Virus record (IMG/VR): IMGVR_UViG_3300049846_000621 | Location: 1-37,869 of that record | Source of the DNA: a virus | Direction: 5' to 3' (one strand) | Length of the DNA stretch: 37,869 nt | Shown: piece by piece, positions 1 through 37,869 of the stretch | How the letters are laid out: the number at the start of each line of letters is the position of its first letter | How positions within the stretch are numbered: the first letter of the stretch is position 1 | The notes under the pieces: generated by a model | Told to the model about the DNA's origin: nothing | The model's input: only the letters and a program-made list of their open reading frames with translations | Database searches by the model: none | Position numbers and translations under genes: made by a program

Positions 1-192
1 CTTAATAAACATATAGATAAAGCTAAACAGGTAATAGTATCTAAGTTAGATAGCGAAAATGAACAAATACAGATGATGGCAAGTAAAGATATACTTGATA
101 GAACCTTTGGTAAACCCTCACAAAAGACTGACTCCACCTCTGTTTCATATATCCAACACGTTAGTGACAAACGTACAGTCTATAACCTTTAA
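1..192 (+). CDS. terS: Terminase small subunit, C-terminal part (gene split by window ends)
   Basis: Reading frame 1 is open from base 1 to TAA at 190-192. It continues the gene that starts at 37665 if the shared 7 bases CTTAATA at the two ends are merged, giving one 129-aa protein. The junction reads KPNIQIYLNKHIDKA and this part ends a helix-rich region with ILDRTFGKP, both typical of small terminase subunits of Gram-positive-type phages. These bind phage DNA and recruit the large subunit at the start of packaging. TerL follows at 957. Without merging, the join would hit a stop at once, so closure is supported by the frame. Confidence 0.8.
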   Translation, partial: LNKHIDKAKQVIVSKLDSENEQIQMMASKDILDRTFGKPSQKTDSTSVSYIQHVSDKRTVYNL

Positions 193-505
193 TAAACAAC
201 CTGACCTCTGTTAATCTATGTCGCACAATAAACAATGTACGACACGCCTAATCTAATGACGCACGTACAGCCTTTCTAAGCCGTTTAAATATTAAAGATG
301 AGTACATACCCATCTATTTTTTTAAAGCATGCTAGGCGTACTCTATGAACGTGAAACACCCCCATAGGGGCAGTATTGAGTTGGTACCATAGTATATATA
401 TAGATATATATGATTTCTCGTCCTTTCTTTAAGGAAAAAAATACAGTACCCCTACTTTTTAAGATATGTTACTATTAATTTGTCACACTAATGTAAGGAG
501 TTAAT
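193..505 (+). other. Gene-free region between terS and the next gene
   Basis: I see no credible gene in these 313 bases. The region holds a perfect AGCATGCT palindrome near 328-335, a small CCCC-ATA-GGGG hairpin near 360-371, a very AT-rich TA-repeat stretch near 391-411 and a promoter-like pair at 376-404. The short word ACGTACAG occurs at the end of terS (about 170) and again near 264. In many phages a gap next to terS holds the packaging recognition site. That role is inference here. Confidence 0.5.
376..404 (+). promoter_or_regulatory. Candidate promoter upstream of the terL region
   Basis: TTGAGT (376-381) and TATAGA (399-404) are separated by 17 bp and lie about 100 bp before the gene at 506. 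The -10 sits in a TA-repeat tract, so the exact hexamer is uncertain. Confidence 0.35.
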
Positions 506-647
506 ATGAGAGAATGTGAAGTTTGCGGCATAGATATTAGTAGTAAGAAGGCAACAGCTAGGACCTGTTCTCCTAAGTGCAGAAAAGACTTGTCACGCCT
601 AGAGTCTGTCACACCAAATGTCACACTTGGCGCCGAACCTGTCACAC
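481..647 (+). repeat. Four copies of TGTCACAC
   Basis: The 8-mer TGTCACAC occurs at 481-488, 607-614, 619-626 and 640-647, each usually followed by an A-rich triplet. Three copies lie inside the zinc-protein gene, where they encode repeated Val-Thr, and one lies just before its ribosome binding site. The cluster lies between terS and terL, where packaging-protein binding sites are often found. It could be a TerS or regulator binding array, or a chance product of a repeated Val-Thr motif. Confidence 0.5.
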
Positions 648-910
648 TAAACTTTAAGTTCTATACAGTAACTAAAGCCAATGGAATGGGAAGACCCAAG
701 GACGAGAAGTCTGACATTCGCCAAGCAAAGTATTGGTATGACGTACCTTTAGCTGCTATTCCTGTTATTCAGAAGGACTGGCCTAAGATGCCCGATTATA
801 TGAATGGTAGACAGTACTTCCTATGGTGGAAGAATAACTTTGCGGTTGTTGAGGATGAAAAGAAGGGTGAACTGGGCACTCCAGTTATACACAATCCATT
901 TAGGTATTGA
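506..910 (+). CDS. Zinc-finger protein between terS and terL
   Basis: 134 aa. The N-terminus has a CxxC...CxxxC zinc-binding pattern (CEVCG near residues 4-8, CSPKC near 21-25) followed by basic residues. It resembles small phage DNA-binding zinc fingers that share the consensus CxxCG...CS.KCR. The rest, with WYDVPL and FLWWKNNF, I do not recognise. A clear AGGAG at about 496 sets the ATG at 506. Its place between the terminase subunits suggests a DNA-binding role in packaging or late expression, which is inference. Its TGA stop lies inside a TTGACA (907-912), which may be the -35 of a weak promoter for terL. Confidence 0.75.
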   Translation: MRECEVCGIDISSKKATARTCSPKCRKDLSRLESVTPNVTLGAEPVTLNFKFYTVTKANGMGRPKDEKSDIRQAKYWYDVPLAAIPVIQKDWPKMPDYMNGRQYFLWWKNNFAVVEDEKKGELGTPVIHNPFRY

Positions 911-956
911 CACATAAAGTGATAAAGTTTACGCTTTAATTATTAATGGGGGTATT

Positions 957-1766
957 ATGAAAAAATGGGAAGGGTATCAGAGGGCAATAGAAGAGAACCT
1001 TTTAATTGTCGATAAGAACCAACAAGAAGTCCCATTTATTTTAAACCCCGCACAATTAGATTTTCTTAAACGCTCGACTGACCGCAATGTTATATTGAAA
1101 GCTAGAAAGATGGGATTCAGTTCCGTTCTTTTAGCCGTAGCTGTGATTAAATTCATCTTCGGAAAAAACGAAAGATGTGTGAGTATGTCCTTTGACCAAG
1201 GAGCGAGTGGTAAACAACTTGAAAGAGCTAAACGTTTCTTAGACTCCTACCAACGAGTTAATAAAATAGACTTTAAACTTAAATACAATTCTAAGTATGA
1301 AATGGTCATGGAAGTCAAGAACGGAGATGATTCTTATACTAATACTTTAAGAGTAGGTACTGCTAAATCTTCAGGTTTTGGACGTGGTGATGACATTACC
1401 TTCCTTCATCTTACTGAAGTAAGTATGGCTGACAATATCGAACTCTTACTCGCTGGAGTTGGAGAAGCTGTCGTGAATAACGCCATGATAACTATGGAAA
1501 CTACCGCTAATGGCTATAACGCCTTTAAAACTTTTTGGGATGAATCAGCCGCTAAACAGAGAAATTATAAAGCTTTATTCTACGCTCCTAAATGGGAATA
1601 CTCTGAAGAATACCTTAAAAACAAAGAAGCAGAACTTGGAAGACTCTACGACCAGGAATACCCCGCTAACCCAGAATTAGCTTTCCTTACCAGTGGAAAC
1701 ACCTACTTCGATTTAGAAGCTTTGAAGTGGCACATGGAAAACGCCCAGGAGCCTCTCTATGTTTAG
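957..1766 (+). CDS. terL: Terminase large subunit, ATPase domain (separate gene)
   Basis: 269 aa carrying the complete packaging motor ATPase: a deviant Walker A (KARKMGFSS, residues 48-56), a Walker B ending in catalytic Glu154 (FLHLTE) and the coupling motif TTANG (182-186). It pumps DNA into the procapsid. GGGGG sits 5 nt before the ATG. Normal TerL proteins are 400-550 aa with a C-terminal nuclease. Here the frame ends with TAG at 1764-1766 in the linker, and the nuclease follows in the +1 frame as its own gene at 1759. Either this is a true split terminase, a +1 frameshift, or a one-base sequence error. The second gene's own ribosome binding site favours a real split. Confidence 0.9.
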   Translation: MKKWEGYQRAIEENLLIVDKNQQEVPFILNPAQLDFLKRSTDRNVILKARKMGFSSVLLAVAVIKFIFGKNERCVSMSFDQGASGKQLERAKRFLDSYQRVNKIDFKLKYNSKYEMVMEVKNGDDSYTNTLRVGTAKSSGFGRGDDITFLHLTEVSMADNIELLLAGVGEAVVNNAMITMETTANGYNAFKTFWDESAAKQRNYKALFYAPKWEYSEEYLKNKEAELGRLYDQEYPANPELAFLTSGNTYFDLEALKWHMENAQEPLYV

Positions 1767-2412
1767 GAAATACCGTGATTTTGAACCTGGTGAATTCGTA
1801 TTAATATTCGCTGATACAGCTTGGGGAGGTGGAGACTTTTGTGCTGCTCAGTTTATGTCTCACAACCGATTAGACGTTCCTTTAGTATTCCATAAGAAGT
1901 GTATGGCTTCTGACATGACCCCCGAACTCCACAACAAAGCCCAAGAGATAGCTAAAATCACAGGCGTTAAACCAGTCATCTGCTACGAACGAAATAACGG
2001 TGGTATAGCTGAAATAGAACGAATTGTACGATTAAACCGTACAAATGAGTACACAGTTTACCAACAGAAAAGAGGATTAGGTGACAGAGGAAATATGCAG
2101 ATTACTGAAAAATACGGTTGGGACACTACCTCCGCTACTAGACCGATGATGCTTGCTGGACTCAAAGAAGCTGTCGATAACAAGCTTATTAGAATCTACG
2201 ACAAACCCACAATTACAGAAATGTATTCCTTTATTGAGAAACAAACCGCTACTGGCTGGAAACCCATTGCTGAAGCTGGAGCACATGATGATTTAGTAAT
2301 GTCACTTGCTGGGGTGTATCAGATGTACCAATCTGAAAAACCCCCTGTTAAAAATAATAGGGTGAAAAGGAAAAAGAATTATGACGCGACCACTGGGAGA
2401 GTTCTCTCTTAA
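1759..2412 (+). CDS. terL: Terminase large subunit, nuclease domain (separate gene)
   Basis: 217 aa, an RNase H-fold headful or cos nuclease domain. Three acidic metal-binding positions are visible: Asp19 (FADTAWGGGD), Glu77 (CYERNNGG) and Asp177/Asp178 (GAHDDLVMSLA). It cuts concatemeric DNA at the start and end of packaging. It starts at ATG 1759, overlapping the ATPase gene by 8 bp in the next frame, with AGGAG at 1747-1751 exactly 7 nt upstream. This is good support for independent, coupled translation. All catalytic residues are kept, so this is not a decayed fragment. Confidence 0.88.
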   Translation: MFRKYRDFEPGEFVLIFADTAWGGGDFCAAQFMSHNRLDVPLVFHKKCMASDMTPELHNKAQEIAKITGVKPVICYERNNGGIAEIERIVRLNRTNEYTVYQQKRGLGDRGNMQITEKYGWDTTSATRPMMLAGLKEAVDNKLIRIYDKPTITEMYSFIEKQTATGWKPIAEAGAHDDLVMSLAGVYQMYQSEKPPVKNNRVKRKKNYDATTGRVLS

Positions 2413-2587
2413 ATGCAAATTCTGTGGGCAGAGAGTAGAGTTTGGGATAGGTATTATGATGGTTGAAACAACCGAAGGTAGTGGATTCATTTGCCACGAA
2501 GAATGTTTTCAACAAAGCGGAGAAGACGGGGGAGCGATAGAAGCAATACATAACATAGAATGGGAGGATATAAATGAAGATAACTAA
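2381..2587 (+). CDS. Small zinc-ribbon-like protein
   Basis: 68 aa, starting inside the 3' end of the terminase nuclease gene (32 bp overlap) after an A/G-rich ribosome site. CKFC (near 12-15) and CHEEC (near 38-42) make a likely zinc knuckle. The C-terminus is acidic (EWEDINEDN). Function unknown. The tight overlaps on both sides make it part of the terminase operon. Confidence 0.6.
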   Translation: MTRPLGEFSLKCKFCGQRVEFGIGIMMVETTEGSGFICHEECFQQSGEDGGAIEAIHNIEWEDINEDN

Positions 2588-2708
2588 ACTAGACGACATG
2601 TACCCGTACACATATATAATCAGAAAACTAGGTAGGACCTATTTATGGACAGCAGACGGAAAACTAATAACATGGAAAAAATACAAGGAATTACAAAATG
2701 GAGAATGA
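2574..2708 (+). CDS. Small hypothetical protein
   Basis: 44 aa, beginning MKITKLDDMYPYTYIIRK. A strong GGGAGG lies at 2561-2566, about 7 nt before the ATG, and it overlaps both neighbours by a few bases, as real genes here do. It is basic and rich in Tyr, Trp and Lys. No family recognised. Confidence 0.5.
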   Translation: MKITKLDDMYPYTYIIRKLGRTYLWTADGKLITWKKYKELQNGE

Positions 2709-2952
2709 TTTAGAACCTTTTACTACTAGTGATACACCTCTAGCAGCTTTCCTTAAATACCACAATCACGCTATTGTTGGTATGAAACCCGACCCGAACG
2801 ATGTCAAAAGAAAAGTGTATGTGTTTATTAGACAAGATAATACTGATGTTCTTATAGAAGAGTTCTATAAAGGCGACCCTATGGTTAATCCACACCTTTA
2901 TTACCGAGCATTAGTAAAAGAAGTATTTAAAAAGTTGAGGGAGACACGATGA
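2698..2952 (+). CDS. Small hypothetical protein
   Basis: 84 aa. AAGGA lies about 11 nt before the ATG, and the gene ends in an ATGA overlap with the glycosyltransferase, so the two are probably translated together. The sequence has alternating charged and aromatic residues and a helical C-terminus (ALVKEVFKKLRETR). No domain recognised. Confidence 0.6.
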   Translation: MENDLEPFTTSDTPLAAFLKYHNHAIVGMKPDPNDVKRKVYVFIRQDNTDVLIEEFYKGDPMVNPHLYYRALVKEVFKKLRETR

Positions 2953-5156
2953 AAAAACCAACAGTAGGTTTGTATATGATTGTCAAGGATGAGGTTGATG
3001 AGGTAAAGGAACTTTTAAAGGAAGCCTATCCCTACTTTAACTCTATATACTTAACTGTATCTGATAAGAAAGCCTACAATAAACTAAAAGACTCTGGGGA
3101 TACAATCATAGTTGATTATCGTAAATGGACGGACCGTTTTGACGAAGCAAGAACTCATAACTATGCACAGGGAGATACTGATTATGCTTTTTGGTTGGAT
3201 GCAGATGACCTGTTTGATTTTTCAAAGATTCCACAACTTCGACAGCTAGCCGTGAACAACGACCTAGACGCTATATGGCTCCCTTACGAGTACGCCTATG
3301 ATAATGATGGTAACTGCATAGCTCTACACTGGAGAGAACGTCTTACTAAGAAAGACCAGTTTGAATGGAAGGGCTGGGTACACGAAACTCAGATACCTAT
3401 AGGAAACCCAAAGACAGAACGAGTATATATACCCGTTAGACATCAGAATACCAACACAGAAGGCTCCAGAGAGCGTAATCACGAGATTCTAAAGAAAGCC
3501 TATGAAGAAACAAGAGACGCAAGGTACATACATTACCTAGGAATATCCTACTACTCTCTTCAAGATTGGGAAAAGTGTATACAAATCCTCAAAGAGTACG
3601 TTGAAGTAGGTGGATGGGATGAAGAAATCTACCGTTCACTACTGAGAATGAGTGAAGCAGCTAACCATTTGGGCTCTATAGACGAAGCAAAGAACTACGC
3701 ACTACAGGCTATGGGGATGTTACCTCAATATCCACAGGCATATTTCAACCTAGCTCAGTTTGAATTTGAAGAAAACAACTTTAAAGAGACTTTAGAGTGG
3801 CTTAAAGTAGCATTTAGTAAGCCTGAACCAGAATCAGTCTCCATTACAGACCCAACTATCCCAGATAGAGCTAAACTAATGGGCGCAATTAGTGAGTTTA
3901 GCCTAGGAAATCACGAAGAAGCACTTAAACTACTGGAAACAGTCCAAACTATAGATACTTCTGACCTATTACCACACTACAAACATGAAACTGGACTCGA
4001 TAATCTAGCAAAAATACTCCCAGCGGTAGCAAAACACTACCAAATACCCGAACAACTATGGACAAACCTCAAGGAAGACATCAAATATGATAGTAGATTC
4101 CGAAAATTACGAGAATTAGTCACCGAACCCACTACCTGGCCAGTAAATTCTATAGTATTTTTCTGTGGAAGAGGTTATGAAGATTGGGGACCACATACTT
4201 TAGACAAAGGAATGGGAGGAAGCGAAGAAGCAATCGTCTACCTTACCCGTGAACTAGCTAAAAAGGGCTACCAAGTCACTGTATTTGGTGAAGTACCTAA
4301 AGAATACGAAGACGAAGGTGTTCAATGGAAGCCTTGGAAGCAAATAGACAAGCGTGACCACTTCGATACACTAGTTGTCTGGCGTTATCCGCAGTTTGCT
4401 AGCCAGTTTAAGGCTAATAAAACCCTTATAGATATGCACGATAAACTCCCAACTAGTATGGTTAAGGAAAATGGTGCTATATATATGTTCAAATCAGACT
4501 ACCATGCTGACCAATATGACGTTAAGACATATAACGTAGTCGGTAACGGTATAAAGTTTGACCAATTCAACCAGGAACACATTAATAAACCATTCTCTGT
4601 AGGCTATTTTAGCGCCTATTACAGAGGTTTGGAGTGTCTGGTAGACCTTTGGCCGCAGATTAAGGCCCAAGTGCCTGAAGCGACCCTAGATATTTACTAT
4701 GGATGGCAGTCATGGGTATCAGCAGAGGGCGAAGATTCCTTCTACCACAGGATGACTCAGAAACTAAAAGACGGCGAGAAACTTGGTATTACAGAGCATG
4801 GCAGGGTATCGCATGAAGTATTAGCTAAGAAGATGCTTGAAACTAAAGTATGGGCTTATCCAACAGAGTTTGATGAAATACACTGTATAACTGCCTTAAA
4901 AGCCAATGCAGCTGGTATGAAGCCTGTCATTACTGACAAAGCAGCTCTCAAAGAAACTGGTGGTCCAGAAGCTACCTTCATAGAAACCGACAGAATATAC
5001 ACAGATGACTATAATAAGAAAAAACTAGTTGATGCTATAGTTTCCTCTCTTAAAGAGGAGCGGGACCAAGAAAGTATTAACAACCAAATACTATTCGCTG
5101 AAAGAAGTGATTGGGTTAACGTAGCACAGGAATGGAGCGATATAATCGATGCGTAG
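2949..5156 (+). CDS. Glycosyltransferase fusion: GT2 + TPR + GT-B domains
   Basis: 735 aa with three parts. Residues 1-180 are a GT-A family 2 domain with a DxD-type metal site (LDADD, 83-87). Residues about 180-350 are TPR-like helical repeats (YHYLGISYYSLQDWEKCIQIL style). Residues about 385-735 are a GT-B glycosyltransferase with the N-terminal GMGGSEEA motif near 420 and an acidic donor-site region (FDEIHC) near 640. It probably transfers sugars from nucleotide-sugars to a protein or glycan. Sitting between terL and fibre genes and overlapping a methyltransferase by 8 bp, it may decorate virion proteins or change host glycans. DNA modification is a less likely alternative. Start set by GGGAG before ATG 2949. 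Confidence 0.82.
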   Translation: MKKPTVGLYMIVKDEVDEVKELLKEAYPYFNSIYLTVSDKKAYNKLKDSGDTIIVDYRKWTDRFDEARTHNYAQGDTDYAFWLDADDLFDFSKIPQLRQLAVNNDLDAIWLPYEYAYDNDGNCIALHWRERLTKKDQFEWKGWVHETQIPIGNPKTERVYIPVRHQNTNTEGSRERNHEILKKAYEETRDARYIHYLGISYYSLQDWEKCIQILKEYVEVGGWDEEIYRSLLRMSEAANHLGSIDEAKNYALQAMGMLPQYPQAYFNLAQFEFEENNFKETLEWLKVAFSKPEPESVSITDPTIPDRAKLMGAISEFSLGNHEEALKLLETVQTIDTSDLLPHYKHETGLDNLAKILPAVAKHYQIPEQLWTNLKEDIKYDSRFRKLRELVTEPTTWPVNSIVFFCGRGYEDWGPHTLDKGMGGSEEAIVYLTRELAKKGYQVTVFGEVPKEYEDEGVQWKPWKQIDKRDHFDTLVVWRYPQFASQFKANKTLIDMHDKLPTSMVKENGAIYMFKSDYHADQYDVKTYNVVGNGIKFDQFNQEHINKPFSVGYFSAYYRGLECLVDLWPQIKAQVPEATLDIYYGWQSWVSAEGEDSFYHRMTQKLKDGEKLGITEHGRVSHEVLAKKMLETKVWAYPTEFDEIHCITALKANAAGMKPVITDKAALKETGGPEATFIETDRIYTDDYNKKKLVDAIVSSLKEERDQESINNQILFAERSDWVNVAQEWSDIIDA

Positions 5157-5826
5157 TTTTAGAGAAAAAGATTTTGATATAGACAACTATGAAGATTTCT
5201 ATGAAAATCACTATTTCCAACCATTAGAGGATGAAGATAGCATTAAAGCTCATAGGATATTCCCTAGAGTAGCTTGGGCTTTAGATATAGCAAAAGAATA
5301 CCAACCAAAGAAAGTGTTAGATTTAGGTTGTTTAGAGGGTTATGCGGTGTTGACTGTACTCAACCACTTAAAAGGTGCGTCTGGTGTTGGTGTAGACTTA
5401 TCTGAAGACGGTGTAATGATGGGTGGAAAGCGGGCAAAGAAGTATAACCTAGATGCGACCTTTTACCAGACGACTATTGAGAAATTTATGGAAACTACTG
5501 ATGAAACGTTTGACTTTATTATGGCGTTTGAAGTTATGGAACATGTAGAAGACCCACTGAAGGTATTTAAACTTATAGACAGAATTAAGACTCCAGACGG
5601 ACAAGTACTTATATCCACACCCGATTTTGAAGGACCAGTTTTCGGAAAAGATGACGAACAGAATAAATGCCACATTAGGTTGTATACTATAGAAGATGAG
5701 GATTACCAAGCGGTGAACAAATTCGGGAATACCCGCACCGCATCCTCATTATCTAAACAGATAGGTAAAGATAGAATAAAGGAGATGGGTGTCTACTCAC
5801 ACCTTATAAACTGCCGTTATGAGTGA
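5149..5826 (+). CDS. Class I SAM-dependent methyltransferase
   Basis: 225 aa with a Rossmann methyltransferase core: motif I VLDLGCLEGY (56-65), acidic residue in GVDLS near 81-85, and FDFIMAFEVMEHVEDP, the typical post-motif of Methyltransf_11/12-type small-molecule or glycan methylases. No DNA-methylase catalytic motif (DPPY or PCQ) is present. Overlap with the glycosyltransferase suggests joint action, for example methylating the transferred sugar. Target unknown. Confidence 0.82.
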   Translation: MRSFREKDFDIDNYEDFYENHYFQPLEDEDSIKAHRIFPRVAWALDIAKEYQPKKVLDLGCLEGYAVLTVLNHLKGASGVGVDLSEDGVMMGGKRAKKYNLDATFYQTTIEKFMETTDETFDFIMAFEVMEHVEDPLKVFKLIDRIKTPDGQVLISTPDFEGPVFGKDDEQNKCHIRLYTIEDEDYQAVNKFGNTRTASSLSKQIGKDRIKEMGVYSHLINCRYE

Positions 5827-6205
5827 CGATTTAACCACACTACAAGTAGAAGACATACCTCCACAAGAAAATGGCGAACCTACCCTTGGTGAACCAGCTG
5901 TAGAACCGACCAAACTGGGTTATGAAGAACTTGGAGATCTATTGGGTATAGCTCACCCAGACTCAGAACAACTAAACAAGCTTCAATTCATTTGGGACCA
6001 TTTCTCTAAGGGGAGAGATAGGATAGACGCTCTTGAAGCCATAAAAGCTACTCAAAGAACAATGTCCCAACCTGAAATAGGGGAGAGCTATCTACATCAA
6101 TTATTTACGTATACACGTTTATTATCAACCGTAAGAGATGCTCAAAGGGAGATGAAGGTCTATGAGGGTAACAATAAGCTGGACAACCCACGCAAGGAAG
6201 TATAG
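5819..6205 (+). CDS. Hypothetical protein, probably virion-associated
   Basis: 128 aa, overlapping the methyltransferase by 8 bp. The N-terminus is acidic and Pro-rich (residues 1-30), followed by a helical region (LGIAHPDSEQLNKLQFIWDHF) and coiled-coil-like helices. Helical bundles of this kind just upstream of fibre genes are often virion or chaperone proteins, but I do not recognise this one. Confidence 0.6.
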   Translation: MSDDLTTLQVEDIPPQENGEPTLGEPAVEPTKLGYEELGDLLGIAHPDSEQLNKLQFIWDHFSKGRDRIDALEAIKATQRTMSQPEIGESYLHQLFTYTRLLSTVRDAQREMKVYEGNNKLDNPRKEV

Positions 6206-6314
6206 TATAGGATTACAAGAGTTTCTAAAACAAATGGGTATTAATGTAACTGAAGAGCAGATAAAGGCAACGGCGAGGAAGTTGCTGGAACAAAACGAAG
6301 TAACAAAGGAGTAA
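6162..6314 (+). CDS. Small helical protein overlapping its neighbour
   Basis: 50 aa in a different frame, starting inside the previous gene (44 bp overlap) and stopping 3 nt before the next start. The C-terminal half (MGINVTEEQIKATARKLLEQ) looks like a real amphipathic helix. A shorter version could start at ATG 6234. A G-rich AAGGGAG lies upstream of ATG 6162. Function unknown; it fills what would otherwise be a gap in a tightly packed operon. Confidence 0.45.
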   Translation: MRVTISWTTHARKYSIGLQEFLKQMGINVTEEQIKATARKLLEQNEVTKE

Positions 6315-6317
6315 GGC

Positions 6318-6626
6318 GTGGCCCTGCCTAACCAATCAGAAAAATCAGTAGCCCTCGACAGGGAAGAAAATGTCACTAAAGGCAATCTTTCCGCTAAACG
6401 AGTGGCTCTTTATACTTATAACTCAGGAAATGATCAACTTGAGCCGTTTGCGTCTGGGCTTGCACCAGGTATAGATTTTGACTATGTTGATGTTCAACAA
6501 ACTTCTCCAACAGTGGAAACTTACGTCTTCAAGACTGGAGGAAGTGGTGGAACAACCGTACGCACGATAGTAGTTAATTATACTGACAGTACAAAGAGCG
6601 ATATCGATAACGTCAGTTGGAGTTAA
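6318..6626 (+). CDS. Small probable tail or fibre-associated protein
   Basis: 102 aa, GTG start at 6318 with AAAGGAG 6 nt upstream. The sequence is beta-rich (VETYVFKTGGSGGTTVRTIVVNY) and ends SDIDNVSWS. It is followed after one base by the fibre gene. Its position and composition suggest a virion protein. No family recognised. Confidence 0.6.
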   Translation: MALPNQSEKSVALDREENVTKGNLSAKRVALYTYNSGNDQLEPFASGLAPGIDFDYVDVQQTSPTVETYVFKTGGSGGTTVRTIVVNYTDSTKSDIDNVSWS

Positions 6627-6627
6627 T

Positions 6628-8388
6628 ATGGGTTATACTTTCAATCTTTTCACTGGCAACTTCGATAACGTAGGCTCAGAACACTGGCAAGCTGATTCCC
6701 CTGGCATACGTTACACAGGTCACATAGCTGTAGGTGCTGATGCTGACGTAAACGGTACTGGTCCTTTTAACTCGGTGTTACAAGACTTATTTGGTGTTGG
6801 TAATGAGAGTACCGTACTTAGTATTCAGGAGGTAATGACTGGTACAGCTAAGTCTTTTATGAATGGTTTGTTATTAAAAACTCAATTAAACACATCCACC
6901 AATCCCACATCTCTAATTGGTATAGAAAACACCGTTTCAACTACATCAGGTAGTGCAACAGCACCTATTCTTGGGGCTGGCATGTTAAACAACTTCTTGC
7001 ATAAAGGTTCAGGGACAATTTCTACTGCTTATGGTTCACCTGGCGTTGTATCCAACAAATCTAACGGTACTATTACATCAGCCTATGGAGTTTATGGAAA
7101 TGTAACAAATGACAGCACAGGAACTGTTGGGTCAGCAGCAGCAGGATATTTTGCAGCCAATACAAATGGCGGTGGCGGAACACTAACTACGAACTACGGT
7201 ATATACCTAGAGGCTCAAACAGCAGGAACTACTAGATACAACATCTATTCTTCTGGTCTTGCTTCAAGAAACTACTTTGCAGGTTTTATTGAAACTGACG
7301 CTGCTGGTGGGTTTTATCTAGGGACAACAGGTTCAGTTAATAATCGGTTCTTACTTAACGCTCCTCTATCAGTAGATGCAGCAGCAGAACAAATGAACAG
7401 ACCTAGCTCAACAGCTCGTAAAGCTCTTGTTTTACAGATGAACTCAGGTCAGACGGCTAACGCATTTGAGATACAAGATAACTCAGGAACTTTACTAACA
7501 GGTTTTTCATCATCTGGCGACATTATCTCTAATACAAGTAGTGGTATTAAAATAGGCACAGCAACGACACAAAAGCTGGGCTTTTTTAACGTTACTCCAG
7601 TTGTACAACAAGGCTCTGATGCTAGTTCACTTGTAACATTTGGTTTTAACTCTAGCCTAAGCGCAGTAACCTTTACTAAAGAAGTGGCTGCTACAATAAA
7701 CCCAGCAGACACCGTAACAGCAGCTACAGCAGGAGCAGCTTTAACAGTCAAAGGTGGCGCAGGTTCACCGACTACATCAGGTGTAGGTGGAGCATTAAAC
7801 CTAACAGGGGGCGCAGCTCAAGCAGGTAACTCCAACGGTGGAGCAATTAACCTTACAGGTGGAGCTGGTGCAGGTGTCTCGACAGGTGGCGCATTGAACT
7901 TAGCTGGTGGTAACGGTACGGTTGGTGGCGCAGTTCTGCTTGATGGTGGTACAGGTGTAACGGCTGGCAATGTCAAACTCGGTACTGTTAGAGGTTTAGT
8001 GACTATTGGTAATGGTTCAGCAGCCGCACCGAAACTTGTATTTGAGAACAGCACAACCACTGGTCTATACAGAAAAGGTGCTGACAACTTAGGTCTTTCA
8101 ATAGCGGGCACATTAAACGTAGATTGGGCAGCTACCGTTACAACGTGGGCTGATGCAGTAAACCTAGCATTTGGAACATCAACAGGCACAAAAATAGGAA
8201 CAGCTACTACACAGAAACTAGGCTTTTGGAATGCTACTCCTGTAGTGCAAAATACTGGATGGACCGTGACTGGAGGCTACACTACAGATAAGGCGTTTAA
8301 CCCAGAATCAACTACACTTACAGAAGTAGCAAGAGTCTTAGGGACATTAGTGGACCAGTTAAAAACATATGGAATATTAGGAGGATAA
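6628..8388 (+). CDS. Tail fibre-like protein with Gly-rich beta repeats
   Basis: 586 aa, low in charge and rich in Gly, Thr, Ser and Ala. Residues about 100-210 contain YGVYGNV-like beta-helix repeats. Residues about 385-440 contain repeated GGALNLTGG units. The segment TTTGLYRKGADNLGLSIAG followed by SxxGTKIGTATTQKLGF occurs in many phage fibre shafts, and the KIG/KLGF unit appears twice (near 310 and 525). No catalytic site or obvious intramolecular chaperone is visible. Probably part of the host-binding apparatus. Confidence 0.72.
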   Translation: MGYTFNLFTGNFDNVGSEHWQADSPGIRYTGHIAVGADADVNGTGPFNSVLQDLFGVGNESTVLSIQEVMTGTAKSFMNGLLLKTQLNTSTNPTSLIGIENTVSTTSGSATAPILGAGMLNNFLHKGSGTISTAYGSPGVVSNKSNGTITSAYGVYGNVTNDSTGTVGSAAAGYFAANTNGGGGTLTTNYGIYLEAQTAGTTRYNIYSSGLASRNYFAGFIETDAAGGFYLGTTGSVNNRFLLNAPLSVDAAAEQMNRPSSTARKALVLQMNSGQTANAFEIQDNSGTLLTGFSSSGDIISNTSSGIKIGTATTQKLGFFNVTPVVQQGSDASSLVTFGFNSSLSAVTFTKEVAATINPADTVTAATAGAALTVKGGAGSPTTSGVGGALNLTGGAAQAGNSNGGAINLTGGAGAGVSTGGALNLAGGNGTVGGAVLLDGGTGVTAGNVKLGTVRGLVTIGNGSAAAPKLVFENSTTTGLYRKGADNLGLSIAGTLNVDWAATVTTWADAVNLAFGTSTGTKIGTATTQKLGFWNATPVVQNTGWTVTGGYTTDKAFNPESTTLTEVARVLGTLVDQLKTYGILGG

Positions 8389-8389
8389 A

Positions 8390-8773
8390 ATGGCAAATAC
8401 AGGCGATATAGATTCAAACATAGCATTAGGTGCAGGACAATCAGTCAGGCGTAACGCTGGGGACACCGCTTTCGAAGCTTACACTCCTGCTGGTGGCGGA
8501 GATGTATCTAAAGTAGGCACGCCAGTCAATAACCAAGTAGGTGTATGGACTGGTGATGGGACTATAGAGGGCGATGTGGACTTAACTTTTGATACCGCTA
8601 CTAATACTCTAGCTACTGGAATAGTGACTGTTACAGACGATGCCTACGCTGCTAGCTGGAACGGCTCAACAGCTGTACCTACTAAAAACGCTGTGTACGA
8701 CAAGATTGAAACTCTAGGTAGTTCAGGTTTAACGCAACCACAAATAATGGCAAGAATAAGTATAGGATTTTAA
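8390..8773 (+). CDS. Fibre-associated structural protein
   Basis: 127 aa after GGAGG. The middle has beta repeats (GVWTGDGTIEGDVDLTFD) and the end TKNAVYDKIETL is a short motif common near the C-termini of phage fibre shafts. It follows the 586-aa fibre after one base and may form a separate shaft segment of the same organelle. Exact role unknown. Confidence 0.65.
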   Translation: MANTGDIDSNIALGAGQSVRRNAGDTAFEAYTPAGGGDVSKVGTPVNNQVGVWTGDGTIEGDVDLTFDTATNTLATGIVTVTDDAYAASWNGSTAVPTKNAVYDKIETLGSSGLTQPQIMARISIGF

Positions 8774-8782
8774 GGAGATAAT

Positions 8783-10135
8783 ATGATATTAACATCAGCA
8801 TCGGATATAATCAGAGTAGTTTACTCAGCAGCAACCGCAGTAGACTTAGACTTTCAGGCAGGTTGGGCTGACCAAACAACCACAGCTTTCACCCCAGGCA
8901 GAACTAATACCAACGGTACTACGGCTGGCGGCGCAACAGTAACTATAGTTGCAAGCCCTGGTGCTTCTACTCAGCGACAAGTTAAGACTATTACTATTTA
9001 TAACGCTCAATCTACCTATTCAAACTCCATAACTGTCCAACATTTTGATGGCACTACTTCATTAGATGTATGGAAAGGTACTCTGCAACCAAACGAGAGT
9101 GTGCAATATGATGGTACTAAGTGGAATAGGGTTAATTCAGCAGGTACATTAGTTACTCAAGCTGGAAGTGCAGCCTCAGATATACAAGTGTTCTCGACTC
9201 CTGGTGCTGGAACTTGGACTAAGCCTACTTCATTTACCCCAACTTGGGTACAAGTAATAATGTGGGGTGGAGGAGGTGGCGGTGGAGCTGGTGCTTCACT
9301 CGCAACAGCTACTGTTGCACCTGGTGGTGGAGGAGGTGGTGGTGGAGCGTATAACACAAGAATATTTAGAGCTTCTGACTTATCTTCAACTGAGAGCCTA
9401 AACGTAGGTGTTGGTGGTACAGCTGGCGCTCCAGGTGCAGCTGGTGCTGCTGGAGGTTCTGGAGGAGCTGGAGGTAACTCTACTTTTGGCACTACAACCC
9501 TGCTCGCTGCTTATGGTGGTGGCGGTGGTAAGGGTGGAGATATTTCTGCACTAGCTGGAGGCGGTGGAGGCGGTGGCGGTACTGGAGGTGCTGGTGGGAC
9601 AGGTACGGCAGCTGTCGGTGCTGGTGGATTGCCTGGAACTTCAAACGTCACAGGTGTTACTGCTGGTACTGGTTCACAAGGTCCTATAACTGTTGTCACT
9701 ACTCACAATGCTGAACTTGGTGGTGGTGGTGGTGGTGGGCATACTAACGTACCTGCTAACGCTGTAGGCGGTGGTTCACTATGGGGTGGTGCTGGTGGAG
9801 GCTGTGGCGGTGGGCACAACGTAACCCCTGCTAACGTTGCAGCTACGGCTGGAGGCGCTTCGAATACTTATACCGCAGGAACTGGTGGTGCTGCTGGAAC
9901 TTCTGGAGCTGCTCCGACTGCTGGTTCAGCTGGTACTAATGGTAACTCTAGTAGAGGTGGAGCAGGTGGAGGCGGTGGTGGTACTACTGTTACTGCATCT
10001 GTATCTGGGTCAGCAGGTGGTGACGGTGGTACTCACGGCGGCGGCGGAGGTGGTGGCGGTACTGGTATGAACCCTGGACTTGGTGGCGCTGGCGGAGCTG
10101 GCGGTAAAGGAACTATTTACGTAATAACTTGGTAA
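8783..10135 (+). CDS. Glycine-rich adhesin / receptor-binding protein
   Basis: 450 aa, AGGAG before ATG 8783. Residues 1-150 form an ordinary beta domain. From about residue 150 (TWTKPTSFTPTWVQVIMWG) to the end it is built from long poly-Gly runs broken by short Ala/Thr/Ser loops, closing with GGAGGKGTIYVITW. This matches the glycine-rich phage adhesin fold in which polyglycine type II helices stack and the variable loops contact the receptor (as in the S16 gp38 adhesin). Likely the host-range determinant. High GC in this stretch is caused by Gly codons. Confidence 0.78.
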   Translation: MILTSASDIIRVVYSAATAVDLDFQAGWADQTTTAFTPGRTNTNGTTAGGATVTIVASPGASTQRQVKTITIYNAQSTYSNSITVQHFDGTTSLDVWKGTLQPNESVQYDGTKWNRVNSAGTLVTQAGSAASDIQVFSTPGAGTWTKPTSFTPTWVQVIMWGGGGGGGAGASLATATVAPGGGGGGGGAYNTRIFRASDLSSTESLNVGVGGTAGAPGAAGAAGGSGGAGGNSTFGTTTLLAAYGGGGGKGGDISALAGGGGGGGGTGGAGGTGTAAVGAGGLPGTSNVTGVTAGTGSQGPITVVTTHNAELGGGGGGGHTNVPANAVGGGSLWGGAGGGCGGGHNVTPANVAATAGGASNTYTAGTGGAAGTSGAAPTAGSAGTNGNSSRGGAGGGGGGTTVTASVSGSAGGDGGTHGGGGGGGGTGMNPGLGGAGGAGGKGTIYVITW

Positions 10136-10148
10136 AGGAGATAAAAGA

Positions 10149-10430
10149 ATGGCAACAATATCATTTGATATAAGTGACGAGAAAGCAACAGAGTTGTGTG
10201 AGATATTCCAATTAAGACTAAACTATCAAGGAGATATTTCAACTCTCGCTAAGAAAAAACAATTCGTACAAAAAGCAATCCAAAGAGAAATGCTACTACT
10301 TATCCAAGCCTACAGAAATGAAAAGGCTCAGATAGCAGTCAAGCAAGAAGTGGTAGCCGACCCTGAGTTCACCGAGAACCCACTAGACATAGAACTTAAG
10401 GCTCAACAACCGTTGCAACCACAAGCATAA
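10149..10430 (+). CDS. Hypothetical helical protein before portal
   Basis: 93 aa after AAAGGAG. Starts MATISFDISDEKATELCEIF and is mostly helical, with KKKQFVQKAIQREMLLLI, then an acidic, Pro/Gln-rich tail. It resembles small virion or accessory proteins, but no specific family is recognised. A possible promoter for the portal gene overlaps its 3' end. Confidence 0.6.
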   Translation: MATISFDISDEKATELCEIFQLRLNYQGDISTLAKKKQFVQKAIQREMLLLIQAYRNEKAQIAVKQEVVADPEFTENPLDIELKAQQPLQPQA

Positions 10431-10443
10431 AATATGCTACAAT
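10413..10443 (+). promoter_or_regulatory. Candidate promoter for the portal-capsid operon
   Basis: TTGCAA (10413-10418) is 19 bp from an extended -10, TGCTACAAT (10435-10443). The long spacer weakens it, but the same extended -10 is used by the early promoter at 37220-37249. It precedes the portal ATG at 10473. Confidence 0.4.
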
Positions 10444-10472
10444 GCAACTAGGAGAAAATAAAGGAATTAACC

Positions 10473-12299
10473 ATGAGCGATAAAGCTAACACTTGGCAAA
10501 GAAGATTCGAGAAAGCAGAAGAGGCACAAACACCTCTGTTTAGAAGAGTATCAAAATATTATGACATTATGTACGCAGTTCAGAATACAGATAACGTAGC
10601 TCCTTGGCGTAGTAAGGTCTATATACCAGTATTAGCTAGTAAAGCATGGGACTTAATATCTCGTCTTTCTAACGTAGTGCCTTTCTTTCAGACTAAAATA
10701 GACGAGCTGGAACTAGAAGAGGCTGGTTTCGTAGTACCCGAAGACGTTCAGAAGCGACAGATGCGCTTAGACGCTAAACTTAAATATGACTATTTAAACG
10801 CACCAGATGAGCCGATAAAGTTTAAAGTTGCAGACACTCTAACTGACGCAGTAGTAGCTGGTACAGGATGGGCTAAACTTTCTTGGGAAGTTAAAACTGA
10901 AAAAGTCTATTCTAAGCAAATTGACGATGAAGGAATGGTAAAGAATCCTGATAAAGATGTAGAAGATTCCTACACTAAGGGTTGTAACCAGTTTGAACCA
11001 CTCAATTTCTTTAATGTATTTGTATCACCTAATTCACCTAGCTGGTCTAAAGCTAACTACATGATTGTCAGATACTTTAAACCGTTTGAAGACTTAAAAG
11101 CCGATGGTAAGTACGACTTATCTAAGTTATTTGATAAGCCAAACTATACAACCTTTGATAACTACAACCTTGCTCGTAATAAAGTAGTCAATTCACAAAT
11201 GACCTTTCAAACAGATGATACCGTTAAAACAGCCACCATTTATGAGTGTTACGAACGAAGGGCAGATGGTATCTACTTGACTACCTATGCTGAAGGAAAA
11301 GGACACTCTTGGGTACAAATTCGTGCAGAAGCTAAACACTACTGGCATAAGTACTTCCCAATAGTTCCTTTCTATATCCGTAAGAAGACATTCTCTCCTT
11401 GGGGTGAATCACTATTCGAGAACAACGCCACACTACAGTCAGCTACCAATGATGTGTTTAACCACTACATGGATAACCTCAATGTATCACTAGACTCCAT
11501 GATTATGTATGAAGACGGTACTTTGACTAACGACTTCATCGTAGAACCAGGTGGAGAGATTTCATTCACAGGCGCACCACCTACGCAGTTTAAGTTTCCA
11601 GAACCTAACCCTGCACAAATAGCACAGGTTAACAACGTATTAAACCAAGCTATTGAGATGGCTACAGTACCTCAATATATATCTGGTATACCTAATAGTT
11701 CTACAGATAAGACAGCTGGAACAGCTAAAGGTATTTCATTAATCACCGAAGCCGCTACTGAAAAGATAGGCTTTATGCGAGACAACTTTAAACAATCTAT
11801 GTCTATCGTAGGAAAAATATGGCTATCTAACTTAGCACAGTTCCAGGACCAACCAGAAATGGTCGAGTACCAACAGGATGGTGAGCAGAAGCCAGACATC
11901 GTACTCCCAGTTGATTATCAGGGTAAGATAGAACTAACTATAGATGACGACTCATTACTGCCATTAACCAAGGACGAACGAAGAGATATAGCTTTACAAT
12001 TCTTAGTACAAGTAGGACAGACTCAGAAACTAGCTATAGAACAAGCTCAGTTCTTCCAAGACCCAACTTCTGTACCTAAGATTAAATATGGTGAGTTCAT
12101 AGAAGAACTAGCTCAGTACTTCTCAGTTAAAGATGTATCACGCTACTTAGAGAAAGCTGTAGCACCTATGGAGAGTGTAGTACCAGAACAAGAAGAAGGT
12201 CTCCCGCAACTTGGTGGTGGCCAATCTCCTGAAGAGGCAGCTATCCAAGGTATGCAAGGTGCAACTCAAGGGTTTGAAAGTTCAGTAGGAGGAATGTAA
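10473..12299 (+). CDS. Portal protein
   Basis: 608 aa, AAGGA before ATG. Large size, position before scaffold and capsid, and features such as NVAPWRSKVYIPVLASKAW at the N-terminus, a long aromatic-rich middle and the SSTDKTAGTAKGISLI segment followed by helices (TEAATEKIGFMRDNFK) match phage portal proteins, including those of podoviruses. Twelve copies form the ring at one capsid vertex through which DNA passes and to which the tail attaches. The C-terminus is Gln/Gly-rich. TAATG overlap with the next gene. Confidence 0.82.
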   Translation: MSDKANTWQRRFEKAEEAQTPLFRRVSKYYDIMYAVQNTDNVAPWRSKVYIPVLASKAWDLISRLSNVVPFFQTKIDELELEEAGFVVPEDVQKRQMRLDAKLKYDYLNAPDEPIKFKVADTLTDAVVAGTGWAKLSWEVKTEKVYSKQIDDEGMVKNPDKDVEDSYTKGCNQFEPLNFFNVFVSPNSPSWSKANYMIVRYFKPFEDLKADGKYDLSKLFDKPNYTTFDNYNLARNKVVNSQMTFQTDDTVKTATIYECYERRADGIYLTTYAEGKGHSWVQIRAEAKHYWHKYFPIVPFYIRKKTFSPWGESLFENNATLQSATNDVFNHYMDNLNVSLDSMIMYEDGTLTNDFIVEPGGEISFTGAPPTQFKFPEPNPAQIAQVNNVLNQAIEMATVPQYISGIPNSSTDKTAGTAKGISLITEAATEKIGFMRDNFKQSMSIVGKIWLSNLAQFQDQPEMVEYQQDGEQKPDIVLPVDYQGKIELTIDDDSLLPLTKDERRDIALQFLVQVGQTQKLAIEQAQFFQDPTSVPKIKYGEFIEELAQYFSVKDVSRYLEKAVAPMESVVPEQEEGLPQLGGGQSPEEAAIQGMQGATQGFESSVGGM

Positions 12300-12595
12300 T
12301 GCAAACTGAAAGAGAAAAGTATATCGCGGCATTAGAGGCTAAACTACAGCAAGCTGGCAAAGCTAGAAGGTTTGTAGATAGTGAAGACGGAGCTATAGTT
12401 ACCGAATACCTACAAGCACAGATTAATAATCTTGTCAAGGTTATTGGTGGCAAAACCTATATAAATGACCATAACGCTTACGTCTATGATACTGGTCAAT
12501 TAGCTATGGCTCAGAAGTTACTCAATACCATAAATGCTACAGTAGATGTCGAAGACATTAATAATAGGCTAACCGAAGCACGAAACGATGGATAA
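12299..12595 (+). CDS. Hypothetical protein after portal
   Basis: 98 aa, start in TAATG overlap with the portal and preceded by AGGAGGA. Helical throughout, with MQTEREKYIAALEAKLQQAG suggesting a coiled coil. Possibly a virion assembly accessory. No family recognised. Confidence 0.65.
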   Translation: MQTEREKYIAALEAKLQQAGKARRFVDSEDGAIVTEYLQAQINNLVKVIGGKTYINDHNAYVYDTGQLAMAQKLLNTINATVDVEDINNRLTEARNDG

Positions 12596-12812
12596 CAAAC
12601 CGCTTGACTTTAACATGGGTTCAACGGAGAATAATGACATAAATGGTTACGATGAGGTCATCGACCTAAGTGAGCTAAAACCAATAAACGATACAAAATG
12701 CGAGCACGAGTTCGTTAAAGAAAAAGGTGACGAGTTTGAAGGATTCACACCTTGGACGTGTCGGAAATGCGGTAGAGGCACCTACTTACCAGATGGCGTA
12801 CAAATAACTTAA
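12588..12812 (+). CDS. Small zinc-binding protein
   Basis: 74 aa, overlapping the previous gene by 8 bp. An acidic N-terminal half is followed by a CxH...CxxC zinc ribbon (CEHEF near 38-42, CRKCGRGTY near 58-66). Function unknown. Conserved metal ligands support a real gene. Confidence 0.6.
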   Translation: MDNKPLDFNMGSTENNDINGYDEVIDLSELKPINDTKCEHEFVKEKGDEFEGFTPWTCRKCGRGTYLPDGVQIT

Positions 12813-12853
12813 TACTCTTGCAAGAGCATTAGCTCGGCATAATGGAGGACAGA

Positions 12854-13510
12854 ATGGATAATGATGATGCCACACAGGCACCTATAGTTGACGATACACA
12901 AATCGAAAACACACAAGAAGTTCAAGAATCTAACGAGGTTCAAGAACAACCAGAAGCAGAGGCTTCAACTGACCAGAACCCTGTAGAGGAAGAAGGTCAA
13001 GCAACATTAACAACCGAAGCTGAAGAAGAAGACAGTCCAGTTGACTATCAACTTCCTACGCAGCCCTACGAGTTCCAAGCACAGGACGGATATGTAGACC
13101 CTAATACGGTTGCACAAGAAATCCATAACCGTGTATTAGAGCAAGTAAGATTCGAACGTTCAGAGGCAAAGGCCTGGGAAAAGATTGAACAGAAGTATCC
13201 TCAAGTCAAGAACGACAAAGAGTTACGTGAAATCATCCTTAACCAAAGAGTAGCAAATGCCTACCAAGGCAAGAATGTAGCTCTGCCTAAAATAGCCGAC
13301 ACTATAATGTCTCGATTCACTACTGCTAAAAGCGAAGGACGAGCAGAGGCTAATGTGTCTAGGAAGATTCAAAAAGCAGCTTCACTAGAAACATCTACCG
13401 CCAATCAAGGCGAGGCGAAGAAGAATGATGTATGGGACCGCATTTCAAACGGCGATTCTCAAGCAGCAGACGACTTATTCTCGCAATGGATGAAAGACGG
13501 TAAGATTTAA
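12854..13510 (+). CDS. Scaffold-like protein
   Basis: 218 aa from ATG 12854, chosen because GGAGG lies 5 nt upstream; an ATG at 12842 would overlap that site. The first 80 residues are strongly acidic and Gln-rich, and the C-terminal half is helical and more basic (TIMSRFTTAKSEGRAEANVSR... WMKDGKI). This, plus location just before the capsid genes, is the usual profile of an internal scaffolding protein that guides procapsid assembly and then leaves. Sequence similarity is weak, so the call rests on position and composition. Confidence 0.65.
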   Translation: MDNDDATQAPIVDDTQIENTQEVQESNEVQEQPEAEASTDQNPVEEEGQATLTTEAEEEDSPVDYQLPTQPYEFQAQDGYVDPNTVAQEIHNRVLEQVRFERSEAKAWEKIEQKYPQVKNDKELREIILNQRVANAYQGKNVALPKIADTIMSRFTTAKSEGRAEANVSRKIQKAASLETSTANQGEAKKNDVWDRISNGDSQAADDLFSQWMKDGKI

Positions 13511-13524
13511 AAGAAGGACATAAT

Positions 13525-13971
13525 ATGGCGCAATCTTATATGGATAGCCAAGCTACTTATGTTGACAAAGATTCCATGATTGGTCTTAGGCCAGTTGTAG
13601 TCGGTACTAGCGATGCTACACTAACCGCTGAAAATTCAGGTACTATCTACATAGCTACTAAGTCATCAGGAACTCAAACTTTCACCTTACCATCAGCTGC
13701 AACAGCTGGTGCAGGCTGTCAGTTTACATTTATATGTGGACATGCTTCAGGTGAAATCAACTTTGTAACTGTTGGTACGGACGATACAATTGCTACTCAC
13801 TTCGCTGCCGTAGGTACCGATGCTGATACAGCGATAATCACAACCACTGACAAAGGACTAAAAAATACGGCTGCCACAAATGCTATAGGCGATCAATGTA
13901 CTATCGTTTCTGACGGTGTAGGTACGTGGTACGGTCTAGGTATCAACTGTGGAATTTGGGCTACTTTGTAG
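13525..13971 (+). CDS. Probable capsid decoration or stabilising protein
   Basis: 148 aa, AGGA before ATG. Mostly beta, low charge, with TFTLPSAATAGAGCQFTFIC followed by further strands. This pattern, seen in other phages directly before or after the major capsid gene, suggests a head decoration protein or head fibre. Four Cys residues are present. Biochemical role unproven. Confidence 0.55.
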   Translation: MAQSYMDSQATYVDKDSMIGLRPVVVGTSDATLTAENSGTIYIATKSSGTQTFTLPSAATAGAGCQFTFICGHASGEINFVTVGTDDTIATHFAAVGTDADTAIITTTDKGLKNTAATNAIGDQCTIVSDGVGTWYGLGINCGIWATL

Positions 13972-14005
13972 TAATTAACAACTAAATTAAAAAGGAAATA
14001 AGAAA

Positions 14006-14935
14006 ATGGCAACTAACGGCGTAAACTTTACCTACCCAGATGTAGGACGAAGAGAATCCCTTCTTGACGTACTTACATTAATCGCACCAGTACAATACCC
14101 ATTGGTAACTGGTCTAAAGAAATCAAAAGCAACTAACACCCTACACGAATGGATTCAGAAATCTACTGAAACCGTAGGAAACAACGCACAGTTTGAAGGT
14201 GGTGATGCACCAGCTGACGCTGCTAACGACCCAACTCGTTTGCAGAACGTTACTCAAATCTTTGCAAAAACAGCTAAAATCACTGGTACTGAGCTATCTG
14301 TAGACCGTGTAGGCGGCGACAGAATGGCAGAGGAAATCCGTGAAAAGACTATGGCACTAAAGAACGATATGGAATACGCTATCTTGCGTGGTTCTATCGC
14401 TTCTGGTGTAGCTTCTGTAGCTGGTTCTGGTTCTGCTCGACAACTAAAGGGTATCAAGAACTGGATTACAACTAATGTTTCAAACTACTCTGGTGCAACT
14501 CTTACTGAGACTGTACTTAACGACATGTTTGAAGCTGCATGGACACAAACTGGCGAAATGGTTGACGCAGTTTACACTTCTATGAAGGGTAAAAGGCGAA
14601 TTTCTGGCTTTACAGCTGGAAACACTAAGAATATTGACGCTAACGACAAGAGACTTGTCAACGCTGTTGATATTTACGAAGCTGACGCAGCTCACAACGT
14701 TAAGTTGTTTGCACACCGTCACGTAACTGTAAGTGGTGACTACGGTACTACTGCAACTCCTGGCTTTGACGTTATTGCTGTCAAAGAAAACACTTGGGGT
14801 CTTGCGTTCTTCCGTGACCCATTCACAAAAGACCTAGCTGAGACTGGTGACTTTAAGGCTAAAGAAATCATCACTGAGGTGACTCTTGAAGCTTTGAACG
14901 AAAAAGCTAACGCTTTAGGTCGCGTGTTCTTTTAA
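14006..14935 (+). CDS. Major capsid protein (SU10/DUF5309-like)
   Basis: 309 aa with AAGGA before the ATG. The segments LKKSKATNTLHEWIQ (near 35-50), RLQNVTQIFAKTAKITGTELSVD and DMEYAILRGS are characteristic of the SU10-type major capsid family (HK97 fold). It forms the icosahedral shell. It lies after scaffold and decoration genes, as expected. Codon use is rich in GCT/AAC, in keeping with high expression. Confidence 0.85.
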   Translation: MATNGVNFTYPDVGRRESLLDVLTLIAPVQYPLVTGLKKSKATNTLHEWIQKSTETVGNNAQFEGGDAPADAANDPTRLQNVTQIFAKTAKITGTELSVDRVGGDRMAEEIREKTMALKNDMEYAILRGSIASGVASVAGSGSARQLKGIKNWITTNVSNYSGATLTETVLNDMFEAAWTQTGEMVDAVYTSMKGKRRISGFTAGNTKNIDANDKRLVNAVDIYEADAAHNVKLFAHRHVTVSGDYGTTATPGFDVIAVKENTWGLAFFRDPFTKDLAETGDFKAKEIITEVTLEALNEKANALGRVFF

Positions 14936-14975
14936 CATAAAACAAGTACTTTGTCAATAAAATAAAGGAACAGGT

Positions 14976-15518
14976 ATGTGTGAGAAGTGTGGTTCTGAAG
15001 GTAAACCAATAAAGGCGAGAAAGATGTGTTCTACTTGCTATAACAGGTTCTACTGGAAGAATCTCGCTTCTCCTAATACCATAGCTAATAGGAACCTAAA
15101 GGCCAGAGAGTACCATTACATAAAAGATACTCTTGGATATGTTCCTAAAAACTTACGACCAAAACAGACAAAAGAAGAGAGGGCTGCGAGGATAGCCATA
15201 AAAGAACGAGAGCGTAGGCAATACCGTAGAGAACTTATTAATAACATCAAACTCAAGAGTGGTTGCATAGATTGTGGCTATAACGAAAACCCCGTAGCTC
15301 TTGATTTTGACCACCTTAATAACAAAACTATGGGTATAAGCAAAGCACTAGGCAAGGGAAAACCACTAGAGTTTGTACTGAAAGAGATAGAAAAATGTGT
15401 AGTCAGGTGTGCAAACTGCCACAGGATTAAAACTAAAGAGTGCGACTACGCGTATAAAGAACAAGTAGAGAAAACCAACAGTGAGTATAACCCTAAATAT
15501 AGTAAAGTTTCATTATGA
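14976..15518 (+). CDS. Free-standing HNH endonuclease
   Basis: 180 aa after AAAGGA. N-terminal CxxC zinc finger (C2/C5, then C18/C21), a basic central region and an HNH core: GCIDCGYNENPVALDFDHL with the DH pair, then CVVRCANCHRIKT. It nicks or cuts DNA, probably as a homing-type mobile gene inserted between the capsid and connector genes. It ends in an ATGA overlap with the next gene, so it has become part of the operon. Confidence 0.82.
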   Translation: MCEKCGSEGKPIKARKMCSTCYNRFYWKNLASPNTIANRNLKAREYHYIKDTLGYVPKNLRPKQTKEERAARIAIKERERRQYRRELINNIKLKSGCIDCGYNENPVALDFDHLNNKTMGISKALGKGKPLEFVLKEIEKCVVRCANCHRIKTKECDYAYKEQVEKTNSEYNPKYSKVSL

Positions 15519-15910
15519 TAGTATCAAACAACACCACAACCACCGCACTAGACCACTACAAGAACTTGCAGAAAGAAGCAAGGGACATCTCTAACGCACC
15601 ATTAACAGCTCGACTAAGAGGCATGAAAAGACTTTTGTTTAAGATTCATCCAGACTTCATTTATCCAGATTCTCAACATTGTGAAGCCGTAGCAGACATT
15701 CGTAATTCTAATCCATTTAACGACTTTCAACAGAGTAAAGAGAAGTCTATGCGTCACTTATTTAAGATTCCTGAATATATCTGGCACGCTCTCAAGGCTG
15801 ACACAGAGTTTGATAGATTACAAAACAGTAACGATAAAGCTGATGCTATTAAGTTACATAAAGCACTTTGGGATGCTTTCCCAGAATATAGGGTAGCAAG
15901 GAGATATTAG
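15515..15910 (+). CDS. Hypothetical protein before connector
   Basis: 131 aa, ATGA overlap with the HNH gene and one-base overlap (TAGTG) with the connector. Helical and basic, with FKIHPDFIYPDSQHCEAVADI and LWDAFPEYRVARRY. Position suggests a head-completion role. Not recognised. Confidence 0.55.
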   Translation: MIVSNNTTTTALDHYKNLQKEARDISNAPLTARLRGMKRLLFKIHPDFIYPDSQHCEAVADIRNSNPFNDFQQSKEKSMRHLFKIPEYIWHALKADTEFDRLQNSNDKADAIKLHKALWDAFPEYRVARRY

Positions 15911-16548
15911 TGAAATATATTAACGATTTCTTACTAACAGTAGCGTATCTAAACGGAGAACGCTCTATACAGAGTGCTACAACAGCTATTAGGACTAACT
16001 TTGTTCATAATACCCTTAAAGAGATATACAGGGCGTATGCTTGGCCTTTTGCTCAAGTTAACCTAGAACTTACAGTAGCCTCTGGGGTAGCCTCATTACC
16101 CTCTACATTTGATTACCAGCATAAGCTACAAGCTTACTTCTACGAAGGTGATACCCAAGTTACTGTAGACGAAGTAGAAACTATAGACCAGACAGCTTAC
16201 ATTGACGGGGACCACAAGCTTTGGCTGGAACCACAATCTGACGGCACTTACCTCTTACGGACTAAAGACTCCACAATTACAAACATATATACAAAGTTTC
16301 AGTCGAAGGCCCCAGAGGTAAATGCTTCCATAGGAACACCTTACGCAGATGACGCTATAGTAGCTCAAGGAGTGAGAAGGTTTATCAAGCTAGCCCAAGA
16401 CCCTAACGCTGATGTTTCACAAGACGAGGCTTTATTCCAAAAGAGACTTACTGAATCTATAGCAGCGGTACAAATATCACGACCTAAACGGAAGATGCGT
16501 AAAATAAGTAACGCTAACAACTACCGAGTAGGCGGCGGTTTTGAATGA
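15910..16548 (+). CDS. Head-tail connector / adaptor (tail tubular A-like)
   Basis: 212 aa, GTG start at 15910 overlapping the previous stop. The pattern of a helical N-terminus (EIYRAYAWPFAQVNLELTVASG), ASLPSTFDYQH strand region and a helical C-terminus matches podovirus adaptor proteins that bind below the portal (T7 gp11/P22 gp4 role). Its ATGA overlap with the hub protein supports this. Assignment rests on position and fold-like pattern more than on close sequence identity. Confidence 0.65.
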   Translation: MKYINDFLLTVAYLNGERSIQSATTAIRTNFVHNTLKEIYRAYAWPFAQVNLELTVASGVASLPSTFDYQHKLQAYFYEGDTQVTVDEVETIDQTAYIDGDHKLWLEPQSDGTYLLRTKDSTITNIYTKFQSKAPEVNASIGTPYADDAIVAQGVRRFIKLAQDPNADVSQDEALFQKRLTESIAAVQISRPKRKMRKISNANNYRVGGGFE

Positions 16549-18164
16549 GCCGAAGAGAAACAAACATACCATCAAGACGACCACGAGCAATCAATCGTCA
16601 AGTTGTCTACAATCCATCTAAAGGTTTTAATAACCTTGTATCTCCATCTCTGATAGATGATAGGGAGTTTTCAGATTCTCAGAATATTGAATATGATGAA
16701 GGTGGAGTAGCCCGTAAAAGAAGTGGATATAGTTCAGCTATTGCTGGTTTAACGGCTGCTAAAGGACTTGGTAACTTTGTAACGGAAACTTATCGACATA
16801 TCTGTACTGTAGATAATGGAACGTTTAAATACGCTGCTGCTGGAGCTTTCTCTTCAGATGCATCTATATCATTTAGTTCATCTGCTGAAATAGGTATGAC
16901 TACTGCTGTAGACGACCTATACATTTGGGACGGGGTATCTGGTGGAGCTAAGTGGACTGGGGCAGTACTATCACGCCCAGGCACACTCCCTAGAGCTAAA
17001 TTCTCTATTTATTACCAATCGGTCCATATAGCCGCTGGCGTACTAGGACAACCTAACCGCTTGTTTATATCAGCTACAGATGACCCAGGTATGTTTACTA
17101 GAAGTGCTACATTACTTAACAACTCTACTGAAGTACCAGGAGCTACTGTATTCACAGACGCAACCCCACCTCAAGCTAACTATATAGATGTCCGCAAGAA
17201 TGACGGTGATAGAATTACTGGATTAGCTCGCTATCAGGATATAGTTTTAGTATTTAAAGAGCGTTCTGTTTATCAGTTCTACTTTGACGACAACGGAGAC
17301 CCTGTTGTATCTCTGGTTACTGGTTCTACTGGATGCGTAGGACACCAAACTATTGAAGCTGTGGAAAACGACATCTACTTCTTATCTCGTGAAGGTGTTC
17401 GTGTAATAGGTAACGAGCCAAACTTCTTTACCTCTATTCGTACTAATGTTCTATCAATACGCATACAACCTACAATAGATTCCATTAACCCTCAGTACTA
17501 CGAAAAGTGCAAAGCTCACTACTTCGACAATAAGTACTTCTTATCCGTTCCGACTACTAGTTCTACAATAGCTCTCACATTAGTCTATGACCGAAGATTC
17601 CAGTCTTGGAGCAAGTGGACTAACTTCAACGCTACTGGATATATTAAATATGTAGATACAAGTAATGATGAACACTTCTACTTCCTAAGTTCTGATGGTA
17701 CAGAAATTTTTGAGTTTGAAGCTGGTACCTATAACGATGATGGTGCAGCTATAGATGCCTTTATAGTCTCTAAAGCCTTTGATGCTAAGAATCCTGACAT
17801 TATGAAGTACTGGGTAGATATAGGGTTAGTATTTAGACGACTAGCAGGACAGGTTGATATTACAGTTTATACAGACGGCGGAGCCTTGCTAGGCACAGGA
17901 ACTATATCCCAGGGTTCTGTGGACGGGATGGGGCTCTTGCCGCTGGGACAACAAGGACTTGGGTTCGGAACTATGGAGACATCTGAAGATACGTTGTTTT
18001 CAGATGAGCCACAAAGAGTAGTAGTTAACACTAACTCTCGTACAGTTAAGTTTAAGATTCAGAATGACCGCCTTAATGAGAACTTCGTTTTCCTAGGGTA
18101 TATCCTTGCCTACTTCCCATTCACACATTATGTTTTCGACAGTTCACGAAAGATATACTTATGA
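16545..18164 (+). CDS. Tail hub / nozzle protein (tail tubular B-like)
   Basis: 539 aa. The N-terminus GFNNLVSPSLIDDREFSDSQNIEYDEGGVARKRSG is typical of the beta-propeller stopper or nozzle proteins of short-tailed phages, which cap the connector and form the tail tube tip. The middle contains repeated WDG, YQDIVLVFKERSVYQF and LSREGVRVIGN strands compatible with propeller blades. It directly follows the adaptor gene. Confidence 0.72.
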   Translation: MSRRETNIPSRRPRAINRQVVYNPSKGFNNLVSPSLIDDREFSDSQNIEYDEGGVARKRSGYSSAIAGLTAAKGLGNFVTETYRHICTVDNGTFKYAAAGAFSSDASISFSSSAEIGMTTAVDDLYIWDGVSGGAKWTGAVLSRPGTLPRAKFSIYYQSVHIAAGVLGQPNRLFISATDDPGMFTRSATLLNNSTEVPGATVFTDATPPQANYIDVRKNDGDRITGLARYQDIVLVFKERSVYQFYFDDNGDPVVSLVTGSTGCVGHQTIEAVENDIYFLSREGVRVIGNEPNFFTSIRTNVLSIRIQPTIDSINPQYYEKCKAHYFDNKYFLSVPTTSSTIALTLVYDRRFQSWSKWTNFNATGYIKYVDTSNDEHFYFLSSDGTEIFEFEAGTYNDDGAAIDAFIVSKAFDAKNPDIMKYWVDIGLVFRRLAGQVDITVYTDGGALLGTGTISQGSVDGMGLLPLGQQGLGFGTMETSEDTLFSDEPQRVVVNTNSRTVKFKIQNDRLNENFVFLGYILAYFPFTHYVFDSSRKIYL

Positions 18165-18165
18165 T
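18136..18165 (+). promoter_or_regulatory. Candidate promoter before internal virion genes
   Basis: TCGACA (18136-18141) and TATGAT (18160-18165) are 18 bp apart at the end of the hub gene, 55 bp before the ATG at 18221, one of the few gaps in the structural operon. Confidence 0.3.
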
Positions 18166-18220
18166 ATTATGTAGTAAAAATGTAACCATGAACATTAACT
18201 TTTAAACAGGAATTAAAATC

Positions 18221-19249
18221 ATGGGAGTAAGCGTAGCAACACCAGGCACTCTATCAGGAGTATCTGCCATACAAACACAAAGAATAAGGAACACTGGAGT
18301 AAGCGGCTCACAGCCAGCTCTTAACGTAGTTGGTAGTTCAGGTTCATACACTCAATACGGTGGCGGAGTTCCTAACACACAAACTTCATCACCAATTAAC
18401 ACTTATGACCCACAACAAGCTGGAACCAACACTAGTGGTACTTTAGGTGCTACAGACTCTTACGGTGGATACACTGGTGATGGCGGCGGTTATGTAGACC
18501 CAGCTATATCAGCAGAAGCAGAACGTCAAGCTAAACTAGCAGAAGGCCGTGCAGCAGTTACTAACCTAGTGGGTTCTATCACTGGAGTATACGATGCTCT
18601 TTATGGAGATATTGGTACAGTAGCTCGTGAGAAGACTGGACAACTAGAATCAAAGTATGGTCGTGAGATAGAGAACTATACTGGTGAGTTTAATGACCAG
18701 TTCCCAGTTATTGGACAAGGTTATGCTGCTAGAGGAGCTTACGACAGCTCATACCGTTTAGACAAAGAAGGAGCTGCTACTAGAGGGTTCCAAAGAGGTC
18801 TTGGAGATATTCAAGCTAACAAGCGAGAAGACCTTGCCAAGGTTGGTCAATACATATCTCAGACTCAGGCTGATATTAACGCTCAAAAGGGTGGTACTCA
18901 AGCTATCTTAGACCAACTAGCAGCTATAGAAGACGAGAATACTCTTACTAACCTACGAAACGAACTAGACACTAAACTACGAACACTACAGGCTTCACGA
19001 GCTGGAAACCAGTCACAGGCCGCTTACATGAACACCCTTAACACAACAGTTCCAGGTGCTTCACGAATGGGTTCTATTAAAGCTAACCTAGACAATGTTC
19101 TTAAATCAGCTATTCCTACAGCATTAAAACGCTCAGTAGTCACGCAGTTAGTTAATAATGCAGGACTTGATGCACAAACAGCACAGTCATTACTAGGTGA
19201 TATAAATATCCAACTATCCCAAGAAGAAAAACAAGTACAGGCGGTTTAA
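18221..19249 (+). CDS. Internal virion-like protein
   Basis: 342 aa, AGGA before ATG. A Gly/Ser/Thr-rich, flexible N-terminal 100 residues precede a long helical region (YDALYGDIGTVAREKTGQLESKYGREIENY and later coiled coils). Located between the tail hub and the giant internal protein, it fits a small ejected virion protein of the T7 gp14-gp15 kind by position. No specific family recognised. Confidence 0.55.
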   Translation: MGVSVATPGTLSGVSAIQTQRIRNTGVSGSQPALNVVGSSGSYTQYGGGVPNTQTSSPINTYDPQQAGTNTSGTLGATDSYGGYTGDGGGYVDPAISAEAERQAKLAEGRAAVTNLVGSITGVYDALYGDIGTVAREKTGQLESKYGREIENYTGEFNDQFPVIGQGYAARGAYDSSYRLDKEGAATRGFQRGLGDIQANKREDLAKVGQYISQTQADINAQKGGTQAILDQLAAIEDENTLTNLRNELDTKLRTLQASRAGNQSQAAYMNTLNTTVPGASRMGSIKANLDNVLKSAIPTALKRSVVTQLVNNAGLDAQTAQSLLGDINIQLSQEEKQVQAV

Positions 19250-19253
19250 ATAA

Positions 19254-22200
19254 ATGGACCTACAGGGCGGTAATCAGGACGAGCTTAGACGGCTCCAACA
19301 GTTAAGACTTTCACAAGGAAAGCCTCTTCAAGTTACCGTTGCTCCTGAAAGAGAACTTATCTCTGTAGATGGTGGCTCAGTCATTCGTATGAGCCCTAAT
19401 CTCAGGACAAAACAATATGTAGGTACTAATCCCAAGACGAAGGTAAACTTAGGGCTACTTCTTAATAGCCCAGACCCAAAAACCCAGAAGAGAAGTATAT
19501 TTGAAAAAATCGGTGATAAGTTTGAGGCAAACTCCCCACAAGATATATACGCTAGGATACAACGTGGTGATACAGCTGAATATGGGGGACCAAAGTTTTG
19601 GCAACAAGCACGTGATGTTGCTATAGCTGGTGCTAGAGAGATACCAAGGACAGGGGAAACTCTTTATAGAACGGTGAAGGGATCTAATTATGCAAGTGCA
19701 GCCGATTCTATAGATAAGGCTCTAGCTGAAAAAGATGTTAATAAAAGACAGAAGATTATTAACAGTACAACTGACCCATATGGTGCAGCGATTCAAATTG
19801 GTCGAACAAAAAATCTATCTGTAGACGCTAACAATATAGAAGAGCTTATTAGATTAAGAGATGAATTGAGGGGCAAGTACCAAACAGAGGCTCCTAAGTA
19901 CGAAAAAGGACTTAAAAGGTTCCTCTACGGTTCTACCCCTGTACAGAGTTACCAACAAAGGTACACTGGTCTAAAAAAAGAGCTAGAAACTAATACTTCC
20001 GCTGCACAACAAATCCTAAAAGATAAGGGACAGGGAAAGATTAGTGCAAAAGCCCAACAGTTTGCTGTTCCAGTGGCTGCCACACTAGTAGCTTTAGGAG
20101 CACTAACAGATACAATTCTAGATCCTACTGACGTAATTACCAAACCAGGTAAAAAACTCTTTAGTCGTGGTATTAATAGTGCAACCGAACAAGCAACTAA
20201 GTCATACGCAACTAGTGTCATAAAAACTATTGCTTCAGAGACAGACCCCCAGAATATTAAAAAAGCTCTGATAGATAGTGGGGTTTCTGATAAAACACCA
20301 CATCTAAACGATATGTCACAAATACTGGCAAGAACTAACTCGCCAAAAGACGTAAAGTCAATAATTAGCGGTTATAAAGATAACCTTGAGAAATTAGATG
20401 TTCCTTCCGAGGTTAGTCATGTGACTAAAGCTGATTCACTGGATAGCATCCTTAGGGATGGTAAATTGAAAGAGAATAAAGTTCCTATTAAGGGTTATGA
20501 AGGGCAAAAGGGAGTATTCCTACAAAAAGGACTAGATAATCCGTATACATGGCCTGGAGAAGCAAATATAAAAATAATCTATGACGAATCTAGTCTTGGC
20601 AAGCTTATTAATAATGGAGACGAGTTTACCAGTAAACAAGCTATTACTAATGACAAAATCAGATATATTGAGGTCCCTAATGAAGAAACAGCGGTTAAGG
20701 TCAGAGCCGCAGGTATTGAAGCAAAGATTAATCCAAAGCTAGATGAAAGACGATTAACAGCTCCACAAGCTCTAGAACAGGCTGTAGATGACTTACCTGC
20801 ACAATCTAACATCTCGCAAGCTCCAGTGGTTCAGACAGCCCCAGAAGGCGTCCCAAGCATCTCTGCTGACATAGCGCAAGGACAGATTGTCCAGCCAAAG
20901 GGTGCTAGCATTAAAACTAACCTCGGTCAGAAGTTTATTGATGATGATTACTATATTATTCAAGAATTAAAAAATATTGAAAAGCAAACTGGTGAGAAGG
21001 GTATAGTAGATAGATTCATGTATGAGAGTGGACTAGCTCGCCACTCTAACTCGATGGGTGTAAATAGATTCACTCAGTCTCCAGAAATACAGACAGCTCT
21101 TAGTGGGTTAGACAATCAAGGCTTAACAGATTTCAACGTGTACGCAGCAGCCCGTAGAGAACTAGCTAATGCACGAGAAGGTTTACCAACGTCTAAGTCT
21201 TTAGACGAGTTACAAGCTATAGTCCAAAATGGAGCAGAATTTGAAACTAGGTACAACTCTTTAAGAGACTACTACTTCACACTGGCTAAAGATATGCGTA
21301 ATGCGGGATTGATAGACGAAGCTAAGTATCAACAGTTTGTTAGCGACCCCGACTACATACGCCTACAGAGAGACTTTGAGGATGTATTCCAAACAGGACA
21401 ACAAGGTAAGTCTTATAATCTTGGTTCAACAATAGCTTCTCAGAAAAGAACTGGTTCTTCTAGAGAAGTGCTACCAGTAGGTGAAACAGCACTAGAGTAT
21501 ACACAAAGGATTCAGACAGAGATACAAAGGAACCAAGTAGGTAAAGGTCTTATTGAAGTGCTAGTAGATAACGGTCAAGCTAGGGAAATCTCTCAGAAAG
21601 AAGCTGCCCGAAGGAATGTTCTTAAGGTGCTGGACAACGGTAGCCCCCGATACTTTGAAGTATCTAAAGATATGAAAGAAGCTGTTCAAAGAATCTCACC
21701 ATTCCAGCTAGATATAGTCGGTAAAATATTTGCTGCTCCTGGACGGTTATTCCGAGCTGGTACTACAGGACTGAACCCAGTGTTCATTACTAAGAACTTA
21801 GTAAGAGACCAAGCTACTCAAGCTATTATGTCTAAAGATGCTGCTGCCACTAGTAAGTATTTCTTAGATGGTCTTGGTAACGCCATGAAAGACTTCGGAA
21901 TAGATAACAATGACCCCATATGGAATAAATTCTTATCTGTAGCTGGAGATACCACCTCCTATGACCTTACTCGTAACTTAACAAAGAGCAAACAAGTAGT
22001 CAAAGAGTTGTCTGGTGCGTCTAGTAAATACGGAGATGCTGTACTTCATCCTATTAGGACAATAGAAGACTTCGCATCTATTACAGAAAAAGCTACTCGT
22101 TTCCAAGGATTTAAAGGAATATACGAAAAAGCTATAAAAGAAGGTGCTACAGAAGAAGAAGCTATGATGAGAGCTACTCTTACGGCATGGCAGAATACAG

Positions 22201-24092
22201 TGGACTTTAACCGAGCTGGACAATGGGGTAGAGTTGCTAACCTAGTATTCCCATACTTTAACCCAGGTATACAGGGTTCTAGACAACTAGCTAGACGAGT
22301 AGGTGAAGCTCCCGCTCAGACCTTATTAAAAGGTACGGCCTTTGTTGGAACCCCTCTGTTAGTGGCTACTCTTTGGAATATGTCAGATGAACAAAGGAAA
22401 GCTGTATACAATAATATTCCTGAATATGAGAAGCAGAATAGTTTAATTATTGTACCTCCTGGGACTAAACAAAATGAAGATGGCACTTACGATGTGATAA
22501 AGATTCCACTACCTCCAGGCATATCTAATCTCTACCAGCCTTTCAGAAGAGGCACAGAAGCAGCTATGGGTAATCCAGTAGAGGCTGAGAAAATACTCGG
22601 AGACGTTGCAGAAGCTTTCAGTGGCCCTATAAAAATATCAGAGCCTTCACAGAACATATCCACATTCACCCCACAGATAATTAAACCTACGTTACAGGCA
22701 GCAGCTAATAGAGACTTATACACTGGTGAAAAGATAGTTCCTGACTATATAGAAAACAGTGACGCAGAGAATCAGGACAAAGCTTATAAAGGGACATCTG
22801 GGACGGCTAGATTCTTTGGTAATATTCTTAACAAATCACCTATTAAAGTAGAACGTTTCATTAAAGATACATTTGGTACTGTTGGTTCACAAGTTCTTAA
22901 TGCTTCAGATAGAGCTTTAGCAGCTACAGGTAGGATTCCTGAAGAGCAAATAGGGGGTCAGTCTGTAGCTGAAGGTTACGCAAAGGCGTTCTCTAAGGCC
23001 TCTGGTATCGAAAACTACAACAAATCAGAGGGTGCTAAGTTCTATGATGCGGTAGAGAATGCTACTAAGGGGCTTAACAAGAACGAGAAAGAAGCTTTCT
23101 TTGGCACAGTTATGCCTAGCAGAAAAGACTTTAAGGGTAGCGTACTAAATGATAAGACATTTTACGACTCGGCTTCTAAGGCTACAACATGGCTTAGATA
23201 CCCTAAAACCTTTGAAGCTTCAAAAGCTGTTGATGCAGAGGCTCGTAAGCAAGGTAAGGGTGGCGACCCAATCTATGACCTACCACCAGACCAATTAAAG
23301 ACAGTGCTCAACATGATGGCTAACTACTCTCCTGGTAACTACGAAGAAAAAGCTATAAAAGAACTTAACCCCTGGCTTGAAGACTTCAATAAGAAGAGAA
23401 GTGCGTACTTTGAAAGTGTGATAGGTGTTAAAGACGCATCTAAAGACCCTATGGGACAAGTTATCCCTAAAGCATCTAAAGAACTAGAGGCTAAGATTAA
23501 CAACTCTAAGGGCTTAGAGGGCAAGGATGCTGCTAAATTCTACGAAGATAACCCAGACGTTACCGACTTCTACTCTCAATTAGAAACCTACCAGAGAGCT
23601 AAGAGAGCCTTCCTAGGACTCCCTCAGTTTGATAGATACCCTACGCCTTCTCCAGAAGTAAAGAACCTGATGGATAGCTATAATGCTCTCCCCAAGAACA
23701 ACGGTCCTCTGAAGAAAGACGGAACAGCTTCTTCTCCTGCACGTTCAGCTTGGATTAAGTCTCACCCTAACGAGTGGGCTGCACTTACTGACCACTGGAA
23801 CAAGACTACTCTATTCAACCTTCAAAAAGATGCTGCTACAGCTGTGTATGAAGGTATCGAGATGGACCAGAAGAATATAGATAAGATTACTGGAGGTTCA
23901 GGCCAAGGCGGCTATGGAGGCTATAGTAAGTTCGGATTTGGTGATAAACCTACCCAAATTAACCTCGCTAAACTCCTTAGTGGAGACAAGAGTTACGATG
24001 CTCCTTCAGTGAATACTAAACGTAAGGTACAGAAGGTAAGATATAAGGTACCAAAATCTATTAGAAAAAAAACTAAAGTTAAGTTAGGATAA
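19254..24092 (+). CDS. Giant internal virion protein with LPD38 region and possible ART-like domain
   Basis: 1612 aa, the largest protein here. Residues about 930-1060 (ITEKATRFQGFKGIYEKAI, then AWQNTVDFNRAGQWG and LVFPYFNPGIQGSRQLA) match the LPD38 polyvalent-protein region found in large ejected proteins of podoviruses. A smaller segment around residues 385-475 has SHVTKADSLDSILRDG (His389), GVFLQK (420-425) and a later IRYIEVPNEE (Glu473), an arrangement like ADP-ribosyltransferase-fold domains embedded in polyvalent proteins. The rest is mainly helical. The C-terminus is Lys-rich. Such proteins leave the capsid with the DNA and help it cross the envelope. The ART assignment is tentative. 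Confidence 0.75.
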   Translation: MDLQGGNQDELRRLQQLRLSQGKPLQVTVAPERELISVDGGSVIRMSPNLRTKQYVGTNPKTKVNLGLLLNSPDPKTQKRSIFEKIGDKFEANSPQDIYARIQRGDTAEYGGPKFWQQARDVAIAGAREIPRTGETLYRTVKGSNYASAADSIDKALAEKDVNKRQKIINSTTDPYGAAIQIGRTKNLSVDANNIEELIRLRDELRGKYQTEAPKYEKGLKRFLYGSTPVQSYQQRYTGLKKELETNTSAAQQILKDKGQGKISAKAQQFAVPVAATLVALGALTDTILDPTDVITKPGKKLFSRGINSATEQATKSYATSVIKTIASETDPQNIKKALIDSGVSDKTPHLNDMSQILARTNSPKDVKSIISGYKDNLEKLDVPSEVSHVTKADSLDSILRDGKLKENKVPIKGYEGQKGVFLQKGLDNPYTWPGEANIKIIYDESSLGKLINNGDEFTSKQAITNDKIRYIEVPNEETAVKVRAAGIEAKINPKLDERRLTAPQALEQAVDDLPAQSNISQAPVVQTAPEGVPSISADIAQGQIVQPKGASIKTNLGQKFIDDDYYIIQELKNIEKQTGEKGIVDRFMYESGLARHSNSMGVNRFTQSPEIQTALSGLDNQGLTDFNVYAAARRELANAREGLPTSKSLDELQAIVQNGAEFETRYNSLRDYYFTLAKDMRNAGLIDEAKYQQFVSDPDYIRLQRDFEDVFQTGQQGKSYNLGSTIASQKRTGSSREVLPVGETALEYTQRIQTEIQRNQVGKGLIEVLVDNGQAREISQKEAARRNVLKVLDNGSPRYFEVSKDMKEAVQRISPFQLDIVGKIFAAPGRLFRAGTTGLNPVFITKNLVRDQATQAIMSKDAAATSKYFLDGLGNAMKDFGIDNNDPIWNKFLSVAGDTTSYDLTRNLTKSKQVVKELSGASSKYGDAVLHPIRTIEDFASITEKATRFQGFKGIYEKAIKEGATEEEAMMRATLTAWQNTVDFNRAGQWGRVANLVFPYFNPGIQGSRQLARRVGEAPAQTLLKGTAFVGTPLLVATLWNMSDEQRKAVYNNIPEYEKQNSLIIVPPGTKQNEDGTYDVIKIPLPPGISNLYQPFRRGTEAAMGNPVEAEKILGDVAEAFSGPIKISEPSQNISTFTPQIIKPTLQAAANRDLYTGEKIVPDYIENSDAENQDKAYKGTSGTARFFGNILNKSPIKVERFIKDTFGTVGSQVLNASDRALAATGRIPEEQIGGQSVAEGYAKAFSKASGIENYNKSEGAKFYDAVENATKGLNKNEKEAFFGTVMPSRKDFKGSVLNDKTFYDSASKATTWLRYPKTFEASKAVDAEARKQGKGGDPIYDLPPDQLKTVLNMMANYSPGNYEEKAIKELNPWLEDFNKKRSAYFESVIGVKDASKDPMGQVIPKASKELEAKINNSKGLEGKDAAKFYEDNPDVTDFYSQLETYQRAKRAFLGLPQFDRYPTPSPEVKNLMDSYNALPKNNGPLKKDGTASSPARSAWIKSHPNEWAALTDHWNKTTLFNLQKDAATAVYEGIEMDQKNIDKITGGSGQGGYGGYSKFGFGDKPTQINLAKLLSGDKSYDAPSVNTKRKVQKVRYKVPKSIRKKTKVKLG

Positions 24093-24108
24093 GAAAAGGA
24101 TAAACACT

Positions 24109-24531
24109 ATGGCAACCAGAAAAACGGTCAAAGAGATACTCAATCTGTACACTCGTCGGAACAAGGACGCTTGTTGGGAGTGGACTGGTTATAAGTCTAA
24201 AGTTGGGTACGGAAGTCTTACTAATAAAGGTAAGGTTCAACGAGCACACAGATTCATTTACGAACAGCTTGTAGGTGCTATACCAGACGGGATGGTTCTT
24301 GACCATCTTTGTACAAACAAAGCCTGTGTTAATCCAGACCACCTAGAGCCAGTGACAATACTAGAAAACACACAAAGATTCAACAAAACAAGAACTCATT
24401 GCAAAAATGGTCATGAATTTACTCTCGCAAATACCTACACGCCACCAAAGAGGCTTGACCGCCGATATTGCAGAACATGCCAGTACCAAAGAGTTGCAGA
24501 TTATAAACTTAGACTACAGGGAGGATATTAA
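24109..24531 (+). CDS. Free-standing HNH endonuclease (HNH_3 type)
   Basis: 140 aa after AAGGA. CWEWTGYKSKVGYGSL and AHRFIYEQLVGAIPDG lead to the core LDHLCTNKACVNPDHLE, where the DH, N and H residues form the metal-binding site. A C-terminal zinc region follows (HCKNGHEF, then YCRTCQ). This architecture is typical of phage homing nucleases. It sits between the giant internal protein and a lectin-like tail gene. Confidence 0.88.
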   Translation: MATRKTVKEILNLYTRRNKDACWEWTGYKSKVGYGSLTNKGKVQRAHRFIYEQLVGAIPDGMVLDHLCTNKACVNPDHLEPVTILENTQRFNKTRTHCKNGHEFTLANTYTPPKRLDRRYCRTCQYQRVADYKLRLQGGY

Positions 24532-24533
24532 TC

Positions 24534-26267
24534 GTGGCCACAGGACTTCTATCATCAACATGGGAACCAGAGAACTTCTACACAGCATATTTAACAGCTG
24601 ATTGTACTGATACAGATACGGATATATTTTTAGACATCGTACCCGCTAATTCAGAAGGTACTCTAGTTATAGACCCAGACTCTACCACTAATAGAGAAGT
24701 TATATACTACTCATCCAAGACAGCTACTAAAGTAGTCTGTCCTGGTAACGGACGTGGTTATGATAACTCTACAGCTATCGCTCACACTACTGGTACTAAA
24801 GTAATAATGGCTCCTATAGCTGACTGGTTTAACTCACTAAAGACTCTGTTCACTACCACACCTCAAGGTTGGTCAGACCTCGCAGCCACCCCCAACACAG
24901 TTACCTACAACGGCAACCGCTCATACGACTTAGTATTTAACTCTAATGACCTTACTGACACCGTATCTAACGGTATGAGATTAAAACTTACTCGTACAGT
25001 AACAGCACCTACTCAGTGTACTGACTTAGAAGCTTCTTCTTCACAGTATTGGTCTAAGACTTCGCCAGCAGGAACTACATTTACTGATGACTTTTGTGCA
25101 GGGGCCTGGATAAAAGTAGAGAGTCTTACTGGGGCGGAACAGGTAATTATCTCTAGGTATAACGGCACAAGTGGTTGGAATCTTACCCTACAAGATGATG
25201 GTGCAATTCAACTAGCTGGCTTTAATGCAGGTTCTGCTAACCATTCGTATGTTCGTAGCCGTCAAGCTGTACCTATAGGTAAATGGGTTCACGTTACAGC
25301 ACAGCTAGATATGTCTGCTTTCACTGCTACAACTACAACTTCGTACATAATGATTGATGGTAAAGATACACCAGCAGTGGTTGCTAGAGCAGGTACGAAC
25401 CCTACAGCTTTAATACAGGCTGGAAACCTTGAAGTCGGTGGTCGTAACGGTGGATTACTGCCTTTTGATGGCAAAATCGCACAGGTATGGTACTCGTCAG
25501 CAAAAATCACTCAAGCTAACATCGTTCCGTTTATATCACAAACTATGACAGGCTCTGAAACCTCAATCGTTTCTCTATTCAAATTTAACGGCGATGGGAA
25601 TGATAGCAACGCCAACGCCAACAACCTCTCCGCGAACAACAGCGCAGCCGCAACAGCAACCGACACGCCATTCTCTGGTGGCTCTACGGGTACAACAGAA
25701 TACGCCATCATTACTGCTAACGCATTTTCAACCAATACAACCCTAACGGTTCAAGTACCAGAGGGTTACGCTATACCAACTTCGGGAGGGGTAAGTGCGG
25801 TTAGTTACTCTACTCAGGACTGTCCATATGGCTTTCCTAGAGACGCAGGAAAGTGGGTTGTTGAATTTATAAGTATTGCGGCCGCCAACCTTTCACAAGC
25901 GCCTTCGGTAGACACCTGGTACAACATAGGAAGTTATCAATTATCAGTTCCGACAGGAGCGTGGAATCTTGGGTATAAAGTATCTGCTTACGCCAACGAA
26001 ACGTCTGGTACTTCAGCACAAGTCTTCGCAACCTTATCCACTAGTACATCCTCAGAGAGCAATATCAATCTGACTACCTATTCTGTAAACCAAGGAGCAA
26101 CAGGGAACTTAGCTACTGTAGCGACTATGAGTACTGATGACTATATAACCACTACAACCGCAACACCATATTACCTGATAGAAAAGACCGCAGCAGCAGG
26201 TGTTGACGCAATAAGAGTATCTCAGAGTATTAACTCGGTTATTAGAGCTAAATTAGCCTACATATAG
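24534..26267 (+). CDS. Lectin-like (LamG/ConA) tail protein
   Basis: 577 aa, GTG start at 24534 with GGGAGG upstream. The N-terminal 110 residues contain TTNREVIYYSSKTATKV and GRGYDNSTAIAHTTGTKV, a domain frequently seen at the start of phage tail proteins. Residues about 180-340 look like a concanavalin A/LamG jelly roll (AGAWIKVESL, then GKWVHVTAQLDMS and FDGKIAQVWYSSAKI). The remaining part is beta-rich. It probably binds a surface carbohydrate and may be a second receptor-binding component. Confidence 0.7.
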   Translation: MATGLLSSTWEPENFYTAYLTADCTDTDTDIFLDIVPANSEGTLVIDPDSTTNREVIYYSSKTATKVVCPGNGRGYDNSTAIAHTTGTKVIMAPIADWFNSLKTLFTTTPQGWSDLAATPNTVTYNGNRSYDLVFNSNDLTDTVSNGMRLKLTRTVTAPTQCTDLEASSSQYWSKTSPAGTTFTDDFCAGAWIKVESLTGAEQVIISRYNGTSGWNLTLQDDGAIQLAGFNAGSANHSYVRSRQAVPIGKWVHVTAQLDMSAFTATTTTSYIMIDGKDTPAVVARAGTNPTALIQAGNLEVGGRNGGLLPFDGKIAQVWYSSAKITQANIVPFISQTMTGSETSIVSLFKFNGDGNDSNANANNLSANNSAAATATDTPFSGGSTGTTEYAIITANAFSTNTTLTVQVPEGYAIPTSGGVSAVSYSTQDCPYGFPRDAGKWVVEFISIAAANLSQAPSVDTWYNIGSYQLSVPTGAWNLGYKVSAYANETSGTSAQVFATLSTSTSSESNINLTTYSVNQGATGNLATVATMSTDDYITTTTATPYYLIEKTAAAGVDAIRVSQSINSVIRAKLAYI

Positions 26268-26277
26268 GGAACTAACT

Positions 26278-26556
26278 ATGGAAAAAGATAACAAAGTACC
26301 TACCAGAATAAACGCAGAACTCATCTACTACCAGCTTGCAGAGATTAAAACTCAGTTGCAGGACTTCAAAGCTAACTACGTTACTAAAGAAGAATCAGCA
26401 GCCCTCAAGTCAGAAATCCAAGAACTTCGACAAGACATATCAGACCTAAAGAAATCCAAAACAATCTTAGGGTGGGTATATCCTACCGCTACCGCAGTAG
26501 TTACCGCAATAGCTACTTACATCTGTATAGAGTTCTTTAGAAGCCGAGGTCAGTAA
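26278..26556 (+). CDS. XhlA-like holin-associated membrane protein
   Basis: 92 aa, GGGA before ATG. A coiled-coil region (residues 20-60, ESAALKSEIQELRQDISDLKK) precedes one membrane segment (about 64-86, ILGWVYPTATAVVTAIATYI) and a short basic tail. This layout and its place before an endolysin match the hemolysin XhlA family, which works with holins at the cytoplasmic membrane. TAATG overlap with the peptidase gene. Confidence 0.7.
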   Translation: MEKDNKVPTRINAELIYYQLAEIKTQLQDFKANYVTKEESAALKSEIQELRQDISDLKKSKTILGWVYPTATAVVTAIATYICIEFFRSRGQ

Positions 26557-27422
26557 TGAGATACCCACTTAACTCTGTAACCGTAACGCAAGAGTTCGGT
26601 AGTACCGCTGTAGATTACTCACAGTTTGGACTCATAGGACATCATGGAATTGATTTGCAGGCTAATGTTGGCGTACCAGTCTACGCTCCTGAAAATGGCA
26701 AAGTCTTACAGTCAGCTAACGGAGTCACTGACCCTAAGTCTGGTAGATTCGCAGCAGGAGAAACGATTGTCATGTCGGGTCAATACGAACACTGGCTCAT
26801 GCACCTCTCTAAGAGAATTGTTAACCCAGGACAGACAGTGACTGAAGGGCAGCTAATAGGCTACTCAGGTAACACAGGTTTTAGTACAGGACCTCATCTG
26901 CATTGGGGCACACGACCCCTCAACCCAGATATGAACAACGGATATAGAGGATTTATTAACCCTAAATATGTAATTAAGGAGACAAGTATGGCAGACAAAA
27001 TAGCAATTAACGGTGCGAGAATCCTAGCCGAAGGAATCTTAGGCAGGAACAGAGATTACATTCACGCAGGAAAAGGTGATGCAGACCTTATCGCTAACCA
27101 CGTAGGCAAAGACCTCACCAATGCGTATTTACAAGGACTATGGACATCACCAGAAGCTGTAGCCGCAGCTAGCCTTAGAGCTAAGCAAGCAGCATTTTAC
27201 TCAAAGTATGTAGCTATCATCGCTGAACTATCCTCACGACCTACTAAAGCCGAACTAGACGCAGCACTAGCTAAACTCGCTACCGAACAAGCCAAAGTTA
27301 CAGAAGCTGAAAAGAAGCTAGCCGAGGAACAGGCTAAGAAAACTGAAGATACTCAATTACTTGACGAAGGCAAAGGTGTCTTCGCCTGGATAACAAAACT
27401 TATTAACAGGGTGAAAGGATAA
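26556..27422 (+). CDS. M23 peptidase endolysin
   Basis: 288 aa. LytM-type zinc metallopeptidase: HxxxD formed by His29 and Asp33 (HHGID), His83 (LMHL) and HLHWG (114-118, the HxH). It cleaves peptide cross-links in peptidoglycan. After residue 145 the chain continues with a helical region and a Lys/Glu/Ala-rich coiled coil (about 225-270), then a basic end that may act in targeting. An ATG near 26988 (MADKIAING) could be an internal start for this C-terminal part. No signal peptide, so it needs the adjacent holin. Confidence 0.85.
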   Translation: MRYPLNSVTVTQEFGSTAVDYSQFGLIGHHGIDLQANVGVPVYAPENGKVLQSANGVTDPKSGRFAAGETIVMSGQYEHWLMHLSKRIVNPGQTVTEGQLIGYSGNTGFSTGPHLHWGTRPLNPDMNNGYRGFINPKYVIKETSMADKIAINGARILAEGILGRNRDYIHAGKGDADLIANHVGKDLTNAYLQGLWTSPEAVAAASLRAKQAAFYSKYVAIIAELSSRPTKAELDAALAKLATEQAKVTEAEKKLAEEQAKKTEDTQLLDEGKGVFAWITKLINRVKG

Positions 27423-27425
27423 ATC

Positions 27426-27596
27426 ATGTCAGATATAGCAATCAGAGCATTAAAAACATTTGTGCAAGCTTTTCTAGCCACACTAGCAGTATCAGTAGCT
27501 ACTGTAAGTGACGCTAACGGTGCAAAAGCAGCTCTAGTAGCAGCCGTAGCAGCCGCTATCTCAGCAACTTGGAACTTTATAACAACCACAGTTTAA
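27426..27596 (+). CDS. Holin, r1t-like
   Basis: 56 aa, beginning MSDIAIRALKTFVQAFLATL, with two hydrophobic stretches (about 10-24 and 33-50) separated by a short SDANGAK turn. Size, Ala-rich second segment and position right after the endolysin (3-base gap) match r1t-type phage holins. It forms membrane lesions that release the peptidase. Confidence 0.72.
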   Translation: MSDIAIRALKTFVQAFLATLAVSVATVSDANGAKAALVAAVAAAISATWNFITTTV

Positions 27597-27606
27597 GGAG
27601 ACAATC

Positions 27607-27828
27607 ATGGAAAGGTCAATTTTTCCAGAAATAAAAATCCTACCAACACTAAAAGATGTAGGCAGCTTTATGTTAAGGCTTATATCTCTACCAGAAGGTG
27701 GATACCCTAGCGAATATCCTAAGCATCCCGAAAGAAGGGGTGCAGCAGCTATGTTAGACGCTCACCTTGAAGACGATTACCAACCATCTTTGCCCTTCTC
27801 CCCATTTATAGATAGGTCTAGGCAGTAA
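27607..27828 (+). CDS. Small hypothetical protein
   Basis: 73 aa after AGGAG. It starts MERSIFPEIKILPTL and is rich in Pro and charged residues (GGYPSEYPKHPERRG). No membrane segment. It lies between the holin and the next gene with no gap. Function unknown. Confidence 0.5.
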   Translation: MERSIFPEIKILPTLKDVGSFMLRLISLPEGGYPSEYPKHPERRGAAAMLDAHLEDDYQPSLPFSPFIDRSRQ

Positions 27829-27829
27829 G

Positions 27830-28180
27830 ATGGAAAACCGTCACCATCTATTTTGGATGAGACGGGACTATGTGACTCAGTTAGAGAAGAGGTTTAGAGG
27901 CAGGTCAGAGTTTGTTATCCCTATGGATGTAGAAGTTCATAGGGATTTGCATTTGGCGGTAACTCGTCCACCAAAGCCTACGCCTGACTTAATGTACGGC
28001 ATCTTAGATAACTTAAATAATCACCAACATAGAGGCCTTCTGGACGGAGTTCTCTACACAGTTGAGTATTTAGACGGAATAGAAACTAGACAGGCTGAGA
28101 AGCTAGCTACGAACCTCACACAGCAGTTAGGGTTCTTAGTAACGGGGGTGGAGTGTGAAAAGCAAAGTTTTAATTTATGA
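27830..28180 (+). CDS. Hypothetical His-rich protein, possible HNH derivative
   Basis: 116 aa starting one base after the previous stop. MENRHHLFWMRRDY and a later MDVEVHRDLH resemble the His positions of a degenerate HNH-like fold, but the pattern is too loose for a firm call. The 3' end overlaps the exonuclease gene by 26 bp. Confidence 0.45.
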   Translation: MENRHHLFWMRRDYVTQLEKRFRGRSEFVIPMDVEVHRDLHLAVTRPPKPTPDLMYGILDNLNNHQHRGLLDGVLYTVEYLDGIETRQAEKLATNLTQQLGFLVTGVECEKQSFNL

Positions 28181-28928
28181 CATAGAAACGACTCCAAGTC
28201 TAGGGTACGTTTGGGGTAAATGGCAGCAAGACGTTTTAAAGTTTACTGAGGAGTGGTACATTATGTGCTTCGCCTACAAGTGGCTGGGGGAGAAACAGAC
28301 ACACGTAGTCGCTCAACCAGACTTCAAGTTATACAAGAAAGACAAACAAAGTGATTACGAGGTAGTCAAGAAACTTCACGAGCTGTTTAACGAAGCAGAT
28401 GCAGTTGTTGCCCACAACGGTAATTCCTTTGACCAAAAGAAAAGCCAGGCTAGAATGATAATACACGGCTTTGAACCACCAACTCCGTATAAGCAAGTCG
28501 ATACGAAACTAGTAGCTAGGCGGAACTTTAACTTTAACTCTAATAAACTAGACGACCTGGGGACTTACTTCGGATTAGGCAACAAGGTTCAAACTGGTGG
28601 CTTTGACCTATGGTTAGGCTGTATGGCTGGTGACAAGAAGTGCTGGGATAAGATGAAGAAATATAATAAACAGGACGTAGTTCTCTTGGAAAAGATTTAC
28701 TTAAAGATGAACCCCTGGGATAAACAGTCCTTACCTTTGAACGTGATTGAAGATAGACCTAGCTCGTGTCCTAAGTGCGCTAGAGAAGGCACGATGATTA
28801 AGCTACATAAGTATACTCACGTGAAGTCGGGAGCAACTTACCAGTATTTCCGCTGCAATCAATGTAGCGGCACTGCAAAGTCAAGAGTACCAGAAGATTC
28901 ATTTAAGAAAGTAGATTATGTGAGTTAA
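28155..28928 (+). CDS. DEDD-family 3'-5' exonuclease with zinc ribbon
   Basis: 257 aa, GTG start at 28155 after a GGGGGTGGAG site. The RNase H-like exonuclease core shows Asp9/Glu11 (IYDIETTP), Asp93 (HNGNSFDQ) and the YxxxD motif at 170-174 (YNKQD). These are the four metal-binding acids of DnaQ/PolB-type proofreading exonucleases. A C-terminal zinc ribbon has C205/C208 and C234/C237. It may process DNA ends or aid replication or recombination. No polymerase domain is attached. It is placed among late lysis genes on the plus strand, away from the replication module on the minus strand. Confidence 0.8.
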   Translation: MKSKVLIYDIETTPSLGYVWGKWQQDVLKFTEEWYIMCFAYKWLGEKQTHVVAQPDFKLYKKDKQSDYEVVKKLHELFNEADAVVAHNGNSFDQKKSQARMIIHGFEPPTPYKQVDTKLVARRNFNFNSNKLDDLGTYFGLGNKVQTGGFDLWLGCMAGDKKCWDKMKKYNKQDVVLLEKIYLKMNPWDKQSLPLNVIEDRPSSCPKCAREGTMIKLHKYTHVKSGATYQYFRCNQCSGTAKSRVPEDSFKKVDYVS

Positions 28929-28930
28929 TT

Positions 28931-29230
28931 ATGTACGTAAATATACTTGGAGATACCTACGAGTTTAACGCTGAGAATACTATATATTTCACAGGCGAGA
29001 CTCTTATAGATGGTGTTTATGCAGACATAAATGAAGATGACTACGTTTTCATACCAACCGAAGCTATGGACGACCCAGAGCTAATATTGAACACAATCAT
29101 AGAAGAACAGATACGTGTAGTTGACTTAGTTTACTACGACCCAGAAGCCGAACCGTTCTGTTTCATTATAAACGCCCTCTGTAGATACTTCGGTAGGGAA
29201 ATAGACGAGGTCTGTGATGGAGAGGGTTGA
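28931..29230 (+). CDS. Acidic hypothetical protein
   Basis: 99 aa, highly acidic (many Asp and Glu), with YVFIPTEAMDDPELILNTI. No family recognised. Acidic small phage proteins can be DNA mimics, but nothing specific supports that here. Weak ribosome site (GAG) before ATG. Confidence 0.5.
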   Translation: MYVNILGDTYEFNAENTIYFTGETLIDGVYADINEDDYVFIPTEAMDDPELILNTIIEEQIRVVDLVYYDPEAEPFCFIINALCRYFGREIDEVCDGEG

Positions 29231-29468
29231 CCCTGGACTAGTTAAGTGGAGCATCCTTGCTGGCACTATCATAGCTTTAGAGATTATTGGTGAAGAGACT
29301 TTAACGAGTGCTTTTAACCGTGCGTTAGAACACGACAAGATGAAATACGTTGCACTCGGAGCTTTGGCTTTTACCGCCTCACATTTACTGGGTACTACTC
29401 CTAGAGAGGTAGACCCTTTTTATCTAATACAGGATACTGTAGAAAGGATTAAACATGGAACTAGCTAA
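29217..29468 (+). CDS. Small membrane-associated protein
   Basis: 83 aa from ATG 29217 (a GTG at 29214 is also in frame; GAGG at 29207-29210 fits the ATG better). A hydrophobic N-terminal segment (VKWSILAGTIIALEII) and a second one (YVALGALAFTASHLLG) could both span the membrane. It overlaps both neighbours. Possibly a lysis accessory, by position. Confidence 0.5.
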   Translation: MERVDPGLVKWSILAGTIIALEIIGEETLTSAFNRALEHDKMKYVALGALAFTASHLLGTTPREVDPFYLIQDTVERIKHGTS

Positions 29469-29589
29469 AGTATTATTCATAGGTTTAGGTTCAGTGGTTG
29501 CACCCATCATAGCAATCATAGGTTTTCTAGGATTAGCTTTAATGGCGGCTGTTGTTATAGATGAGCTGTTTGAAACCTTCTTTAAATAG
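29455..29589 (+). CDS. Small transmembrane protein
   Basis: 44 aa, nearly entirely hydrophobic (VLFIGLGSVVAPIIAIIGFL, then GLALMAAVVI), ending IDELFETFFK. AAGGA lies about 7 nt upstream. One long or two short membrane helices. As the last gene of the plus arm it could be a second holin-like or regulatory lysis protein. Inference from topology and position only. Confidence 0.55.
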   Translation: MELAKVLFIGLGSVVAPIIAIIGFLGLALMAAVVIDELFETFFK

Positions 29590-29592
29590 AAA

Positions 29593-29620
29593 GACGAGCC
29601 CTCTCGCAATTAGGCTCGTC
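29593..29620. terminator. Bidirectional terminator between convergent arms
   Basis: GACGAGCC (29593-29600) pairs perfectly with GGCTCGTC (29613-29620) around a 12-nt loop. The minus-strand side is followed by TTTCTATTT and the plus-strand side by CGTTC, so it is stronger for minus-strand transcripts but lies between two converging operons. Confidence 0.8.
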
Positions 29621-29671
29621 CGTTCAAAGAAATGTGGACAACATTGTCATGAACTACTCTATTTTAGCATA

Positions 29672-30226
29672 TTAGTAAATATATTGATAGTAGTTGGCTG
29701 GTCTAACCCCACTCCCAATCTCCCACGCTATATACCTACCATTCATGTCAGAGTAAGTGACTGTACCATCACTGTTGACTGCTTCGATATAGACAACGTG
29801 TGTTGGAGTCCATCCAATCGCTCCAGCCACAGGCGTTGAGCCAGTCGGCCATCCTTGAGCTTGAGCGTTACCCAACCAGGAACTTGCATTTCCCCAATTA
29901 TTTGGAATGTCTGGCCGTTTACTCTTAGCCCAAAACGTACACTGTCCAGGTTCATATCCGTTTCCTGTGCTTCCTGACGCATTTTCAGCCCTCCTGACTG
30001 GCTTTTGAGCCTGAGTAGTATGTTGAGGCTGTTTAGCTAGACAACGGGCATTGTCGGCCCTTATCCAAAACTTACTCTCATCGCACCTGTAGTAGTTCTT
30101 CTTTATCTTCTCATCCAACGTAGGTTCTACTACTTTGACTATCGCTGGTTTCTTTTCGGTTATTAAGGTTAATGTTTCCTGCTGTGTTGGAATGGGCGTA
30201 CCCAGTCCTATTAGTAGTGAAAGCAT
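29672..30226 (-). CDS. CHAP-domain peptidoglycan hydrolase
   Basis: 184 aa. Residues 88-184 are a CHAP amidase/endopeptidase domain with catalytic Cys96 (YEPGQCTFW) and His143 (THVVYIEAV), plus DGTVTYSDMNG. The segment RPDIPNNWGNASSW and the C-terminal YYQYIY closely resemble secreted CHAP proteins I associate with Saccharibacteria, though similar domains occur in Gram-positive bacteria. The N-terminus is hydrophobic (MLSLLIGLGTPIP); the six in-frame residues before the ATG (LLTLTI) would extend it into a good signal peptide, using a non-ATG start. No ribosome site precedes ATG 30226. It cleaves peptidoglycan from outside or during entry or lysis. Confidence 0.82.
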   Translation of the reverse strand: MLSLLIGLGTPIPTQQETLTLITEKKPAIVKVVEPTLDEKIKKNYYRCDESKFWIRADNARCLAKQPQHTTQAQKPVRRAENASGSTGNGYEPGQCTFWAKSKRPDIPNNWGNASSWLGNAQAQGWPTGSTPVAGAIGWTPTHVVYIEAVNSDGTVTYSDMNGRYIAWEIGSGVRPANYYQYIY

Positions 30227-30291
30227 AATAGTGAGCGTCAGTAATTATTGGTCGTGGCTCAGTGTTCTCCTGTTTAGTTATAGAAACTATT

Positions 30292-30540
30292 TTACTCTGA
30301 ATCGATATATTGACTAGCCTTGACTTTGCTCTTTTTTGTCTTAGTAGGAACTTTCACCTCTGTTGGCTTGAAGCACATATAGAGTGTAAAACCTACAATA
30401 TAAGCCACACAGACAGCACTTATTCCTGTAAACAGCCACTTATACCACTCTAAGAATATCTCTATAGTTAGTGGATTTGTTGTTAATGCTAGCGGCATAG
30501 CCACCATCATCAATTTCTGAGCCTTAGTAAAACGTACCAT
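30292..30540 (-). CDS. Two-segment membrane protein upstream of CHAP gene
   Basis: 82 aa with two hydrophobic segments (about 10-30, MMVAMPLALTTNPLTIEIF, and 35-58, WLFTGISAVCVAYIVGF) and a Lys-rich C-terminal tail (TKTKKSKVKASQ). AAGGAAAGGA precedes the ATG. It is the first gene after a consensus promoter and is followed by the CHAP hydrolase, suggesting a holin or envelope partner for it. Confidence 0.65.
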   Translation of the reverse strand: MVRFTKAQKLMMVAMPLALTTNPLTIEIFLEWYKWLFTGISAVCVAYIVGFTLYMCFKPTEVKVPTKTKKSKVKASQYIDSE

Positions 30541-30570
30541 GATTGTTGTCCTTTCCTTAATGGTGAGTCC

Positions 30571-30599
30571 ATTATAGCAATAAAGCTAATGCTTGTCAA
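30571..30599 (-). promoter_or_regulatory. Consensus promoter for membrane-CHAP operon
   Basis: On the minus strand TTGACA (30594-30599), 17 bp, then TGC-TATAAT (-10 at 30571-30576). Both hexamers are perfect consensus with an extended -10. The spacer has a variant of the shared AGCTT motif. It drives the gene starting at 30540. Confidence 0.85.
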
Positions 30600-30694
30600 T
30601 CCTCTTTATTCATTTCATCATATACACACAATTGACACTTACCATCAGGAGACTGCCCACTACAACTATGCACCTCGCACTCGTACTTCGGCAT
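30596..30694 (-). CDS. Very small zinc-binding protein
   Basis: 32 aa: starts MPKYECEVHSCSG and ends with KCQLCVYDEMNKED, so four Cys and one His can form a zinc site. ATG 30694 lies just after the previous stop (TAGTATG). Its last codons overlap the -35 of the promoter at 30571-30599. Function unknown. Confidence 0.5.
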   Translation of the reverse strand: MPKYECEVHSCSGQSPDGKCQLCVYDEMNKED

Positions 30695-30695
30695 A

Positions 30696-30887
30696 CTACT
30701 TCTCTAGTTCTTTCTTGGGTGGATTAGCTGGGCAGTTTTCGTTTGGTTCGAGTTCATTATCCTTACTCCTGTTAGCATTGTATTTAATGTGACCGCAGTA
30801 TTCGCAAAAGATTATAGTGACGTAGTTACTAATACTTGATGACTCTCTGAGATTGTCTATATTGGTTCGATATTTATGTGCGCTCAT
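30696..30887 (-). CDS. Small Cys-containing protein
   Basis: 63 aa from an ATG preceded by AAAGGAATAGAGAA. CEYCGHIKY and a later ENCP hint at a zinc knuckle. The C-terminus is Lys/Pro-rich. It is packed between two small zinc proteins. No family recognised. Confidence 0.5.
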   Translation of the reverse strand: MSAHKYRTNIDNLRESSSISNYVTIIFCEYCGHIKYNANRSKDNELEPNENCPANPPKKELEK

Positions 30888-30891
30888 TTCT

Positions 30892-31302
30892 CTATTCCTT
30901 TCCTTTTAATTTAGCTCGTTGTTTTGCTCTGAGGTTATTTCTAGTTATTCGTACTGAACCAGCTTCGTCCGCATAATACACGTTAGCTTGCTCTACTTCA
31001 TCGTAGTATCTTATTTTGCGTCTATCATTCTCGCCAATAATCTCCTTGTCTATATAATCAATAAGAGAGGCTTTAGCTTGGTCAAGGGGGTCGTGTCCTG
31101 CAAGTTCATTTAATCCCTGCCTCAACTCAGCTCTGTATTGCAGTAGTATCTCGTCTAGTAAGTTATTAAGGGATAGGGGTTGGGTGCGTTCTTGTCTATC
31201 ACAAGGTTCGCCACAAGCAGCACATTTATAGTACTGAGTGCCACCACCTATCCCTTGAACCTTTACGCTCGATAAACAGCAACTACTTACTGGGTCATTC
31301 AT
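30892..31302 (-). CDS. Zinc-ribbon protein
   Basis: 136 aa from ATG 31302, which has GAGGAAG 9 nt upstream; an earlier in-frame ATG lacks a site. N-terminal zinc ribbon (CCLSS near 8, CAACGEPC near 26-33), then helical regions and a basic C-terminus (NNLRAKQRAKLKGKE). Overlaps the preceding membrane gene by 8 bp. Possibly a DNA-binding early regulator. Confidence 0.6.
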   Translation of the reverse strand: MNDPVSSCCLSSVKVQGIGGGTQYYKCAACGEPCDRQERTQPLSLNNLLDEILLQYRAELRQGLNELAGHDPLDQAKASLIDYIDKEIIGENDRRKIRYYDEVEQANVYYADEAGSVRITRNNLRAKQRAKLKGKE

Positions 31303-31486
31303 TATCTTGTTCTTCCTCAAACTTTTTATAAGCACCGCTAAGTACTCTTAATACCCACCAAGCTATAAATATAATCCCTAGTGGTTTCCATATCAGGCTC
31401 AGTCCATAAGCCAATAGTAATACCCCGATTAGTACTGGGATAATTAGTATTTGTGCTGCTTGTGATGTTTGCTTGCTCTTTTTCAT
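31295..31486 (-). CDS. Small two-helix membrane protein
   Basis: 63 aa: a basic start (MKKSKQTSQ), two adjoining hydrophobic segments (ILIIPVLIGVLLLAYGLSLI and LGIIFIAWWVLRVL) and an acidic tail. AAGGAAG precedes ATG 31486. Its 3' end overlaps the zinc-ribbon gene. Function unknown; early membrane proteins in phages often act on host envelope or superinfection. Confidence 0.6.
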   Translation of the reverse strand: MKKSKQTSQAAQILIIPVLIGVLLLAYGLSLIWKPLGIIFIAWWVLRVLSGAYKKFEEEQDNE

Positions 31487-31517
31487 CTTATTCTTCCTTA
31501 CCTTACTTGTGCTTAGT

Positions 31518-31572
31518 GACTAGAGAGTATAGCAAAGCCTTGCGAGGTCTAAGCTATACTGATTCTCTAGTC
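31518..31572. repeat. Long inverted repeat with inner hairpin and weak promoter
   Basis: GACTAGAGAGTATAGC (31518-31533) pairs with GCTATACTGATTCTCTAGTC (31553-31572), leaving a 4-nt bulge, and an inner CCT-TGCG-AGG hairpin sits in the middle. On the minus strand the left arm contains an extended -10, TGC-TATACT (31526-31534), 40 nt before the membrane gene at 31486, with no good -35. It may be an operator-promoter, a terminator-like structure or an RNA stem. The surrounding 31487-31705 holds no gene. Confidence 0.6.
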
Positions 31573-31705
31573 TTTGGCGACTGGCACTCCAATGATAGGA
31601 CTTATCGTAATTTATCCAGTTACCAAGTTTGGGTCGTGCAATACTTATTACCTTTACCTTTGCACACCATACGGTGACAAAGTGAGCACCCAATTCTCTA
31701 TTTAG

Positions 31706-31837
31706 TTAATGTGCTATCCAGTCCTTGTAAGCGTTTCTCAACAGCTTCTCATCTGGTACTATTCCTTCAAATCTGTCGAAACAGAACGTGACAAACTCTA
31801 TGTATAAATCTTCTTTAGTAGGCCATAGATCGTTCAT
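31706..31837 (-). CDS. Very small hypothetical protein
   Basis: 43 aa: starts MNDLWPTKEDLYIEFVTFC and ends NAYKDWIAH. Its ATG overlaps the TGA of the previous small gene (ATGA), indicating coupled translation. The pattern Lx..Y.EFV.FCFDRF is compatible with a small helical fold. Not recognised. Confidence 0.5.
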   Translation of the reverse strand: MNDLWPTKEDLYIEFVTFCFDRFEGIVPDEKLLRNAYKDWIAH

Positions 31838-32004
31838 AGTAGCCCACTAATATACTGTTGTTTGTGTAACTCTAAGATAATCAAGTACCTCAGATTATTG
31901 ATAGCTTCTTTAGCCTTATTACTTTTGAGCTTATCGAAGATAAGCTCTGTTACGTCCAAGTCTAGTTGAAGTTCTTGAACTCTGGTTAAGTCTTGACTCC
32001 TCAC
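31834..32004 (-). CDS. Small helical hypothetical protein
   Basis: 56 aa, GTG start at 32004 with AAGGGGGT just upstream. It is almost entirely helical (RVQELQLDLDVTELIFDKLK, then AKEAINNLRYLIILELHK). It is the first gene behind the promoter at 32026-32055, about 20 nt from its -10. Function unknown. Confidence 0.55.
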   Translation of the reverse strand: MRSQDLTRVQELQLDLDVTELIFDKLKSNKAKEAINNLRYLIILELHKQQYISGLL

Positions 32005-32023
32005 ATTACCCCCTTTTGTACTT

Positions 32024-32470
32024 CTATCCTAGCATAAGCTTACGATAGTTGTCAAGCAATTCCTTGGTTTTTTCTTCATATTCTTCTTGAATCCTGTGGA
32101 AATCATGGATTTTATAGATGACGGTTTTGTTCTTTAAATCTCTAAACTCGTCTATCATAATTTGACCCCACTCTTCCAACATAAAGACGTAGTACTCGAC
32201 ATAGTTTCCACCTTTACCCATAGGAGGATTCCCATTACAACCGACACATTGGCTATAAACCAGTCTTTCATCGAATAAGACAGAGTTACCCCTACCCTGA
32301 ATAAAATGACCAGATTGAAGTTGTTTAAAAGGGTATGAGCGTTTACAAGTTACACACATACCAAGTTCTGGGTCTCCACTGAACCTTAAACAATCTCTTG
32401 TTCTTATGTATGTACTAAAGGCTTTCCAAGCTTTATCCTTGGCTTTTGCTCTGTCTGATTTTTTCGGCAC
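32024..32470 (-). CDS. NinG-like HNH protein
   Basis: 148 aa, GTG start with GGAGGG about 9 nt upstream. The pattern AFSTYIRTRDCLRF, CVTCKRSYPFKQLQSGHFIQGRG and YSQCVGCN with GNYVEYY is that of the lambda NinG (Rap) family. These are Holliday-junction or recombination nucleases encoded next to replication genes. The C-terminus is helical. The 3' end overlaps the promoter for the next genes. Confidence 0.85.
   Translation of the reverse strand: MPKKSDRAKAKDKAWKAFSTYIRTRDCLRFSGDPELGMCVTCKRSYPFKQLQSGHFIQGRGNSVLFDERLVYSQCVGCNGNPPMGKGGNYVEYYVFMLEEWGQIMIDEFRDLKNKTVIYKIHDFHRIQEEYEEKTKELLDNYRKLMLG
32026..32055 (-). promoter_or_regulatory. Promoter with TAAGCTTA element
   Basis: On the minus strand TTGACA (32050-32055), 18 bp, then TGC-TAGGAT (-10 at 32026-32031). 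The palindrome TAAGCTTA lies just upstream of the extended -10. It lies inside the end of the NinG-like gene and drives the two small genes from 32004. Confidence 0.75.
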
Positions 32471-32636
32471 GTCTTAACCCTCCAAGACTTCCTGCTTTCC
32501 TTGCTAATTCACTGTTCTTTCCAAACCCTTTAGGTACTTTGGCTTTCCCGCCAGTACTTCCAACACGGGCAAAGAAATCATCGCCGTACTTCTCTTTAAC
32601 CGACTTAGCTCTTTTCTGAGCTGGTGTTAATTCCAT
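32433..32636 (-). CDS. Small KGG-like basic protein
   Basis: 67 aa from ATG 32636, chosen because AGGAAGGG lies just upstream. Repeated Gly-Gly motifs (GSTGGKAKVPKGFG and GSLGGLRRAEK) resemble KGG (stress-induced) repeats, and the protein is strongly basic. It overlaps the helicase stop and the NinG start. It could bind nucleic acid; role unknown. Confidence 0.6.
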   Translation of the reverse strand: MELTPAQKRAKSVKEKYGDDFFARVGSTGGKAKVPKGFGKNSELARKAGSLGGLRRAEKIRQSKSQG

Positions 32637-33481
32637 GCTATCCCTTCCTGAGTTAATTTCCAACCGTCTTGGTTAAAAATCATCTCTTCATATATTAATT
32701 CTCTGCTTCTGTTCTTTCTCATATAAAACTCCATCTTAGTCTTGTCTACTTTATTGTCTCTGAAAACGAATCCTACCATGTCTGCATCTTGTTCTATACT
32801 TGAGGACTCTTTAAGGTGTTTAAGATCTGGTTTTTCACCTTTCTCTAAAGCTCGGTTAACATGGCACAGGAGGATAACTGGTATCTTGTACTCTACGGCG
32901 CACTCTTTGAAGTGTTTAGTAATTCTGCTTATCTCGTTTCTGACGTTATCTGTACCTCTTGGTAGGAAGTGTAGGTGGTCCAATATTACTAACCCCATTC
33001 CGTCTTGAGCAGCCTTCTGCATCAGTATGCCTACGTCCTTATCACTTACGGCTGAAGCTCTTTGAAAAGCTATCATAGAATCCACCATTAATCGTTCCTC
33101 TTCTGTATCACACATGTGGTACATACGTGAAAGAGTTTGTTCCTTAGTCATCTCTAGTGTAATCATTAAGGTCATAGTTCCTTGTAAAGCAGCCTTGACA
33201 GCTATGTTCTGAGCCAATAGTGATTTACCAAACCCTGTTCCACCTCCGATAACGAATACTTCGCCTGGAAGGAATGAACCCGTCCTTCTGTCTAACCCAC
33301 TATAGCCTAGACTCAAACCTGTGAACTGACCATACGTCTTAGCGTATTCTCTAGCCAATTCTCCATATTCACCAGCTAAAGCTATCTGAGTCTTCTCAGT
33401 AATATCATCAAGACTCTTCGGGTCGTCCAACATCTCCTGAATGGACTGGACCTTGTCTCTGACTGCTCTCTTGTACGCCAT
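32627..33481 (-). CDS. DnaB-type replicative helicase core
   Basis: 284 aa. RecA-like ATPase: Walker A GGGTGFGKS (79-87), Walker B with Asp168 (LVILDHLHFL) and the DnaB signature SSSIEQDADMV (226-236). GLSLGYSGLDRRTGSFLPGE leads the domain. It unwinds DNA at the fork. It lacks the N-terminal DnaG-binding domain of full DnaB (about 450 aa); the short N-terminal helices may replace the linker. GAGG lies 9 nt before ATG 33481. No loader or primase is evident nearby, so host factors are probably used. Confidence 0.87.
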   Translation of the reverse strand: MAYKRAVRDKVQSIQEMLDDPKSLDDITEKTQIALAGEYGELAREYAKTYGQFTGLSLGYSGLDRRTGSFLPGEVFVIGGGTGFGKSLLAQNIAVKAALQGTMTLMITLEMTKEQTLSRMYHMCDTEEERLMVDSMIAFQRASAVSDKDVGILMQKAAQDGMGLVILDHLHFLPRGTDNVRNEISRITKHFKECAVEYKIPVILLCHVNRALEKGEKPDLKHLKESSSIEQDADMVGFVFRDNKVDKTKMEFYMRKNRSRELIYEEMIFNQDGWKLTQEGIAWN

Positions 33482-33626
33482 ATAAAGTTACCCTCAACTT
33501 TTCTCTGGTTTCCTTAATTTTCTTTTCTAACGCCCACACTAATCTTAGGTGTGGTTCTTTATGTTCCTGCTCACGGTAGAGTGCAAGCTCTAACCCCGCT
33601 AATAGTTCTAGTAGTTCGTCACGCAA
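33408..33626 (-). CDS. Small helical protein overlapping the helicase start
   Basis: 72 aa beginning MRDELLELLAGLELALYREQ, a strong amphipathic helix, then charged residues. It overlaps the upstream gene by 8 bp and runs 74 bp into the helicase gene. The long overlap is unusual in this genome, and the last 25 residues may be only weakly constrained. Perhaps a helicase partner. Function unknown. Confidence 0.55.
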   Translation of the reverse strand: MRDELLELLAGLELALYREQEHKEPHLRLVWALEKKIKETREKLRVTLYGVQESSQRQGPVHSGDVGRPEES

Positions 33627-33999
33627 GATTAGTAGCCTCTATCTTCTTAACACTGATATGAGTCTGAATAGTGGTTATAACACTATCACACCTCTTTATA
33701 TATCCTCTGAGTCGTTCTACCTCGCCCTCGGCTTTTATAAGCTCTTCGTCAAACCTCATAGCCTCGGCGGCAGGGGAGCGTTTGATCCCTTCTTTAAGGA
33801 GTTCATCATACTTTTTGGCTCTCTTCAGTTTGAAGTTAATCTCAGCTTCCGAAGCTTGTTCTGCTAGTTTAGTAAGATAGATTGCAATACGAGCGATTGT
33901 TTCGGATAAGATGTGCATTTCTACTAAGTGGACTTCCCCGTCCCTCTTAACGAGCATTTCCATCTCTAACCTATTAATCTCTTGTATTAGCTTGTCCAT
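33619..33999 (-). CDS. Coiled-coil protein of the replication module
   Basis: 126 aa, starting in TAATG overlap with the SSB-like gene. Helical throughout (IQEINRLEMEMLVKRDGEV, then LKRAKKYDELLKEGIKRS). Similar proteins of about this length often sit beside phage SSB and helicase genes. Possibly a recombination or replication accessory. No enzymatic motif. Confidence 0.6.
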   Translation of the reverse strand: MDKLIQEINRLEMEMLVKRDGEVHLVEMHILSETIARIAIYLTKLAEQASEAEINFKLKRAKKYDELLKEGIKRSPAAEAMRFDEELIKAEGEVERLRGYIKRCDSVITTIQTHISVKKIEATNLA

Positions 34000-34385
34000 T
34001 ATGAGAATAGTGCGTTAATGTCTTCTATATCTGTGTCACTGACAGGCTTGTTATCAGATTCTTTTCGCTCACGAACTGGGTTAATGTAATATCTAATCTC
34101 CATACCCGTTTGGCCGTTAGACTTTACGGTGTACGATTTACCAACCACATCAGCCTGACCACCTTCGGACACTCCTTCAAGCATACTCGCAAACTGGCTC
34201 GAACTTACATCGAGTGAACCCTTGTCGGTGGTTATCCCGTAAATCTTTCTGAAGTCTTTTTCATATTCGTCACTTACTAACATCTTGTTAGCTTCGGGGT
34301 CCCACTTCTTCCACTTAAACCCCCACACCTTTTCAACAGTAAACTCACCATCGATTAAGTCTTTTAGTTTAATATATTCTGCCAT
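33999..34385 (-). CDS. Probable single-stranded DNA-binding protein
   Basis: 128 aa with a beta-rich body (ADVVGKSYTVKSNGQTGMEI) and a C-terminus that is acidic and ends in a hydrophobic tip (DIEDINALFS), as in SSBs, where the tip recruits partner proteins. It sits between helicase-module genes and the PD-(D/E)XK nuclease. OB-fold is inferred rather than seen, so the call is moderate. Confidence 0.5.
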   Translation of the reverse strand: MAEYIKLKDLIDGEFTVEKVWGFKWKKWDPEANKMLVSDEYEKDFRKIYGITTDKGSLDVSSSQFASMLEGVSEGGQADVVGKSYTVKSNGQTGMEIRYYINPVRERKESDNKPVSDTDIEDINALFS

Positions 34386-34395
34386 ATTGTCTCCT

Positions 34396-34668
34396 TTACA
34401 GCCAGCTTACCGCACCACCACGGTAGTCTTTAAATTTATTATATCGAGCGTTATCGATAGCCTCTGAGGCTTCCAGCTCTTCTTCCTGAATCTTCCTTCG
34501 GGCACGAGTAATACTCTCGGCACTACTTACTTGCATGAACTTCTGTCTCTGCCTTTCGCTTAATTCTAGTCCTTCGATATGCCATATTCTTAAAAGTAAG
34601 TCACGGTCACTATCTCTTGACTGAGGGTAGATCTCCATTACTCTTTTGACTTTATTTAGTAGTTTCAT
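34396..34668 (-). CDS. Conserved-type phage replication-module protein
   Basis: 90 aa from ATG 34668, chosen because a run of G (GGGGGGG) just upstream serves as ribosome site; a GTG at 34683 lies within that site. The pattern MEIYPQSRDSDRDLLLRIW then AESITRARRKIQE is familiar from small proteins in replication modules of several phage groups. The last residues are GGAVSWL. Role unknown. Confidence 0.65.
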   Translation of the reverse strand: MKLLNKVKRVMEIYPQSRDSDRDLLLRIWHIEGLELSERQRQKFMQVSSAESITRARRKIQEEELEASEAIDNARYNKFKDYRGGAVSWL

Positions 34669-35482
34669 ATAATTCCCCCCCACAACATCGTGTGCCTAAT
34701 TTATATCCTGTTTTAGTTGCTACTTGTTCTGTTTGGTAATAACAGAACTTCATCGGTGTGCCGTCAAACTCTTGACAAGTACAATCGGGCATGTCTTCAC
34801 TAGCGTAGGCTTTGTTCCAGCGAGTAACGTAGTAAAGAATCTTTGCAGCTGTTTGTTGAGTAGGCTTCCAAGTGAAATCCCTTCTGACTACTCCATCATC
34901 TAAAGCATAACTGAATAAGTTACACAATTCTGGTAGTGGTAGTTTATTCTCTTTGAACCATTCTGGGTTCTTCTGAGCCAACATGTAGTAGGTTTCGACC
35001 TGTAACTGATATTTGAACCACATATAGTCTTCAAAGGCCTCTCTGGCGGTCAGAGGCACATAAGCGAATGACTTACCCATACTTGTTTTAGCATCTGAGA
35101 TTAAAACCTTGCCATCTATCTTTAATAAAAGGTCGGGCGTTCCACAGACTCTTTTTAAGTCCTTACCCATTTCAAACTTGACTGACTGGTTAGGAGTATC
35201 ATCCCGCCAGTGCCACAGTAACTTACCATCTTCTTTAAGTTGTTCGGCTATGGTGTTCTCAAATACTCGGCCATGAAGCATCCGCTGAAGTTTGCCCCAA
35301 CCTAACGGAATAGGTGGTTTAACGTTCTTTCGGTACTTTAACCAAACTACTCTCGGACAGTCCAACATACTTGAAGGCGTTGCACAGTCTTGTTCTCTTT
35401 CGGGTTGTTTAGCGTGCCAATTAGCTATCGCATCATTAATAGGACTGTCAGCTATGTGATTCGCCCAAGCGCTACTGTACAT
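34652..35482 (-). CDS. PD-(D/E)XK nuclease, Cas4/AddB-like
   Basis: 276 aa. Active-site pattern: Glu75 (GRVFE), Asp117 (CGTPD), Asp130-x-Lys132 (ISDAKT) and Gln161 (QVETYY), as in exonucleases of the Cas4/RecB superfamily. Cys42 (DCPRVVW), then Cys234/Cys236 (CTC) and Cys247 are placed as in the four-Cys iron-sulphur cluster of Cas4/AddB. It probably resects DNA ends for recombination or replication. It overlaps both neighbours, so it belongs to the replication operon. Confidence 0.8.
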   Translation of the reverse strand: MYSSAWANHIADSPINDAIANWHAKQPEREQDCATPSSMLDCPRVVWLKYRKNVKPPIPLGWGKLQRMLHGRVFENTIAEQLKEDGKLLWHWRDDTPNQSVKFEMGKDLKRVCGTPDLLLKIDGKVLISDAKTSMGKSFAYVPLTAREAFEDYMWFKYQLQVETYYMLAQKNPEWFKENKLPLPELCNLFSYALDDGVVRRDFTWKPTQQTAAKILYYVTRWNKAYASEDMPDCTCQEFDGTPMKFCYYQTEQVATKTGYKLGTRCCGGELYETTK

Positions 35483-35645
35483 CTTCAGCCTCTTTGTTGC
35501 CTCGCTTGAGTTTGATTAACTCAGCGGTGGTTAAGATTGCGTCTTCATACACTTCATCAGGTATAACCATCGCTCTATCCCTGGCTACGTCTATGACTAT
35601 AGTTTCGTTGTCGGTGTCTATTATAATATTCTTTAACTTACCCAT
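35472..35645 (-). CDS. Small hypothetical protein, first gene of the replication operon
   Basis: 57 aa with AAGGGGAC upstream. The start (MGKLKNIIIDTDNETIVIDV) is beta-rich, and TTAELIKLKRGNKEAEDVQ follows. It overlaps the nuclease gene by 11 bp and lies right behind the promoter at 35671-35699. Function unknown. Confidence 0.6.
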   Translation of the reverse strand: MGKLKNIIIDTDNETIVIDVARDRAMVIPDEVYEDAILTTAELIKLKRGNKEAEDVQ

Positions 35646-35670
35646 TCTTGTCCCCTTATTTAATGATTCT

Positions 35671-35699
35671 AGTGTAGCGTAAGCTTAGTCCAAAGTCAA
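35671..35699 (-). promoter_or_regulatory. Promoter with TAAGCTTA element for the replication operon
   Basis: On the minus strand TTGACT (35694-35699), 17 bp, then TACACT (-10 at 35671-35676). TAAGCTTA lies at the same distance from the -10 as in the promoters at 32026 and 37220. First gene starts at 35645. Confidence 0.78.
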
Positions 35700-35707
35700 G
35701 CTTAATC

Positions 35708-35736
35708 TTGACAGAATTATCCACAAGCAGTATGTT
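35708..35736 (+). promoter_or_regulatory. Forward promoter with DnaA box in the spacer
   Basis: TTGACA (35708-35713), 17 bp, TATGTT (35731-35736). The spacer contains a perfect TTATCCACA. A short transcript would run from about 35743 to the terminator at 35784-35807. It is back-to-back with the replication operon promoter. Confidence 0.6.
35717..35725 (+). promoter_or_regulatory. Perfect DnaA box
   Basis: TTATCCACA is the consensus 9-mer of bacterial DnaA. Only one perfect copy was noticed; a one-mismatch copy (TGTGGACAA) lies at 29633-29641. It lies between the -35 and -10 of a forward promoter, so DnaA could act on transcription or mark an origin. Confidence 0.6.
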
Positions 35737-35742
35737 CTGTGT

Positions 35743-35807
35743 GGTAGCAATACCCAAACATCGTCCCCACCACGTGTTTGTATAGCCCTCTCTTTAGGGG
35801 GCTTTTT
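35743..35807 (+). ncRNA. Predicted small RNA 1
   Basis: About 65 nt between the forward promoter (35708-35736) and an intrinsic terminator. It has no open frame. The region includes a short 5' pairing option (GGTA-GCAA-TACC across its start) and the terminator hairpin at its end. Start position is estimated from the -10. No RNA family recognised. Confidence 0.45.
35784..35807 (+). terminator. Intrinsic terminator
   Basis: AGCCCTC (35784-35790), loop TCTTTA, GGGGGCT (35797-35803), then TTTT. One pair is G-U in plus-strand RNA but a mismatch in the other, so it works in the plus direction. Confidence 0.8.
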
Positions 35808-35820
35808 AAATTAAAAGTGT

Positions 35821-35848
35821 TTGACAAATAATCATAGTTTGATATGTT
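35821..35848 (+). promoter_or_regulatory. Second forward promoter in the gene-free block
   Basis: TTGACA (35821-35826), 16 bp, TGA-TATGTT (-10 at 35843-35848, extended -10). Expected start near 35855. No gene with a ribosome site follows, so a non-coding transcript is likely. Confidence 0.6.
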
Positions 35849-35863
35849 TGTAGTAAGCTGTTT

Positions 35864-35930
35864 GTTTCGCAATGGACAGCCCACATAAAAGAAAGAACCC
35901 CTTTCGGGGCTCTCTTGTTCGTTTCGCAAT
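35864..35930. repeat. Direct repeat GTTTCGCAAT flanking a terminator hairpin
   Basis: Exact copies at 35864-35873 and 35921-35930, 57 bp apart, with one-mismatch similarity continuing to about 15 bp (TGTTTGTTTCGCAAT against TGTTCGTTTCGCAAT). The first copy would be near the 5' end of the forward transcript, the second at the 5' end of the reverse one. Confidence 0.75.
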
Positions 35931-35931
35931 T
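35887..35931 (-). ncRNA. Predicted small RNA 2 (reverse) with terminator
   Basis: About 45 nt from the promoter at 35938-35966. It begins with ATTGCGAAAC (35930-35921), unpaired, then a terminator: AGAGCCCC (35913-35906), tetraloop GAAA, GGGGTTCT (35901-35894), then TTCTTTT. The G-U pair in the stem shows that the hairpin is optimal on the minus strand. The layout of a short unpaired 5' seed plus terminator is typical of a trans-acting or antisense small RNA. It would also end transcripts from the early operon at 37220. Confidence 0.5.
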
Positions 35932-35937
35932 ACCTAT

Positions 35938-35966
35938 AACTTAGCAAATGGAATCTTTTATGTCAA
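35938..35966 (-). promoter_or_regulatory. Reverse promoter for small RNA 2
   Basis: On the minus strand TTGACA (35961-35966), 17 bp, TGC-TAAGTT (-10 at 35938-35943). The extended -10 matches the other minus-strand promoters but TAAGCTTA is absent. Confidence 0.6.
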
Positions 35967-35970
35967 GGGG

Positions 35971-36291
35971 AATATTCTTAGAGAGGTGCAACTCCTCAAA
36001 TTCACTCCCTTATCAACTTCTGACACAGGCATACTTGGTTGTGAACAGGACAGAGTGAAGAGAATATTTTCGGAACAACACTAGGGGATGTCCGACTGTG
36101 TACTTCGACAACGGGGAATAACACAGCTCTCTCTACTTCACCAGAATGGTCTGGGGGGTAGGGGGGGCTGTACCTTCTTCTTCCGAAGAATAAACATTTT
36201 TATAAAGATACTGAGCGTTAGCGAAGTCATCTAGTTCCCCCCTCGATTAGCGAGAGGGGGGTTAGGGGGGAGAGGGAAAAGAAAGAACTCT
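35971..36291. other. Gene-free block with consecutive stems and G-tracts
   Basis: No credible gene. Perfect pairings, in order: AATATTCT (35971-35978) with AGAATATT (36061-36068), enclosing GAGG/CCTC (35983/35994) and TTCACTC/GAGTGAA (36001-36007/36053-36059) with an inner CTG-CACA stem; TCGGA-CA/TG-TCCGA (36070-36077/36089-36095); CTGTGT/ACACAG (36096-36101/36121-36126). Farther right are TTCTTC/GAAGAA near 36177-36190, CCCCCC/GGGGGG (36237-36242/36256-36261) and G runs at 36153-36167 and 36256-36276. It could be a structured RNA on either strand, an origin, or both. Confidence 0.6.
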
Positions 36292-36450
36292 CTAAGAAGA
36301 ATAACTGTTTAGAATAAACAATAAAGCTTCTAAATCATTACTATGAATAGCTTCATTTATTTTAATTGTTAAGTCTATATCACTGTCCCCGATTGTTTCT
36401 AGTAACTCGTAAGCTCTCTCTAATAGGTCTGTATTACTCGACATCATCAT
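36292..36450 (-). CDS. Small helical hypothetical protein
   Basis: 52 aa from ATG 36450; ATGs at 36447 and 36444 are equally possible and an upstream ATG at 36486 lacks support. Repeating helices (NTDLLERAYELLETIGDSDI and NDLEALLFILNSYSS). It overlaps the previous gene by 17 bp. Last gene before the gene-free block. Function unknown. Confidence 0.5.
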   Translation of the reverse strand: MMMSSNTDLLERAYELLETIGDSDIDLTIKINEAIHSNDLEALLFILNSYSS

Positions 36451-36667
36451 ACCCAGAATATCCGTTAATAAAGTTATAGTAATCATTCACAATATCCCGA
36501 ACTTGTCCACCACAAGTAGCGCACACTCGACAGTCTTTCCAAGTTTTTAAGTTACAAGGTACCTGAGGATTCATAAAATCAGGTCCGCACTTACACTCAC
36601 CTAATCCATCTACCTTAACTGTCTCACTAAACACACTTGATATGTCGTACTCTACTGGTATCTTCAT
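36434..36667 (-). CDS. Six-cysteine zinc protein
   Basis: 77 aa. Cys at 25, 27, 38, 46, 49 and 52 (ECKCG, then CNLKTWKDCRVCATCGG) should bind one or two zinc ions. ATGA overlap with the gene before it. Early operon position suggests a regulator or host-directed protein, but no family is recognised. Confidence 0.6.
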   Translation of the reverse strand: MKIPVEYDISSVFSETVKVDGLGECKCGPDFMNPQVPCNLKTWKDCRVCATCGGQVRDIVNDYYNFINGYSGYDDVE

Positions 36668-37017
36668 TGTATCGTGCCTACAGTGTTGTGGTTGTAAAAG
36701 CTGCCCTGTAGTTCGTTGGCTGTTACTGTTGGCTGTAAGAAAGTGTAGTGCTTCTGGTATTGCATGTAGTTACCAACTGTCGTAGGTTGTAAGGTTTCGT
36801 GCACAGTTATTTCGTCTTCAGCATAGAATGTTTGAGGCTGTAAATCTTTTGAGGTGCTGTTAACTACTCTCAAACTATTAGAACCGCTCACAACGTCTGT
36901 CTGTTCCTCTACCATCTTATTTATCTCACTAATCATGTAAGCACTTCCGCCAACAATAGTTACTAACACTATTACCCAAATTATAATTAAACTCTTCACA
37001 ATAAACCTGCTTTCCAT
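36664..37017 (-). CDS. Membrane-anchored protein with LQP repeats
   Basis: 117 aa from ATG 37017, or 111 aa from GTG 36999, which overlaps the TGA of the small gene before it. One N-terminal membrane segment (LIIIWVIVLVTIVGGSAYMI), then a polar domain expected outside the cell, with LQPQTFYAEDEI, LQPTTVGNYMQYQ and LQPTVTANE forming a loose repeat. It has the topology of a signal-anchored protein. A role in superinfection exclusion or envelope change is possible but unproven. Confidence 0.6.
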   Translation of the reverse strand: MESRFIVKSLIIIWVIVLVTIVGGSAYMISEINKMVEEQTDVVSGSNSLRVVNSTSKDLQPQTFYAEDEITVHETLQPTTVGNYMQYQKHYTFLQPTVTANELQGSFYNHNTVGTIQ

Positions 37018-37082
37018 AATATTATTGTCATTACTAAACTAAGTGCTATAAACGTCATCACATCCATCTTAGTTATTTTCAT
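36996..37082 (-). CDS. 28-aa single-span membrane peptide
   Basis: Starts at ATG 37082 with AAAGGAATAAA upstream, ends in TGA overlapping the next start. MKITKMDVMTFIALSLVMTI and a short GLL end make one membrane helix. First gene of the early minus-strand operon after a structured leader. Real because of the good ribosome site and coupling. Confidence 0.55.
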   Translation of the reverse strand: MKITKMDVMTFIALSLVMTIILWKAGLL

Positions 37083-37108
37083 TTTATTCCTTTCGTTTTC
37101 CCACCTGC

Positions 37109-37170
37109 GAGACAAGAAGTTGATAGGAGAGTGTTTCGTTTCTCTGTTGCCCTATTCGGTCTCTTGTCTC
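37109..37170 (-). promoter_or_regulatory. Nested three-helix hairpin in the early operon leader
   Basis: GAGACAAGA/TCTTGTCTC (37109-37117 with 37162-37170), ATAGG/CCTAT (37123-37127 with 37151-37155) and AGAG/CTCT (37128-37131 with 37142-37145) are co-axial around a 10-nt loop. It lies in the roughly 130-nt leader between the promoter at 37220 and the ATG at 37082. It could control attenuation, stability or protein binding. No riboswitch class recognised. Confidence 0.6.
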
Positions 37171-37219
37171 TTTGGTAAGTTTCTCAAGCTGGTGTTGATG
37201 TTATCTCGACCATGACTAC

Positions 37220-37249
37220 ATTGTAGCATAAGCTTAGATGATAAGTCAA
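37220..37249 (-). promoter_or_regulatory. Main early minus-strand promoter with TAAGCTTA element
   Basis: On the minus strand TTGACT (37244-37249), 18 bp, TGC-TACAAT (-10 at 37220-37225). TAAGCTTA is present upstream of the -10. Its -35 lies 5 bp from that of the divergent plus promoter, so one regulator could control both. Confidence 0.8.
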
Positions 37250-37254
37250 GCGAA

Positions 37255-37283
37255 TTGTAATAAATATTGTGTTTTGTTATAAT
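37255..37283 (+). promoter_or_regulatory. Divergent plus-strand promoter for HNH-terS
   Basis: TTGTAA (37255-37260), 17 bp, TGT-TATAAT (-10 at 37278-37283, extended). Expected start at 37290-37291 coincides with the ATG of the HNH gene, so its messenger would be leaderless. Confidence 0.72.
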
Positions 37284-37290
37284 TATAGAT

Positions 37291-37596
37291 ATGAAACTGG
37301 GGATAACTGAATATAACCGCATACATAAATGGGCTGAGCGTAAATTAAAAAAAGAAGGTAAGTGTTTTTATTGTGGAGTATTGTGCCGCACTCAATGGTC
37401 AAACATAGACCACAAGTATCGACAAGACGAAACAGAGTGGCAAGAAGTATGCGCCAAATGTCACCATTACTTCGATGCAGCGATGGGTATAAAATCGACT
37501 ATCAGAAAACGGACTAGACCGTATAATGATGAGGACAAGCCACTTAGTAAAAAGGCCATAGAAGTGTTGTCTGACTATGCTTGGTTTGTAAGATAA
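37291..37596 (+). CDS. Small HNH endonuclease upstream of terS
   Basis: 101 aa from ATG 37291 (an ATG at 37267 would place the start before the promoter -10). GKCFYCG, then WSNIDHKYRQD with the DH pair, and VCAKCHHYFDAAM give a Cys4-type HNH core. Small HNH proteins next to terS are common, and in HK97 the neighbouring HNH (gp74) supports terminase cutting. So a role in packaging is likely. No ribosome binding site precedes the ATG; see the leaderless promoter. Confidence 0.82.
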   Translation: MKLGITEYNRIHKWAERKLKKEGKCFYCGVLCRTQWSNIDHKYRQDETEWQEVCAKCHHYFDAAMGIKSTIRKRTRPYNDEDKPLSKKAIEVLSDYAWFVR

Positions 37597-37610
37597 CAGG
37601 GGTGAAGTGC

Positions 37611-37639
37611 TTGTAAAAACCTAACGTACTTGATACAAT
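37611..37639 (+). promoter_or_regulatory. terS promoter
   Basis: TTGTAA (37611-37616), 17 bp, TGA-TACAAT (-10 at 37634-37639, extended). It shares the TTGTAA -35 with the promoter at 37255. Expected start about 37646, 20 nt before the ATG. Confidence 0.7.
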
Positions 37640-37664
37640 TAAGTTAAAGAAGTACATTTAAAAC

Positions 37665-37869
37665 ATGAGTAAGACAATAAAAGCGGACGTAAAACTAACG
37701 GCTAAACAAAAAGCTTTCGCCGATAATCTTATAAACAACCCTAAAATGTCACCTACACAATCAGCACTGCAAACCTATGGTAAGCCAGACAAGCCAACAA
37801 CCTATGGTTCAGCCCAACAAATCGCGCACGAGAACTTAACCAAACCTAACATACAGATATATCTTAATA
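37665..37869 (+). CDS. terS: Terminase small subunit, N-terminal part
   Basis: 68 codons to the window end, starting MSKTIKADVKLTAKQKAFAD. The pattern LTAKQKAFADNLI, then AQQIAHENLTKPNIQIYL is a typical TerS helix-turn-helix DNA-binding region. It recognises the packaging site. The gene continues at 1-192 when the shared CTTAATA is merged (129 aa in total). The upstream AAAGAAG is a weak ribosome site 13 nt from the ATG. Confidence 0.85.
   Translation, partial: MSKTIKADVKLTAKQKAFADNLINNPKMSPTQSALQTYGKPDKPTTYGSAQQIAHENLTKPNIQIYLN

Follow-up and report, generated by a model that had tools for sequence, protein, structure and literature searches.

A gene-free block with a DnaA box between divergent promoters is a putative transcription control region in an uncultivated phage

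Results

Gene order around the block and in related phages

The window, by which we mean the whole stretch of DNA analysed, is a virus record of 37869 bp. Its first seven bases (1-7, CTTAATA) are repeated at 37863-37869, and a terminase small-subunit-like frame runs on across the join; this terminal repeat and the continuous frame make it probable that the record is circular and complete. Up to ~29.5 kb the structural genes point rightward; from 37017 the early and replication genes point leftward. Within the leftward early cluster lies a gene-free block of 646 bp (35646-36291), the longest gap between credible genes in the genome. It adjoins the replication operon, as an earlier note on this DNA had stated, which comprises a 54-aa ORF, a PDDEXK nuclease, a helicase and NinG.

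The comparison set consisted of viral contigs with a related portal. The closest annotated relative is MW202497 (W01; helicase 45%, portal 53%). Two portal relatives at 97% identity and one at 75% are known from fragments that stop short of the early region. The PDDEXK nuclease of the window has no detectable sequence similarity to that of the relatives and was placed by gene order and a weak PD-(D/E)XK match; behind it, the genes for the 126-aa protein, helicase and NinG can be recognised as orthologues of the relatives' genes. Used as a query against viral contigs, the nuclease returned zero relatives, and a profile search of genome contigs with the helicase alignment retrieved only ~30% identical helicases, in bacterial contigs. 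An SSB gene stands upstream of the PDDEXK gene in W01 and in two other relatives, G009 and G012, and is absent from that position in the window. Further along the window, at 33999-34385 on the minus strand, a 128-aa protein whose C-terminal tail is acidic is a possible SSB substitute; it had no family matches at useful E-values. Two observations on the relatives may be recorded here. G009 carries a tRNA with anticodon UCA beside a tRNA-Met (locus L052, 11041-11192), a possible sign of UGA recoding in this phage or its host, and in G003 (locus L055, 12300-14000) long non-coding stretches include a tRNA-Met and two DnaA boxes, gave no Rfam matches and possibly hold more structured RNAs.

The ORFs within the block have codon scores of -0.04 to -0.57 bits per codon, like spurious ORFs; known small genes score mostly 0 to +0.3, two listed small ORFs outside the block being negative as well. 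Searches of the two longest block ORFs against PHROGs, and of the plus-strand one against Pfam, gave zero matches. The 70-aa ORFs in the block were rejected as genes on the codon scores and these family searches. The region had no DNA match in the phage collection, the block alone as a query gave just short terminator-like matches in phages and plasmids, and pattern searches of viral contigs found no relatives, whether the pattern came from the edge of the block, from the core of the early promoters or from the hairpin near 36210-36230. The window had no Rfam match at gathering score, and matches at E 0.45 (the best sub-threshold value) and above were dismissed as chance level. The earlier note had described a gene-free block of ~590 bp; the absence of genes stood up to these searches, and the limits had to be widened to those given above.

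Divergent promoters, opposed terminators and a predicted short RNA

Seven sigma-70-like pairs were counted in 35200-36700, against 3.2 +/- 1.9 expected from shuffles. Four of them are in the block area, at 35708-35736, 35821-35848 and (weak) 35805-35832 on the plus strand and at 35699-35671 on the minus strand. The last of these, P- (35671-35699; TTGACT-17-TACACT), is the predicted promoter of the leftward replication operon, with a start predicted near 35664. P- lacks the extended -10 TG that the promoters of the relatives have, and its core, GCTTGACW...TAAGCTTAYGCTA, is also that of two more leftward promoters, at 37249 and 32055. Its spacer contains the palindrome TAAGCTTA (35680-35687), all three genome copies of which lie inside leftward promoters (37249, 35699 and 32055); this suggests a possible shared operator where a repressor or activator of the phage would bind. 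P+1 (35708-35736, plus strand; TTGACA-17-TATGTT) stands back to back with P- and is followed by the terminator T+. A second rightward promoter-like site, P+2 (35821-35848, plus strand; TTGACA-16-TATGTT), is less secure and may be fortuitous, since its -10 shares bases with the 30-nt gene remnant described below. The genome's best promoter, a perfect leftward consensus (TTGACA-17-TATAAT), is located elsewhere, at 30599-30571 on the minus strand.

Intrinsic terminators in the block exceed those in shuffles. In a whole-genome scan, T+ and T- were the best two intrinsic terminators of the genome and, a shorter nested reading aside, the only two with at least five G-C pairs; they point in opposite directions. 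T+ (35784-35808, plus strand) has a stem at 35784-35803 that, through G-U pairs, is fully paired only as plus-strand RNA with a U-tail, and is predicted to act rightward only. T- (35883-35963, minus strand) combines a stem at 35915-35892, whose G-U pairs complete it only as minus-strand RNA, with an outer 10-bp stem, and is the predicted end of the upstream early operon. The predicted product of P+1, RNA1 (35743-35808, plus strand), is 66 nt long and consists of three adjoining hairpins, the last being the terminator T+ (MFE -21.7 kcal/mol, z -3.5). P+1 and T+ form the sole promoter-terminator unit of the genome, and 30 dinucleotide-shuffled genomes contained 0 such units. Thus the promoter-like pairs of the earlier note were recovered, P- lying partly beyond the limits it had drawn, and so were its two terminators with opposite G-U directions.

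A match in G003 to 35779-35806 was rejected as an RNA1 homologue because what matches is the terminator. In G009 (loci L052-L054), strong promoters at 10202, 36543, 37083, 37240 and 39389 are followed by intrinsic terminators within 160 nt; judged by their sequences, these pairs are perhaps attenuators or small RNA genes.

RNA folding and a gene remnant

The block as a whole folds with z = -5.0 on the plus strand and -4.5 on the minus strand, so that the stems and G-tracts to which the earlier note had drawn attention are real. The strongest fold windows are 36120-36239 (plus strand, z -4.7) and 35800-35999 (minus strand, z -3.1 to -3.9), where the genome background is -0.25 +/- 1.2. The former falls within a G-rich, strongly structured zone at 36080-36290 on the plus strand, with hairpins at 36122-36171 and 36236-36261 (z -4.7 as plus-strand RNA), for which no matches were found in Rfam or in the relatives. 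The idea that this zone is a dispersed bacterial repeat was dropped, no copies having been found in viral contigs, fetched loci or papers, though bacterial genomes may have some.

A stretch of 30 nt at 35838-35867 on the minus strand is identical at 26 positions to a 143-aa gene of G009, which fills the corresponding slot in that phage; the remnant is on the same relative strand. It aligned with a score of 40; 400 shuffles reached at most 29, and the next best place in G009 scored 28. On account of this remnant in the same slot, part of the block is likely to be a scar of gene loss. All in all, the gene-free block is real and most likely regulatory.

A DnaA box at a fixed distance from early promoters

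The block contains an exact DnaA box, TTATCCACA (35717-35725, plus strand), in agreement with the perfect box seen earlier, which lies between the -35 and -10 of P+1 and precedes the -35 hexamer of P- by 17 nt. It is the sole exact copy in the genome of a consensus that we assumed and that may not be the host's. By composition ~0.4 copies per genome are expected, so the mere presence of one copy is unremarkable.

The position of the box is conserved in relatives. In the window, W01 (6708), G001 (106) and G003 (6837), the box precedes the promoter of the operon of PDDEXK nuclease, small gene W_8710, helicase and NinG, at 17, 18, 17 and 17 nt from the -35 respectively. The arrangement, an exact box at a fixed distance from a sigma-70 promoter and conserved at the orthologous promoter, is that which a DnaA-regulated promoter would have. 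Beyond it, none of the relatives found carries the rest of the block.

We then counted boxes over 25 related records, window included (620.6 kb), some of which are related to one another. TTATCCACA ranked first among 1680 9-mers of the same composition, with 40 sites; the mean was 5.7 and the runner-up had 24. More than half of the 40 sites lie under long open frames; outside such frames there were 15 non-coding boxes versus 0.88 expected per control word. An extended -10 (TGNTANNNT) was found 34-42 nt from seven of the non-coding boxes versus 0.42 expected (P ~3e-7), a value that is optimistic because the test was picked after inspecting the same boxes and the records are related; the sample (n=15) is small. 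The box-promoter spacing at orthologous promoters is evidence independent of that test. As in the window, a single box lies between divergent promoters in G001 (36924), G012 (5799, where it precedes an SSB-PDDEXK cluster), W01 (3885) and G010 (14732). The orientation of TTATCCACA differs between relatives, and G009 and G002 have no exact copy.

Alternative roles of the block

The earlier note had considered the block a replication origin and/or an RNA-based copy or timing control module. At an origin, DnaA on the box would open nearby AT-rich DNA and the phage helicase would be loaded; the exact box does adjoin the replication operon, and at the block's right edge, from 36281, begins the genome's 100-bp stretch of highest A+T. 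However, the block holds one exact box and no other within one mismatch, with no array and no iterons. The cumulative GC skew, which the note itself had named as a check, has its minimum at 363 and its maximum at 24295, both outside the block, although skew here also tracks gene direction and counts as supporting evidence, not as proof. Furthermore, relatives carry several single boxes per genome, scattered far apart, many of them beside promoters and often between divergent ones. Because related genomes have several boxes, often between divergent promoters, a promoter element fits better, and we regard an origin as unlikely.

It also seems improbable that RNA1 is an antisense or trans-acting RNA on the replication operon, controlling copy number or timing like the counter-transcribed RNAs of plasmids. 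A compact 66-nt RNA with its own predicted promoter and terminator, adjoining that operon, would suit such a role, and the C-rich loop of RNA1, GUCCCC, complements the ribosome site GGGGAC of the 54-aa ORF. Yet RNA1 lies upstream of P-, without the overlap with the operon leader that marks a counter-transcribed RNA, and its predicted pairing with the start of the 54-aa ORF is unexceptional among 48 gene starts. A search for antisense targets gave nothing convincing: no gene lies opposite 35743-35808, and exact complements elsewhere reach 11 nt at most. None of the relatives found has RNA1. The note's proposal of RNA copy control is therefore weakened, whereas that of timing control gains from a promoter and terminator cluster that heads the replication operon and from the conserved position of the DnaA box.

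Alternatively, RNA1 could be a leader with T+ as an attenuator or antitermination target, read-through giving a long structured rightward RNA to ~36290. The relatives also have promoters followed by terminators within 160 nt, several of them in G009, and the plus strand downstream is strongly structured; against this, no antitermination factor or site was identified and no plus-direction gene lies downstream before the leftward ORFs, which makes a leader quite unlikely. That the whole block is decayed DNA, a scar of lost genes (the relatives' 143-aa gene and SSB) with functionless stems, is very unlikely despite the remnant and the coding sequence found at that place in relatives, given the conserved box-promoter spacing and the terminators and fold energies above chance, and decay may be true for part of the block, P+2 included.

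Discussion

On balance, we think it probable that the block controls transcription at the junction of two early operons, both leftward, and that host DnaA regulates its divergent promoters. The parts of the block, their spacing and the order of box, promoter and operon in relatives are read from the sequence; from these we infer promoter and terminator function, DnaA binding and the direction of the DnaA effect. T- would halt RNA polymerase that has transcribed the first early operon (37017 to 36292), and P- would restart transcription for the replication operon (54-aa ORF, PDDEXK nuclease, helicase and NinG). As T- separates the two operons, P- and DnaA, not read-through, would set the level of the replication proteins. 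P+1, back to back with P-, would yield the 66-nt RNA terminating at T+. One DnaA box would work for both promoters, and host DnaA bound to it would most likely raise P- and lower P+1, so that the host initiator and the expression of the phage's replication genes would be coupled.

The proposed directions follow from the position of the box. Class I activators such as CRP at lac bind a single site near -60, on the upstream side of a sigma-70 promoter. The box has its centre near -58 of P-, which matches the position of such activators, and this is the sole basis on which activation of P- is proposed over repression; blocking of P+1 is proposed because the box lies between its -35 and -10. The window thus has, like lac, a single site centred near -60, but here the site is a DnaA box, found in either orientation across phages, and contact with RNA polymerase would be hypothetical.

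Studies of how DnaA controls phage promoters have, to our knowledge, dealt mainly with lambda, and searching the open literature for phage promoters with DnaA boxes turned up nothing relevant to the present arrangement. DnaA is an established transcription activator or repressor and acts on the lambda replication promoters (PMC8203912). Two DnaA sites of lambda lie downstream of pO, the promoter from which the short OOP RNA is made in the direction opposite to the replication operon (PMC3985674). The window is like pR/ori-lambda in that predicted host DnaA sites lie beside promoters for phage replication genes (PMC8203912, PMC3985674), and P+1 and T+ predict a short terminated RNA opposite the replication operon, by a DnaA box, as OOP is (PMC3985674). 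In contrast to the DnaA-protected sites downstream of pO, the window has one exact box 17 nt upstream of a -35, and this box recurs at several promoters across the phage group. OOP is antisense to the cII part of the pR transcript, whereas RNA1, with its own predicted promoter and terminator, diverges from the replication promoter, overlaps no gene and is not antisense to a cII-like regulator. The window would accordingly resemble lambda in outline, and we do not claim that it belongs to the lambda system.

A bolder proposal, which we hold to be doubtful, is that one host DnaA box toggles divergent promoters across the phage group and that here it gates a new structured RNA, of 66 nt and perhaps with a longer rightward one of several hundred nt, controlling early transcription or replication. 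If host DnaA does control these promoters, a group of uncultivated phages would sense its level or state at early promoters, by way of a single fixed box, and the timing of the phage would be tied to the host cell cycle.

Follow-up and report, generated by a model that had tools for sequence, protein, structure and literature searches.

What is the function of two promoter-like sites that face each other over one hairpin, each followed by a copy of the same short repeat, in a noncoding gap of an uncultured phage? The gap, 646 nt long (35646-36291), lies in the 37,869 bases of IMG/VR virus record IMGVR_UViG_3300049846_000621, the whole of which was analyzed and is hereafter called the window. 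Structural genes (terminase, portal, capsid, and tail) run rightward, and the gap is situated within a leftward gene block encoding a DnaB-like helicase, a NinG-like nuclease, a PD-(D/E)XK-like protein, and a CHAP-domain protein; the same block also holds the genome's only 12/12 consensus promoter with a TG, at 30571-30599 on the minus strand. The nearest named relative is MW202497.1 (Manatee Spring; 58.7% capsid protein identity), and further distant relatives of the phage are present in IMG/VR. A helicase search of genome contigs returned distant helicase relatives only (~27-33% identity) and indicated no host. The window contains no tRNA genes, and a cluster of eight was found in a related phage (L007:604-1417). 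A coding reading of the gap was rejected, since its 70-aa open reading frames (ORFs), at 35872-36084 (+) and 35717-35929 (-), lack coding signal. Rfam gave no match for the region at gathering score, all matches up to E 5 being spurious, and no meaningful DNA homologues of the region were found in phages and plasmids. The features discussed below are collected in Table 1.

Table 1. Features of the noncoding gap and its right border, in window coordinates; promoters, terminators, and RNAs are predictions.
Feature	Position	Strand	Description
Leftward promoter	35671..35699	-	TTGACT-17-TACACT; ahead of the operon of a 57-aa ORF and the PD-(D/E)XK gene; divergent from P1
P1	35708..35736	+	sigma70-type, TTGACA-17-TATGTT
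P1 small RNA	35743..35808	+	~66 nt; hairpin with GCAA tetraloop, middle hairpin, terminator at 35784-35803
P2	35821..35848	+	TTGACA-16-TATGTT, extended -10 TG
P2 RNA	35855..35915	+	5' 10-bp hairpin (35857-35880) with repeat copy 1, then shared hairpin; weak rightward stop
Repeat copy 1	35859..35873	+	TGTTTGTTTCGCAAT; within 5' hairpin of P2 RNA
P3 RNA	35882..35931	-	~47-50 nt; unpaired 5' tail and terminator hairpin
Shared hairpin	35892..35915	-	AGAGAGCCCCGAAAGGGGTTCTTT with T-rich tail; leftward intrinsic terminator; fold z -3.1
Repeat copy 2	35916..35930	+	TGTTCGTTTCGCAAT; on the minus strand, 5' tail of P3 RNA
P3	35938..35966	-	TTGACA-17-TAAGTT, extended -10 TG
Insertion-like element	35975..36298		324 bp; 11-bp perfect terminal inverted repeats; 5-bp GAATA direct repeats (35970-35974, 36299-36303)
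Upstream early ORF	36292..36486	-	64 aa; last codons within right end of element

Under promoter and terminator scoring that assumes E. coli-like signals, which may not be those of the host, the 646-nt gap contains three sites with a perfect -35 and an acceptable -10 (P1, P2, and P3), compared to 0.011 expected, and three such sites were obtained in 0 of 5,000 simulations. As the initial annotation had described, P2 and P3 point toward each other over a common hairpin, with their start sites ~76 bp apart and their -10 boxes 90 bp apart. The -10 of P3 is the weakest among the three (3/6 matches), and its -35 is perfect. All three are promoter-like sites from which transcription is predicted to start. 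The hairpin scores well as a terminator in the leftward direction (-16.3) and less well in the rightward direction (-9.6). The proximity to a DnaA box, likewise pointed out at the outset, was also borne out: TTATCCACA occupies 35717-35725 within the P1 spacer, ~140 bp from the repeat, and is the only such box at the locus.

The convergent promoters P2 and P3 probably give rise to two short RNAs that overlap. The predicted P3 RNA terminates at 35892, ahead of any ORF, and no plus-strand gene with coding signal was found downstream of P2, nor any gene with coding signal overlapping the P1, P2, or P3 RNAs. When RNA targets were sought among the phage translation starts, none was better than for shuffled RNA. 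The 5' tail of the P3 RNA is mostly unpaired in prediction, and the 5' hairpin of the P2 RNA was equaled in stability by 2.4% of shuffles. The P1 RNA (fold -21.7 kcal/mol, z -3.1) makes a clearer small-RNA gene than either the P2 or the P3 RNA.

Upstream of P3 lies an insertion-like element whose ends form the inverted repeat TTCTTAGAGAG/CTCTCTAAGAA. Terminal inverted repeats and a target duplication, the features of MITE-like elements, were both found at 35975-36298; GAATA stands on both sides of the element, a signature of insertion with target duplication. Nothing as strong as these ends together with the duplication arose in 300 simulated genomes (0/300), and no further copies were found when viral contigs were searched for the ends at their spacing. 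The element contains G-rich hairpins and, as a whole, folds strongly as plus-strand RNA (z -5.4, compared to z -3.5 for the minus strand); judging from this modeled folding, it could conceivably encode a structured RNA. When the element and one GAATA copy were removed in silico, the early ORF was intact, ending in ...LNSYSP*, with its stop codon TGA inside the -35 of P3 and the hairpin following after 47 nt, as is usual between a gene and the terminator that belongs to it. Because the empty site puts the stop codon in the -35 and the terminator 47 nt on, P3 looks like a promoter of the 3'-UTR type. In bacteria, small RNAs of the type I 3'-UTR class have their own promoter at the end of a gene and share that gene's terminator, and the reconstructed empty site has both: with the element discounted, P3 stands where the early gene ends and would use the terminator of that gene. 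The present arrangement differs from these RNAs in that the element now parts gene and terminator by ~380 nt.

The reading we favor, to which we give about an even chance of being right, is that of an early-gene terminator with an embedded promoter for a small RNA of the 3'-UTR type, which acts locally and is countered by small-RNA units running rightward. The stretch would thus be a compact control region, noncoding and set within the leftward block of early genes, in which the hairpin would serve as the leftward terminator of the early gene at 36292-36486 and would shield the early genes from the replication genes, which resume at 35699. P3, located between the end of the early gene and its terminator, would produce a 3'-UTR-type RNA of ~47 nt, while P1 and P2 would produce rightward small RNAs with no gene downstream. 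The P2 and P3 RNAs would be cis-antisense over the hairpin, and polymerases starting at each promoter would run at the other. We infer transcription and interference at P2 and P3, as well as any regulatory outcome, from this layout; the most likely effect would be local, with either RNA or promoter lowering its opposite through cis-antisense pairing and promoter interference.

Several results are in line with an early-gene terminator with an embedded promoter, i.e., the promoter cluster above chance, the leftward-strong terminator, the fit of the empty site, an RNA dimer that is predicted to form without the repeat (see below), and the lack of coding signal. In addition, distant relatives carry units of promoter, short RNA, and terminator in their noncoding regions. 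Three results count against it. The -10 of P3 matches at 3/6 positions only, helped by the TG and the perfect -35. The convergent promoter pair was found in none of the relatives examined, all of them distant (two further contigs, L169 and L170, with ~88% DNA identity over parts of the structural genes, together cover window positions 228-29176 only). Finally, a 14/15 repeat at the 5' ends of both RNAs, as seen in 0.2% of simulations, is left partly unexplained.

The two copies of this repeat, TGTTTGTTTCGCAAT and TGTTCGTTTCGCAAT, are identical at 14 of 15 positions, have a spacing of 57, and flank the hairpin. Their core, GTTTCGCAAT, occurs exactly twice in the genome, at 35864 and 35921, both on the plus strand. 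A comparable pair was present in 0.2% of Markov-simulated 646-nt regions, with 0.23 expected per whole window, and the only other such pairs at 15-100 bp spacing were in G-rich coding repeats near 9264-9884. In other viruses, a search for the repeat pair gave three database matches, all of them unrelated protein-coding repeats. A third, partial copy (TGTTTGTATAGC) is located at 35775. The initial annotation had placed the repeat near the 5' ends of both transcripts, and both copies do fall within the first 20 nt of the P2 and P3 transcripts. Such a position would also suit a DNA operator, through which a phage or host regulator acting downstream of both starts would control P2 and P3 together, and exact copies were found nowhere else in the genome, fitting an operator used at this locus only. 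However, the copies have the same DNA orientation and are therefore placed unlike relative to P2 and P3, the repeat has only weak palindromic symmetry, near matches in the rest of the genome are no more numerous than expected by chance (28 vs. 28.5), and a repressor-like gene was recognized in none of the proteins scanned. We regard an operator as possible but unlikely. In phage 186, convergent promoters form a lysogeny switch; a switch of that kind was rejected here, as no repressor or integrase was recognized among the proteins scanned.

The repeat had originally been read as part of an antisense switch, in which the 5' tail of the P3 RNA binds the 5' hairpin of the P2 RNA in trans by means of the repeat, on top of the pairing in the 3' overlap. 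This reading was borne out only in part. The pairing itself held up: the proposed 15 bp with one G-U was right, the T/C difference between the copies becoming U-G in the RNA duplex, and the P3 tail is predicted to pair with the P2 RNA via the repeat at -21.2 kcal/mol. The isolated P3 tail and P2 hairpin together reached -21.8 kcal/mol, compared to -9.1 kcal/mol for the hairpin alone, a gain of ~12.7 kcal/mol. The mostly unpaired P3 tail also speaks for such a switch, the wobble tolerance of the sole difference between the copies is a weak point in favor of pairing through the repeat, and the predicted energetics would permit a contact between loop and tail to initiate inhibition. What did not hold up is the role of the repeat in the full dimer. 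The P2 and P3 RNAs are perfectly complementary over 34-41 nt without the repeat, and the predicted heterodimer (-73.5 to -86.6 kcal/mol, a gain of 38.7-51.4 kcal/mol) pairs through this overlap instead, far more strongly, leaving the repeat pairing unused. Because the dimer uses the overlap and keeps the P2 repeat hairpin closed, the repeat would be at most an additional contact site; in these models it is not needed for P2/P3 pairing, but it may aid first contact. Moreover, copy 1 is mostly buried in the stem, with 4-5 nt in the loop, neither RNA carries a gene to be controlled or has a target above shuffles, and no relative keeps both repeats. A trans-pairing switch is, in our judgment, distinctly unlikely.

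We consider it just as improbable that P3 is unused, the hairpin being no more than an early operon terminator, P2 a rightward promoter that has been left over, and the repeat a duplication that either arose by chance or has decayed. The poor -10 of P3, the overlap of its -35 with the former stop codon, and the third partial copy of the repeat, which suggests drift of a short motif, all point in this direction, but P3 combines a perfect -35 with an extended -10 (17-bp spacing), only 0.011 strong sites would be expected in the region, and 15-nt matches with a single mismatch seldom occur. More doubtful still is a switch made up of the two RNAs alone, with no protein-coding target, in which the direct repeat would be a second trans-capable seed beside the terminator overlap, next to the DnaA box and the replication operon promoter.

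We compared the P2/P3 pair with known antisense systems. Copy-control antisense RNAs of plasmids (CopA/CopT, RNA I/RNA II) have a rep leader or primer RNA as their target. The P2/P3 RNAs are like them in being complementary and in having hairpins and an unpaired 5' tail, but both stop without reaching a gene: the P3 RNA ends before any, and P2 faces none. The analogy to copy control drawn in the initial annotation fails because its defining target, a replication leader or primer, is missing. The c4 RNA, which has short repeated complementary stretches, regulates an antirepressor gene carried on its own transcript. It is an antisense RNA of phage P1-type immunity (PMC12197685), and the P2/P3 pair shares with it the combination of phage antisense RNA and short repeated complementarity, but has no antirepressor gene on the transcript.

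SdsR and RyeA are mutually cis-encoded small RNAs of E. coli, and SdsR has trans targets, a toxin role, and measured expression (PMC6610125). Convergent promoters with overlapping complementary RNAs, the mark of a mutually cis-encoded pair, are likewise predicted here. Both pairs consist of noncoding RNAs from convergent promoters, complementary in their overlap, and are candidates for mutual repression and for promoter interference, which has been documented for convergent promoters (PMC6593788). Whereas SdsR expression has been measured, the P2/P3 RNAs are predicted here from sequence, and the second pairing site made by the repeat is a feature of P2/P3 that is absent from the excerpted descriptions of SdsR/RyeA in PMC6610125. 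In lambda, pO faces pR at the replication region, with documented interference (PMC3985674), and the OOP RNA belongs to that region (PMC3985674, PMC12197685). In both lambda and our phage, a small RNA promoter opposes early transcription near replication functions, here with a DnaA box. OOP, however, is antisense to the cII gene and lies near the ori lambda iterons, whereas at our locus only one DnaA box was found and none of the predicted P1, P2, and P3 RNAs overlaps a coding gene, which sets them apart from an origin-side RNA against an early regulator. Provided that both are made, the P2 and P3 RNAs would be a very compact phage case of mutually antisense small RNAs and would test direct repeats read from opposite strands as a general design for RNA-RNA switches. 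Should they not be made, the gap would still illustrate how small-RNA units, terminators, and an insertion element occupy one control region between early and replication genes.

Among the relatives, three carry a conserved noncoding RNA of ~128 nt (L005:42684-42808, L008:2041-2169, and L182:1486-1611), with a consensus-like promoter before it and a terminator at its end. It is characterized by UGCACUA..AGA.CC ... GGGACU.C, a compensatory stem, and a possible loop pseudoknot, and one helix has double changes at 5 of 8 pairs. A covariance model built from two of the three sequences recovered the third at E 2e-14, and none of them had an Rfam match; they are a candidate new phage RNA family. A fourth member may be present at L007:2368-2500 (13 bits). 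The P1 RNA is the best match in the window to the model of this RNA (R1), and the match is weak (9.5 bits, E 0.1-0.5), making membership of P1 in the family suggestive only. The DnaA box TTATCCACA is found by small-RNA units in three phages: inside P1 in the window (35717), upstream of the RNA promoter at L182:1425, and just after the RNA terminator at L008:2169. With the box next to the RNA in L182 and L008 and inside P1 in the window, phages of this group may habitually place small-RNA units close to a DnaA box. In two other relatives, a hairpin followed by a T-run lies just upstream of the PD-(D/E)XK gene and overlaps a likely promoter (L002:120-215 and L006:1-85), and these hairpins have the compensatory stems GGGAGUUAGG/CCUAACUCCC and GGGAGUAG/CUACUCCC.
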